Assembly: GCF_032118995.1 (NCBI RefSeq)
Contig: NC_092662.1
Location: 7,006,001-7,070,000, forward strand
DNA: 64,000 nt
Source: Asterias amurensis
Taxonomy: Eukaryota; Echinodermata; Asteroidea; Forcipulatida; Asteriidae
Direction of reading: 5' to 3'
The position numbers and the translations under genes are program-made. This document shows, piece by piece, positions 1 to 64,000 of the stretch. The notes under the pieces were generated by a model that saw nothing but the letters and a program-made list of their open reading frames with translations, had not been told where the DNA came from and searched no databases. Numbering within the stretch: position 1 is the stretch's first letter; every line of letters starts with the position of its first letter.

Positions 1-291
1 ACACCGATGTGGTGTTAGCACTATATACTCAATAATTACCGGAGTAAAAACCAAGAATACTCGTAACCCGGTGCAATTTTATTATCATTTGCAGTTCCGG
101 CTGCTAAAATTTAGGATTCGAAATGCCTCAGCTACTGGGCAATTTCGATGGTATTGTTTAGCATAAAACTGCTCTAGAATTGCAAAGGTTGTGGGTTCGA
201 ATCCCACCTGAGTAATTTGCCTGTGATTTTTGTTTTCACAGAACTCAGGTAAGTACTGAGTATACAGTGCTTATATAACACACATCGGTGT
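1..291. mobile_element. Short TIR element with internal tRNA-like B box
   Basis: The ends are imperfect inverted repeats: positions 1-31 starting ACACCGATGTG match the reverse complement of about 257-291 ending CACATCGGTGT. Inside, at about 193-207, is GGTTCGAATCCCACC, which fits a tRNA T-arm/RNA polymerase III B box. It could be a MITE that captured a tRNA-like sequence or a SINE remnant between TIRs. The left end lies at the window edge, so the true boundary and any target duplication cannot be seen. Confidence 0.5.
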
Positions 292-849
292 ATATGGGTA
301 AAAAACAATTATGTGATTCATACCGTACCTGACAGTATGGGCAGTGTTCAAGTATCCTTTTGCCCCTATATTAGACTTGAACCTCAGCCTGGTGGTTTTC
401 CTCACACCAAAGTCACTCTTCCAACTCTACATTGTACTTGTAGGCCTACATGATAAAATAAAACAATGAAAGTTGATACAAGACAGAATGTTGATGAATG
501 CCAGTCCTCTTCTACAAAAAAGTTGGAATCCTTAATCCACAAGCAACAGGTATTCTTCTAGCAAAGTCCCCCACCCCAACACCCAACCCATATATAGCCC
601 CTGCTTGATAAGTTGAAGCAGGTGTACATGTATCATCATTCATTCATTCATGGCTAATATTGAAATTTATGTAATCATGTAACCTTTTTTAAGTTGCCAA
701 GAAATGTGTTTCTCTTCAGAAAACTCAAATAAATTACTAAGTACCCGGTACATCAGTCAGAAGTAAACAATATGAAATATTATTATTAAAAAAGTAGCCT
801 ACAACAGAACATTTCTTAAAAAAGGGAACAAAGCGAAATATTATTCATA
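292..849. other. Gene-free stretch
   Basis: AT-rich DNA with no credible reading frame, splice pattern or repeat structure that I could recognise. The last six bases of the flank (850-855) are the left target duplication of the following palindromic element. Confidence 0.5.
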
Positions 850-855
850 AGTAAC
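850..855 (+). repeat. Left target site duplication of giant palindromic element
   Basis: AGTAAC immediately precedes the left terminus (AGTAGTATGTGC) of the palindrome and recurs directly after its right terminus at 6763-6768. Confidence 0.85.
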
Positions 856-898
856 AGTAGTATGTGCGGCGTATATGACCCCGTTTTTGTGCGGTGGA

Positions 899-926
899 TC
901 ATGATCCACATGTCATGTGGATCATA
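899..926. repeat. Subterminal short palindromes
   Basis: Just inside the left terminus, GTGGATCATGATCCAC is followed at once by ATGATCCACATG-T-CATGTGGATCAT, two overlapping palindromes sharing a GATCCAC core. The mirror copy lies at about 6692-6721. Their position suggests subterminal protein-binding sites; this is inferred from symmetry only. Confidence 0.5.
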
Positions 927-2672
927 CATCAGCAAAGGGGGGGGGGGGGGTCGTCGGATGTGGGTGTCTGATGGGGTGTGACGAAGACCCCCCCCCCTCC
1001 TTTTTCTTTTTTTTTACCAAGACAGTAAGTGGGAAGGTCAAAGTGTAAGACTCAATAGTTAAGATGATACGCTGTTGAGTATTAGTCCAATTTTAAGATC
1101 AGGTAGGAATTTGATTTGTTTTTAAACATTTCTTTGAGTGTACGAGTCCGATAGTTCTGTTGTCGTCTGCTATGTTTTAATCGTGTTCGAACTTGCTCTC
1201 AGTTGCCGGACCGGACAACAAAGACAACCGAGCGGAAGGCCCAATTATATGTACGTAGGGTATGTTTCTGTGGACAAGTGCATTGCATTAATTCTATCCT
1301 TTGTTTCTAAAAAAGAAAAGAAGAAAAACAAATCTGTGGCACGCCACCACGAACCATTATTTGAGTATCAAATGTATACGTCGAATAATTGTTTTGTTTA
1401 CTCTTTGTATCGTTGCATCCGCAATTCGGCTTTTTGACAACCATGTTTGCATTTTTAATAAACCAATAATAATAATAATATTAATAATAATAATACACCC
1501 TTGTTTTTTTTTTTTTTTTTTTAAGGTTTAAATATTGTGTACATTACAGTAATAGTATCATAATCGAATATAATTAAATACTTTACTGGAAAATACGAAG
1601 AAAGGGTACCGATTTTACAAAAGCAATATAGCGTTGCAACCAAAGACTTACGATTATAAACAAGGTCGTGTTTTTTTTTGTTTTTTTGTTTGTTTGGTAT
1701 TACACATACAATGATTTAAACTTTTGACGACAACACCGGTGATCTACACTACTTTTAATAAATAAGAGCCCCAAAGTGTGGGTACAACCGAGTTAGCCAT
1801 CGGAAAAAAAAAAGATTAAATGTTTAGTTTGTTTGCATTTACACGCCCCCCCCCTTCTTTTTGGTAGGCCTAAGCAGTTTGCAATACAACAGATAATTTT
1901 CTATGCGTACGTTTCTGTACGGACTAATAAACTTACGGTGCATATCCAGGATATGTCTCTGCAAACGATCATATTATTTCCATCGTTCTCTAAAAAGATT
2001 AAACGTTAAATAGAGTTAAGGTGTCATAATAGAATCTAATAATTACTATCCTAATCTGTAATTGCCAGTGGCCTTCACTTCGTGTGCAAACATAAAGACC
2101 GGTGCATGGTTTACTTGAAAACCTCAATGACCCTTGATCACTGAGCCTTATCTGGTAGTTAATAGATGACGTCACAACTGATTGGTCTACCAGCCAAACG
2201 TGTCAGTTCTTGTTCCCCATACAGTGGAGCTATCTTTGTTTTCTATAACTCCAGCCCACATCATGTACCACAATCACTCGGACACGGTATTATGTTTGTG
2301 TTTACCTTTGCAAAAAGGGGCTGCAGAGAAAACGAGTATACACGGAAAAACAAGATATACGTTAACCAAAAACTTTATTCGGTATATAACACTCCATTAA
2401 CAATAACATCTACTTAAAACCTCCACAATACTTAAAACAATTATACATCACGAAGACCCCCCCCCCCCCCATTGTGACAAGAACTTTGAAATAAGTCGAT
2501 TGAACTGCGTTCGCATGCAGGTGAGGGCTGGACCCCAGCGACCCGTGCCTGCCTATTAAGGAGATAAGGTGGATGGGTTGAGATTGTTGGAAACTAGAGC
2601 AAAGAAATAATTGTTTTCTTGGTTTTGTTTTGTGTATATTTTGTATATTAATTTTTTTTTTTTACTCATCTT

Positions 2673-2676
2673 ATTA

Positions 2677-2745
<69 letters not shown>
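2673..2745. repeat. (TTA)n microsatellite, left arm
   Basis: About 24 TTA units downstream of the left zinc-finger gene. The right-arm equivalent (about 4908-4935) has only about 9 units, showing the arms have drifted in repeat length. Confidence 0.8.
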
Positions 2746-2747
<2 letters not shown>

Positions 2748-2908
2748 TCTTTTATTTTTATGTGTGGCGAGTTCACTTATTAAAACCCTCATAGTGTTTA
2801 CAGTTGATATATTATTATGCTTTAACAAATTTCCGTTGATAATACTGTTCTGTATTATTACCAAATCAAACAATACAATCTTGGGGTGTAGGATTGAAAA
2901 ACCTTTCA

Positions 2909-3658
2909 TCATTTAAACATAAGTTTAGCATTCTTTATCGAAAAATTCAGTATTTTCGTTGGACGTCTCCCGCTCTCTTCCTCTTCATTCTCATAAGCAC
3001 TTTCGTCTGTTGATAGATCGCTATCGTCTTCTTGAAATTCCTCCTCCTCCTCCTCCTCTTCATCTTCAAAATCGTCATCATCAGTTGATTCATCACTATC
3101 GTCTTCACAGAATCCCTCCTCCTCCTCCTCCACTTCTTCGCTTTCATAAGTCTTATCATGTGTCGATTCACCACTATCGTCTTCAAGGAACTCCTCCTCC
3201 TCCTCCTCATCTCCTTCATTTTCATGGCTATCATCATCTGTTAGTCCATCACTATCATCATCTTCACGGTAGTCCCCTTCCTTCATCACGTCTTCATTTT
3301 GAAAATCATCATCATCTGTCGATTCATCACTATCGTCTTCATGAAGCTCCTCCCATTCCACTTCCTCGTCTTTAAAATCCTCCCCTTCAGTGGATTCGCC
3401 ACTATCACCTTCGAGGAGGTCCTCCTCCTCCTCCTCCTCCTCCTTATGATTTTGAAGGTGTTTCTTCAAATTGTTTGAAGTGGAAAACACCTTATCACAA
3501 ATAGGACAAGCTTTCGATTGGATTCCGATACTGGGGTGCTTGTGTATCTGTCGGTGTCGTTTCATATTGTCGCTACGCGAAAAGCTCTTCCCACAAATCG
3601 GACACAAAACCTTTACCTGTACGGGTCTAAGCAAAGTGTTTAGACGCTTCGACTCCAT
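2909..3658 (-). CDS. Two-finger C2H2 protein with acidic repeat tail (left arm)
   Basis: A 249-aa protein. Two classical C2H2 fingers lie at about residues 19-39 (C19, C22, H35, H39) and 51-71 (C51, C54, H67, H71). They are followed by a glutamate run and about six degenerate repeats of an E-D-D-S-D-x-S-T unit separated by Glu/Asp runs, then a short basic tail rich in Lys/Arg. The start MESKRL is chosen because the open frame extends 18 codons further upstream here but the other arm has a 2-bp indel in that extension, so the first shared Met is at 3658. C2H2 fingers imply DNA binding and the acidic tail could serve activation or chromatin contact; neither is shown. The gene reads outward from the central loop. 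It differs from the right-arm copy by one Glu codon and, as far as I could see, one silent change. Confidence 0.75.
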   Translation of the reverse strand: MESKRLNTLLRPVQVKVLCPICGKSFSRSDNMKRHRQIHKHPSIGIQSKACPICDKVFSTSNNLKKHLQNHKEEEEEEEDLLEGDSGESTEGEDFKDEEVEWEELHEDDSDESTDDDDFQNEDVMKEGDYREDDDSDGLTDDDSHENEGDEEEEEEFLEDDSGESTHDKTYESEEVEEEEEGFCEDDSDESTDDDDFEDEEEEEEEEFQEDDSDLSTDESAYENEEEESGRRPTKILNFSIKNAKLMFK

Positions 3659-3802
3659 TTTTATATCAGTGAGACGATCCAAGACGAATGATATAGGCTT
3701 CAAAGTGTACACCGACCACCAGAAAACTTTAAATAAGTCGAACCTGTATGGGTCTTACAACTTAAGATTATAAGGTAGCATGGGGCTCAGGTCGTTGTCA
3801 AG

Positions 3803-3850
3803 TTCGTTTGACGATTGTTTCAATTGTGGACATCTGGTACAGTGAATCAG
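3803..3850. other. 48-bp loop of the giant palindrome
   Basis: The only sequence of the element not present twice. It starts after GTCGTTGTCAAG and ends before CTTGACAACGAC. The interval 3659-3993 between the two divergent zinc-finger starts must contain both promoters, and apart from the loop the two halves are mirror images, so a symmetric bidirectional promoter is expected. Confidence 0.7.
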
Positions 3851-3993
3851 CTTGACAACGACCTGGGCCCCATGTTACCTTTTAATCTAGGTTTGAAAGA
3901 CCCATACAGGTTCGACTTATTTAAAGTTTTCTGGTGGTCGGTGTACACTTTGAAGCCTATATCATTCGTCTTGGATCACTCACTGATATAAAA

Positions 3994-4746
3994 ATGGAGT
4001 CGAAGCGTCTAAACACTTTGCTTAGACCCGTACAGGTAAAGGTTTTGTGTCCGATTTGTGGGAAGAGCTTTTCGCGTAGCGACAATATGAAACGACACCG
4101 ACAGATACACAAGCACCCCAGTATCGGAATCCAATCGAAAGCTTGTCCTATTTGTGATAAGGTGTTTTCCACTTCAAACAATTTGAAGAAACACCTTCAA
4201 AATCATAAGGAGGAGGAGGAGGAGGAGGAGGAGGACCTCCTCGAAGGTGATAGTGGCGAATCCACTGAAGGGGAGGATTTTAAAGACGAGGAAGTGGAAT
4301 GGGAGGAGCTTCATGAAGACGATAGTGATGAATCGACAGATGATGATGATTTTCAAAATGAAGACGTGATGAAGGAAGGGGACTACCGTGAAGATGATGA
4401 TAGTGATGGACTAACAGATGATGATAGCCATGAAAATGAAGGAGATGAGGAGGAGGAGGAAGAGTTCCTTGAAGACGATAGTGGTGAATCGACACATGAT
4501 AAGACTTATGAAAGCGAAGAAGTGGAGGAGGAGGAGGAGGGATTCTGTGAAGACGATAGTGATGAATCAACTGATGATGACGATTTTGAAGATGAAGAGG
4601 AGGAGGAGGAGGAGGAATTTCAAGAAGACGATAGCGATCTATCAACAGACGAAAGTGCTTATGAGAATGAAGAGGAAGAGAGCGGGAGACGTCCAACGAA
4701 AATACTGAATTTTTCGATAAAGAATGCTAAACTTATGTTTAAATGA
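3994..4746 (+). CDS. Two-finger C2H2 protein with acidic repeat tail (right arm)
   Basis: A 250-aa mirror copy of the left-arm gene. Fingers have ligands C19/C22/H35/H39 and C51/C54/H67/H71, followed by an eight-Glu run (seven in the left copy), acidic repeats and a basic C-terminus. The ATG at 3994 is the first Met in the region whose frame is conserved between arms. Both copies remain fully open, which would be unlikely for long-neutral sequence but could also be maintained by gene conversion within the palindrome. I do not recognise a named family beyond C2H2 fingers. The simple acidic codons (GAG/GAA/GAT) make the reverse frame open too; that frame is a shadow. Confidence 0.75.
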   Translation: MESKRLNTLLRPVQVKVLCPICGKSFSRSDNMKRHRQIHKHPSIGIQSKACPICDKVFSTSNNLKKHLQNHKEEEEEEEEDLLEGDSGESTEGEDFKDEEVEWEELHEDDSDESTDDDDFQNEDVMKEGDYREDDDSDGLTDDDSHENEGDEEEEEEFLEDDSGESTHDKTYESEEVEEEEEGFCEDDSDESTDDDDFEDEEEEEEEEFQEDDSDLSTDESAYENEEEESGRRPTKILNFSIKNAKLMFK

Positions 4747-6762
4747 TGAAAGGTTTTTCAATCCTACACCCCAAGATTGTATTGTTTGATTTGGTAATAA
4801 TACAGAACAGTATTATCAACGGAAATTTGTTAAAGCATAATAATATATCAACTGTAAACACTATGAGGGTTTTAATAAGTGAACTCGCCACACATAAAAA
4901 TAAAAGAAATAATAATAATAATAATAATAATAACAATAATAAGATGAGTAAAAAAAAAAATTAATATACAAAATATACACAAAACAAAACCAAGAAAACA
5001 ATTATTTCTTTGCTCTAGTTTCCAACAATCTCAACCCATCCACCTTATCTCCTTAATAGGCAGGCACGGGTCGCTGGGGTCCAGCCCTCACCTGCATGCG
5101 AACGCAGTTCAATCGACTTATTTCAAAGTTCTTGTCACAATGGGGGGGGGGGGGGTCTTCGTGATGTATAATTGTTTTAAGTATTGTGGAGGTTTTAAGT
5201 AGATGTTATTGTTAATGGAGTGTTATATACCGAATAAAGTTTTTGGTTAACGTATATCTTGTTTTTCCGTGTATACTCGTTTTCTCTGCAGCCCCTTTTT
5301 GCAAAGGTAAACACAAACATAATACCGTGTCCGAGTGATTGTGGTACATGATGTGGGCTTGGAGTTATAGAAAACAAAGATAGCTCCACTGTATGGGGAA
5401 CAAGAACTGACACGTTTGGCTGGTAGACCAATCAGTTGTGACGTCATCTATTAACTACCAGATAAGGCTCAGTGATCAAGGGTCATTGAGGTTTTCAAGT
5501 AAACCATGCACCGGTCTTTATGTTTGCACACGAAGTGAAGGCCACTGGCAATTACAGATTAGGATAGTAATTATTAGATTCTATTATGACACCTTAACTC
5601 TATTTAACGTTTAATCTTTTTAGAGAACGATGGAAATAATATGATCGTTTGCAGAGACATATCCTGGATATGCACCGTAAGTTTATTAGTCCGTACAGAA
5701 ACGTACGCATAGAAAATTATCTGTTGTATTGCAAACTGCTTAGGCCTACCAAAAAGAAGGGGGGGGCGTGTAAATGCAAACAAACTAAACATTTAATCTT
5801 TTTTTTTTTCCGATGGCTAACTCGGTTGTACCCACACTTTGGGGCTCTTATTTATTAAAAGTAGTGTAGATCACCGGTGTTGTCGTCAAAAGTTTAAATC
5901 ATTGTATGTGTAATACCAAACAAACAAAAAAACAAAAAAAAACACGACCTTGTTTATAATCGTAAGTCTTTGGTTGCAACGCTATATTGCTTTTGTAAAA
6001 TCGGTACCCTTTCTTCGTATTTTCCAGTAAAGTATTTAATTATATTCGATTATGATACTATTACTGTAATGTACACAATATTTAAACCTTAAAAAAAAAA
6101 AAACCAAAAACAAGGGTGTATTATTATTATTAATATTATTATTATTATTGGTTTATTAAAAATGCAAACATGGTTGTCAAAAAGCCGAATTGCGGATGCA
6201 ACGATACAAAGAGTAAACAAAACAATTATTCGACGTATACATTTGATACTCAAATAATGGTTCGTGGTGGCGTGCCACAGATTTGTTTTTCTTCTTTTCT
6301 TTTTTAGAAACAAAGGATAGAATTAATGCAATGCACTTGTCCACAGAAACATACCCTACGTACATATAATTGGGCCTTCCGCTCGGTTGTCTTTGTTGTC
6401 CGGTCCGGCAACTGAGAGCAAGTTCGAACACGATTAAAACATAGCAGACGACAACAGAACTATCGGACTCGTACACTCAAAGAAATGTTTAAAAACAAAT
6501 CAAATTCCTACCTGATCTTAAAATTGGACTAATACTCAACAGCGTATCATCTTAACTATTGAGTCTTACACTTTGACCTTCCCACTTACTGTCTTGGTAA
6601 AAAAAAAAAAGGAGGGGGGGGGGGGGGTCTTCGTCACACCCCATCAGACACCCACATCCGACGACCCCCCCCCCCCCCCCCTTTGCTGATGTATGATCCA
6701 CATGACATGTGGATCATGATCCACCGCACAAAAACGGGGTCATATACGCCGCACATACTACT

Positions 6763-6768
6763 AGTAAC
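6763..6768 (+). repeat. Right target site duplication of giant palindromic element
   Basis: AGTAAC directly after the right terminus (…GCACATACTACT), identical to 850-855. Confidence 0.85.
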
Positions 6769-7505
6769 AACAATGTTCAATGTAACGTTTATTTTTTTTA
6801 AAATGGTTAATATTTATAACTAATATCACTATCCAGCTCTCGGCCTGGGGATTTAATTTAAATGAAAAATAAACAACTTTCGTTTTTAATCAGCAGACAA
6901 GGAATTTGATGTCTGCCAACGAAAAATAAAACCATAAACAAGTTAAGAAGAAAGGCCCTACTTTCACAAATATTATCCTGTCAAATAATTCCCGAATGTA
7001 GCTTATCTTCATCAGTAAATGTTGAGAATAAAACCAAAATACACTTTTCACGAATTAGATGCAGCACTAAGTTTATCGGCCACACGTACTTGTATCCGTC
7101 ATTTTTAACGCGAAGTAAATTATCATCAAAAATTACATTTTATATCAAAACTTACCTTAATATCATTGATGCAAATTGTTCGCCTTCTCATGGGTGATAT
7201 ATCAGGTGAAGACTGTTGTTATCAATAGTGAAACGCCCTCAAAAGAGCCAAATTTGTCAATTTTATTGAACGGTAACCGAGGATTTTAATGGCTGCCGCA
7301 AGAAAAAGTTTTATCATCACGAATGTGACGTCATAAAGCCTGGCGAAGCCACCTCTTGAAGAGGCTTCGCCTGGCGCTGTTTTTAGCCAAAATCGAAGCC
7401 TCAAATTCAAGGCCCGATCCGGAGCCTCCGATTCGTACGCGGCTTCAAAATGGCTGCATCAATCTGAAGCCCAAGCCTGAGCCTGAGCCTTCGATTCGAA
7501 AACGT
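6769..7505. other. Gene-free stretch
   Basis: No coding signal. From about 7330 to 7490 there are repeated GAAGCC/GGCTTC words giving several small inverted repeats. Nothing else recognised. Confidence 0.4.
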
Positions 7506-7792
7506 CCATAGAGTTATATATAAGAACTAGAGGGCGCACGAGTGCACAAACGCCACGGGACCGCAAGATGACAAGCGCGTCATTCTGCACGCGCGTTGAA
7601 TATGAAATACACGTTTGAGTTTTTTTTTTATTGAACGCTCACGCGATGCTGTTTGTTCAACTTACAAAATGGCCGCACAAACACACGCTGTGAGATGCTA
7701 GTTTTGTCAACTTAGAAAATGGCGGCATAAGCGCATGCCGGGGCGCGTATTTAGGCCAGTGCGCTCTCTAGTTCTCATATATAACTCTATGG
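7506..7792. mobile_element. MITE with ~33-bp TIRs
   Basis: The left end CCATAGAGTTATATATAAGA and the right end mirror each other for about 33 bp, including an AACTAGAG(G/A)GCGCAC block. Internal length is about 287 bp with no coding content. No clear target duplication is visible. Confidence 0.65.
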
Positions 7793-9240
7793 TGAGTGGA
7801 CTAAAGTCAGGTGAGTCGGCGCGCGCGCTGTTGGTGAATTTGACCGCGGTGTGCGTGAAAGGGAAACGAGAAACGTCTTGCACCAAGACTAGCTGGTATG
7901 CTGCTGCATGTGGTTGTGGTTTTGGTGTCTCGGCTGCTGTTGGTTTTGCTGGAACAAAATCTAACTGGAGCTGTCATTTTCATTTCAGATGATGATTTAT
8001 ATTTTGATGACGTTTGGACGTCTTGGCTTCAGAACTCCCGTATTCGTAACCTGAGGTTTGTCAGCACGCGAAGTGTGGTTCCAGCAACCGCATCAAGCTA
8101 GTCTTGTGCACGAAATCGCTACCTCGTCTCATCTGTCAATGGTCTGTGGTGCAACATCCGTTTGTTGGCTCCCGATAACACGGCTTCCATGAGCACCTCG
8201 TACCGTGTCAAGAACTCTGAGTACTACAAAGTTCCCTCTGCAATTTGGATCGTACCCTCCCATCCTCTCGCGACCGTGCCCACGATGACGATGCTGACTC
8301 TGAACCTGTGCCTCACCCCCCGAACCGCCAGACATTCCCAAATAAACTATCCACTCCAGCCGATAGTGGGTCCGACGCTGTTTCCGACAGTGCCAATCCA
8401 GCTCCAGATTCTAGTCCCGACCACACTGTGCCTGACGTACACCATAATGTGTACACTTTTATTTTGTTCTCGAAGCCATCATACTTTCTCTGAATATGTT
8501 TTAACTGTGCATTAACCACGAATGCCTGTTGGCTAAAAATATTCTTCAGTGAAGTAACATGCTCACTTTTGTATACACCAGGCACATGCGATAAATAAGG
8601 TTGTAAACATTACGTGGACACCAGGCGCTTATCAGCTATTTGTTTAACCTCATTATTGCAGTGTTGAAATTACTATATAATTATACCTGAAGTGCCTGAT
8701 GTACACCCTATGTGGACATTGTAATTAAATATGCAAATTAATATGGTTTTTGTTGCACTTAGAAAGCTAAAAACGCACCAGTACTACCAGTTGTGTTCAT
8801 GTGAAAAGTATAGGCAGGCCCTCGGATAGGCAGGCCCATGGCTTAAAGTGTTACCTTTGAGTGTTACCTTTGAGCTTCCTAAACGCGTCACTTACTCAAC
8901 CCAGACGTTTGAAAGACTTTATTGTCGAACTTTAACTTTCCATTCGGCATTTTCGTTTTGCTGGGGCAGAATAATCCCCAAAGGCTTGAGGGCAGTCGAC
9001 CCCTATGACAGCCTTTTCCCAGTTTATATTGTTAGTTTAGGTTAGACATTCGCCTTTTGCCTTTTGATTGCTCACTCAAATCTGCCGATTTGACTGGTCT
9101 ATTATTATGGGAACATTCTACATTGCTACATCATGTTTGTTTTGATGGCCCTCTTTTCTCCTCTTAAGAATAATAAACTACAAAATAAAGGCATACCAAA
9201 AAGCATGTTATGTTGGCGTAACGCCCCCCAAAAATAGGGT
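7793..9240. other. Unassigned region upstream of regucalcin-like gene
   Basis: Scattered open stretches (7735-7992; 8221-8493 in one + frame with a Ser/Pro/Asp-rich composition) have no recognisable domain and no consistent start or splice signals. A polypyrimidine-AG at about 7976-7989 could be an acceptor. I do not call a gene. Confidence 0.3.
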
Positions 9241-9379
9241 AGGTAGGTAGGGATTCTATAATGGCAAGCTACAGTATAGTCTAGATTCCAAGCCGTCCAA
9301 TAAACTAAACCATACCGTGGCGGGCGCGCTTTGGCCTATTACAACTGCGCGCAGTACACTATCCAATATCAAGCACCAT

Positions 9380-9526
9380 AGTCTTGGGCCAAGACTACAA
9401 CTTACTGCACACACTTGTAAAATGAAGGAACGTTCGTTCATTACAAGCGTGTACAGTTGTTGCCGTGCATAGATCGGAACGTTGGTTGTGTGTGATCGCG
9501 CAAGGTCTTGAAACCAAGACTACTAT
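9380..9526. mobile_element. Truncated end of the 9-bp-TSD TIR element next to the gene promoter
   Basis: From about 9432 to 9526 the sequence matches the terminal inverted repeat of the elements at 38491-41016 and 57531-60165: a GTTCGTTCATTACAAGCGTG block, a CCGTGCATAGATCGGAACG block, GGTTGTGTGTGA and the terminus CCAAGACTA. The left side has TAGTCTTGG, so it may be a deleted two-ended copy. It lies about 135 bp upstream of the regucalcin-like ATG and could contribute promoter or 5'UTR sequence. Confidence 0.6.
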
Positions 9527-9660
9527 TACTACTACTTCCATAGTGTTGCGGGGTACCTCCCGCTGGTCAAAGATCGCTTTCGTTGTTGGCACCCCGTTGT
9601 TTCTACAACACTCATACTCATCACAGCTTTTTTGAGAAGCTAGAGAAGAAACTCAACATA

Positions 9661-9814
9661 ATGTCAGTCACAGCTGTGGTGAAAAACTGCGGTATTTTAC
9701 TGGAGAGTCCGTACTGGGATGTACCTAGCCAGACCTTCTACTTTGTTGACATTCTAGGGCACACAGTACATCGCTACAACCCTGCGAACGGAAGCCATGA
9801 ACAGGTTAACGTGG
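9661..9814 (+). CDS. Regucalcin/SMP30-like gene, exon 1
   Basis: First coding exon of a five-exon gene (9661-9814, 22629-22811, 27731-27946, 29097-29228, 30405-30613) totalling 894 nt, 297 aa plus stop, the normal length for regucalcin (about 299 aa). The family is a six-bladed beta-propeller metalloenzyme (gluconolactonase, cytosolic Ca2+-binding). Exon 1 encodes the N-terminal strand containing LLESPYWD, whose Glu15 corresponds to the first metal-ligand Glu of SMP30. The exon ends GTG-G|GTATGT, phase 1, and all four introns are phase 1. The ATG at 9661 is preceded by AACATA. Intron 1 is 12.8 kb because of transposon and gene insertions. Confidence 0.9.
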
Positions 9815-10103
9815 GTATGTATACTCTCTGGTATACCATTGGTTACACTCAAGTAAATTATTTTAGGCGCTGTAGTACTCCTTTTTTGAAATGTGTCCTT
9901 TTCGGTCGTATTGACAAAGTTTAGAAAATAAAGTGAGCTGTACATCGTCCTAGTACTAATAAAGACCCTTTGACATCAAGGCTACATTTGGGTCTACCAA
10001 GCACATATCAGTATGACGGTCATGCCTTGACACTTGAACTTTGAAACTATTGTTGGATATTATCATTACTATAGCCAATGCGGCCTGCACTTTTGTATTA
10101 TAG

Positions 10104-10983
10104 TATAGGTTTTCTCGGTCAAATTCGGCAAATGAGCAGCCAATTTAATTGCCATGCGTTCGAATTAAAGCTATTTTGCCTCTCCGGTTTTTACTGCTTT
10201 TCAAATTCAGAATTCGGTCATTCAATTTCGTTTTGAGGCATTTAAGTTCCTAGCATACTAATTCTTTTTCGTGACACACAATCATCATTCAATTTAGCAA
10301 AGCTGGTTCGACTAGAGATTTTGCTGATTTAATCATTTTCAATTGCGTAAAGAGGCAACCAGTTTCGCTCACCGAGCATTCAAATAAGTACGACTATAAA
10401 GAAATACGATTAAACAGACTGTATAAGGCAAACCGTTTCGTACCTTCACAGGTTCAAGATGGAATGCTCCCTTCAAAAAGGTGAAGTCGAGTTGAACAAT
10501 CAATCTTTCAAAAAATGAAAATTTATTTTCTTTATTTTATGTTTCCAGTAGACTTTACCTTGGGCCCCATAAGGGTTGTTTTCTTCTTTATTTTTTCTGG
10601 AGACCTCCAATGGTTAACTGACCAAGACCTGACATTTGAATGTGTTTGAATGTTTTTTGGGGTTTCTTTTTTGAATGTTTTTCCAGATGTTGTTTTTTGT
10701 AAATATTCACCAACCATCTGTTGGCGTGCCAGACATCTTGGCATATTATGTTCAAGAGTGCCAAAACATTACTCGCATGCCTTTAATATTCGTATAAGGA
10801 AACAACAAGTTAACAAGCGTTTTTAAGACTACACAACTATCAGAATTGACGAAAAAGTATAATTGAATAGTCTTAAAATGAAATCGAATGACCTTTTTTT
10901 AGTAGCATTCGATTTCGTGCGAAATAGAAAACTGGTGGTTAAATTGGCTGCTCATTTTTCGAAATTGATCGAGAAAACCTATA
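10104..10983. mobile_element. Palindromic MITE, ATAGGTTTTCTCGG family, copy 1
   Basis: The left end ATAGGTTTTCTCGGTCAAAT is mirrored at 10930-10983 ending GAGAAAACCTAT, with about 45-bp TIRs that include GAGCAGCCAATTTA. The interior is rich in CATTCAATTT/GAATTGAATG words. Two other copies are at 31851-32915 and 45512-45901. There is no coding content. Confidence 0.7.
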
Positions 10984-12476
10984 TCAATATTATTACAAAT
11001 AACTTGCTTCATATATCATACAATAACTTGCTTCAATATCATACAAAACAAAAAATAAGGTGTAACGTCATTAGTTGTCAAGAAAGGTTACGTAAGCAAA
11101 TGTTGTTGCTAGGCTTTATTCATTTTCATGCTCACGTATGACGTGTGTACGTACGTTCCTGGCGTGACAAATTGTAACTTTACGTCTGCTAAAAACTTGA
11201 GATTTGTTACAACACATTAAAGGGGGGGGGGGTACAGAATTGGTAAGAAAAAACCTCGTTAAAAATTCCTAAGATCACAGATTTACATAACACTTACACG
11301 GTTTAATGATGATGATAGTAGGAAACATCCCTTGAAATATTTCCGTCCAAAATTCCATATTTGATGAGAAAGAAAGAAATGTAATTTAACGATCGGACTT
11401 TATCGCTCCGGTAGCGTTTTATTCATTTTTTTGAATCAATTTCGTAGATACTGCCCTCACACGACAAATAAAAGCTGTTTTTTCACTCAATTGGGCACAC
11501 GTAAATAATTCGCGAACGGTCGGTTTCTATGGTTCGCAGCAATCGTCGTTCTGAATGATGATCGATCTCGCCGCTCCCATAACACTTTAAAAACTTTTTT
11601 CGAGCGCGCCAAGTTAACCCACCGTTGCATACGAGGTTGTGTTGTGTACATACACGTAGTCTGGCTCCCACACCCCAAATCTCTGACCTATGTTTACATT
11701 AAAAGAGGTCAAGGAATATGTGGTCAGCAACTAGACTAACTTAAACTCGTGCACCCCATCCAGTACACACACGCACGGCCCATTGAATACTTTTGGTGCA
11801 CACTCCATCCACACTCGGCGCGCCGCCGCCGGGGGACTACCGATGCAATCAACCAATATTTTGTCAGCAACAATGGATGATCGTACCAAAAACGGGCCGT
11901 CCGACACTCGCAGAGAGTGCAAAAAAAAAAAAAAAGATCTAAAGCAAAATATAACAAGGACCATAAAAAGACGCTGTCTCTGCTAAACACATCGACGAAG
12001 CTTCCAGTTTCCGTTATGCAGAGATGGCGTTGAACATCAGTAGAAATGAAAATGTCGTGTGCTAGTACTTAGTAGGTTGGCCACGTTTTTACTGGATAAA
12101 TACGTCGTCGGCCAACAACATGCACCATCGAGGAGAAGAAGCAGCACCTCCAGTTCCAGCCCTATGAAGTGAGTATTTTGTATTTTAGAATCCAACAAAC
12201 CCCTCACATCATCCACATCATATCGAGAAAAAAAGAAAAGATTCATTAAGAAAATCTTCACCGTCAAAACTCACTAGCACTCTGAAATCCCTGTGAATTC
12301 ATGATTTTATTTTTATTTCACCTTTTGGATCCCACCTTTTTATTTATTATAATGTTATAATTTAAGGGAACCTTGAAAAACAAAATCTAGACAATTAGAC
12401 TGGCCTCTGTATCGAATGTGTTCAGTCACTCACTGACAATATTAATTAAAGCTTTCTTATTTATTTCCACATCTAG
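10984..12476. other. Intron 1 sequence without assigned gene
   Basis: 11190-11345 resembles one half of the palindromic family at 30997-31640 (GATTTACAT..CACTTACACGGTTT). A good donor, GAA|GTGAGT, occurs at 12168/12169 after an open stretch from 12100, but I see no convincing start or acceptor for it, so it is only a possible upstream exon of the gene at 12477. Confidence 0.3.
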
Positions 12477-12565
12477 AGGCCTACCAATGGCTGTTTCAAG
12501 TTCAACACCTGTGGAGACAAAATCACTAGAGACTATCATGACAGTGACTCCATTTCCTCTGGATT
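12477..12565 (+). CDS. Unrecognised gene, candidate exon A
   Basis: The acceptor is a pyrimidine-rich tract ending CCACATCTAG|AGG and the donor is GGATT|GTAAGT. The 89-nt exon reads 29 codons (beginning RPTNGCFKFNTCG) plus two bases and joins in frame to exon B at 12942. It lies inside intron 1 of the regucalcin-like gene, same strand. I recognise no domain. Support is the co-phasing of three consecutive exons with strong splice sites; it could be a nested gene, a gene fragment or transposon-borne. Confidence 0.4.
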
Positions 12566-12941
12566 GTAAGTTAATTTTACTTCTATGTTTTTGCATTGCT
12601 AATAATAAAATTAATCTTTTCAAACCTCCTCCAAAGACACTTGACACTGGTAATTGTCAAATACCAGTCTTTTCATTTGGTGTTTCTCAACATATAACAA
12701 ACCTGTAAAAAGTTTAGCTCAATTTGTCGTCGAAATTGCAAGATAATAATGATGAAAAAAAAAAAACCTTGTCAGACAAAGTTGTGTGCATTCGGATGTC
12801 GGATGCTTGATTTCGAGACCTCTAAATCAAATTCTTAGGTTTCTAAATCAAATTCGTGGAAAATTACTACTTTCTGGAAAACTACGTCACTTTAGAGTAC
12901 GTTTCATGACATTTTTGTGTTCTTATTTTTTTCAAATTTAG

Positions 12942-13055
12942 CATCAGTGTCAACTACAAGGTTGATGGCCAGTTTATTTACCCCCAGGAATTTGAGGGTG
13001 ATATAACCCTACAAGATGACGATTTGTGGAAGCCAGTGATGTCATGTAAAATAGG
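12942..13055 (+). CDS. Unrecognised gene, candidate exon B
   Basis: The acceptor is TTCAAATTTAG|C and the donor ATAGG|GTAAGT. After one base completing the previous codon it reads 37 codons (starting ISVNYKVDGQFIYPQEFEGD), then two bases. It is rich in acidic and aromatic residues; no family recognised. It sits within the interval interrupting the MITE at 12634-13413. Confidence 0.4.
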
Positions 13056-13170
13056 GTAAGTTTTTTGTCTTGTTTTTTAAACTAAAGTACCGGTATGCAA
13101 TTACTTTTATTGTACATACGCAACTGGCATTATTCTATACACAGCTGACATTATTCCATGTATTTTTTAG

Positions 13171-13267
13171 AAAAAGCTGTGAAGGACTTCAAGTGGTTGC
13201 ACATGCTGAACAAGTCCACGGAATAGCCGACGAGGATGAGGAAGAAGCTGCACAACTTGAAGATGAG
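13171..13267 (+). CDS. Unrecognised gene, candidate exon C
   Basis: The acceptor is ATGTATTTTTTAG|A, in phase with exon B. It encodes KSCEGLQVVAHAEQVHG followed by an acidic stretch. The end is uncertain: a weak donor GAG|GTTGCC at 13267/13268 is possible, otherwise the frame runs into MITE sequence and stops at 13358-13360. Confidence 0.35.
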
Positions 13268-13412
13268 GTTGCCTTCACATGGTCGGGTCTACACTGGATC
13301 TTTTTAGATCTCACAATGTTTTATACTATGAACCTCTCCCCATTACTCGTTACCAAGTAAGGTGTTATGCTAATAAATATTTTGAGTAACTACCAATAGT
13401 GTCCACTGCCTT

Positions 13413-13690
13413 TAAAGTGCAGTATTGATTGAAAGTTGCTAAATGTACATACTGGATGTAAAGAAAGGCAATGCCCATGTGTATTTCTGCAACAAATACA
13501 TTCCTCATCTGTTGGCATTGGTCAGCAATGTGTACAAGTACGTACACCACTCTAGATCTTGAGCAGGCCGAGGTTGGGCTGGCTGCTGTGGTTGCTCGTG
13601 CAAAATGTCGAAGATGAGACCTGGGCTTCTCTCTGCAGCTTGCAGCAGCAACTGCCGAACTCCTTCGATTGACATATTTGCAATGCCCTC
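13413..13690 (-). pseudogene. P2X7-C-terminus-like gene, exon 3 (decayed)
   Basis: On the minus strand, after the acceptor TAATTACGCAG, 50 open codons begin EGIANMSIEGVRQLLLQAAE, include GLIFDILHEQPQ and reach EWC. Then a small insertion shifts frame and a TGA follows. The next frame reads MPTDEECICCRNTHGHC and continues to the MITE boundary at 13413. A WC…C…MPT..E.CCR cysteine pattern after an N-terminal helix is typical of the cysteine-rich domain related to the P2X7 receptor C-terminus, found in many invertebrate proteins; that assignment is from memory of the family. The shift, the stop and the abrupt MITE end mean it is probably non-functional. It is phase-compatible with the exon at 19132-19347. 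Confidence 0.5.
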
Positions 13691-14449
13691 CTGCGTAATT
13701 AGAAATTGGCAATGTTTAATTATTTTGATTCCCTATCTATATTATCAGACTAACCTTACATTGATGACAGTATACTACAAAAAATATGTTCTGGGTTTGT
13801 AGCTACTGAAATTGTGCAGGTTTATGAGCTGTATACATGCAGTTCGTGCTGTAGGGTTGTCACTACCTACAGCATCCATCTATGTACACCTGTGTACATG
13901 AATCCCAGTATGTTGGATAAACACTTGGATGTGGGTGGTTTGCAAATAAAAGGGGTCCAAGTAGTCTGCAAGTCTACAAAATCATAAGTTTCAATAGAAA
14001 TATACAATGTACATGTGGGTTTGTTTTACCTTCAAAATAAACTTGTGCATTCCAATTATCTGCGCTAGTTGTATACCCACAATTCTTGCTAGCAGTCATG
14101 GCTGATGTGTTTTAACATTGGTATTTAATTATTTATTTGACAGATTTGACAATTGAATTGATTGTAATCAAGTCCAACAAGAGCTTTGGATTTTGTTGTT
14201 CTTAGGTGTGAACATTATTTAATGTAACTCTACAGTTTGATTGTCGAGGGATTTATCAACCATGGTAGAGCCAGAACGAAAGTTATGATTGGGGGGGGGG
14301 GGGGTGAATCCCAGAATTCTAGTAGTAAATTTGTTCTGTTTACATGGTTTTTTTTTTATCATAGGCCTTTCTGTGTAGTAAATAATTGATGAGGAATTTA
14401 AAATGTCAATAAAAAGTTAGAATATTTTTGCCCAACTTATGTACCACTA
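13691..14449. other. Intronic stretch between the P2X7-like exon and the LTR element
   Basis: No coding signal seen; contains a G homopolymer at about 14291-14304 and a T-run. The last five bases (14445-14449, CACTA) are the left target duplication of the LTR element. Confidence 0.4.
14445..14449 (+). repeat. 5-bp target duplication, left of LTR element
   Basis: CACTA precedes the 5' LTR and is repeated at 19097-19101 after the 3' LTR. Confidence 0.85.
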
Positions 14450-14615
14450 TGTGATAACCTGTAGTTGATTATTGTGTTAGCGCCCTCTATTGACTGGTTG
14501 TAGAAAAGGTGTTTTGTAGTTGTGTTGGCATCCATCTTGTTGTTTATTAAAGTCATGTACACATGGTTTCGTTAACCTAATCCAGTGAGTTAAGTCAGTA
14601 ATTGAAGTTACTACA
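14450..14615 (+). repeat. 5' LTR (166 bp)
   Basis: Begins TGTGATAACCTG and ends GAAGTTACTACA. By eye identical to 18931-19096. Contains GTTTATTAAAGTC, a possible poly(A)/TATA-like region. Confidence 0.9.
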
Positions 14616-14618
14616 TTT

Positions 14619-14636
14619 TGGCGACGAGGATGGGAT
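14619..14636 (+). promoter_or_regulatory. Primer-binding site, probably tRNA-Ser
   Basis: TGGCGACGAGGATGGGAT starts 3 nt after the LTR. It closely resembles the complement of a eukaryotic tRNA-Ser(GCU) 3' end (CCA added), as I recall that tRNA; one mismatch within the first 18 nt. Confidence 0.65.
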
Positions 14637-14674
14637 CCTGCTAAACAGGGAGAACATCCAGAAGAAATCTCAGT

Positions 14675-17600
14675 ATGAATACCTTTGGGAATATCGGTGA
14701 ATTTCAAGATGAAAAGGACAGTGAAGCATGGCCTCTGTATGTGGAACGATTGAAGCAGTTTTTTGAAGCAAACGATGTAGAGGATGCTGGTAAGCAGATA
14801 GCTATTTTGTTAAGTGTTTGTGGTGCTGACACATATAAGTTGATATCAAGCCTTGTAGCACCAGCAAAACCAGGAGAAAAGACTTTTGATGAACTGATAT
14901 CGATTGCTAAGGATCATTTCAACCCACTACCCTCGGTAATCGTTCAGCGATATAAGTTTAACACACGCATTCAGCAACAAGGAGAGACAACTGCAGAATT
15001 TGTTGCTGAATTACGCCGTCTCGCACGACACTGTGAGTATGGGTCTACACTAGAGGATATGTTGCGTGATCGCTTAGTATGTGGCTTAAAGGATGAGCGA
15101 GTGCAACGAAGGCTGTTATCAGAGCCCTCCCTTAAATTCAAGAAAGCGTGGGAAATTTCACAAGCCATGGAGCTAGCCATGAAGAATGCCAAAGACCTTC
15201 AAAGAAACCTCGAGTCTTTGCCCGTACCAGTGGCCGCTGGACCCCTGCAGCAAGCCAATAAAGTTGCTAGTAGTACCAGCGCCAGGGGGCCTAACCAAAC
15301 AAGGCCATATCCACAACAAGCACAGCCCCACAAACAAGGTACACACTTCACTAAATGTTATCGATGTGGACGCACGGATCACTCTGCAAATGATTGCAGA
15401 GTACGTTCGTATATTTGTCATAACTGTGGAAAACAGGGACATCTAGCCAAAGTTTGTCGGGGTGGTAAATCGTCTTCCACCCCAGTAGAGTCAAAAGTCC
15501 ACAAGGATAAAGCGTACTGCATGGAACCTGACTTCGAAAACCCTGTGAATGCAGAAGCTAACTATACAATGTATAAAACCTCGGCACAAAACAAAGAGCC
15601 ACCGCTTATCGCAAATGTACTGATAAACAAATGTAAGGTCTCAATGGAAATTGACACTGGTGCTTCTGTCTCCATCATGAGTGAGACCACTTATGATTCC
15701 ATATTTAAGCACAAGAAACCTTCTCTTCGTACCGGGGAACACGTCGAGTTACGAACTTATACAGGCCAGAAAATACCTGTGGTTGGTACGTGTTCAGTCA
15801 CAGTAGAACACAACGATCAGAAGACTCAACTCTCACTTCTCATTGTGTCGGGTCAAGGACCAAATCTTCTCGGACGAGATTGGCTGCGCCATCTTAAGTT
15901 AGCGTGGCAAGAAATTCACCATGTCAGGCACACTGATTCGACTGCTGAGATTATGAATCATTATGAAGAGTTATTTCGGGATGACTTGGGTAAACTAAAA
16001 GGACAACCTGTGAAAATAAATATCAAAACAGATGCAAAGCCCAAGTTCTGTAAGGCGAGAACCGTGCCCTTCTCCATGAAAAAACAAGTGGAAGATGAAC
16101 TCGATAGACTCCAAAAGAGTGGTGTCATTGAACCAGTAACATTCTCGCGTTGGGCAGCACCCATTGTTCCAGTGATTAAAGAAAATGGGCAAATCAGAAT
16201 CTGTGGAGATTACAAGGCCACAGTAAATCAGGATGCTAATGTTGACTCATACCCCCTTCCTCGAGTGGAGGAATTGTTCGCTGCAATGTCTGGTGGTCAG
16301 ACATTTAGCAAGCTCGATCTCAGTCATGCTTACTTGCAACTTGTGCTCGATGAACCATCGCGTGAACTTGCGACAATTAACACTCACCGTGGACTGTTCC
16401 AGTATACGAGAATGCCTTTTGGAATTTCAGCTGCACCCGCCATTTTCCAACGGACCATTGAAAGTTTGTTAGCTGACATTCCCCAAGCAGTGGCATTTCT
16501 CGATGATATCCTTGTTACAGGTAAATCTGAATCAGAGCACATTGCTAATCTTGATCGAGTACTTACCAGACTACAAAGTGCAGGCCTCCGACTGAAACAG
16601 GAGAAATGTAAGTTCTTCGCACCAGAGGTAGTTTACCTCGGACATCGCATAAATGCAACAGGCTTGCATCCCACAACGGAGAAGGTGCAAGCGATAAAGG
16701 ATGCGCCAGTCCCCCGTAATGTAACTGAGTTAAAATCCTACCTGGGTATTCTCAACTACTACGCAAAGTTTTTGCCCAACTTGTCGTCGCTCATAGCCCC
16801 TTTGCACTGTTTGTTGAGGAAGGACACCCGCTGGTCATGGGACACAGCCCAGGATAAAGCCTTCCGTGAATCTAAGGAATTGTTAGTTTCAGCTCAAGTT
16901 CTGGTGCATTACAACCCAGAGAAGGAGTTAGTGCTATCATGTGATGCTAGTCCATATGGTGTGGGCGCAGTGCTGGCCAACCGAATGTCCGATGGAACAG
17001 AACATCCAATTGCGTACGCATCACGTTCCCTGTCTCCACCAGAGCGTAATTATTCGCAACTAGACAAGGAAGGATTAGCAATGGTCTTTGGAGTAAAAAA
17101 GTTCCATCAGTATGTGTACGGTAGGAAGTTTGAGATATCTACTGATCATAAGCCGTTGCTCGGTTTATTAGGTGAAGGGCGAATGATACCCCCCATGGCA
17201 TCATCCAGAATTCAGCGGTGGGCACTTACACTTTCCGCTTATGATTACCAGTTGGTCTACAAACCAGGGTCATTAAATGGTAATGCCGATGCACTGAGCA
17301 GATTACCATTACCCCATACACCTTCGCATGTACCAGTTCCAGCGGATTATGTCATGGTCATGGATCACATGGAGTCAACACCAGTCAGCCCAGAGAAAAT
17401 TCGCCTTTGGACAGGCCGAGACCCGGTACTGTCACAGGTGCGATCATTTGTGATGAATGGTTGGCCAGCAGAATGTGCAAATTCAGCATTGCAGCCATAC
17501 ATCTGTCGTAAAACAGAATTAAGCATCCAAGACGGCTGCATAATGTGGGGGTCACGTGTTGTCATCCCCCCACAGGGTCGCCAGCGTCTTGTGGAGGAGT

Positions 17601-18709
17601 TACATGAATCGCACCCTGGAGTGTCACGCATGAAATCGTTGGGTCGCAGTTATGTATGGTGGCCCTGCATGGACAAAGACATTGAGAGTAAAGTCAAACA
17701 GTGTTCGCCATGCCAAACCTCACGTCAATCGCCACCAGTTGCACCACTGCACCCATGGGAGTGGCCCCAGCGTCCATGGTCACGCCTTCACGTGGATTAT
17801 GCAGGTCCGTTTATGGGACGAATGTTTCTCATAATTGTTGATGCACATAGCAAATGGCTAGATATACATGCTATGCATAGTGCAACGTCACTGGCTACAG
17901 TAGAGAAGCTGCGTCAGACCTTCGCGACACATGGATTGCCAGATATTATTGTTTCCGATAATGGCAGTAATTTCACCAGTGCAGAGTTTCAGGAATTCTT
18001 GAGAAGGAATGGCATTAAACATGTCCGGTCCGCGCCATTCCACCCATCATCCAACGGGTTGGCTGAGCGTGCAGTTCAGTCTTTTAAGGCCGCGATGAGA
18101 CGTATGAATGAGGGTACTGTTGAGACAAAGTTGTCACGATTCTTGTTCACATATCGCACCACGCCACACGCCACGACAGGAATTTCCCCAGCTCAATTGT
18201 TGATGAATCGTCGACCGCAGACAAGACTTGATTTGGTCCGTCCGGATCTTCGACGTCGAGTAACCAACAAGCAATGTGCACAGAAGGAACATCATGATAA
18301 ACACGCAAAACCTCGCTCGTTTAATGTGAACGACACCGTTTATGTGCATAATTATGCGCCTGGCCCTAGATGGATGGCAGGGCGTGTAGTATCATTGTGT
18401 GGCCATCTTATGTACACAGTCCTACTTGAGGATGGTCGTGTGTGGAGACGCCATGTTGATCAAATGCGTTTCCGAGATGTGTCAACCACACCCAGTTTGG
18501 AGCCAAATTGGCCCATTCCTTCATCGGAGAGGGAGGAAATGGTTGGTGAACAACCACTTGTACAGATTGACAGTACACCATCAGTGGAAGAGCCAAGTCC
18601 AATGCCAGCAGAGCAGACAGGCTCACAGAACACAGAACCAGACATTGAACTTCGCAGATCCACACGCGTTCGCACCAAACCTGAACTCTATGGATTTCCA
18701 GATCTGTGA
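14675..18709 (+). CDS. Gag-Pol polyprotein of Ty3/gypsy retrotransposon
   Basis: 1344 aa in a single frame. Gag-like N-terminus to about residue 200; two CCHC zinc knuckles at about 229-262 (CYRCGRTDHSANDC, CHNCGKQGHLAKVC); aspartic protease MEIDTGASVS at about 324-333; reverse transcriptase about 460-640 with FSKLDLSHAYLQ and the catalytic FLDDILV near 607; RNase H from about 752 (LSCDASPYGVGAVL); integrase HHCC zinc-binding region about 975-1015 and the DDE core (D near 1039 in HVDYAGPF, D near 1094 in VSDNGSNF, E near 1130 in NGLAERAVQ). No frameshift between Gag and Pol, unlike many retroelements, so the polyprotein is likely processed after translation as one unit. All catalytic residues that I checked are present. 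The start at 14675 is the first ATG after the PBS, 60 nt downstream of the LTR. Confidence 0.95.
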   Translation: MNTFGNIGEFQDEKDSEAWPLYVERLKQFFEANDVEDAGKQIAILLSVCGADTYKLISSLVAPAKPGEKTFDELISIAKDHFNPLPSVIVQRYKFNTRIQQQGETTAEFVAELRRLARHCEYGSTLEDMLRDRLVCGLKDERVQRRLLSEPSLKFKKAWEISQAMELAMKNAKDLQRNLESLPVPVAAGPLQQANKVASSTSARGPNQTRPYPQQAQPHKQGTHFTKCYRCGRTDHSANDCRVRSYICHNCGKQGHLAKVCRGGKSSSTPVESKVHKDKAYCMEPDFENPVNAEANYTMYKTSAQNKEPPLIANVLINKCKVSMEIDTGASVSIMSETTYDSIFKHKKPSLRTGEHVELRTYTGQKIPVVGTCSVTVEHNDQKTQLSLLIVSGQGPNLLGRDWLRHLKLAWQEIHHVRHTDSTAEIMNHYEELFRDDLGKLKGQPVKINIKTDAKPKFCKARTVPFSMKKQVEDELDRLQKSGVIEPVTFSRWAAPIVPVIKENGQIRICGDYKATVNQDANVDSYPLPRVEELFAAMSGGQTFSKLDLSHAYLQLVLDEPSRELATINTHRGLFQYTRMPFGISAAPAIFQRTIESLLADIPQAVAFLDDILVTGKSESEHIANLDRVLTRLQSAGLRLKQEKCKFFAPEVVYLGHRINATGLHPTTEKVQAIKDAPVPRNVTELKSYLGILNYYAKFLPNLSSLIAPLHCLLRKDTRWSWDTAQDKAFRESKELLVSAQVLVHYNPEKELVLSCDASPYGVGAVLANRMSDGTEHPIAYASRSLSPPERNYSQLDKEGLAMVFGVKKFHQYVYGRKFEISTDHKPLLGLLGEGRMIPPMASSRIQRWALTLSAYDYQLVYKPGSLNGNADALSRLPLPHTPSHVPVPADYVMVMDHMESTPVSPEKIRLWTGRDPVLSQVRSFVMNGWPAECANSALQPYICRKTELSIQDGCIMWGSRVVIPPQGRQRLVEELHESHPGVSRMKSLGRSYVWWPCMDKDIESKVKQCSPCQTSRQSPPVAPLHPWEWPQRPWSRLHVDYAGPFMGRMFLIIVDAHSKWLDIHAMHSATSLATVEKLRQTFATHGLPDIIVSDNGSNFTSAEFQEFLRRNGIKHVRSAPFHPSSNGLAERAVQSFKAAMRRMNEGTVETKLSRFLFTYRTTPHATTGISPAQLLMNRRPQTRLDLVRPDLRRRVTNKQCAQKEHHDKHAKPRSFNVNDTVYVHNYAPGPRWMAGRVVSLCGHLMYTVLLEDGRVWRRHVDQMRFRDVSTTPSLEPNWPIPSSEREEMVGEQPLVQIDSTPSVEEPSPMPAEQTGSQNTEPDIELRRSTRVRTKPELYGFPDL

Positions 18710-18916
18710 CTCTAAAAAACACAGTTCTTCTTTTGTTACCATGGAAACAGTTGTTGATTAATAATAGTTCCTCATGTAACAATGGAACCAGCCAATAGGT
18801 TAATGTATGTTTTCCTACAGACCCGTAGGTGTTGGTTCTGAAACTAATTCTCTTGGATTTAATGTTCTAGTGTTCAAGTTGTTGTTTCCTTAAAGTTGTT
18901 GTGTTAAGTATTATCT

Positions 18917-18929
18917 AAAGGAGGAGGAG
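18917..18929 (+). promoter_or_regulatory. Polypurine tract
   Basis: AAAGGAGGAGGAG lies one base before the 3' LTR, the expected site of plus-strand priming. Confidence 0.8.
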
Positions 18930-18930
18930 T

Positions 18931-19096
18931 TGTGATAACCTGTAGTTGATTATTGTGTTAGCGCCCTCTATTGACTGGTTGTAGAAAAGGTGTTTTGTAG
19001 TTGTGTTGGCATCCATCTTGTTGTTTATTAAAGTCATGTACACATGGTTTCGTTAACCTAATCCAGTGAGTTAAGTCAGTAATTGAAGTTACTACA
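18931..19096 (+). repeat. 3' LTR (166 bp)
   Basis: Same sequence as 14450-14615; followed by the CACTA target duplication at 19097-19101. Confidence 0.9.
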
Positions 19097-19131
19097 CACT
19101 ACTAGTGAATTAATTTTAAATTGATGTTTAC

Positions 19132-19347
19132 CCTTAATCTTTGCTGCCTCTGTTTACGAAGAACAGTCACGGCCTGGGCTTGTGGCAGAGGTTGCAGTGC
19201 CGAAACCCTTCTGCCTCTAGTGCCCCTGGCTGCCCTTCCTCTCCCCCCTCTTGATGATGCCTCTCACCTTGTGCTGCCTTGTCCCCTTACTGTGCCTAAG
19301 CTTGTCCCCTTGCTCGTCTGCCTTGCCCACTTCTGCCCTCCCTTCCT
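19132..19347 (-). pseudogene. P2X7-C-terminus-like gene, exon 2 (RG-rich linker, one stop)
   Basis: Minus strand, 216 nt, between the acceptor CTACAACCAG|AGG and the donor TTAAGG|GTAAAC, phase 0 at both ends. It reads a basic linker that turns RG-rich (RGGRGRAARGTRGRR) and ends in a Gln/Arg-rich helix-like segment (VTVLRKQRQQRLR). One TGA interrupts it at about codon 28 (AGG-TGA-GAG), possibly a decayed CGA. RG-rich segments before the cysteine domain are common in P2X7-like invertebrate proteins. The gypsy 3' LTR ends only 36 bp downstream of this exon, in the next intron. Confidence 0.45.
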
Positions 19348-19972
19348 CTGGTTGTAGTATGTAGGTTAAAGACATGATCTTTTTAATTTAATGATTAAAA
19401 AGAAAATAATTCAGTTCAGTCTGAAAGCTTACTGTCTGTTTATAAATAATTTCATAAAAGTATGTATCATCTACAGTATCATCAGAGAAATAGTTTTGCG
19501 TATAAATAGCTTGAGATGATGTGAAGGCTTACCAAGATGCGACTGCAACAATTACAATATGATTACAAAGCTGGACCTCGAACATAAATTTGTCGATTTC
19601 TTTTTGGTTGAGAGGTTTATTGGATCAGTGTAGAAAAGCAGAAGATTAAAATGAATAATGGTCACTCTAAACATGCACACACGCACGCACTTCACAAATA
19701 ACGCGCACACATGAGCCCATCATGACTAGTGAAAGTATAATAACTTATTTTTGGCAAATTATTTTGTCTACTGAAATCTGAGTTTTTTTCTAGCCAAACT
19801 ACACTCTATAGGGCCATTGTATCCTTGGATTTGTCATATTCATGGTGCTTGAGTAAGCATGGATAGATGTGTACGAATTGCATCTCGTTCTTCCTAAAGT
19901 CAGAAACTTAGATTTCACATAAACACAACACTGGGTTGGGGGAGAGGGCTATTTATGTCATCGATTCCTTAC
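19348..19972. other. Intron-like stretch of the minus-strand gene
   Basis: Lies between the proposed exons 1 and 2 of the P2X7-like gene. No other feature recognised apart from short CA/CG-rich runs near 19675-19710. Confidence 0.35.
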
Positions 19973-20047
19973 CTGACTTTGTCCTTCCAATTCAGGTGAC
20001 CACACTTCTTCATCGGCACGAACCACTTGTGAAGAATTCGAACTCAT
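19973..20047 (-). pseudogene. P2X7-C-terminus-like gene, exon 1
   Basis: Minus-strand ATG at 20047 opens 25 codons, MSSNSSQVVRADEEVWSPEL then EGQSQ, ending at a strong donor CAG|GTAAGG, phase 0. This joins in frame to the exon at 19347. The acidic start is compatible with the N-terminus of the protein proposed for exons 2 and 3. Taken alone it would be weak; the consistent phases over three exons support it. Confidence 0.45.
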
Positions 20048-21297
20048 TTTAGTTTGTAGGCTATTACACGAGATACAGCTAGGACGACTGTGTTGTACAA
20101 TAATATACAACATTCATTCACAGGTGCGTGTACTGTGATGTGTAGCTGCGTTTGTTGCTAACTAAAAAAAAGTATCTTCTGTAAACTAAATGCTATATAA
20201 TTACTATCCTCCATTCTTTATTCGAGGAAATTTTCATTATAATGGAACTAACCCCCTGTTATGCACTTATAGGAACACACATTCTACCTCTACTCAAGAC
20301 CCATGGTTGAGAAAGCCGATATGGATTAATAAAAATAAGTGTGTAAATACAAAAAAATACAGAAAAATAAATGAATCACGTGAGCCTAAACGATAAGGAT
20401 AAAACTGCCATTGCCACTGTCAAAAGACATTGTTGAGGCAATATATAGGCTATGTACAGTATACCGAGTTAAAGAACCACTTGTCGTAACCCCCCTTTCA
20501 ACCTTGATTTTGGCCTAAAGTTTTTTCCCTGTTTTTGTTGCTCGAAACAGAACAATTAGTCAAGAAAAAGAGATAGATTTTTTAGAATGGCTATAGTTTC
20601 CGTGTGGAGGGATGCGTCCGGGCTCGCCGGCTGCCGCATGGCCGGCGGCCCGACGGCTGTGTGTAGGCGCGGACCGCCCGGGTTGCTTTGCGCCCGTCAT
20701 GTGTGATGATCCCAGTATATTTTGTTGTCGTTGTTTACGTTTTCACATAATCCATGTACTTTACCTTATAAAATACAATGTAGGTATAGCTCCACGGAGA
20801 CGACAAAATTTCATTTCATTTGTAATTGAGGAACTCATACATAGAGCTCATGAGTGATGGCATTGTAGGTCCATAACTCCCTCCGACGAGAGGGTTTTGT
20901 GCCAGTTACATAAAAAAATATAAAATAAAGCAGCTATTAGGTCTATTATATCATGGATCGGTACCTCCATGATTATTTGGTCAATCGTGGAGGAAGATTC
21001 TAATTTTTTTTTATTATCTTACTGTGAATGATTCCTCTTTTTTTTTATCTAATTAGACACGACACAAATGTATGAAAATAAACTTCATAATTATCATGTT
21101 GTTATAAATTATCTAACAGGTTTTTCTCCATGTTCATCGGCAGTACTTTACAATTGTTTATGAGCTTGGCGTATTTTTCCACTGTTGATGGAGTGTCCCC
21201 CCCCCCCGGCCGTGAGCACCATCATCCCTGTTCAAGTTGAAGTAGTAAAAGAGTATGCTGATGCTGTATGTATCAAAGACATAGAGCTCTTTTGACG
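20048..21297. other. Intronic stretch with a GC-rich island
   Basis: Mostly AT-rich. 20608-20705 is a strongly GC-rich ~100-bp block (repeated CCGGC/GCCGG words) unlike its surroundings; no RNA or protein family recognised. Confidence 0.35.
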
Positions 21298-21907
21298 TTA
21301 AAGGAACACGTTGCCTTGGATCGGACGAGTTGGTCTATTAAAAGCGTTTGAAACCGAAATGCATATGGTTAGAAAGATGTTTTAAAAGTAGAATATACTG
21401 ATCCACACAAGTATCACTCAAAATTGTACGGTTTTCCTTTTACGTCGCGAACTATCACGGTCGGCCATTTATGGGAGTCAAAATTTTGACTCCCATAAAT
21501 GGCCGCCCAGGAAAAAATTCCCAATGAAAAAAATCAATGGGATTTAATGGGATCCCATTGAAAATTTGAATGGGATTAATGGGATACAATGGGATTGGGG
21601 TGGAATTTGGGACATCTTCAACCGGATCTAATGGGATCCACAGGGGATCCCATTGAATCCCCTTGAAACAATGGGATCCCATTGAATCCCATTCAAAATA
21701 TCAATGGGACTCAATGGGAATTTTTTCCTGGGCGACCGTGTTAGTCGACGAGGTAAAAAGAAATCCACGCAATTTCGAGGCATATTTGTGTAGATCATTG
21801 TATTCTACTTTTACAATATCTTTCTAACCATATGCATTTTATAACAAACGGTTACAGAACGCTTTTCAAAGACCAACTCGACCGATCCAAGGCAACGTGT
21901 TCCTTTA
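21298..21907. mobile_element. Palindromic MITE, TTAAAGGAACACGTTG family
   Basis: Ends TTAAAGGAACACGTTGCCTT and its mirror AAGGCAACGTGTTCCTTTAA; TTAA at both outer edges may be the target duplication. The arms fold through a central hairpin, TTTATGGGAGTCAAAATTTT and its complement. A second element (21507-21732) sits beside the hairpin. A half copy of the family is at 46389-46575. Confidence 0.75.
21507..21732. mobile_element. 226-bp nested element with CG duplication and GGATCCC-rich core
   Basis: Ends CCCAGGAAAAAATTCCCA and mirror TGGGAATTTTTTCCTGGG, flanked by CG on both sides. Because the host MITE is palindromic, its intact arm (CACGGTCGGCC) predicts GGCCGACCGTG at this point, which is recovered exactly by removing 226 bp plus one CG. 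The interior is made of AATGGGATCCCATTG-type words. Confidence 0.7.
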
Positions 21908-22465
21908 ACCACACATACATGATTGTACACGCACACACCGCGCGTGTGACGGAGGGCCTCATAGACCTTTTCGCAAATACTGGGGCGCGCGCGTAAAGCT
22001 TGGAATTAGGTGCATTGTGGTCTAGCTGGTAGCAAAATTTGATTCATATCTATCCCACAATGCACCTCATTCAACAGTCTGCGCTTGCGCATTGGTATTT
22101 GCGATAAGGTCTATTATTAATGCAGATGAACCTTCGGTGACCTTTCAGTATACAACCGCAAACGGCCAACTCGCAAAACCCTGAGTACGAATGAGTATTT
22201 CAACGGCTGTCCGTGCTGAAACGCATGAGGGCGACATTCAAAATCTATCTATGGAAATTTGCAAGCCTGGACCGTGCATGGATATTCGAATGATTTAGCG
22301 GCAAAAGTGTAATCGGTTTTTCACTATTTTCTCGGGACTCAGATGGCCGATCGATCTAAAACTTCTACAGGTTTGTCAGTTTATGTATATGATGGATTAC
22401 ATAAAGTGCTTACACTGCCAGCAACTATGTTATTGGTAAAACCAATTCTGTAACGTTCCTTTAAC

Positions 22466-22495
22466 TGATGTTCACGTTCACGTTCACGTTCACGT
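22466..22495. repeat. (TTCACG)n minisatellite
   Basis: About five units of TTCACG just upstream of regucalcin-like exon 2. Confidence 0.8.
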
Positions 22496-22628
22496 TGCTC
22501 GCGTAACATGCAGCTAAACCTCCCCACTGTCACTAACAGCTCAACAGTGAATGTTCAATCGGTTAAAATAATCAAATAACTATTCATAACTGTTATTTCA
22601 TGCTAACTTGTTCTTTCTTTTTACCCAG

Positions 22629-22811
22629 GTGAAATGGTAGGAACAGTTATTAAAACAAAGTCCGGCAAGATCATGTTAGCCTCCAAGTGTCGATTTGCAT
22701 ATCTCGATTGGTCAACCGGTGCATTGACAACAGTTGCCAATGTGGATAAGGATTTACCTAACAACAGATTCAACGATGGGAAATGTGATGCCAAGGGTAG
22801 ATTTTGGGCAG
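22629..22811 (+). CDS. Regucalcin/SMP30-like gene, exon 2
   Basis: Acceptor TTTTTACCCAG|G and donor GGGCAG|GTCAGT. Encodes residues 52-113, including the NRFNDGKCDAKGRFWAG block; Asn97 in NNRFNDGK corresponds to the substrate/metal-site Asn of SMP30 proteins. Phase 1 on both sides. Confidence 0.9.
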
Positions 22812-22932
22812 GTCAGTCATTTTTACATCAAGTCAAACATCATTTTGTTCAATTTATAAGTTATGATCATCAACTTGAAAAGGTTTCGCAATTGTGGTTC
22901 TCTTGTACCATTTGTGTCTTTAGGTTTTATAT

Positions 22933-24036
22933 TGAAGACACTGGACACTATTGGTAGTTGTCAAAGGCTAGTCTTCACAGTTGGTGTATCTCAACATATG
23001 CATAAAATAACTAACCTGTGAAAATTTGAGCTCGATTGGTCGTCGGAGTTGCGAGATAATAATGAAAGAAAAAAACACCCCTGTCACACGAAGTTGTGTG
23101 CGTTTGGATGGTTGATTTCGAGACCTCAAGTTCTAAATCTGAGGTCTCGAAATCAAATTCGTGAAAAATTACTTCCTTCTTGAAAACTGTGGCACATCAG
23201 AGGGAGCCGTTTCTCACAATGTTTTATACCATCAACCTCTCCCCATTAGTCGTCACCAAGAAGGGTTTTATGGCAATAATTATTTTGAGTAATTACCAAT
23301 AGACTGTGCAAGTCTCGCGCGCACCGGCGCGAGAAAACACGACAACTGAAGAACTTTATTTTTTTATGAATCAAATCTTTGCTTTAATTTATTCTTAATG
23401 CCGAATCTGAACAACAAAAATACCATATAGAACTTGTTTAAATTAGTTTTAGCAGTTTTAAACAAATACACAATTATCGGTTAAAGTCTATATATAGACA
23501 AAAGTAAAACTCTGGGACAAGGATGTTTGTTTGATCTTAAACTTTTTGAAACCCCTTTTGTAAATCTTCGCCCGAATGTGAAACTACTCAAAGCTGGTTT
23601 ATACGCGGACGCACGATGGTCGCAAGGGCGTTAGATAAACGCGTGACGCAGTTTAAAGAGGAAGCCGACGCCTAAACGACCAATGAAAAGGCTTTTCACC
23701 CCGCGCGACCAAAACAAGCGTCTGCGTAAGTTTCGTGATCGGAGATGGGCACAAATTCTTAATTTTTACACAAGTAACCTGACCCGAGGTCAAGTTTAAA
23801 TATCGGTTTTTCTTCGTTATTATGTTGACTTTATTTTTACTTTTATATATGATAGTAATTAGTATTACATTTTTAACAACATATGTCATTTTTATGGTCA
23901 TAAACTACATTAAACTAAAGTAATGGACAAAACAAAATCTCCCCAACGTAAAACTCCATAAGGTTGGGACCACAATGGTCCCGGAAGTTCAAATCCGCGC
24001 GAGACTTGCACAGTCTATAGTGTCCACTGCCTTTAA
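22933..24036 (+). mobile_element. TTAAAGACACTGG-family MITE, copy 2, with nested insertion
   Basis: 22933-23300 and 24017-24036 together make one ~386-bp MITE; the right 20 bp (ATAGTGTCCACTGCCTTTAA) was separated by the element at 23301-24016. Confidence 0.75.
23301..24016. mobile_element. 716-bp TIR element inserted in MITE with AT duplication
   Basis: Termini AGACTGTGCAAGTCTCGCGCG and its mirror. Flanks are CCA-AT on the left and AT-AGTGTCC on the right; the MITE consensus CCAATAGTGTCC is restored by removing the element and one AT. A 2-bp AT duplication fits ISL2EU-like elements in my memory of that group. No transposase frame is present. Confidence 0.65.
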
Positions 24037-25400
24037 AACCACATGGATTAAAGATGACTATGATAGAAAGCTCCCCCTCAAAATTATAACTTGCTGAGAT
24101 GTTGCAGAGAAATGAATAAATCACTTTCACACACACAAAATCAGTGAAACGAAAGTTATTTTAGCATTTACAACGGATTAACACGACTCTTCCGAAAGCA
24201 TTGCTGTGTGGTTTGTGATTAATGAAGCTGAAACTTCTAAAGGTAAATTATATTACACTAGCGGGATGCCGCGCTTCGCGCGGCACCCCGCTAGATGAGG
24301 AGGATTCTAGTATACAAATGTTGTAAAAGGTAATGTGGGGGCAAGGGAGGTATTCTTACAGGTAATAATCATTTCGTAGGATTGGATTAGAAATTGTATT
24401 TATAATCGGTATGGAAATTTGTCATTAATGTTGTATTTTGATAAAAATTAATTGTTGAGCGTGCACAACTTAGTTGCGAAACGTCGCGACGCGTCGCCTC
24501 CCCTCCTCACCTTCTCTCTTGCGTTCTCCAACTCAAGGAATTGGTGTTCGTTTCTGGAATTGAGCTTTAATATTGGGGATGGGTATACTTGGCAATGATG
24601 GTAATTGGCATGATATGTAGGGTATTTCGTAATATTTTAGTGTTGATCGAGCGGGCCAACGCATTATCCGTAATGTGGATTATGTTTCGCGTCATTTACG
24701 CATAGTTTTAATTCAATCGGCTTTTGTCATTGTGTCAATTTTATCCACTGCACTGAGTATTTCCCAGCTAAGATGACTGTAAGGGTAATAATGCTTAGTC
24801 GACTAAAAATATAGCACGTACACTGCTCCAATGACACACTTATTTTATTGTGTTGAGCACATTTTGGTATAATTCAGTTACACGGATTTGAGTGGTCTAA
24901 GTCTGGTCTCCCCCCTCAACAATAATCACCGCTGCTAATAGCACAGGAGAAATCCGACTAAAAAGGCTTGTATGAAAGTGGTACCCTCTTCTAAAACAAA
25001 CTCATAATCACAGCCACTAATAGCCACGGAGTTTATCTGACTGAAAAGGAAGCTTCGAAGAAGTTCTGGTATACAGCAGATAAAAAAAAACCGCGCCAGT
25101 TGGTATGGACTTTAACGACAAAGTCAATTTCTGCAAATTGTATTGAAAATAAATATATTTAATGATTGGTTGCTATAACTGTTGAATGATTTTTGCTTTG
25201 TTTCCAATGACGTGTACACGATTTTAGTCTAAGGCCCCATTCATAGTGATTTATTGAGCGTACGTCCAACGACGCATACAAAGTTGTCCGAGCACCAAAT
25301 AAAGCGAGTTTTCGGAACATGCTGTGCAACATCTAATCTACTGTTTTTACCACCGCTTTTGGGAGTAACAGAGCGTCGGCCTCATTAATTTTTAGTTTAT
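24037..25400. other. Intron 2 sequence, repeats only
   Basis: Includes a strong 37-nt hairpin at 24258-24294 (CTAGCGGG…CCGCGCTTCGCGCGG…CCCGCTAG, one mismatch) with a UUCG-type loop. No gene seen. Confidence 0.4.
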
Positions 25401-26640
25401 TGTCATATCAATTAATGTAAACTTTCTGGTCAACATCCGCCGGGGCGCGCGCCCCGCGTGACGAAGTCTCCTGATAAAACATCCAATTTTATAATCATGT
25501 TATCATAATTATCTGTGGAACCCTATACAAACTAAACTAATAGAAACGGTAATTTTATTGTCAGCTACCCCTACTTCCTCTCACTTAATTCACTTGCAGA
25601 AAACATTTGCCTTGTTGTTTTAATTCGTAAAAAGTACCCGATTCAGCTGCACATGAGAGCTCTTTCGATAACAAAACCCGACGGCCGATTGCTTAATACA
25701 AAAAGGATTTGGCAAAATCTACATCCCGAGTCCTAACCAAACTGCGTTCTAACAATTTTGTTGCTTCAGAACTTTGAATGGAATGTTCGTTTACAGCTTC
25801 AAAACAGCCGTTGATGTTTCACAAAGTTCGTAACCATGAAAGCATACTATTCTTAAACGGTGATTTCATGTACTCTTTTGTAGGTTTAACTGGAAAAACC
25901 TATACAATGTATATGAAAAGAATCAGTAATGCATTTACTTTCTTTTTGAAAATGTTTCAACTTTTGCGTGTATACGTTCTGTGTGTGGGAGTGACATTAT
26001 GGACTGTACCACTAATGGTGCAGAGTTAAATGGAACAAATAAAGTTTCACAACAACGGGTTGCTGTTTGATGCGTTTAAGAAATGCTGGAAAGTTGGGTA
26101 GGCCTACATGAGTGACTTAATTGTAATAAACACATATGTAACAGATGCATGTATTAAAGCCTAATGTTTTTTATTTAACACCCGAAATTAAACCCCCCTG
26201 TACAAAATGGTATATACACAATGCCATTTACCCCTCTGCGAAACATCAACGAGTCACTCTGGAATGTTAATGGGAGTCCGAGGTTGCCACCCACTTCAAA
26301 CCTAAAGAGGTGGCTCTGTGTGCAGCCTACAGCTCCCCCCTTAGACACCAACAGGTGGCCCATATCAAAACCAGACAACCACAGAGGTGACTCTGTGCGC
26401 AGCCTATGGCTTCCCCCTTCGACCAACAGGTGGCCCATATCAAAACCAGACAACCACACATGTAAGGAGATATCGCTCGTGACTCAAGCCAATCAGACAA
26501 CTCGTAAGAGGGAGTTCGGTGCAGGGTTTTGTAGACTTGCAACCCGACGTCTGTAACGATACAACCGTGTTGGATTCCACAAGGATTCCATGCCACTGGA
26601 CCTTCTAATTTTCAATCCAAGATGGCGCAGGTTACGCATT
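25400..26640. repeat. Dispersed repeat also present at ~42.8-44.5 kb
   Basis: Segments such as GTAAACTTTCTGGTCAA, TACAGCTTCAAAACAGCC and GGATTTGGCAAAAT recur in the same order at 42830-44460. Within it 26310-26457 holds two tandem ~73-bp units (AACAGGTGGCCCATATCAAA, CCAGACAACCACA). No coding function recognised. Confidence 0.5.
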
Positions 26641-27730
26641 TAATAGTATAGATACATCTTCATTCACAATGTTGAGTAGGCAATCATGTCAAGGCAACAA
26701 TCTTGGTCTACAAAAAGTACCAAAACCTTTCGAGCACACCCACATTTTCTTTTGGTCTGTTGTTACTTTAAACTATAAACACTGATCTGGCAAATAGTCA
26801 AACATTCATAATCCTCATGCATCCTGCTCACGACCAGTGTTAACATTAATGTATCAAATTCAAACTGCTTACTAAAATAACAAGGGGCCGTCTTCATGAA
26901 CAAAGCAGGCATGAGGCGATGACGTAGTGGCGCGGTCCGCTTAACCAATGAACAATAGCCACACCGTGTCTACTCAACATGACCCTGTCTACTCAGGGAT
27001 CGGGTTGTAAAAGCCAAGCTGCACTTTGTGTTTATACTGTTTGTTTGTAAACAAACTGTAAGGGATGCACGCATGGTTCCCGTGTTCCATAAACCTGATT
27101 AAGTATGCACTTAATCTTCATATAGATTCCTCTAACAAAGCAATATGCCTGTTGGTCATGATGACACGGACTCTCTGAATGCTAATCTTACGTTCGATTT
27201 TTGACCACTATTTACGAATACATAGTCTGAATACAGTCTTATTTGTCATATACACTCATGAAGAATTGTAAAAAAAAAAAAAAAAAATGGGTTCAGCGAA
27301 TTACCTTTTCTACGGCTCGAATTAAAACTAACTCGGAAGGTCACGTGATTATTCTAACCACTTTGTGGTACAAACTATCACGCGACATACGGTTTTTGAA
27401 AAATGCCCAAAAAGGGCTAAATTTGATGATTATTTTAGGGACACTGCTCTTCTCCATTCATGGAAGACCTGTGAAGTCATATCTTAGTCTATTTTGTAGT
27501 CCAATTCAGCCGGTGTGCCCCTTTAACTAGAGAGAAACATCAAGCACAGCTGAATAAATTGAGCCCCAACATAGTACACAAATAAATCAAGGGCAAGATG
27601 TCAGCAAAAAATAATGAAATAAATTATGGATGTAAGTTAATCTATTATTTTTATAGCATAAAGAATAGGAATGATTGCATTATTTTGAACAAATATATCA
27701 ACTTGCGCTACCTAACTTTATACAACATAG
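26641..27730. other. Intron 2, no feature recognised
   Basis: AT-rich, one poly-A tract at about 27270-27287, no convincing gene. Confidence 0.35.
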
Positions 27731-27946
27731 GAACCATGGGGCCTGAGTCAAGTCCTGCCGTCGTCCTACCAAAACAGGGCTCCCTCTTTTGTCTACATCC
27801 TGACAAGTCAGTCACAAAACATGCTGAAGACCTAGACATCTCCAACGGGATTGCATGGAGTCTTGATAATAAGATCATGTACTACATTGACTCCCTAACC
27901 AGGATGATTGAGGCATTTGACTTCAATCTAGAAACTGGTGAAATAA
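27731..27946 (+). CDS. Regucalcin/SMP30-like gene, exon 3
   Basis: Acceptor TTTATACAACATAG|G, donor ATAA|GTAAGT. Encodes residues 113-185 with DLDISNGIAWSLDNKIMYYIDS: Asn151 in SNGIAWS is the conserved metal ligand equivalent to Asn154 of the human protein, and the MYYIDS strand is typical of the propeller. Phase 1 on both sides. Confidence 0.9.
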
Positions 27947-28100
27947 GTAAGTAACCACAAGTGTTCATTGGTTGTCAGTATAATAACACTGGGTTCTTGG
28001 ATAGCAATTTATCACATCCCGTAGGTTGGGGTATCAAAGTAGTGCTCATCAGTGCTCATTATTTGTTTTTAACAGGATAGGCAGAGCTATGTTTTAATAA

Positions 28101-28648
28101 CAATAATAATTGTGGCTTCTTATATAGCGCACATGTGTCCGTCACTCAGTGATCTCCTGGCACTGGTAACATACAGTATTTCCTGCATGATTTGGGACCA
28201 TGTTTTTAAATAATGATGAGACCTAATCCTGATACTGCATGTAATGTTTGTACAAGGTGTGCGCAATTAGCTACCGATCGGACCAGGAACACCGGGGCGA
28301 ACCCCTTCTCTTTTTGATAAGTGCACTGGGTTCTTTAACATGCATTACATAACACATGGGACCAACGGCTTAACGTCTCATCCGAAGGATGAAGCAATGG
28401 TAAAGTGTCTTAAATTATGAGACTCTTGCATGTATGCAGCCACTGCCGGAATTACTGTGGCAAACCCCTTCACTTCACAGGACGTACAGCTTTACGTCCC
28501 ATCCAAATAAGGAAACAATTATGAGAGGTCAAGTGTCTTCCATGGGGACACAAAGTGCCACAAACGGGACTCGAACCCACACTCTTCTGACCAGAAACAT
28601 GAAAGCTTGAGTCCAGTTCGCTTGAACGCTCGACCATGACATCCCAGT
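28101..28648 (-). mobile_element. tRNA-derived SINE-like repeat
   Basis: Read on the minus strand, it begins with a tRNA-like head containing the B box GGGTTCGAGTCCC (28563-28575 on +), then a body with GTCCCCATGGAAGACACTT, and ends near 28110 with GCGCTATATAAGAAGCCACA followed by ATT repeats. This layout matches tRNA-derived SINEs common in marine invertebrates. Confidence 0.6.
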
Positions 28649-28676
28649 TATTTTGGAAATTAGTTATACTAGTAAG

Positions 28677-28843
28677 GGAATAAAAGGGTAGCGACTCGTT
28701 CTTAAACTGCCGTTTAAAACCAACAGGACGGGGCCGTACGATAAAGGCCCTCGCCTTCGGCTCGGGCCTTTATCGTACGGCCACGACCCTGCAAGGTTTT
28801 AAACGGCAGTTTAAAAACCGAGTCACTGCTCTTTTATTCCATT
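28677..28843. mobile_element. Foldback MITE with GC-rich hairpin centre
   Basis: Nearly perfect inverted repeat: GGAATAAAAG, CTTAAACTGCCGTTTAAAAC and CCGTACGATAAAGGCC(C) are all mirrored around a central CTCGCCTTCGGCTCG. Confidence 0.7.
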
Positions 28844-29096
28844 CATAAATGCGTTTTTGATTAAAAGACGTAATAAAGTATGAAACTATGTAAAAACTTA
28901 TCCGTTTTCCTACGTCCTTGAGCACTGAGACAGTTTTCGGATATGCATTCGTGTGCGTAGTATGCGTATCCGAAAACAACCAGTTATAAACAGCATTATC
29001 AACCGTTTAAACACCCCACGTGATGCGCTCTCCACCAATAAGAATAGACAAACTGTTTGAGATATTTATGAATGATGCTTTATAAATATGTTGTAG

Positions 29097-29228
29097 GTAA
29101 TCGACGACCAGCTGTTAAGCTTACGGATGAGGAAGGTTTGCCAGACGGTATGTGTATGGACACTGAAGGAATGCTGTGGCTAGGATGCTACAGCAGTTCA
29201 AGAGTGAATCGCTACAACCCTATCACAG
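29097..29228 (+). CDS. Regucalcin/SMP30-like gene, exon 4
   Basis: Acceptor ATGTTGTAG|G, donor CACAG|GTTTGT. Encodes residues 185-229 with EEGLPDGMCMDTEGMLWLGC: Asp201 in LPDGMCMD is the conserved metal ligand equivalent to Asp204. A complete Glu/Asn/Asp ligand set across exons 1-4 argues for a functional enzyme. Confidence 0.9.
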
Positions 29229-29431
29229 GTTTGTATTTAAACTTTCAGAAACTCCAGTCAGGTATGAGGCTTTGTTTTTGAAAGGCCCAGGGCACAAGGG
29301 CATTTTCTGATTGGTATGGGAATTGTGAATTTCTATGGGAGGATTTTAAGGGGCACCAAGGCAATGACCAGGGCAGCGGAGGCGATGGCCTCCATCAAGT
29401 AATATGCCTGCCAGATAGCTTTCGACTTTCG

Positions 29432-29812
29432 ACTTTTATTAGCATAAAACCTTACTTACTAAAGTGTGAGAAACTTCTCCCTCTGAAGTAACGTTATAGT
29501 TTTCGAGAAAGAAGTAATTTTCCACAAATTTGATTTCTAGACCTCAGAATTAGATTCTGAGTTTAGGTATCGAAATCAAGCATCTGAAAGCACACAACTT
29601 CGTGTGACAAGGGTGTTTTTTTCTTCCGTTATTCTCTCGCAAATTCCGAGTTCAAATTTTCAGAGGCGTGTTATTTTTTTATGCATATTGAGATACACCA
29701 AGTGAGAAGACTGATCTTTGACAATTACCAATAGTGTCTAGTTTTACTCGTCCAAGGTTTTATGCTAATAATTATTTTAAGTAATTACCAATAGTGTACA
29801 CTGCCTTTAAAG
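29432..29812 (-). mobile_element. TTAAAGACACTGG-family MITE, copy 3, rearranged
   Basis: 29432-29742 is a minus-oriented partial copy (GACAATTACCAATAGTGTC at its end). It is followed at once by about 70 bp of the opposite end in the other orientation (TTTTATGCTAATAATTATTT to CACTGCCTTTAA). Confidence 0.6.
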
Positions 29813-30404
29813 AGTGAAGCTGTTGGTTTTGGGGGCTGGGGGGGGGGGGGGGTCGTGCACGCTCAGCATTATCAAAATATTGGGAAAGAACCATATTTTA
29901 TTTGGGTATTGAACCCTTCCAGTGTACAAAAGCACCTAGTACTCGGTCCTTTCCAGAGACGGGGAAACACCTCAGGTATATTGTACTCATTGTAGGAGTC
30001 AGTTTGAATTCATTAATTAGCAGCGGGGACCACAACAACTTTAATAGTTGCATCTGGGATATAAGAAATTGAGTTTTCTGTCCTCCTGAATTTGGAACAG
30101 TTCCCTCGCGAACTTTATAAAGGGCACATCAGAAAAAAACATGACCTTTAAGGCCAAGTCACCCTGCAGCGATAACGAACACGATACGATCACGACGCAA
30201 ATAGAACGCATTCTATTGGTTGATAGCGAATTCTGTGTGGAGCAAGTCAACCAATAGAATGCGTTCTCTTTACGTTGTGATCGTTATTGCTTTCGTTACC
30301 GCTGCAGTGTGACTCGGCCCTTACTGTGGTTTCTTTAAAATCTCAAATCGATTTAAAAGCATGGACTCTTTTTTATATATTTTTGTTTACTCGAAATTAT
30401 TTAG

Positions 30405-30613
30405 GTGAGAAGCTCCAAACCGTCATGTTTCCAGTAACCAACATAACTTCCTGTTGTTTTGGGGGACCTAACCTGGACGAACTCTACGTGACTTGTTCTC
30501 GAGCAGGAATCAGCGATGAAATCGTGAAAAACGAGCAACCCTTGGCTGCTTCGATATTTAAGGTCACAGGATTAGGGGTCACTGGATTCGCTAGTAATGA
30601 ATTTGATGATTAA
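30405..30613 (+). CDS. Regucalcin/SMP30-like gene, exon 5
   Basis: Acceptor GAAATTATTTAG|G; encodes the last blade (residues 229-297) with FGGPNLDELYVTC, a signature of SMP30/gluconolactonase C-termini, and ends GFASNEFDD-TAA. The sum of the five exons is 894 nt with no stop or frame break. An AATAAA lies at 30841-30846, giving a 3'UTR of about 250 nt. Confidence 0.9.
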
Positions 30614-30840
30614 TAAACTAATCAATTGAATGAAATATGAAACCTTTTTTGTTATGAATTAATTAAGTAGATTGTCTTTACCAATAATGTACAGGGAATT
30701 ATGGGGTTTTTGTTTTCGCTGTGAATGGTTCCGTTGTGTGTTTTTTTGGTACGGGCCACTTAAAGGGTGTGCACAGCATTGTTAAGATTGGAAATAAGAA
30801 TGTTTACAGATTCGCTCATAACTTACAAAAGATGGTATTG

Positions 30841-30846
30841 AATAAA
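30841..30846 (+). terminator. Polyadenylation signal of regucalcin-like gene
   Basis: AATAAA 228 nt after the stop codon, the first canonical signal downstream. Confidence 0.6.
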
Positions 30847-30996
30847 GTAATTTAATTTGCTTGAAATGCTTCAGTTTGTGAAAAAACGGGAACAATTAGT
30901 TTGGATCTGGCAAGTTCAATACCTGACAACAGATAGGAAGGATGTTTACTATTTTCTTTTCACTCAAATGACAGCCTCAACTTCCACATATCTGTT

Positions 30997-31660
30997 TAGT
31001 CACATTAAATAGTGTATGTAACTGTTGTAGGACAAAAAACACAATGTCCACAGATTTACACTAAACTTACACAGTTTGAAGATAATGATATCAGAAAGCT
31101 TTCTTGAAAACATTACGTGCTGAGGTGCTGTAGCTTTTGGGAAATGAGTAAAACAATGTCATGAAAATTATTTTAAGCATTTACAAACGTATTTTCATGA
31201 CATTGTTTTACTCATTTCTCAAAAACTACAGCACCTCAGTAAGTAATATTTTAAGGGAAGCTTTATCTTCAAATGGACATTTTGAAAAAGTACTCAAATC
31301 CTTTAAAGGGTTTGGGTACTTTTGTTAACTCAAAAACACTTTGTCCACATATAAACATTAAACTTAATACACGGTTTGGAAATAATGTTGGTAGAACGCT
31401 CCTCTTAAAAGGTTACTTGCTGAGGTGATGTAATTAATTTTTTTTTTTAGTAAAACAAGCCAGGAAATTAGTTTTCTCTCTAAAGGCAAACATTATTTTA
31501 GCATGTCAAACGTATTTTGGTGACATTGTTTTATTCATTTCTACAGCACCTCAGCTAGTAATATTCTAAGGTTGGCGTTCTACTAAACATTATCTTCAAA
31601 CGGTGCAAGTTTAATGTAAATCTGTGGACACTGGTTTTTGTTTGTTTTTCTTTTGTTTTT
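30997..31660. mobile_element. Two adjacent palindromic MITEs (GCACCTCAG family)
   Basis: About 31020-31285 and 31300-31640 each fold on themselves: TCCACAGATTTACACTAAAC is mirrored by GTTTAATGTAAATCTGTGGA, and GCTGAGGTGCTGTAG by CTACAGCACCTCAG. Part of the family recurs near 11190-11345, 47690-47880 and 61118-61188. Confidence 0.6.
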
Positions 31661-31850
31661 CTTTTACAAAACAGGTATACGTGATAACCACTATGACAAT
31701 TAATGGTAAAACAAACCTTTGGTAAGAAGCATCCAACAGCGTTTGGTGGTATACATCATCTTAAACAAAAATTCACTCTGAAGTGATTTAGTGATGTACT
31801 TAAATAATTGTTTTTTTATATCTCGTAATGGTTTTCTGTAGTTTTAAAAA

Positions 31851-32915
31851 TATAGGTTTTCCCGGCCAATTTCAGCAATAAATCATTCAATTTCATTAAC
31901 ATGCATTCAAATTAACGCAGTTTCCCCTAATCCTCTCAAACTATAAAAAATAGGGTTTCTTTTTAGCTCTTAATGCATTCAATTTAGTTTTCGTGCACAC
32001 ATGATTGCATTTTTCTCGTTCAGATTCGCTTTCAGTCATTCTATTTCATTTATAGGTATTCAAGACTGCACTTTGACCATTCTAAGTTGAGTTGACTCAC
32101 CGAAGCAAACATGATTTTGCTGCTAGTTTGAGTTTTCTTTTTCATTTAAGTGCAACGAATTTAAACTTCTTTGCATTCAAATTAAAGATGAGCTATGGCT
32201 TTATGAGATAACTGGGAATTATAGCTCATTTACATTATTATTTGCACCATTTTTTTTTTTTTTTCTTAATTGAAATAATTGTTCTTTTGCTTTGTTACCC
32301 TCAAAGTCAAAGCCTGTATCCGATAACTTTTAAATGAAAACTAAATCTGTTGCTTTAGCCATGAGATTTTGTTGCACTGGTATTTATGTTGTTTTCTTTG
32401 TTTCTGCTAATGTCCGGAACATGTCAAATTAGAAGTTAAGAAGTTTTTTTAAGGAAACAAAAAGCTTAAAATTTAGGGGTCGTTTTAGTTATCTTGCTCT
32501 GTACCGGCCACGGGCATCCATTTTATATTCAAAACCGGTGGGCTTAAACGTCAAACCAGTGTAGAAATGAGTTTTCCCTGAAAGTATCTGCCTTTATTAT
32601 AGGCAGCAACGAATGAGTATAAGCACATAACATAGAATTTGAATTTGAATGCAAACATTTGGAAAATGTTTGTCCATTAATGAAATTGAATGGTTGACCA
32701 GCTCTTGGTGCTGGCTTGAACGAAATTGAATGAGTCTTGCGGCCCAATGAAATTGAACGATTTTATTTGACCAGTGAATGCTTAACTTCTGAAATTGATA
32801 ACTCTTTTTGCCTCTTGAATGCTGATTCAAGATGCATTCATTTTCAAAACGGAATCGAATGAGCCAGGAGTTAAAATGAATGGATTTTTGTTGAAATTGA
32901 CCGGGAAAACCTATA
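31851..32915. mobile_element. Palindromic MITE, ATAGGTTTTCTCGG family, copy 2
   Basis: Left TATAGGTTTTCCCGGCCAAT and right GACCGGGAAAACCTATA ends. The interior is filled with CATTCAATTT and GAAATTGAATG words from both strands. Confidence 0.65.
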
Positions 32916-32983
32916 GTATATATATTTTCTTATGCCCTGTAATTTTAAACGCAATTGCCAAGTTTGATTGTTTTTTCAAAACC

Positions 32984-33363
<380 letters not shown>

Positions 33364-33860
33364 GAAAACTTGTTTTCCCCCGATTTCTTGAATCTGAGAA
33401 TCGTTACCGCGCAAAACATTTCTCAGTTTGTGTTTTCCGTAACATGGATATTCTTCCTGCGTCGACATTAGTCGCTCCGGTTTTTATCTCAAAAACGTGA
33501 TATTGAAATTTTCCTGTTTTTTCCACTTTTTTTTAATGCAAGTCGACAGACACACAAGGCCTGAAGGCCACTTCAAGGTGTGGGCTACAAACTATTTTTT
33601 TCAAGGGGCCGTTGCCACCTACTCCTAGGGCTGGAACAGGGTTGCCCCTTTACAGTCCATACGGATTTAGGCTTGGGTATCATCAGTCCGAAACCTGGCC
33701 GGTAGAGCAGAAAGCACTACATCTCCAATTGTTAGTTTTATTGTGTACATCAACACTTACATTGCATCGTATTAAAACAATCGAGAGGTTCCAAAAAAAC
33801 AAATGTATACTTGGCCTGTAAGTCAATAATGAAACTCATTTGTTTCGTTCTTAGAAAGCA

Positions 33861-34339
33861 TATTTTACTCAGATTATTATTTTGTTTTTGTTTTTTGTTT
33901 TACAAGTGTTCAGTTAGCTGAATTTATTTTAAACTGTGCACTTAAAGACACTGGACATTATTGGTAATTGTCATAGGCCAGTCTTCTCATTTAGTGTATT
34001 TCAACATATGCATACATCAACAAACCTGTGAAAATTTGAGCTAATGAAATTATGCTAATAATTATTTTGAGTAATTACCAATAGTTTCCACTGCCTAAAA
34101 ACAATAATTAATTAGATTAAATCAGACCGTAGAGTTGCGTATCACGGAAAACAATAAAGAAATTATTTGCTTATACATGTCATACAAACAATCAAATCAA
34201 TGTAGACATACGGGAAGGAAGCCGACCGTCTATAAAAGAACAGTCAATTAAATGCAACGATGACATCTTAAATATGAAAGAATCTCTCGTATTGCGTTTT
34301 AATGCTCCAATACCACAGCAATACACAATGCACGACACA
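33861..34339. repeat. Segmental duplication, copy 1, left part
   Basis: Matches 41489-42064. A TTAAAGACACTGG-family MITE inside (33945-34099) has lost about 140 bp relative to the other copy. A conserved open stretch (about 34185-34345) corresponds to the frame at 41893-42135. Interrupted at 34340 by the next element; continues at 35749-35917. Confidence 0.75.
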
Positions 34340-35748
34340 TAGTCTAGACCAGATTTCCAAAAAGGGCTCTAGTTAAGGAAGTGAGCGGCATTTTTGAGTA
34401 AAAGTTGGTAACATACCTGATTTAATTAATTTGGGGGTGCTGAATCCGAAAATGGTGGACATCAAGGCTAATTTTTAGTCCTTCACCCTGAAAAATCAAA
34501 TTAAAAACAATACAGAAAACCTAGCAGACGACGGACTTCTCACGTGAAAAATAGTCAGGTTCTGCTGTGGTTCCATATTGATGTTGTCAGGATACCATAC
34601 AGGTCAGGTACCCGGGTGCAGGTCAGGTATCCGTAACAAACTTTTGAGTGTACTGGGTAGATAGATATACAACCAAATTGTACTTTTAGAGGGACCAACA
34701 GGTGCTTTCAATGTCAATTTGAAATTATTTGAGTTGGTGTTTTTCTAATAAAGAGTTATTTATTATTTGAACATAATTTCTCTGTTGTTAAAAGCACAAA
34801 CCGTTGATTATTTTCTCTTATAATGTAGGCCTACACTATTTAAACCAGGTGTAGTCTAGACTCAACAATAATACAGAAAATTGTGTTGTATATCAACTTT
34901 TCAGTGCTCCCTGTTTTTGAATAGGTTAGCTTTTAGTGTTCACACTCATGGCTTGAAATTATCTTACCAGCAAAAAAAAATTGATTTTAGAGGATTTTAA
35001 AGTAACTCATTTTTCGATTACAATTCTCCTCCGTTTTACTTCTCCACAGTTGACGAACCAATCTAACTGTTGAAGGCTAACAATTGAAAAAATAAATTCC
35101 AGTCTGTTTGTTTGTTGGCAGTATAACGCATTGTTAGTCGTGTTTGTACACACACGGACAAATTTCACACAAGAAGACGATAGTAAGATTCCGAAACAAA
35201 GGACAACAAAATATGTATCCCCTCCATTGATAAAACAATCTACCTTACTCTTTTTAGATGGGTGTGAAGAACAAGGGGACAAAAATATCTTATTAAAAAA
35301 AAAATATATATATCAACAGAGAAATTATCTTCAAATAATAAATAACTCTTTATTAGAAAAAACACTAACTCAAATACTTTCAAAATGATATTGAAAGCAC
35401 CTGTTGGTCCCTCTGAAAGTGCAATTTGATTGCAGATCTACCCAGTACACTCAAAAGTTTGTTACAGATACCGGACCTGCACCCGGGTACCTGACCCGTA
35501 TGGTATCCTGACAACATCAATATTGAACCACAGCAGAACCTAACTATTTTTCACGTGAGAAGTCCGTCGTCTGCTAGGTTTTCTGTATTGTTTTAAATTT
35601 GGTTTTACAGGGTGAAGGACTAAAAATTAGCCTTGGTATCCACCATTTTCGGATTCAGCACCCCCAAATTAGTTAAATCAGGTATGTTACCAACTTTTAC
35701 TCAAAAATGCCGCTCGAAGTTGGTTTTTCTGAAATCTGGTCTAGACTA
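34340..35748. mobile_element. 1.41-kb element with ~430-bp TIRs and ACA duplication
   Basis: Starts TAGTCTAGACCAGATTTC and ends with the mirror; the inverted match extends to about 34780 and back from about 35330. Left flank CGACACA and right flank ACAGAAG; the paralogous segment at 42055-42070 reads CGACACAGAAG without the element, so the duplication is ACA. The ~550-bp centre contains no convincing gene. Confidence 0.8.
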
Positions 35749-35917
35749 ACAGAAGTACAGTCACTTAACTTAAGTTCAAGGCTACAAAAGGCAGCACAAC
35801 AAGAGGCTGCTTACACGTGAAATAAACACAAACAATAGCTGAGGGAAACAATAAGGGAATCAATGTGCTGTGAAGAGGTGTTCAAGGAGGAACAACCTGA
35901 AAGGAAGTTGGGTGTTT
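35749..35917. repeat. Segmental duplication, copy 1, right part
   Basis: Continues the match to 42062-42223 (ending AACCTGAAAGGAAGTT), then diverges into the ~130-bp repeat array. Confidence 0.7.
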
Positions 35918-36760
35918 TGCTGCATTGAGCCACCCCCTCCCTCCCCGAGTTAAACATCAGTGGAACCACCTGAAACCAAGGCTTAAGTGACCAAACACTA
36001 ATCTAACAACCGCCAGACAATATTTATATTCATAGTTACTCTTACCCACCCGCGCACCAGACACATGTTTTGCTGCATTTGGCCCGACAGACACCCCACC
36101 CCCTGGGCTAAATATTGGAGGAACCACCTAAAACAAAGTTTAAATGACCAATAACACTATTCATAATACCAGAATAAAAACCGCCAGACAAACGATTTCC
36201 TGCATTTGGCCCGCCAGACACCCAACCACCCCTGGGCTAAATATTGGAGGAACCACCTAAAACCAAGTTTAAATGACCAATAACACTATTCATAATACCA
36301 GAATAAAAACCGCCAGACAAACGATTTCCTGCATTTGGCCCGCCAGACACCCAACCACCCCTGGGCTAAATATTGGAGGAACCACCTAAAACCAAGTTTA
36401 AATGACCAATAACACTATTCATAATACCAGAATAAAAACCGCCAGACAAACGTTTTCCTGCATTTGGCCCGACAGACACCCCACCCACCCCCTGGGCTAA
36501 ATATCGGAGGAACCACCTGAAACCAAGTTTACATGACCAATAACACTATTCATAATACCAGAATAAAAACCGCCAGACAAACGTTTTCCTGCATTGGGCC
36601 CGCCAGACACCCAACCACCCCTGAGTTATTTAAACAGCGAAGGAACCACCTGAAACCAAGTTGGAATGACAAATAAACACTATAATATACCAGTATAAAC
36701 CGCCAGACAAAAGTTTTGATGCATTTTGGCCCGGCACACCCCCCACCCCACCCACTTTAT
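35918..36760 (+). repeat. Tandem array of ~130-bp units, first orientation
   Basis: About six units, e.g. CTGGGCTAAATATTGGAGG at 36102, 36232, 36361 and 36492; each has GAACCACCT…ACCAAG, AACACTATTCATAATACCAG and ACCGCCAGACAAACG. Units in the middle are almost identical, the outer ones degenerate. Confidence 0.85.
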
Positions 36761-36799
36761 TTGTATTTTGTAAATAGTCCATAGTGTTGGTCGTTTAAA

Positions 36800-37420
36800 T
36801 TAAATTAAGGTGGTTACCAAGGGCCGACATTGGGGTGGGGCTATCTGTTGGATTGCCCATTGCAGCAAAACATTGTCTTGCGGTTAATACTGATATTAAA
36901 AGAATAGTGTTATTGGTCACTTCGGGCCTAATGCAGCAAAACATTGTCTATCTAGCGGCTCATACAAAGTATTAAAGAATCTTTGTCATTTTCAACATGG
37001 GTTTAGGTGGTTCCTCCGATGTTTAACCCCGGGGGTGGGGGTGTCTGGCGGGCCCATCAATGCAGCAAAACATTGTCTGGCGGTTGATACTGGTAATATA
37101 AGAACAGTCTTATTGGTCATTCCAAATTGTTTTTAGGTGGTTCCACCGATGTTTAACCACGGGATAGGGGTGTCTGCCGGGCACAATGCAGCAAAACATT
37201 GTCTGGCGGTTGCGTGATACTGGTATTAAGAGTTAATGGTCATTTCAACTTTGTTTCAGGTGGTTCCTTCGATGTTTAACCCATGCGGGTGGGGGTTTCT
37301 GCCAGGCCAAATGCAACAAAACGTTTGTATGAATATTGTTAATGGTCATTTCGTATTAGGTGGTTCATCCGATGTTCAACCCCGGGGTGGGGGTGTCTGG
37401 CAGGCCCAATGCAGTCAAGT
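36800..37420 (-). repeat. Tandem array of the same ~130-bp unit, inverted
   Basis: The same unit in reverse complement (GCAGCAAAACATTGTCTGGCGG, TTAGGTGGTTCC, GATGTTTAACC) about five times, facing the first array across about 40-60 bp of unrelated sequence. Confidence 0.8.
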
Positions 37421-37935
37421 TATGAATCTAGGGCCACAACCTAAATAGCATTCACCTTTATAGCCGTCGTTATCAAGAGATATAGGCTCTTCAAGTTTGA
37501 AAAAAATACCACGACGACGCGCGCGCGCGGTAGGCCGGGGGCCGAGCTCCAAAAAGGGAGGTTTTAGCATACTTTAAGAGGCTGTTTTTCGGAAACGATG
37601 TAGAGTATGGATTTAATTTCTGGTGTGTGTTCATTTTAGCCGTAGTGGAACAGTTAGACAAAGTTTCATGTAAATCTGAGCTGATTTGACAACTGGGTAA
37701 TTTCAACCCTTGGCAGCAGACAATTTGTCTGGTGGTTGATATTTTTTTCTTAGTACCATGTTAATGACCATTTCCACTTGGTTTCATGTGTTACCTACAA
37801 TGTTTGACTCAGCCCACACGCAGCGGGGGGTCCCCGGCAGACATCCATATCTGACCATGTCAGGATATCCACTAAATGTTCCTGTACTCAAATATTGGTA
37901 CCTCGTTCCTTTAACCAAAGTGCTCTGGGCTGCCG

Positions 37936-38440
37936 GTCTGTACGTGTTGTTTCGCAAATTATAGGCACTATAAAAATATAAAAATCCTTCACACAAATAT
38001 TCCGAAATGTGGGTGAGGGTGTTATACGCCTCTCTCAATATTTATGCATGGTGTCATAATTCTAACCCAAAATGAAGCTATTTCGCACGTCCACCACTAC
38101 TTGCAGTGGCTGTACCCACCTCGTTTTGGGTTAGACGACGTACCTTATGCATCTAGAAACTATAAGGCTCCCCCGTGATCCTTATAGGGGTCTAATATGT
38201 TGGGCCTCCCTAACGTTACACGTTTTTCAAATCAGCGTTGATAGGTGAAACTGACCGTTAGCCAGCAATAACTAAAGTTTCTTTTGTACTACACTACCAA
38301 AACTTTCTCCACACACTCAATATACATTCATAATGCTTGCATTTCCTTTTTAAAAAACATCGTCAAAAATGACATTTTTACATCCCACGATACATAGCGT
38401 TGCTACAGCACTCTAAATAAAGCGAGTTTTTGGAACATGC
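37936..38440 (+). repeat. ~0.5-kb segment inverted relative to 42226-42720
   Basis: From CGTGTTGTTTCGCAAATTAT to AAATAAAGCGAGTTTTTGG. The same sequence occurs inverted at 42226-42720, while the adjoining GCTGTGTGCCACAAA flank is in the same orientation at both places. No coding potential. Confidence 0.8.
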
Positions 38441-38481
38441 TGTGTGCCACAAATTTTATTTATCCACATAAGTGCATGTAC

Positions 38482-38490
38482 GTCCAAGTC
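38482..38490 (+). repeat. 9-bp target duplication, left (element A)
   Basis: GTCCAAGTC, repeated at 41017-41025. Confidence 0.8.
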
Positions 38491-41016
38491 TAGTCTTGGT
38501 TCCAAGACCATTGGTGTTGCGCGGTCACACACAACCAACGTTCCGATTATGCACGGCAAAAACTGTCCACGCTTGTAATGAACGAACGCTAGCGGGCGCT
38601 GTTTCTCTGATTTACGGATCTCACCATGTCCTGTGCTCACCATGGTCTTGGATATTTGCAAATTGAAGGCGTGGCCAGACTATGTAAATTACTTTTAATG
38701 TATGCAATATTCATATCACGTGACGAATTGAAGATGACTATTCAAACTAGATCGAGTCAAAGGTCAATATGATCGGCGGTCTATTTTTAATAATCTTTGC
38801 TCAAAGAGTGATTCCGTGGTTATTATAGACCTATTAAAAGGAAAACAGTGAAATTTTAAGTATAGGTACCTATTCAGATTATGGATACGTGACGATTTGA
38901 AATCGTAAATAATGGTCAAAAATCGGACGTAAAATTAGCATTCAGAGAGTCCGTGTATCGGACACTGTATGGCCCCACGGCGTGGAGCAATCGGAACGTG
39001 AAATAGGCCTTGTGGAATATCACGTACCGCCCATGCCGTGTCTCGTGGGGGTTGGAGGTGTTAAATCCCAGGCGCTATGAACTCCCAGCTTGCGGGTGTC
39101 GAATCCGTTGTTTCTTATGATCGCAACGTTCCAATATGCTCCATTTTAATTCATGGCCCCTAATTTCTTTTTGTTATGAGTTTTCAGGTAATTTTGATGA
39201 TGTCAAAACGTAGGAATATCGCATATTGTTATATTGACAGTGTTATTGTGTGAGTAGCTTAAAAAAATTATGAGAATTTTTTATAAAAGGTTTAAATAAA
39301 AATAATGCTAAAACAAAATTCCCTCAAAGCATAATTTTGTCAAACAAAGTATTATTTTTTTAATTCTGTGAATGAAGAGTTATTTTTGAGGTAATGATTA
39401 AACTGGGCAACTAGTGGAATTTAATGACCCGACTATTCGCCTCAAATAACTGGGAGTTGAATAGCAGTAGTCGCCGCTGGACAAGCAATCAAAACTCGAA
39501 ATTTCTCATGAGTTATTCCAAAAGATATTGTTACGTACGACTACATTCCAAAAAAATGTTATATGGTTACGTTCCAAGCTACGCAGCTACTCGGCTACGT
39601 TTACGTTCGAAGATAGGCTTAGGTCTACGTTCCTTCAAGTTACACTATAATATCGAAAGGTATGTTTTCAAGCCCGAGTCAAGCTACGCTTACATTCCAA
39701 GATACGCAGCTACGTTTACGTTCCAAGATACACTTAGGTCTACGTTCCTTCAAGTTACACTATAATATCAAAAAGTACGCTTCCAAGCCCGAGTTAAGCT
39801 ATGCCTACGTTCAAAGATACGCAGCTGCGTTTATGTTCCAAGATGCTACGCTTCAGTCCAAGATATGCTTACGTTCCAAAAGATGTCAACGTTCCAAGCT
39901 ACACAGCTACTCAGCTGCGCTTACAGATCTGCTTATGTCCTTCAAGTTACGCTATAATATCAAAAGGTACGCTTTCAATCCCATGTCAAGTTACGCTTAC
40001 GTTCCAAGATACGCAGCTACGAATTACGTTCCAAGATATGCTTACGCTCCACCAAAAGATACTGTTACGTTCCAAGCTACGCAATTACTCAGCTACGCTT
40101 ATACACTCCAAGATACTAATAGGTTACGCTACAATATCAAAAAGTACGCTTTCAATCCCGAGTCAAGCTACGCTTACGTTCCAAGATATGCAGCTACGGT
40201 TACGTTTCAAAATACGTTCTCACAAAGACGCTTTTGAATCCCTCAAGATTTCCTTCCCCCAAGATTAAAAAACTTTCACTGTGAATAACACTACAGGGCC
40301 CACCAGTTAATATCTGTTTGGCAGAAAATACTGTACAAAATTTCTTTACTATCCAAAAATTTACTTGGGCACTACAAAATTTCAAATTTAATTAAAAACT
40401 GGCTGGCAACCAGTTTCTGCTAAGCAATACTATTTTGTGCTAACTATAAGCAAATTGTTTAGCCAATACAGGCTTCATCAGTGTGGGCCCTGGCACGTCG
40501 GGAGCATAACGCCACGATCGCATTTCAAGCTGCATATCATGGCAATGCAGTAGTCTGGATCTGGACATTATACATAGAAATGTTTGTGCTGGTACCACAA
40601 ACCTTTCTTTATCGTATTTCCACCCTGTGTCAAAGTTTCAAATCCTACTGATCTGGACATTATTATACTCCGATAAAAACATATAAACCCACACACAGAG
40701 TAAAGCAAAAGTCATGCAACGGAATTACTGCATGCATTGTACACTACATGCACAACACTGATGAATTATTCATGAGCCAGCCGCAACGCAGCCTCTGATT
40801 GGCTCCACCGGAAAGTCGGGGGAGATTTGCCGAAAAACAATAAAAAAGTTAAGACCCGTCGCTGCAAATATTCAAGACCATGGTGAGATCTAAATCAGAG
40901 AAACAGAGCGCCCGCTAGCGTTCGTTCATTACAAGCGTGGACAGTTTTTGCCGTGCATAATCGGAACGTTGGTTGTGTGTGACCGCGCAACACCAATGGT
41001 CTTGGGACCAAGACTA
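38491..41016. mobile_element. Non-autonomous TIR element A, 9-bp TSD (Mutator-like?)
   Basis: 2526 bp with TIRs of roughly 150-180 bp starting TAGTCTTGGTTCCAAGACC and containing GTTGTGTGTGACCGCGCAAC and AACGAACGCTAGCGGGCGC. The flanking GTCCAAGTC is duplicated. Inside, 39560-40225 is a degenerate tandem array of TTACGTTCCAAGATACGCAG-type units that keeps several frames open without looking like a gene. No transposase. Long TIRs with 9-bp duplications fit the Mutator superfamily; a 7-bp duplication with 1-bp longer TIRs cannot be excluded because both duplications start with G and end with C. Confidence 0.8.
39560..40225. repeat. Degenerate tandem repeat inside element A
   Basis: Repeated TACGCTTACGTTCCAAGAT / ACGCAGCTACG / TTCAAGTTACACTATAATAT units. 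The long open frames here (39424-39765, 39662-40237, 39801-40268) all derive from this repeat. Confidence 0.75.
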
Positions 41017-41390
41017 GTCCAAGTCGTGAGTTGGTACATTTCAAAATGTGTTTTTCTGCATTCAGTAGCAATACACCTGGTCGGCATTGCCGGAAAAAAA
41101 CAAAAAAAAAATATTTTTTGAAACGTACAAACTCACGACTTGGTCCGTACAGGTACTTTGCAATTGTGTTTTTTACTCTACGCATTACAGGCAAAGTCTG
41201 CCTCGATTGACGTCACGAACAGCGCCCTCTCGGGTCGGGGTCTACTCTTAAATTTGTAAATTACATAAGAACTGATTTTTTAAAACCTTAGTTAAGTGTT
41301 TATTCACATTCCACTCATCAAAACACATATATTAGTGACAAAAGCTTTATTTTGAAAAAATACCACTTCCAGGTGACTTTATAAAAACAA
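41017..41390. mobile_element. TAAAGTCACCTGG-family palindromic element, host of element A
   Basis: Contains a hairpin (CGTGAGTTGGTACATTTCAA mirrored at 41116-41136) and the right end TTCCAGGTGACTTTA; related to 61253-61413 plus 62313-62741. Its left portion, 38466-38490, lies on the other side of element A. Confidence 0.55.
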
Positions 41391-41488
41391 AATGCAAAAA
41401 AAAAAAACACTCTCGTTCCGTTATGGTTGTTTTTGGTTCCTAAATTTGTAATTGTATCCTTTTCCCTGTGTAACGTTTTATCTTTTAC

Positions 41489-42223
41489 TCAGATTATTAT
41501 TTTGTTTTTTGTTTTACAAGTGTTCAGTTAGCTGAGTTTATTTTAAACTGTGCACTTAAAGACACTGGACATTACTGGTAATTGTCAAAGGCCAGTCTGC
41601 TCATTTAGTGTATTTCAACATATGCAAACATCAACAAACCTGTGAAAATTTGAGCTCAATGGTCGTCGAAGTTGCGAGATAATAATGAAAGAAAAACACC
41701 CTTGTCACACGAAGTTGTGTGCTTTCTGCTTGATTTTGAGACCTCGAACTCTAGTTATGAGGTCTCGAAATGAAATTATGCTAAGAATTATTTTGAGTAA
41801 TTACCAATAGTTTCCACTGCCTAAAAACAATAATTAATTAGATTAAATCAGACTGTAGAGTTGCGTATCACGGAAAACAATAAAGAAATTATTTGCTTAT
41901 ACATGTACATACAAACAATCAAATCAATGTAGACATACGGGAAGGAAGCCGACCGTCTATAAAAGAACAGTCAATTAAATGCAACGATGACATCTCAAAT
42001 ATGAAAGAATCTCTCGTATTGCGTTTTAATGCTCCAATACCGCAGCAATACACAATGCACGACACAGAAGTACAGTCACTTAACTTAAGTTCAAGGCTAC
42101 AAAAGGCAGCACAACAAGAGGCTGGTTACACGTGAAATAAACACAAAAAATAGCTGAGGGAAACAATAAGGGAATCAATGTGCGGTGAAGAGGTGTTCAA
42201 GGAGGAACAACCTGAAAGGAAGT
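41489..42223. repeat. Segmental duplication, copy 2 (empty-site copy)
   Basis: Continuous counterpart of 33861-34339 plus 35749-35917. Includes TTAAAGACACTGG-family MITE copy 5 (41555-41824) and the uninterrupted site CGACACAGAAG. Confidence 0.8.
41893..42135 (+). other. Conserved open frame in duplicated segment, function unknown
   Basis: An open stretch of up to 80 codons containing INVDIREGSRPSIKEQS and ends LQKAAQQEAGYT-TGA, followed by AATAAA. The paralogous copy (34190-34345 plus 35749-35820) keeps the same frame with few substitutions, but is cut by a transposon. There is no good start context and no recognised domain; it could be a terminal exon of a dead gene. Confidence 0.3.
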
Positions 42224-42225
42224 TT

Positions 42226-42720
42226 GGTTCAAAAACTCGCTTTATTTAGAGTGCTGTAGCAACGCTATGTATCGTGGGATGTAAAAATGTCATTTTTGAC
42301 GATGTTTTTTAAAAAGGAAATGCAAGCATTATGAATGTATATTGAGTGTGTGGAGAAAGTTTTGGTAGTGTAGTACAAAAGAAACTTTAGTTATTGCTGG
42401 CTAACGGTCAGTTTCACCTATCAACGCTGATTTGAAAAACGTGTAACGTTAGGGAGGCCCAACATATTAGACCCCTATAAGGATCACAGGGGAGCCTTAT
42501 AGTTTCTAGATGCATAAGGTACGTCGTCTAACCCAAGACGAGGTGGGTACAGCCACTGCAAGTAGTGGTGGACGTGCGAAATAGCTTCATTTTGGGTTAG
42601 AATTATGACACCATGCATAAATATTGAGAGAGGCGTATAACACCCTCACCCACATTTCGGAATATTTGTGTAAAGGATTTTTATATTTTTATAGTGCCTA
42701 TAATTTGCGAAACAACACGT
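42226..42720 (-). repeat. Inverted counterpart of 37936-38440
   Basis: Reverse-complement match over nearly the full 0.5 kb, e.g. CTCGCTTTATTTAGAGTGCT at the left and ATAATTTGCGAAACAACACG at the right. Confidence 0.8.
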
Positions 42721-44460
42721 GCTGTGTGCCACAAATGTTATTTATCCACCGTTTTTTTTTTTCGGGGGGGGGGGCGGGTGCGGTAAGAGCGTAGGCCTCT
42801 TTTTAGTTTATTCTCATCTGATTTGGTCTTGTAAACTTTCTGGTCAATAGGCTGCATGTATAACGGGAGCACTTAACGTGAACGTCAAAAAAGTGTTTTG
42901 CAGGCAGAGATGCCAAGTCCAGAGGCTAGCTATGTGTAAGATTTTTCAAAGCTCAACCCCCATCCCCCCGGAAAAAAATTGCCAGTTTAGGAAGGCCTTT
43001 TTAAATCGCCGCCCAACCTTTTTTTATTTATTTTGTTATAAATACATAAAACAATGTGAAATTTAATTGTGGACAAAAAGTGTTTCAAAATGCATCAAAA
43101 ACCTCCTCAGAATAAAAAACTCACTTGAGGTACACAGGAGATGTTGATGGTTAATGTGGAGGTTCGATTGTGTCAGATTATATCCTTCCAAACTTGAAAA
43201 AAATAGACTAAAAATGATGTCCAAAATCAATCGCTTACTTCTTCTGCCTGTTGTGTCTTCGCTAGTGGAGCGCATTTCAACGAATTTGCTAAAAGAATCG
43301 GAACAAACTTGTGCGCAATAAGCGTTTTGCGCTCTGCCGAATTTGAGCTGAACTTACTGGATGAGCAAAAGCGTGCGCAATCTGCAAATTTGCGCTCTGT
43401 TTGTACAAATTTTGTACAAAAAATGTCGTTAATTTTTTTTTCCCGATCTCGCCCCAATAATGGTTGGTGTGCGTGTGAGCGTGAGACAGAGCCCAAATGC
43501 GTGAGTCTCACGCCTAATGCGGCGTGGTCGGTCTGGTTTTGTTTTATTGTCACTTTGGGCTTATTGCATCTCGCGAAATTTGAACGACAAACGACACAAT
43601 TTCTGACCGCGTTCATGTTCACGCTGCTCTAGGAACAAACCTCCATACATCCCATATCTCTGGAACCCTACATCGTACGAACTAAATAAAAACGATAAAC
43701 TCGTCCCAACTCCTTAATTTTCTCTAACTTATTTCACTTTCAGAAAGCATGTCAAGTCATGTTAAGGGTTTGTTACGTCCAGTTTGGGTCAACAGACAAA
43801 CTCCTAAAAATGTACCCCATTCAGCCGCACGAGGTCTCTTTTGTTAATATTATCTCCATCAGTAACCAATCCGACGGGCCGATGGCTAAATTAGGCTTCA
43901 AAATGGATTTGGCAAAATGTAAATTCTGAGACCTGACCGACACATTGCTCTAACCAATTTTGTGAATGGACTTATTCAAAAGGAAACTTAATGTCGTTTT
44001 GCTTTACAACTTTGACCAAATGCAAAGCAAAGTTCTTTTTTTACAGCTTCAAAACAGCCTTTGACGTACGTGTATAAGTTTCACCATAGAGTAAGGAATG
44101 GTTTCACAATTCTACCTCCATGGTTAAACTCTGAAACTGCAACATTATACCTCCATGAACAGACCGTATTCTAAAACGGTATTCATGTACCCATTTGAGT
44201 TTACTGGCAAAAGGTCCAAGGTCGCCACCCACTGTCAACCTAAAGTGGTCCCACGGCGACCTTCTTCACCAAGCAACAGGTGGCCTGTCTCAAACCAGAC
44301 AACACACCACTCACAATACAATGACCAGAATGGCTCTTTGTGTAAGCCCCCCACCCCCAAAATGTTATTAATTGTAAAGTTCCCTTAGACACCTTCCAAC
44401 CTATAGCCGGCCCTACCCAATGTTTCCAAATTATTAAGCTTCCGTTTGATCCCATCCTTG
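42721..44460. repeat. Dispersed repeat related to 25.4-26.6 kb, otherwise gene-free
   Basis: 42780-44460 shares an ordered series of blocks with 25400-26640. Open frames at 43227-43632 on both strands lack domains and are rich in shadows. Confidence 0.45.
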
Positions 44461-44504
44461 TTCATCATGATAATTCTCATGCCGTTTGGAAGTGAATGCT
44501 TTTT

Positions 44505-44966
44505 TTATAAATATTCTTCATTTAGTCTTTTCAACAAATGAGTCACCCGCAGAAGGATTTCTAGGAAGTCTGATAACAACGTCGACCAGTGGTTGACACA
44601 TTGTCGCCTGCGAAACATCAATCTACGGTACTTCATCCATTCAATGCAAATTCGGTCAAATTCGTGAGATTGGTTTCGGTTTTGTCCTGGCACCCAGCCT
44701 CTTCGACTCTTTCGACCCTGCGCGGCAATGAATGAACCAATCCGGAGAACCATGCTTAGTACAACACGAAAGTAACGGAGCACCATCTGCGAAACACTGT
44801 CCAATGAGTCGCCTGTCAGAAAGATTTCTAGGAAGTCTGGTAACAACATCGACCAGTGGTTGACGCACGGCCGCCGCCCAAACTTCCCCGTTAATAGCTT
44901 CCCTGGGTCATCCCCGGTCTGCCCCGGTGCGTTTGAATAGCTTTTGACGTCATTCCAGGGGCTCAC
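44505..44966 (-). other. Open frame with internal ~265-bp DNA duplication
   Basis: 153 codons on the minus strand. The DNA block TTTCTAGGAAGTCTG…GTCGACCAGTGGTTGAC occurs twice (44558-44605 and 44823-44870), so the protein repeats CVNHWS.LL.DFLEI. The composition is protein-like, but I recognise no family and cannot say whether it is a transposase remnant or chance. Confidence 0.25.
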
Positions 44967-45511
44967 CCAGGTCAGCCCCCAGTGCCCTGCTTGTGGAGTG
45001 GGTCACTTGGAGGCTGGGCCCAGGTAAACGACGTCACTAGGGACCCTTAGATTTGGGTAAACGCGGACTTCGTTCACATTGTATAGTTAGCCTTTATTGA
45101 AGGCGCTTCGCTGCGTCGGTACTCTCGCTGGTCTCTTTTCTTGAGTGGCATGAGTGACATATTGGTGCCGCGTGCGCCTTTCTAAAGGCTACGTTCACGT
45201 CGAGGTATTATACTAGCCGGTATTCATACGCCGATTGGGTTCGTTTTATATTAGAAACGTTTATTTATGCAAAACTAACCTGTTCACACTTGCGCCCTCA
45301 TATATAAGCATTCATATATAGTTCACATTTTACACTCGCTTGCAAAATACTTTCAAGAGAGACAACACTGCATACGGACTCTGTTTTCTCCTCTATTCTC
45401 CAGGTAAATATAACACAATTTGTTCACATCGTTTTATATTATCTGTTCATTTTGTTTATGTATCTTAAAGTTAATAGAAGTTGTAAAATCATAAAAGGTT
45501 TACTGTTATAA

Positions 45512-45901
45512 TATAGGTTTTCTCGGTCAATTTCGGCAATTGAGCAGCCAATTTCATTTTCATGCGTTCGAATTAAAGATGTTTGCGTTTCAAGTTCAGA
45601 ATTCGGCCATTCATATTCGGTTTGAGTTGAGTCAAATTCCTTTAGCACTCTGTTCAATTTAGCGTATCGTCATACTGTTTCGCGACACACACGCCTCAAG
45701 AAGCGTCTGCGAATGTTAGTGCTGCTTTGACGGATCGTTAAATTGAATGATTGTTTTGTTAAATCGAATGACGGAACATTACATTTGACTAATCATAAAA
45801 CAAAATCAAATTACCATTTTCAGTAGCATTCGATTTCGCGTGAAATAGAATAGGCTGGTGGTTAAATTGGCTGCTCATTTTCTGAAATTGACCGAGAAAC
45901 C
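45512..45901. mobile_element. Palindromic MITE, ATAGGTTTTCTCGG family, copy 3
   Basis: Left ATAGGTTTTCTCGGTCAATT, right GACCGAGAAACCTAT, with GAGCAGCCAATTT arms; only about 390 bp long. Confidence 0.7.
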
Positions 45902-46388
45902 TATTTCGTTAGGGTATATAATTTAAGGTGTGACAGCAAAATTGCCACTTTGTTGGCAGGGAGGGAATTGTTCAAGTCGGTATTAAACAGTGCGTTCCCG
46001 TAACTCTTTTGTTGTACAGCAAACTATTTACTTTCATTGTAAGATTTCCTATAATACCATAATTTGTATGTTTTATATTAAAGATGCTATGTCACATTTT
46101 TGGCCGACTTGGCCCAAAACTTTTGATTTAAAATTCAAGGTATAAAATTTCAGGTATTTTGATGGGGGTCGAGAAAGTTACAAGCTTTTATTTAGCCATT
46201 GCTCGAAAAAGTCCGCCAATTATTAATAGCAGTAAAATAAAGTGCTCAAAATAAGTTTTTGTCGGGATCCCTACAATATATCACGTGACCAATTCTGTTT
46301 TATAAGAAACATTTTAAATTTGTGTCATGGTTCCTGACCATTAAAGTAAAATCTTTTTTTTTTTTTTTTTAAATAACATTACATGCGT

Positions 46389-46575
46389 TAAAGGAACACG
46401 TTGTCTTGGATCGGACGAGTTGGTCTATAAAAAGCGTTTGTAATCGTTTTTTATAAAATACATAATGGTTGGAAAGATGTTGGAAAATGATCCACACAAA
46501 TTTGCCTCGAAATTGCGTGGTTTTCCTTTTACTTTGCGAACTAACACGGTCGGCCATTTTTGGGAGTCATAAAAA
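46389..46575 (+). mobile_element. Half copy of TTAAAGGAACACGTTG MITE
   Basis: Matches the left arm of 21298-21506 up to CGGTCGGCCATTTTTGGGAG, then stops. Confidence 0.65.
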
Positions 46576-48150
46576 ACAGGATCTTTGTAAATTACATCGG
46601 GACAAGTCAGCCCCTTTTGGTGTAAATATATCTATAGTGCATTTATTAGGCTCTTTAAGCTCTTTTTTGGATCCAGCTTACGGTTAATTTATATTTGATT
46701 TCCAAGATGGCGGACGACGCCTAGAATTATGGCGTTAACCGCTGGGAGAACTGTTTATTTATTAGTGTTAATTTAATATTCATAATTTTTATTGTAAAAG
46801 TTCATAAGATCCTTAGACGAAGACCTCATCACATCGTATTTATATTCGTCAACAGATTCATGTGTAAATGAAATACTGGAAAGCTAGCAACTGAACAGCC
46901 GTGCCACGTCAATCTTGAATACAGTTAGAGGGGTCACACACACATAAATCACAGTGCTGATTGGGACATAATTTTATGCACCTGACAAATCTATGCATGG
47001 ATATTCTTTAAAAGGTTTGGTTTGTTTGAATAGATTCACATGGTTCGTTGAAATATAAGGGGGTTGGTTGTGGCGACAACAACCTTTTTATCCTTTTGAC
47101 AACCATCATATATAATAAACTTCACGGCTGATGGTTGCACTTTGGTATTGTCACTTTTCAACTCGGCTCTACGTGCTGTCTGGTACCTTCCATACATACA
47201 TTTTGTTGTGAAGATTTTAATTGGGTAAAGGCTTATAGTTTGATGAATAATATGACGAAAACAAACTTTTATCCTTTTGAACTGAATTCATGATTTATTG
47301 TCTCATTCTTCTCACGTAGCTACTTAATAGGGTCAAAACGTGAGGCCAGTAACACTTTTTTTGCAAGTAGATGTACACCATGTAATGTTAGTTGGACGCA
47401 GTTTGCTAACAGCCATTTTCCTTTTTTAAATAAAATCAGTAAATTAATAATTTTGCTTGTTACATAAAATAAAATTGAAGAGGATGCCTGAATTGACTAA
47501 TACAATCGGAGTTGGACGAGGTGTAGACTTGGGAGTTGGACGAGGTGTAGACTTAATTCAAGTAGATCGACTTACTGACATAATCCATCTCACCAAGTCG
47601 ACTATAAGATTAAATGATCAGTCGACTAACTGACATAATTTATTTCACCAAGTCGACTAACAGAAACTAAGAAGTTGACTTAAAGCCATTGGACCCTTTC
47701 GGTACAGAAAACAAAAAGTTCACAGATTTATTAATAATTTAAAGGGTTTACAGAAGGTAATGGTGAGAGACTTCTATTGAAATATTAGTCCATGAAATGG
47801 TTTACTTTTTGAGAAAACGGTAAAACAATATAAATTCTCGTTAACGAGAATTACGGATTTGTTATAAACACATGTCATGACACGGCGAAACGCGCGAAAA
47901 CAGGAGTGGGTTTCCCGTTATTTTCTTCCGACTCCGATGTCCGATAATATAATAAGTTGTGATACACGAAGTGTGGGACTTGGACAATACTGTTTACCGA
48001 AAGTGTATAATGGCTTTAACAGCCTGAACACGCGTTGAGATGTGTGTGTATCAAACCTTGTGCACCACTATGAGAGCACTCTATTTCCTAGTCTTTATAT
48101 TGCTTTTTAACTTTACGTTTGCGGGCTAAAACTAAATGTAATACTGTAAT
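46576..48150. other. Gene-free stretch with short tandem repeats
   Basis: 47508-47553 repeats GAGTTGGACGAGGTGTAGAC twice; 47560-47660 contains two ~66-bp units with CACCAAGTCGACTA. No gene recognised. Confidence 0.4.
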
Positions 48151-48199
48151 GCCCCTCTAAATGATGTTCGACCAGGCAAAGATATAAAGTAGGTTCCAA

Positions 48200-51126
48200 C
48201 GGTTACAAAATATTAGATCAAAAAGGGGTCATGTCTGTGAGGCTTTTACGGATTTTTATTGACCTTTCCGATGTTGTATTGATTGTAAGAATCCCTCATG
48301 TAGAACAAAAGTTATGATTTTTTGAAATAATAAACTTTGAATTAGTGTATCTCGTCAACTGATGACGTCATCGTGACGTTACAACTTTTGCATCATCTAC
48401 TGGTTATTGTCTACCAGTGTGCAAAGTTTCAACTTAATGCAAGCTTCGCATCTATGCTTTTTCAATCGACAGCAAGAGGAAAAAGAAAAACAAAAAAAAA
48501 GAAAAAACCGAACAATAACTAGATATAGTGTTTGTAAAAACAAACACTAGGTGTTCGGCTATTGTTGGGTCAGTGTTTGAATAAATGAAACAAGTATTGT
48601 AAGTATCCCGTCAAATTACAAAGAAATCAAAACCAAACAGTTTTCTTGATGTGTAATAATTTTATGGAAAAAGCATCAAAAAGTGTACATTTCAACCTAA
48701 AAGCCTTTAAATAATGCCTTTTCAAAGCATTTTACAGGCTCTTCCAGTTTAAAAAGGTCAAAAAGTCAAGAGAAGGTCACCAACATACCCATTTTTGTGG
48801 AATACGTGAGGCCCTTTCATATGATGTATAGATTGTCAAAATAGATTTTGTGTTTGAGGAAACGTGAACTGATGAATAATGGAGACTGGAGAAGAGACTA
48901 ACTAACCAGAAGGGAAGTGTTTGTTGAAAACGCCTTGAAAACAGACTACGTACGTAAAGCCCTTTCATATGATGTATAGATTGTCAAAATAGCTTTTGTG
49001 GTTGAGGAAATGTGAACTGATGAATAATGACGACTGGAGAAGAGACTAACTAACTGGAAGGGAAATGTTTGTTGAAAAGCCTTGAAAACAGACTACGTAC
49101 GTAGAGCCCTTTCATATCATGTACAGTTTGTCAAAATAGCTCTTGTGTTTTAGGACATATGAACTATGCATAATGACGACTGGAGAAGAGACTAACTAAC
49201 CGGAAGGGAAATGTTTGTTGAAAACGCCTTGAAAACAGACTAAAAACGAGGCTATTTTTAAGGAGAAAAAAATAAATACAAAAATAAACAGTACAATTTT
49301 TGGTCGCCACGTGGTCTCCCATCGAAATACTGACTGGGCCCGATTTTGCTTAACCTCAGTGACCAGACGAGAACCGGTGTTATCAACGCAGTATGGTCGT
49401 AGATAAAACTAATTATTTACTTTTGAAGAAAACTGACATTATGTTGAGAACGCCTCGAACGCAGACTTAAACGATCAAAACGTGTTGCAGTGCTTGACTA
49501 TGCTCCTCAATGCACCGAATACTTACACGTGGTGACCGCAATGCACCGCATGCTTACACGTGGTGACAAAGTACGTGTACATGTAATCGTAAAATCTTTA
49601 CGCGCAATCAATGGGGGAATTTTGTAGTTCTTTATACATGAATTTTGAAATTTTCAACCTCTCTTTTGAGCCGGAAGACAAAATCAAAATGGGGTCATGT
49701 CTGTGAGGAGTTTTTAATGCCCTTTCCGATGATGTATTGATTGTAAAAATCCCTCATGTAGATCAAAAGTTATGATTTTTTGAAATAATAAACTTTGAAT
49801 TAGTGTATCTCGCCAACTGATGACGTCATCGTGACGTAACAACTTTTGCATCATCTACTGGTTATTGTCTACCTGTGTGCAAAACTTCAACTTAATGCAA
49901 GCTTCGCAACTATGCTTTTTCTTGCGGACAATCGACAGCGAGAAGAATAAGAACCCCCCCCCCCCCAAAACTAGATATAGTGTTTGTAGAAACAAACACT
50001 AGGTGTTCGGCTATTGTTGGGTCAGTGTTTGAATAAATGAAACAAGTATTGTTAATAGCTCGTCAAATTACAAAGAAATCAAAACCAAACAGTTTTGTCG
50101 ATGTGTAATAATTTTATGGAAAAAGCATCAAAAAGTGTACATTTCAACCTAAAAGCCTTTAAATACTGCCTTTTCAAAGCATTTTACAGGCTCTTCTAGT
50201 TTAAAAAGGTCAAAAAGTCAAGAGAAGGTCACCAACATACCCATTTTTGTGGAATACGTGAGGCCCTTTCATATGATGTATATATTGTCAAAATAGCTTT
50301 TGTGTTTGAGAAAACGTAAACTGATGAATAATGGCGACTGGAGAAGAGACTAACTAACCAGTAGGGAAATGTTTGTTGAAAACGCCTTGAAAACAGACTA
50401 TGACGTAAAGCCCTTTCGTATGATGTATAGATTGTCAAAATAGCTTTTGTGGTTGAGGACATAGGAACTTATGCACAATGACGACTGGAGATTAGACTAA
50501 CTAACCGAAAGGGAAATGTTTGTTGAAAACACCTTGAAAACAGACTACGTACGTTAAGCCCTTTCATATGATGTGATTGTCAAAATAGCTTGTGTGGTTG
50601 AGGATATAGGAGCTTATGCATAATGACGACTGGAGAAGAGACTAACTAACCGGGAGGGAAATCTTTGTTGAAAACGCCTTGAAAACAGACTATGACGTAA
50701 AGCCCTTTCGTATGATGTATAGATTGTCAAAATAGCTTTTGTGGTTGAGGACATAGGAACTTATGCACAATGACGACTGGAGATTAGACTAACTAACCGA
50801 AAGGGAAATGTTTGTTGAAAACACCTTGAAAACAGACTACGTACGTTAAGCCCTTTCATATGATGTGATTGTCAAAATAGCTTGTGTGGTTGAGGATATA
50901 GGAGCTTATGCATAATGACGACTGGAGAAGAGACTAACTAACCGGGAGGGAAATCTTTGTTGAAAACGCCTTGAAAACAGACTAAAGCGAAGCTATTTAT
51001 AGGAGGAAAAAAAAATTAATACAAAAATAAATAGTACAAATTTTGATCGCCAAGTGGTCTCCCATCCAAATACTGACTGGGCCCGATTTTGCTTAACTTC
51101 AGTGACCGGACGAGAACGCAGACTAA
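48200..51126. repeat. Tandem ~1.47-kb units containing ~147-bp sub-arrays
   Basis: Two large units begin near 48200 and 49680 (shared GGGGTCATGTCTGTGAGG) with a third partial unit at 55885-56150. Within unit 1, 48819-49250 has three ~147-bp repeats (CATATGATGTATAGATTGTC, GACTGGAGAAGAGACTAACT). Unit 2 has about five at 50270-50990, where 50399-50690 and 50691-50982 form an apparently identical 292-bp dimer. Not coding. Confidence 0.8.
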
Positions 51127-52109
51127 AGGCCGGTTTATAGTCGGTCGCGCGACGGTCGCGCGATGGAAATCTTGACGCGCGATCCTAAAAAACACAGTTT
51201 ATAGTCATCGTCGAGACCTCAGCGATGCTCAGCGATGCGTCGCTGAAAGGCGCTGGCGACGTCGCTACAGAGTTCAACTAATTGAACTTTGACACGATCG
51301 CTGACCTCACTTTTCAACCGTGAACCAATAGAATCGTTGGATTACCGAGAAACGATGAATATGCAAATTTATCAAGAGGCCGCTTACAAATAAAACAAAA
51401 TGGACGACCGTAACTTTGTTCGCTGAGCGGTGTCCTAAAAAGTTAGTTTTTTCTTGTTTACGTTCGATTTTTGGAGCTGGTAAAAGTTACGAACATGTCG
51501 ACAGGAAGGAAACTGCATGGGCAATCATTACAGTAACATTGCAGTCAATGTGTGAGTATTTTAAACAGTAAAATTAACGAAAAAACGTCTACCGAGTGGG
51601 GCAGTTTTTTAATGTATGCGTAGCCGTATACACAAAGAATACAGATCACACTAAAAACAAAATACCTTGATACAAACACACAGTACCCCCACTACTACTA
51701 TTAAAATGTATTGTAATACATTGTTTTTCATCGAACAAAACTGGGTGTTACTGTATGTCATACGATAGCTTTGGTTTATGCTGCATGTTCTTGCTTTACC
51801 CTTCTTAGCTTAATTAAACTTTCTTGAGTCGAGTTGATTTGACTGATCTCACGACTCATCACTTGACATTACTTTAACTTAGCAACAGCAGTACAACTTA
51901 GTTTTTTGATAATAAACACGAGTAGCTTGTTTTTTAACATAGGAGAAACAGTCATGTAATCCAAATTTACAATTGAACACACAGACGGTCGGACGGTATT
52001 TTGAAACATTTATATATATATATATATATATATATCAAATAATAAACCACAAGGGAAACTGACTGGGTACATTTTTAAATGATTTTTTAGGATTGAACAA
52101 AGAAAAATT

Positions 52110-52181
52110 GACTAGAGCGGGATTTGAACCAACGACCTCCGGTTTAACGTGCCGGCGCTCTACCAACTGAGCTATCTAGCC
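52110..52181 (-). tRNA. tRNA-Asn(GTT)-like sequence, copy 1 (possible pseudogene)
   Basis: 72 nt on the minus strand folding as a cloverleaf: acceptor GGCTAGA/TCTAGTC (one G-U), D arm GCTC…GAGC, anticodon stem CCGGC/ACCGG (one C-A), loop ACGTTAA giving anticodon GTT, T loop TTCAAAT with one stem mismatch. Position 33 is C instead of the nearly universal U. It is part of a tandem repeat unit inside a transposon, so a tRNA-derived repeat is more likely than a working tRNA gene. Confidence 0.55.
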
Positions 52182-52427
52182 CTATGTTGGTGGTCTCCCA
52201 ATTTTGTCAATATCTTTGTTCGGGGGTGCCTGTCAGAAGCCATTAAACCGCAAACTGCCGTGTAGCCAGGGATCACACCCGGGTAACGATACAACCTGGG
52301 AAGCGGCAGACAGGGGATCACCTTAAGGGGATGCGACTTTTTATATCAGATATCAAATAATAAACCACAAGGGAAACTGACTGGGTACATTTTTAAATGA
52401 TTTTTTAGGATTGAACAAAGAAAAATT

Positions 52428-52499
52428 GACTAGAGCGGGATTTGAACCAACGACCTCCGGTTTAACGTGCCGGCGCTCTACCAACTGAGCTATCTAGCC
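52428..52499 (-). tRNA. tRNA-Asn(GTT)-like sequence, copy 2 (possible pseudogene)
   Basis: Identical to 52110-52181, displaced by exactly one 318-bp repeat period. Same C33 and stem mismatches. Confidence 0.55.
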
Positions 52500-55400
52500 C
52501 TATGTTGGTGGTCTCCCAATTTTGTCAATATCTTTGTTCGGGGGTGCCTGTCAGAAGCCATTAAACCGCAAACTGCCGTGTAGCCAGGGATCACACCCGG
52601 GTAACGATACAACCTGGGAAGCGGCAGACAGGGGATCACCTTAAGGGGATGCGACTTTTTATATCAGATATCAAATAATAAACCACAAGGGAAACTGACT
52701 GGGTACATTTTTAAATGATTTTTTATATATATATATATATGTGACCCTCTCAAATACTAAGAGTCGTAAAGGATAGAGAGGCTAACGGCAAGTTGTTATC
52801 TTTACAATCGATGCACCATTTTATTTCCTGTAGAAGTGTAAGCAGACGAAGACAAATACATATGCTGCAAAATGTTATGTTACATAAAAAAAATTGTTCC
52901 GTTCCAACCCAAGTCAAAACAACTCTTGGTACTTTACTGCTTAGTAGTAGTAGTATTTTGGTAAACAGGTAAATATTAATAAAAATGCTACATAAATTTG
53001 ATATACTGATTTTTTGGTCCATTGGTCTACTTAGGGTAGTACCCAGTTTGATTGTCTGAAGTAATTTTACTAATTTAATTCCTGAGTGCAACTCCCCCGA
53101 ATAACTTTCGTCTGACTCTTGAACTGTTTTCTTCTTGTTGCCCATACCAAGACTAGAGCCCTTTTTGGAGTGAAATTGCACATTATTATTATTATTTTTG
53201 TTTTCTCAGTTTAGTGAGGAACAACTAGTGTTTTTAAAAAGTTAAAAGGTCCCCAACAGTGGAACAAAAAACAGTGGGCTGTTTTTATAAATTTTATACT
53301 GAATATGACTTGGATCTCATGTTTACCGATTCTAGTTCGTTTGCAGATTGTTAGGTATATATTATGGATACTTGTATTTTTCAAATTAATATAAAGCTAA
53401 ATTTTACATGTTCAATTGTTAACTTTTGTATTTTGAACAGCATAAAGTGGCAAATGCTATGGGAGATTGATGTACACATCCCTTTGTGAAAAGGAGCAGG
53501 CCATCAGAGGTTCAGGGAAAACCAACAAGTATTGAGTTGCCAACTGATCAGCATCATCTAGAAACAGGTATGATGGTTACATCCAGGGACACACAATTAG
53601 TAGAATATGCATAAAACAATTCCAAATCATACAATAATTGATTGTGTCGGTTTTCAGGGCTCGAAATCAACACTGGACCACAGGCCAAGTCCAGTGGTTA
53701 TAGCGTTGGGCCAATAAACGTACGACCGTACAAGTCCAGTGGTATTGTGTTTTTTAATTTGAATAGTAACACCTCATTGCATTTTAGTACAAATATCTAT
53801 TGAGTGCCAATATATCTTCTTTTAGTGCTTGTTCCAACAGCAGTTTCAATGTAGTGTGTAGAAAGTGTTCTCCTCATATCGATCCCAGTCTTGTCAAATT
53901 CTCTGGTCCAGTAAAAGTCTTGTGATATTTTTCCCCCCAAATCGAGCCCTGGTTGTATTAACCATGTAAACAAACTGTTGGAAAACTCTTCATGAAGATA
54001 GGGCTATGTAACATAATGAATTTGTTTTTTTGCAAGTTTGCAGGTGAAGTTTGTATTTTGTTAAAGTCCCAATCTTAGGTCAAATTGAAAAAGAGTATTA
54101 TGTTAACAATTGAAGGATTTTGTTACAATGTTTTTGTTTGTTTTTTTGTCTCCCTGTATTAGAACAGTGGGCATACTTTCTACACAAAACCTCCAGTTTG
54201 CCAGCCACACTTGCAGCATCTGTGATAAAAACAAATGGACACAAGAAGGACATCCTTTGACACAGACATCTGATACATCAATGATAATAATGTTGAAGAA
54301 AGCTGCGATGAAATCCTTAACTTTAAAACTTTACTTTAACAACGATAGCCCATCAATTTAAATTCCTTTGCATTGTATTTACTACAAACATTCTACAGCT
54401 ACTCAAGTCATTCCTGATGATTTGTGCACTTGCTTTTCTAAAAAAAAACCATTATTTAAAATATAATCGGTAAAAATTTATAAATTTGCCGCTGCATTAA
54501 TTATGCAAAATTATAGCTTAATGTTCGTTGTCCTCTTCTGTACATACTGATCACTCTCTTGCTCGCTATGTTTAATAAGTAAATTGTACATTTAATTTCA
54601 TTATAAGTTGATTTGAAATAAATAAATGAACAAGTCAAAAAACAGTAGTCTGTTTCTTTTCTCTTGTTGAGTTCACAAAGTTCAAACTAGTTAAATTCTG
54701 GACACTTTATTGATTTGTGTGGCTTGTATCTTTTTCATACCAATATTGACACAAAGTGATTCGGAAGCAGTGGTATGGCTATGACTTTTCATGGGGAGGG
54801 CTAGGGGTTAGTAGTTTTAACATGTGGGCAGGGGTTGCTTTGTTAGTCGGGAAGGAGTATGCTGTGCGGAGGGGGGTGCTTATGGCATTTTGTGGCTGCG
54901 TGTTCATTTTCCCTTTTTTTTTAAGGAGGGGGGGGGGGTATTTTATTTGTTTTGGGTAGCCACTCCCCTCCTCCCTGCTGACTGCACCGCTGTTTCGAAG
55001 TGTGGGAATTGTATTTGTAAAACCGAACGACTTAATGCCTGTCATATGTTTGGTACACTTCAGAACAGCAATGGTTGAGAAAAACTAACGGAATTGTTGC
55101 TCTACAATATATAACGCTTCCCATCGATGTTCCCTTTCAGAGAAAAGAAACCCAAACATGTTTTTCAAATAATACTATGCTGTTTCCAGAATATTAAGTA
55201 AACACTTAATTTCAAAATTCATTGATACAACTTCGAAAACAACTCTTTGTATGCTCGCAGACTTAATAATTTGATATCTGATCTGGTTAAGTGACATTAA
55301 CTTAATGATTTTTTTAAAGGACGTGGCTGCAACGTGTTTTTTCAGTTTTTTTTAATTTTATTAAATTGGTTGAATGTAAAAACATGGAAATCAAAGTGAA

Positions 55401-55683
55401 AATGATGTGTTTTTGTTTATCCCCGAGTGAGTCCAGTCTAAAGGAAAATTAATATCAAATAAACCAAAATTCTTCGTTTTTGGTTGTTCATAACGCTGAT
55501 AACAATTTGAGAAAGATGGTTTTCTTTTTAACATAATTAATTGGGTATGTGTATACTGTACAAACTGCATCCCATCGCGCGACGACTATAAACTGTGCAA
55601 AAATTGCCAGCGTCCAGCGATCCTCAGCGTCCGACGATTTCCATCGCGCGACCGTCGCACGACCGACTATAAACCGGCCTTAA

Positions 55684-57364
55684 AACGATCAACACGTGGT
55701 GCAGAGCGTGACTATGATCCTCAATGCACCGCATTCTTACACGTGGTGACCGCAATGCACCGCATGCTTACACGTGGTGACAAAGTACATGTACATGTAA
55801 TTGTAAAATCTTTACGCGCAATCAATGGGGGAATTTTGTAGTTCTTTATACATGAATTTTGAAATTTTCAACCTCGATTTTGAACCAGAAGACAAGATCA
55901 AAAAGGGGTTATGTCTGTGAGGCGTTTACGGAGTTTTTAATGCCCTTTCCGATGATGTATTGATTTTTTGAAATAATAAACTTTGAATTTGTGTATCTCG
56001 TCAACTGATGACGTCATCGTGACGTAACAACTTTTCCATCATCTACTGGTTATTGTCTACCTGTGTGCAAAATTTCAACTTAATGCAAGCTTCGCATCTA
56101 TGCTTTTTTATGCGGACAATCGACAGCGAGAAGAATAAGAAAAACAAAACTAGAAATTGAGAGTTTGTGTACAAACTCAGGGTGTTCGGGTGAATGGTCA
56201 AATGAGGTCACGTTGTGTACAACATTTGTAGAACATTACAAGAGGTTTCATGTAGTGAAAGAATCTTGTACGTAGCGTTTGTGGTTCTCAAGATATGAAT
56301 TTTTCAATTATTTACCGTTTATTTAACGTAATGACGTCATCGATGATGTCATCATTCCAAAAAAAGTTTTGGTTTCGTCTGCACACTAAGGTTTATGTTC
56401 ATGGTAAGTTTCAAGTTCATACAACCGTTAGTTTTGTTCAAAATTGCGAGAGAAGTTTCATTGAGAAGATGTAATTGAAGAATTGTTTACAAATTGTTAC
56501 TATATTCATGCTCTGCTGTACAAAGGTTGAAGTTTAGAATTACTGGGTTTTATGTAAGATTTTTTAAAATATTAAACACTACCTCCGGTTTGAAATAGAT
56601 GAAAGGTCAAATGAGGTCACACCCAATGAAACAGCATCGAATCGGTCAAGGGCTTTCACATGATATCATACTTATGAATCTACCACAATTCCTTAATGAG
56701 CTATAGATTTTTGAATGTGTAAACTTTAACTTCCGGTTTCGACTGGAAGCAAAGGACAAAATTGGGTCATGCCTATTTTATGTTTTGTACAGTACCTCAA
56801 GGGCTTTGTTGAGTGTTGTCACAACAAAACATTTGATGAACCGTGACATGTCGGGGCATGCCGCTCGCAACAGTCATGTAGATTTGATTGAAATTCATGA
56901 AACTTCAACTTCAAATTTCGACCGGAAGCAAAGGTCAAATGGGGTCATTTGTAGAGTACCCCAAGGGCTTTCATACAGCGCAAACATTTTGCATCTAGCA
57001 CATATAGTTTTTGAGATATGATTTGTCCAAATATAATACATAACTTACTGTAATTACGTCATCGATGACGTCATCATTCCAAAAAATCTTCTGTGACATG
57101 CATCTACACACTATGGTCTATGTATATACTAAATTTCAAGCAAATAGTAAAATAGGAAAATAACTTTTTTTCAGACCCAGTGTGTCAGTTTCGTTATGAC
57201 GTAGCTATGACGTCATGAATTATTTTTCTTAAATGCTCATGGGCTAAAGAACATTTTATTCATTGAAAATAAGTTATATCTTCACTGACTTAGGCTGCAG
57301 AGCCCAAATTATCATGATTTTAACTTCAACTTCCGGTTTCGACCAGAAGCAAAGGTCAAAGGTC
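55684..57364. repeat. Remainder of the tandem repeat domain
   Basis: 55684-56150 continues the ~1.47-kb unit after the transposon. 56150-57364 repeats related blocks (CTTCCGGTTTCGACCGGAAG-type palindromes, AAAGGTCAAATG, ATGACGTCATC) at irregular spacing. No gene seen. Confidence 0.55.
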
Positions 57365-57369
57365 TTCAA

Positions 57370-57521
57370 TTAATTGACTTGGAAGAAAACAAAACATCCC
57401 AGTCTGTACAATCAAAACAGCTGCTTAGAGTTTCCGTGTTGTCTTGATTAAAGCTCCTGATCTTTTTGTATAGCAGGTTTGTTTTGCTTCAGTTTTTGTT
57501 TATACTTTGGGAGAAGATCAT
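57370..57521 (-). pseudogene. LINE ORF2 fragment, downstream part
   Basis: Minus-strand continuation of the endonuclease reading frame interrupted at 60166. Recognisable pieces are LPKYKQKLKQNKPAIQ and, after a frame change, SSCFDCTDWDVF, both typical of the segment following the endonuclease in CR1/RTE-like LINEs. Contains stops and shifts. Confidence 0.55.
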
Positions 57522-57530
57522 GTCATGATC

Positions 57531-60165
57531 TAGTCTTGGTTCAAAGACCATTGGTGTTGCGCGGTCACACACAACCAACGTTCTATGCACGGCAAAAACT
57601 GTACACGCTTGTAATGAACGAACGCTAGCGGGCGCTCTGTTTCTCTGATTTAGATCTCCACCATGTCTTGGACATTTGTAAATTGAAGGCGTGGCCAGAT
57701 TATGTAAATGACTTTTAATGTATGCAATATTCATATCACGTGACGAATTGAAGATGACCATTCAAACTAGATCAAGTCAAAGGTCAATATGATCGGCGCT
57801 CTATAAGCTTTGCTCAAAGTGATTCCGTGGTCATTAGGCCTATTAAAGGAAAACAGTGAAATTTCAAGTATAGACTACCTATTCAGGTTATGGATACATG
57901 ACGATTTGAAATCGTAATTAATGGTCAAAAAATCGAACGTAAGATTAGCATTCAGAGAGTCCGTGTAACGGACGCTTGTATGGCCCCACGGCGTGGAGCA
58001 ATCGGAACGTAAAGCCTTGGGGAATATCACGTATCGTCCATGCCGTGTCTCGTGGGGGTTGGAGGTGTAATCCCGGGCGCTATGAACTCCCAGCTTGCGG
58101 GTACGTCTCGCCGTGAGCTTGGGAGGGGTTGGAAGCCAAACATAAAAGTACATGTTTGTCATCGTGGGTTTGTCAGTCGGGTCGTGTCGAATCCGTTGTT
58201 TCTTATGATCGCAACGTTCCAATATGCTCCATTTTGTTTCAGGCCCCCTAATTTCTTTTTTGTTATGAGTTTTCAGGTAATTTTGATGATGTCAAAACGT
58301 AGGAATACCGCATTTTGTTATATTGACAGTGTTATTGTGTGAGTAGCTTAAAATGATGAGATTTTTTTATAAAAGGTTGAAATAAAAATAATGATAAAAC
58401 AAAATTCCCTCAAAGCATAATTTTGTCAAACAAAGTATTATTTTTTAATTCTGTGAATGAAGAGTTATTTTTGAGGTTGGTTAAATTGGGCAACTAGTGG
58501 AATTTATGACCCGACTATATCAAATAACTGCGACTTCGATACAAGTCGCGAATACTCCCGTTGCCCCAGATGCATCGTGACATGTTATTGTTTGCCGAAG
58601 GCACAATAAAGTAAAACTCGTGCTGAAATGATTGAAAGATTGTGTCACTGACGTCTGGTTGTGTTTTGGTGAAAAGTTTTTGTGATTAGTCATGAGCGAC
58701 AAAAGTGGTTATACCAAGCAGGAATTTGATCACAACTACTTTTATAGTACGTAGTCTTAGCCGCACGATTAACCAAGTGAGTTGAATAGCAGTAGTCGCC
58801 ACTCAACAAGCAATCAAAATTCGCAATTTCTCATGAGTTGTTTCAAAAGATATGGTTACGACTACATCCCAAAAGATATTATATGGTTACGTTCAAAGTT
58901 ACTCGGCTACGGATCTGTTCCAAGATATGCTTAGGTCTACGGTCCTTCAAGTTACACTATAATATCAAAAGGTACGTTTTCAAGCCCGAGTCAAGCTACG
59001 CTTATGTTCCAAGATACGCAGCTACGTTTACGTTCCAAGATGCTACGCTTACGTTCCAAGATATATGCTTACGTTCCAAAAGATATGTCAACGTTCCAAG
59101 CTACGCAGCTACTCAGCTCTGCTTACATTCCAAGATCTGCTTACGTTCCTTGAAGTTATGCTATAATATCAAAAGGTGCGCTTTCAATCCCATGTCAAGT
59201 TACGCTTACGTTCCAAGATACGCAGCTACAATTACGTTCCAAGATACGCTTAGGTCTACGTTCCTTCAAGATCAAAAGGTACGCTTTCATGTCAAGTTAC
59301 GCTTACGTTCCAAGATCTGCAGCTACGCTTACGTTTCAAAATACGTTCTCACAAGGACGCTTTTGAATCCCTCAAGATTTCCGTCCCCCAAGATTAAAAA
59401 ACTTTCACTGTGAATAACACAGGGCCCACCAGTTATCTGTTTGGCAGAAAATACTGTACAAAATTTCTTTACTATCCAAAAATTTAGTTGGGCACAAGCC
59501 ACAAGTCTACAACATTTCAAATTTAATTAAAAATTAGCTGGTATAACCAGTTTCTGCTAAGCAATACTATTTTGTGCTAAGCAATACTATTTTGTGCTAA
59601 GCAAATTGTTGTGCCAATACAGGCTTCATGAAATTGGGCCCTGGCACGTCGGGAGCATAACGTCACGATCGCATTTCAAACTGCATCATGGCAATGCAGT
59701 ATCTGGATTTGGATATTATACATAGAAAGGTTTGTGGTGTTACCGCAAACCTTTCTTCATCGTATTTCCACCATGCAAAGTTTCAAATCCTACTGATCTG
59801 GATATCATTATAGTCCGATAAAAACGTATACCCACACACACATGCAGAGTATAGCAAAAGTCATGCAACGCACTTACTGCATGCATTGTACACTGCATGC
59901 ACAACACTGATTAATATTCATGAGCCAACCGCAACGCAGCCTCTGAATGGCTCCACCGGAAAGTCGGGGGAGATTTGCCGAAAAACAATAAAAAAGTTAA
60001 GACCCGTCGTTGCAAATTTCCAAGACCTTGGTGAGATCTAAATCAGAGAAACAGAGCGCCCGCTAGCGTTCGTTCATTACAAGAGTGTACAGTTTTTGCC
60101 GTGCATAGATCGGAACGTTGGTTGTGTGTGACCGCGCAACACCAATGGTCTTGGAACCAAGACTA
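57531..60165. mobile_element. Non-autonomous TIR element B, 9-bp TSD (same family as element A)
   Basis: 2635 bp; TIR and internal organisation as in 38491-41016, with the tandem TTACGTTCCAAGAT array at about 58880-59340. Flanked by GTCATGATC at 57522-57530 and 60166-60174. Relative to element A it has about 245 extra bp at 58531-58776 and a shorter internal array. It interrupts a LINE, which confirms the borders. Confidence 0.8.
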
Positions 60166-61110
60166 GTCATGATCCAACTTTCCAAGCGGTGTTCTGCTGT
60201 ACGGTTTATAAGCATCGGGTATGTTCCCATAACATTTGTCAAGGGTTCGATGTCTCCTAGTAAGAATATTGACATACTGGTGGTAGTGAGGCATCACATG
60301 CTTTAAATCACATTTGTTAAAGTCACCCATAATGAGTTTGACAGCATCTGGGGATTTCTTTTCCAGTTCTTGAACATGTTGAGCAAGGATAGAAGATGCA
60401 GTAGCACTGTCTGCTTTTGGCTGGATATATACAACGGTGACAAATATCTTGGGAAACTGTCTCGGAAGGTAGAATGGTATAAGTCCCACAGTAATATACT
60501 CAACATCGGGTGAACAATGGCTTTGTTTGACACAAATGTTGTTGCACCATCTTTGATTAATGTAAATACACACACCTCCGCCCGATAACTTTCCTGATTC
60601 AGGGGACCTATCCATACGTTTAAAGATGAAGCCATCTATATTTTGTGTTTGCAGTTAATCAATTTTGTTGCAAAGGGATCGTGCATTACCTGTAATGATT
60701 GTTGGCAGTGCTGGGTTGAATCTTCGACGCCGAAGACGGGTTCGGATTCCACCTTTCCTACCCCGTTTGCGTTTTCGTAAGTTCTCGGGAATGTCTTTGC
60801 TGGGCAAGACAATGCTTGCCGAAGATCCGCGAAGATTTAACAGTTCGTTGCGTCCATATACAATGCGTTCTTGTAATGGCCACCCACTTGCAATATTTCC
60901 GTCAGATAGTGTAGCACAAATGTGTCCAATACTGCTCAACAGATATATCAAAACGACGAAAAACCACACCATCACACATCTGGTGCCATCATGTAGACTA
61001 GTATGACAAAATTAAGACGATAAACTAGGACGGATACGGTAAAACATGACGAATTTTACAAACATTGAACGAGAGCTGTACAAAAAGGTGGTCGCCGCGG
61101 TGTAGTGCCC
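60166..61110 (-). pseudogene. LINE (CR1/RTE-like) 5' end and endonuclease fragment
   Basis: On the minus strand, 60975-60656 encodes the N-terminal leader with a basic RKRKRGRKGGIRTRLRRRR segment and ends …NARSLCNKID-stop. 60615-60166 encodes part of the apurinic-type endonuclease: GGGVCIYIN, PDVEYITVGLIPFYLPR, and LIMGDFN with its catalytic GDFN motif, reaching GKLDHD at the insertion site. About 100-150 bp that should lie between the two parts are missing and a stop is present, so the element is dead. The copy extends 5' to about 61110. Confidence 0.8.
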
Positions 61111-61252
61111 TCTATATAAACGGTGCAAGTTTTATGTAAATCTGTGGTCGTTGTGTTTTGTGCTACAACAAGTACCCAAATCCTTTAAATATGTATTAAT
61201 TGTCTTGGTTCGTTTGTATATAAATTGCTCAGTATTTTCTTAACTTGCTTAA

Positions 61253-62741
61253 AGTCACCTGGAAGTGGTATTTTGTCAAGATAAAGCTTTTGTCACTAAA
61301 ATATGTGTTTTGATGATTAGAATATGAATAAACAGTTAACTAAGGTTCTAAAAATTTAGTTTCCATTTAATTAACAAATTTAAAAGTAGGCCCGACCCGA
61401 GAGGGCGCTGTTCGCGTATTTTTTTTCTTAGGACGAACGTGGGCAATTTACTTAAATGAGCGTAGTTAACTATACATTTTCCCATGCACATGCGTACTTC
61501 GACGTAATAATGTGGAAATACACTCACGCATATTAAACATGTACACATACACGCATACATGTACACATGTTACATGTACAGTGTACATGTATATATTTAG
61601 TACCATGTACCATGCGTACGGTATTTTGTATAACTCTACCTTGTGTCCATAAAAATGCGTCGCGCTTGCTTTCATTGCCAAGTCTTGATTGCCCGATAAA
61701 ATACGTTTGGATATGGTTGGGAGGGGGAGGGAGGGCAATTATGAAAATAGACTGACGGACATAATGAACGGTTGTGGTCCCAAATGTTTTTTGATGAAAT
61801 TTATTAGTACACTGCATTACAAACAGCACTTATGCATCTGGAAGCACACAAAATTATGCAACAAAAATAATGTTTTTTTTCCACAGGTTTGTTATCTTAT
61901 GCATGTTGGGATACATCAAGTGAAAATACTGGTCTTCGACAATAATTACCAAATCAAGTGGAAATACTGGTCTTCGACAATAATTACCAAATGTGCCCAG
62001 TTTAAAAATAAACCATGGATGGTATATCTACATGGTTAGACCATGGAGGAAGAAATAGGAGGTACACTGGTTCATCACAACCTGTACACCATTGTGTGAA
62101 GCGATAGTAGAAGCATGGAGGTAGAAGAAAGGCAGGTTGTGTTGTCCCCATTTATTTACCACAACTATTTTCATTCCACATACCACCACCAGTGGCAAGG
62201 TCCCTTGCCGTCATCACTAAAGTTCGTGCATACGCGAGAGTGTTTTTTTTCTGGCAAAAACACGCCCATTTTATGATAATTGCCCACGTTCGTCCTAGGA
62301 AAAAAAATACGCGCGCTGTTCGTGACGTCAATCGAGGCGCGATATTTGAAACACGGCGGCTCGAAGTGTTTGCTGCACAGCGCTGGAAAAGACGTTGGAC
62401 CGGACCACTCTGCAAACTGACCCCATTTTTAGTTGTTTTGCTGCCTCAAGCACCAATACATCAGCAGCAATGCACGTGGTCGACATTGCAGGAAAAATGG
62501 AAGAAATAAACCTTTTTTCGAAACGTACAAACTCACGACTAGGACTTGCATGTACTTGCACGTTTCGATCGAGGCAAAGACTGCCTCGATTGACGTCACA
62601 AAAGAGGTAGGCGGAGTCACCCCCAAACAACTTTGTCTATTTTTTTAACGTATAAATCGTTCCAAACAATTTATTTTATTGTTCATTAACATATACTCTA
62701 ATGTTTGATAGAAAACAAAATCTATTTCCAGGTGACTTTAA
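61253..62741. mobile_element. TAAAGTCACCTGG-family palindromic element, with nested insertion
   Basis: Left end TAAAGTCACCTGGAAGTGG, right end mirrored at TTCCAGGTGACTTTA (about 62727-62741). Split by the element at 61414-62312; without it about 580 bp. Related to 41017-41390. Confidence 0.65.
61414..62312. mobile_element. 899-bp TIR element C with 9-bp TSD
   Basis: Ends GCGTATTTTTTTTCTTAGGA and mirror; TIR extends through CGAACGTGGGCAATT. GCGCTGTTC at 61405-61413 and 62313-62321. The uninterrupted homologue at about 41206-41226 (reverse: GAGAGGGCGCTGTTCGTGAC) gives the empty site. Inside it (61895-62003) is a piece of the TTAAAGACACTGG MITE with a 37-bp tandem duplication. Confidence 0.75.
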
Positions 62742-64000
62742 TACTTGAAACCTATATGAAGCGCCTCAGGATCCTTTTGGGGATACAGGTTACTATAAAA
62801 CTTGTTTTCATTTATAGACTCCTTGCGCATTGGAGATAAGCCTTGGATAAGCGTGACCTCATGTTGACCTTTACTTACGGGTCAACAAGAAGTGGGACCT
62901 TATCTCAAGAACTACACAACCGATTTCGATACTCCTTGTATTGTGGGAAATCCCAAACTCTTCTAAATTTAAATCAGAGCAACTATAATCTTTAAAGAAC
63001 TTAATCGAAGCAAAACAACAAGGAACAGCTTTTGGTTTGTGCACAAACACCTAATGTCTAGTTGTTTGTTTGAATGTGTTTGTGATTTGTGTTTTCTTTT
63101 CTTGTTGTTATGTGAGTTTTTTTTTTTCCTTTTTTTTTTCTTCGGTGGAGTCATCTGCGCTAACTTCTGTCTCAAGCATGTTGTCCCTCAATGAATCTCC
63201 ATTCGTTACTAAAAAGTAAAAACCTTCTATGATTTTAATGTCGTCATTGTTTATCGGCCATACACGTGTTGCAAATGTATACAACTTTCGTTTGTATTCC
63301 AAGATGGCGGACAGCATCTTGTTAGTTATAGAAACAGTTATACGTCATGTAAAAGGGTCTATGGGAAATATAATTGTCAGTTTCTTATTTCCCATAGGCC
63401 CTTGTACGTTGACACCAGACGTTTAGACCCATTACACCAAACCAAGGGGCCCGTCTCAAGCAGCCAACCAGACGACTCGGGAGTTCGGGTAACCGTCTTT
63501 AAAATCTTGCACCTTGACTTTTAAAACGACATAAGCGTGTTGATTTCTACAAAGATGTCATACCATAAACCAATATGGAGTAACACAATTTTGTTTTCCC
63601 CAATTACAGGATAAATTTGAACTCAACTTAAATCTTCTTGCTGTGTGACAGAGGTTCCAGATTCACATCAACATTATAACAGCATACATGGAGTCCAAGC
63701 ACCCCCCAGTCGCAATTGTTGGGATAGGTAATTCAAGCAGTGTCCTTCGTAGTGCACACCATTCTAACGTAAATTTAAAAAAAAGGAGATTGCCAACGTA
63801 AGAGGGCGCTGTGCTAGTTCACCAATGGGTGAACCAATAAATTCGGAGCAAAGAGGGAAAAATGCATAATATTCAATAATTCACGAAAAATACTTAAGGT
63901 CTAACAGTTATTGTATTAAAAGGGAAATTATTCGTTCACTCTTTGGCACTAATATTATCTGCACAAGTTATGGAGAGTCCCAGAGCCCGTCAAGTTACTC
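62742..64000. other. Gene-free stretch to window end
   Basis: 62820-62930 resembles the GGTCA-rich blocks at 56-57 kb. 63356-63410 has a short hairpin TCTATGGGAAATA…TATTTCCCATAGG. 63440-63560 resembles 26488-26580. No gene recognised. Confidence 0.4.

Follow-up and report, generated by a model that had tools for sequence, protein, structure and literature searches.

The window, a 64,000-nucleotide stretch of the genome of the sea star Asterias amurensis, contains a 5.9-kb palindrome (856-6762) with the same gene in each arm. Its features, by window position, are as follows:

850..855, no strand: left 6-bp target duplication AGTAAC (flank reading and comparison of ends)
856..861, plus strand: terminal (AGT)2 (comparison of ends; fits the Maverick motif 5'-(AGT)2//(ACT)2-3' given in PMC8097293)
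856..1904, plus strand: outer part of the arm, 74-76% like the terminal inverted repeats (TIRs) of polymerase element L010/L011 (sequence comparison)
856..3802, plus strand: left arm, 2947 bp (arm-versus-arm alignment)
864..894, plus strand: GTGCGG direct repeat near the terminus, copies at 864-869 and 889-894 (alignment of ends; spotted by eye)
2909..3658, minus strand: finger/acidic gene, left copy, 249 aa (ORF and Pfam)
3757..3787, plus strand: loop-proximal left stem; at 15-45 bp from the loop it carries arm-specific differences that are inherited (arm alignments)
3803..3850, no strand: loop, 48 bp (loop comparison between palindromes)
3851..6762, minus strand: right arm, 2912 bp (arm-versus-arm alignment)
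3866..3896, minus strand: loop-proximal right stem, pairing with 3757-3787 (arm alignments)
3994..4746, plus strand: finger/acidic gene, right copy, 250 aa (ORF and Pfam)
6757..6762, plus strand: terminal (ACT)2 (comparison of ends)
6763..6768, no strand: right 6-bp target duplication AGTAAC (flank reading and comparison of ends)

Global alignment of 856-3802 with the reverse complement of 3851-6762 yielded 2890 identical columns, 7 mismatches and 13 gaps. The gaps are mostly length changes in simple repeats, the largest being 42 bp in a TTA repeat; four of the mismatches sit close to the loop, at distances of 15-45 bp, and another at 127 bp. An inverted repeat of 2.9 kb cannot have arisen by chance. 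These readings confirm the original prediction of a giant near-perfect palindrome with a 48-bp loop, AGTAAC on both sides and an intact gene in each arm. The termini read AGTAGTATG...CATACTACT. Close to them, both copies of the GTGCGG-type repeat vary together among subfamilies (GTGCGG, GAGAGG, TAAGG), and these direct repeats are candidate recognition sites.

The two gene copies are divergently oriented, pointing away from the loop, and each encodes two C2H2 fingers (Pfam zf-C2H2, E = 1.3e-14 and 1.7e-14) followed by a long acidic tail. The protein probably binds the DNA of the element; its finger domain resembles the N-terminal fingers of the polymerase in the partner elements described below (41% over 61 aa). 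Comparison with the L039 subfamily gave a dN/dS of 0.35-0.38, a figure that derives partly from a low-complexity stretch; we count it as support for the gene being kept.

Sister palindromes and polymerase-bearing partners

The assembly contains seven more independent insertions of this kind, all flanked by 6-bp duplications of their own. Including that of the window, the genome holds at least eight independent palindrome insertions, 72-99.6% alike in the gene region. The loop of the other palindromes lies at the homologous place; its 44-bp core keeps the orientation of the window in L009, L019 and L020 and is reversed in L037. All nine palindromes, including L039 (~26% diverged), have the near-loop asymmetry in common. 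The shared loop place and asymmetries, present even in L039, indicate that the palindrome arose once, long ago, and has been inherited as a palindrome. Independent recent snap-backs at differing points are thereby ruled out.

Polinton/Maverick kinship, also part of the original prediction, is supported by the ends. All 15 elements with both ends in hand start with AGTAGT and end with ACTACT, i.e., (AGT)2...(ACT)2, and 14 of the 15 have an exact 6-bp target duplication, that of L038 being off by one base. These elements represent 14 insertions (L038 and L040 are copies of one insertion), and four of them are polymerase elements of 10.8-13.3 kb. The ends published for Mavericks/Polintons are (AG)3 or (AGT)2 with complementary 3' ends, as described in PMC8097293, and 6-bp duplications belong to the same signature.

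Besides C2H2 finger frames, the four longer partners encode a family-B DNA polymerase with an embedded Vsr-like nuclease (profile E 1.2e-4). The polymerase frame is open across 1590 aa in one partner and interrupted in the other three. DNA_pol_B_2 matched 22 of 30 polymerase homologues (best E 3.4e-17); one partner's own protein pieces gave DNA_pol_B_2 at E 6e-4 and Vsr at E 0.013, both below the curated cut-offs. The N-terminal part of the polymerase has conserved Cys and His positions (C208 and H322 in A1), which could belong to an OTU-like domain. Searching IMG/VR for viral relatives of the polymerase returned 384 pattern matches, none of which was confirmed.

Over 420 bp, the ends of the window palindrome are 77-88% alike with those of the four partners. 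Within the first 60 bp, the ends of L020 do not differ from those of L012/13, nor do those of L019 from L014-17; over 420 bp the ends of L020 and L019 are just 83-84% like those of their own partners. No polymerase element bearing the terminal variant of the window was found, and the inner ~1.9 kb of the window arm has no DNA match in the partners. The idea that the window palindrome is a single recent snap-back of a polymerase element's end is not supported, as its arm shares only the outer ~1 kb with those elements; the loop place and near-loop asymmetries common to the palindromes, even L039, also speak against a fresh derivative, and the further copies with differing loop points that it called for gave way to palindromes sharing one loop place.

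Domain scans covered the window arm in six frames and two of the four partners, L010/L011 and L016/L017. No retroviral-type integrase was detected in the window arm, in L010/L011 outside the polymerase (from 1400 and 2990 on) or in L016/L017, although the same procedure gave rve at 7.6e-14 in the window's Gypsy element. Packaging ATPase, protease and capsid genes were likewise found neither in the window arm nor in the two partners, with the limit that Pfam may hold no relevant capsid model. The scans returned just two weak, unrelated matches below cut-off (DDHD and RDM3_C). The Pox_A32 ATPase model, possibly too distant, had no match in the genome (4 candidates scored). Neither the window arm nor the two scanned partners showed a transposase domain, and the palindrome has no polymerase gene. 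Thus, of the longer same-terminus elements foreseen, with polymerase B, integrase, ATPase or capsid genes, the family-B polymerase was recovered and the other genes were not found in the two scanned. The lack of a detected integrase in these scans counts against the reading proposed below.

Concerted evolution of the arms

Comparing the arms between elements, we found that all 35 pairs of different insertions have 0 arm-specific and 0 crossed sites more than 60 bp from the loop, and 1-228 concerted (element-specific) ones, whereas beside the loop 2-8 arm-specific differences persist. In the last 2 kb of the arm, 20 of 20 pairs have 4-179 concerted sites and no arm-specific site more than 130 bp from the loop. 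Judged from these alignments, the arms of independent insertions evolve in concert. Counting against it, the L009 and L019 arms are not sisters in the tree. The outer 1 kb of the partners' own terminal repeats appears homogenised as well: all 6 pairs compared have 2-168 concerted sites and none that is side-specific. Alternative alignments give exceptions, with a single side-specific site within the outer 250 bp in one pair and 15 such sites in the 800-1000 bin in another.

We consider it probable that the palindrome is a non-autonomous Polinton/Maverick-ended transposon, palindromic by descent, whose arms serve as templates for each other by way of a hairpin. It would be replicated outside the chromosome as linear DNA by the polymerase of the partners, probably in a protein-primed manner. 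During this mobile phase, a single strand would form a hairpin with the loop as its turning point, and one arm would serve as template for resynthesis of the other. In the simplest version, a 3' end lying shortly beyond the loop would fold back, prime synthesis on the loop-proximal stem and be extended as far as the terminus. Such resynthesis would restore the replication origin at both ends, erase damage in either arm and keep a gene copy in each, and the following integration would create the 6-bp duplication. There is support, though no proof, for snap-back copying as the recurrent process behind the identity of the arms. In L022, one arm and the loop are preserved, but the second stem stops after about 35 bp and the sequence then jumps outward; this break falls among the mismatches clustered near the loop, which is what mis-priming of a snap-back would produce.

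The strongest alternative, to which we assign roughly one chance in four, has the full-length single-strand hairpin as the mobile form, with the arms equalised by host mismatch correction instead of snap-back synthesis. Nearly the same pattern would be expected, and differences beyond the stem are erased here while each of the nine palindromes still has the mismatch cluster at 31-45 bp. Moreover, L019 and L020 show a concerted change at 22-24 bp; equalisation can therefore act inside the stem, and the spared near-loop zone is not strictly a primer. Against host correction stand the single mismatches at 15 and 24 bp, which persist in several elements, the L022 break, which looks like misplaced synthesis, and the need for complete correction over 2.9 kb.

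Chromosomal gene conversion, as in sex-chromosome palindromes, would keep the arms alike after insertion. Palindromic arms are known conversion substrates, and within elements the arms are 96-99% alike in the gene region. However, L038 and L040, which were duplicated in the chromosome after a single insertion, group by arm in the tree (100/97) and have 19 arm-specific and 0 concerted sites more than 60 bp from the loop in the gene region. This pattern is opposite to that of the 35 pairs of different insertions and renders conversion improbable. Arm rewriting hence seems to be tied to the mobile phase, as far as one duplicated insertion can tell.

A conventional cut-and-paste foldback element (Galileo/P or MULE) whose terminal repeats are very long is a still fainter prospect. 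The Galileo/Foldback elements of Drosophila do share very long terminal repeats and structural variability, including different forms of TIR extension, but they have mostly 7-bp duplications and a P-type transposase, according to PMC4168063. Here, the duplications are of 6 bp instead of 7-9 bp, no P- or MULE-type transposase was found in the window arm and the two scanned partners, the ends carry the Maverick motif and same-ended relatives encode a DNA polymerase. Fold-back chimeric reads do produce assembly artefacts, but such an origin is hardly credible here: the eight insertions are independent, differ in their flanks and have matching 6-bp duplications, and they share one homologous loop place and an inherited near-loop asymmetry.

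Relation to known systems and meaning

With Polintons/Mavericks, the palindromes share the (AGT)2//(ACT)2 ends, the 6-bp duplications, terminal inverted repeats and partners with a family-B polymerase. The partners are smaller (10.8-13.3 kb versus the 15-25 kb stated for Polintons in PMC6431247), and their polymerase bears fingers and a Vsr-like nuclease. Unlike Polintons, the palindrome shows none of the polymerase, integrase, ATPase and capsid genes in a six-frame scan of its arm, and the two scanned partners also lack a detected integrase or capsid gene. Copy-back genomes of adenoviruses and linear protein-primed plasmids carry an inverted duplication of one end, with panhandle repair of terminal repeats, and are defective by-products of replication; the palindromes resemble them in these features but form a family inherited across ~26% divergence. 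A hairpin intermediate, as we infer it here, would also recall rolling-hairpin replicons such as adeno-associated virus, in which hairpins occur at the termini only; here the stem would span the entire element, and the polymerase of the relatives belongs to family B. Among the literature matches listed, taken as titles and abstract openings (subscription papers and Repbase lay outside reach), none described palindromic Polinton-type or polymerase-Vsr elements.

More tentatively, and with the odds slightly against it, these elements may constitute a heritable hairpin replicon: a fully palindromic lineage living on polymerase-only Polinton relatives, which makes a self-primed hairpin copy at each move and rewrites one arm from the other. 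If true, this would be a self-proofreading element that always has two identical genes and two identical origins.

What is known of how Polinton-type elements replicate in animals appears to come chiefly from the genes they carry. In this genome, the sequence bears a replication footprint, as terminal repeats or whole palindrome arms are equalised between insertions, with a boundary near the loop; a hairpin or panhandle step could thereby be put to the test in a living animal. The palindromes also show that organisation as a complete palindrome can be stable and inherited rather than accidental, and they form a further layer of parasites, living on apparently polymerase-only relatives of Polintons.

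A palindrome family with one gene per arm

The palindrome under study shares its stretch with a retrotransposon and several other repeats.

Features of the window
856-6762: palindrome with arms of 2947 and 2912 bp, from the arm alignment
3803-3850: loop between the arms
14450-19096: Ty3/Gypsy retrotransposon, open frame of 1354 aa with gag, protease, reverse transcriptase, RNase H and integrase domains
14450-14615 and 18931-19096: direct repeats of the Ty3/Gypsy element, 166 bp, 100% identical
32945-33400: extended TTA/AAT microsatellite; several of its frames are open
34043-34339 and 41769-42066: 99% direct repeats close to the 496-nt inverted repeat
37942-38437 and 42225-42720: second inverted repeat; its arms of 496 nt show 99% complementarity and are separated by 3.8 kb
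60163-60654: frame resembling part of a LINE endonuclease, read by eye

The aligned arms have 2890 identical columns, 7 mismatches, and 13 gaps that fall mostly within simple repeats, and AGTAAC flanks the palindrome at both ends. A TTA array within the arms differs between them by 42 bp in length. Each arm carries one intact gene directed outward from the loop, encoding a protein (249 and 250 aa) of two C2H2 fingers followed by a repetitive acidic tail; six-frame searches of the left arm and loop revealed no Pfam domain besides the fingers. The dN/dS of this gene was 0.35-0.38 (dS ~0.6) against the subfamily of palindrome L039 and 0.22-0.73, from few changes, inside the close group. Among the public proteins listed, two were close matches (84-85% identity over 18-43% of the query); these come from contigs 784 and 921 bp long and may be transcripts of a relative.

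In the assembly (491.5 Mb, 23 contigs), the outer 245 bp of the window arm matched at least 44 places (40 of 59 candidates scored) and the finger protein had at least 153 matches (150 of 1098 candidates scored), although ordinary C2H2 genes account for many of its weaker matches. We fetched 28 stretches by place (L numbers), picked for a paired or complete look, so that the sample gives no frequency. Nine full or near-full palindromes were found, that of the window included (the others being L009, L018, L019, L020, L037, L038, L039 and L040); L018 is disturbed. L038 and L040 appear to be one insertion copied by chromosomal duplication, leaving eight independent insertions. Both copies are embedded in TTAGGG-like repeats on contig C10, where three copies of finger-gene pairs are spaced about 55 and 59 kb. 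L020 (383-6258) is a composite, in which a truncated extra arm is joined to a complete palindrome within one AGGATA target duplication; this may reflect template switching back to a terminus. Other stretches held a single gene with unequal halves (L021, L022), a 1.5-kb inverted repeat interrupted by the stretch end (L041), partial elements (L025-L028, L042) or scattered pieces only (L023/L024). Between different elements, the gene region is 72-99.6% alike.

Concerted evolution of the arms

With arms oriented by the loop, we called a site concerted if the two arms of each element agree and the elements differ, and arm-specific if left arms agree, right arms agree, and left differs from right. 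In the gene region, more than 60 bp from the loop, all 35 pairs among the nine elements (pair L038/L040 excluded) had 1-228 concerted sites and no arm-specific or crossed site. Across the final 2 kb of the arm, all 20 pairs compared among seven elements had concerted sites (4-179 per pair), and none had an arm-specific site farther than 130 bp from the loop. The two arms are sisters in the tree for the window element, L018, L020, L037 and L039; in L009 and L019 they do not pair, little signal remaining.

Beside the loop the pattern is reversed, with 2-8 arm-specific sites per pair, also with L039, which is about 74% alike to the window; an asymmetric core at 31-45 bp from the loop occurs in all nine palindromes. 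Because this asymmetry is shared and the arms are otherwise concerted, the palindrome had a single origin and was passed on in palindromic form, with repeated rewriting of all sequence outside the near-loop stem. The spared zone is not absolute, as L019 and L020 have a concerted change at 22-24 bp from the loop.

Termini and polymerase-bearing partners

All 15 elements with both ends read start with AGTAGT and end with ACTACT (in L039 placed at the motif, 5 bp inward of the inverted-repeat edge), and the 6-bp target duplication is exact in 14 of them, L038 being one base off. These features match the (AGT)2//(ACT)2 end motif and 6-bp duplications given for vertebrate Mavericks (PMC8097293). 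In the terminal 40 bp (window 856-895 and compared ends) a hexamer is present twice, both copies varying jointly between subfamilies.

Four of the 15 elements are 10.8-13.3 kb long (partners L010/11, L012/13, L014/15 and L016/17). Their long frames combine C2H2 fingers, a possibly OTU-like region with conserved Cys and His, motifs of an exonuclease and a polymerase, and a nuclease resembling Vsr (motif names assigned by us); L016/17 keeps this frame open across 1590 aa, whereas the other three partners have it interrupted. Polinton polymerases are described with the order terminal protein, OTU, exonuclease, polymerase (PMC11071308). As the partners' own pieces matched Pfam DNA_pol_B_2 and Vsr below cut-offs only, these assignments draw support from relatives: 22 of 30 matched DNA_pol_B_2, and the profile matched Vsr structures at 1.2e-4. 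The protein has 1637 relatives at E 1e-10, the best 120 including Patiria, Branchiostoma, Holothuria, Amphiura, corals and gastropods; this genome has three long frames with good matches (1572, 1590 and 1658 aa). Since six-frame scans of L010/L011 and L016/L017 outside the polymerase part gave no integrase, ATPase or capsid domain (control positive), the partners resemble Polinton relatives that have a polymerase only, and the palindromes seem to ride on them.

The palindrome fingers are 41% identical to the polymerase N terminus over 61 aa, and polymerase elements were among the better genome matches to the finger protein outside its family, fingers being common. L020 has exactly the same first 60 bp as L012/13, and L019 the same as L014-17, although across 420 bp the likeness is 83-84%. 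We found no partner with the window's own terminal variant, its ends being 77-88% alike to the four partners, and no match to the inner window arm within them. L037, L038, L039 and L040 have terminal modules unlike the window's and inner arms 71-93% alike to it; as both ends of each element bear the same module, their ends seem to have been swapped and then copied onto the opposite side.

Snap-back copying as a proposed source of equal arms

A protein-primed polymerase would copy the linear element and displace a single strand, which in a palindrome could fold into a hairpin; a 3′ end just past the loop would then prime on the near-loop stem and copy the other arm out to the terminus. Equal arms would also arise under the main rival explanation, mismatch correction acting on the complete hairpin. 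Snap-back priming predicts, besides equal arms, a spared near-loop stem with inherited asymmetry and misprimed products. L022, with one arm, the loop, about 35 bp of the opposite stem and then an outward jump, fits such a product. Adenovirus jump-back uses a trinucleotide repeat, which the terminal AGTAGT of these elements resembles.

L038 and L040 have 19 arm-specific and no concerted sites more than 60 bp from the loop, and in the tree their two left arms form one group and their two right arms another (100/97). Their arms were thus not equalised in the chromosome, and equalisation seems, from this one duplicated insertion, to belong to the mobile phase.

The partners' terminal repeats behave similarly: over the outer 1 kb, all six pairs of the four elements had 2-168 concerted and no side-specific or crossed sites, the side-specific ones starting about 1.2 kb inward. 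Alternative alignments gave one side-specific site within the outer 250 bp for L010/11 vs L012/13, and 15 in the 800-1000 bin for L014/15 vs L016/17, where 528 columns including an insertion fall in one bin. The palindrome may represent the limiting case of these elements, a terminal repeat grown up to the loop.
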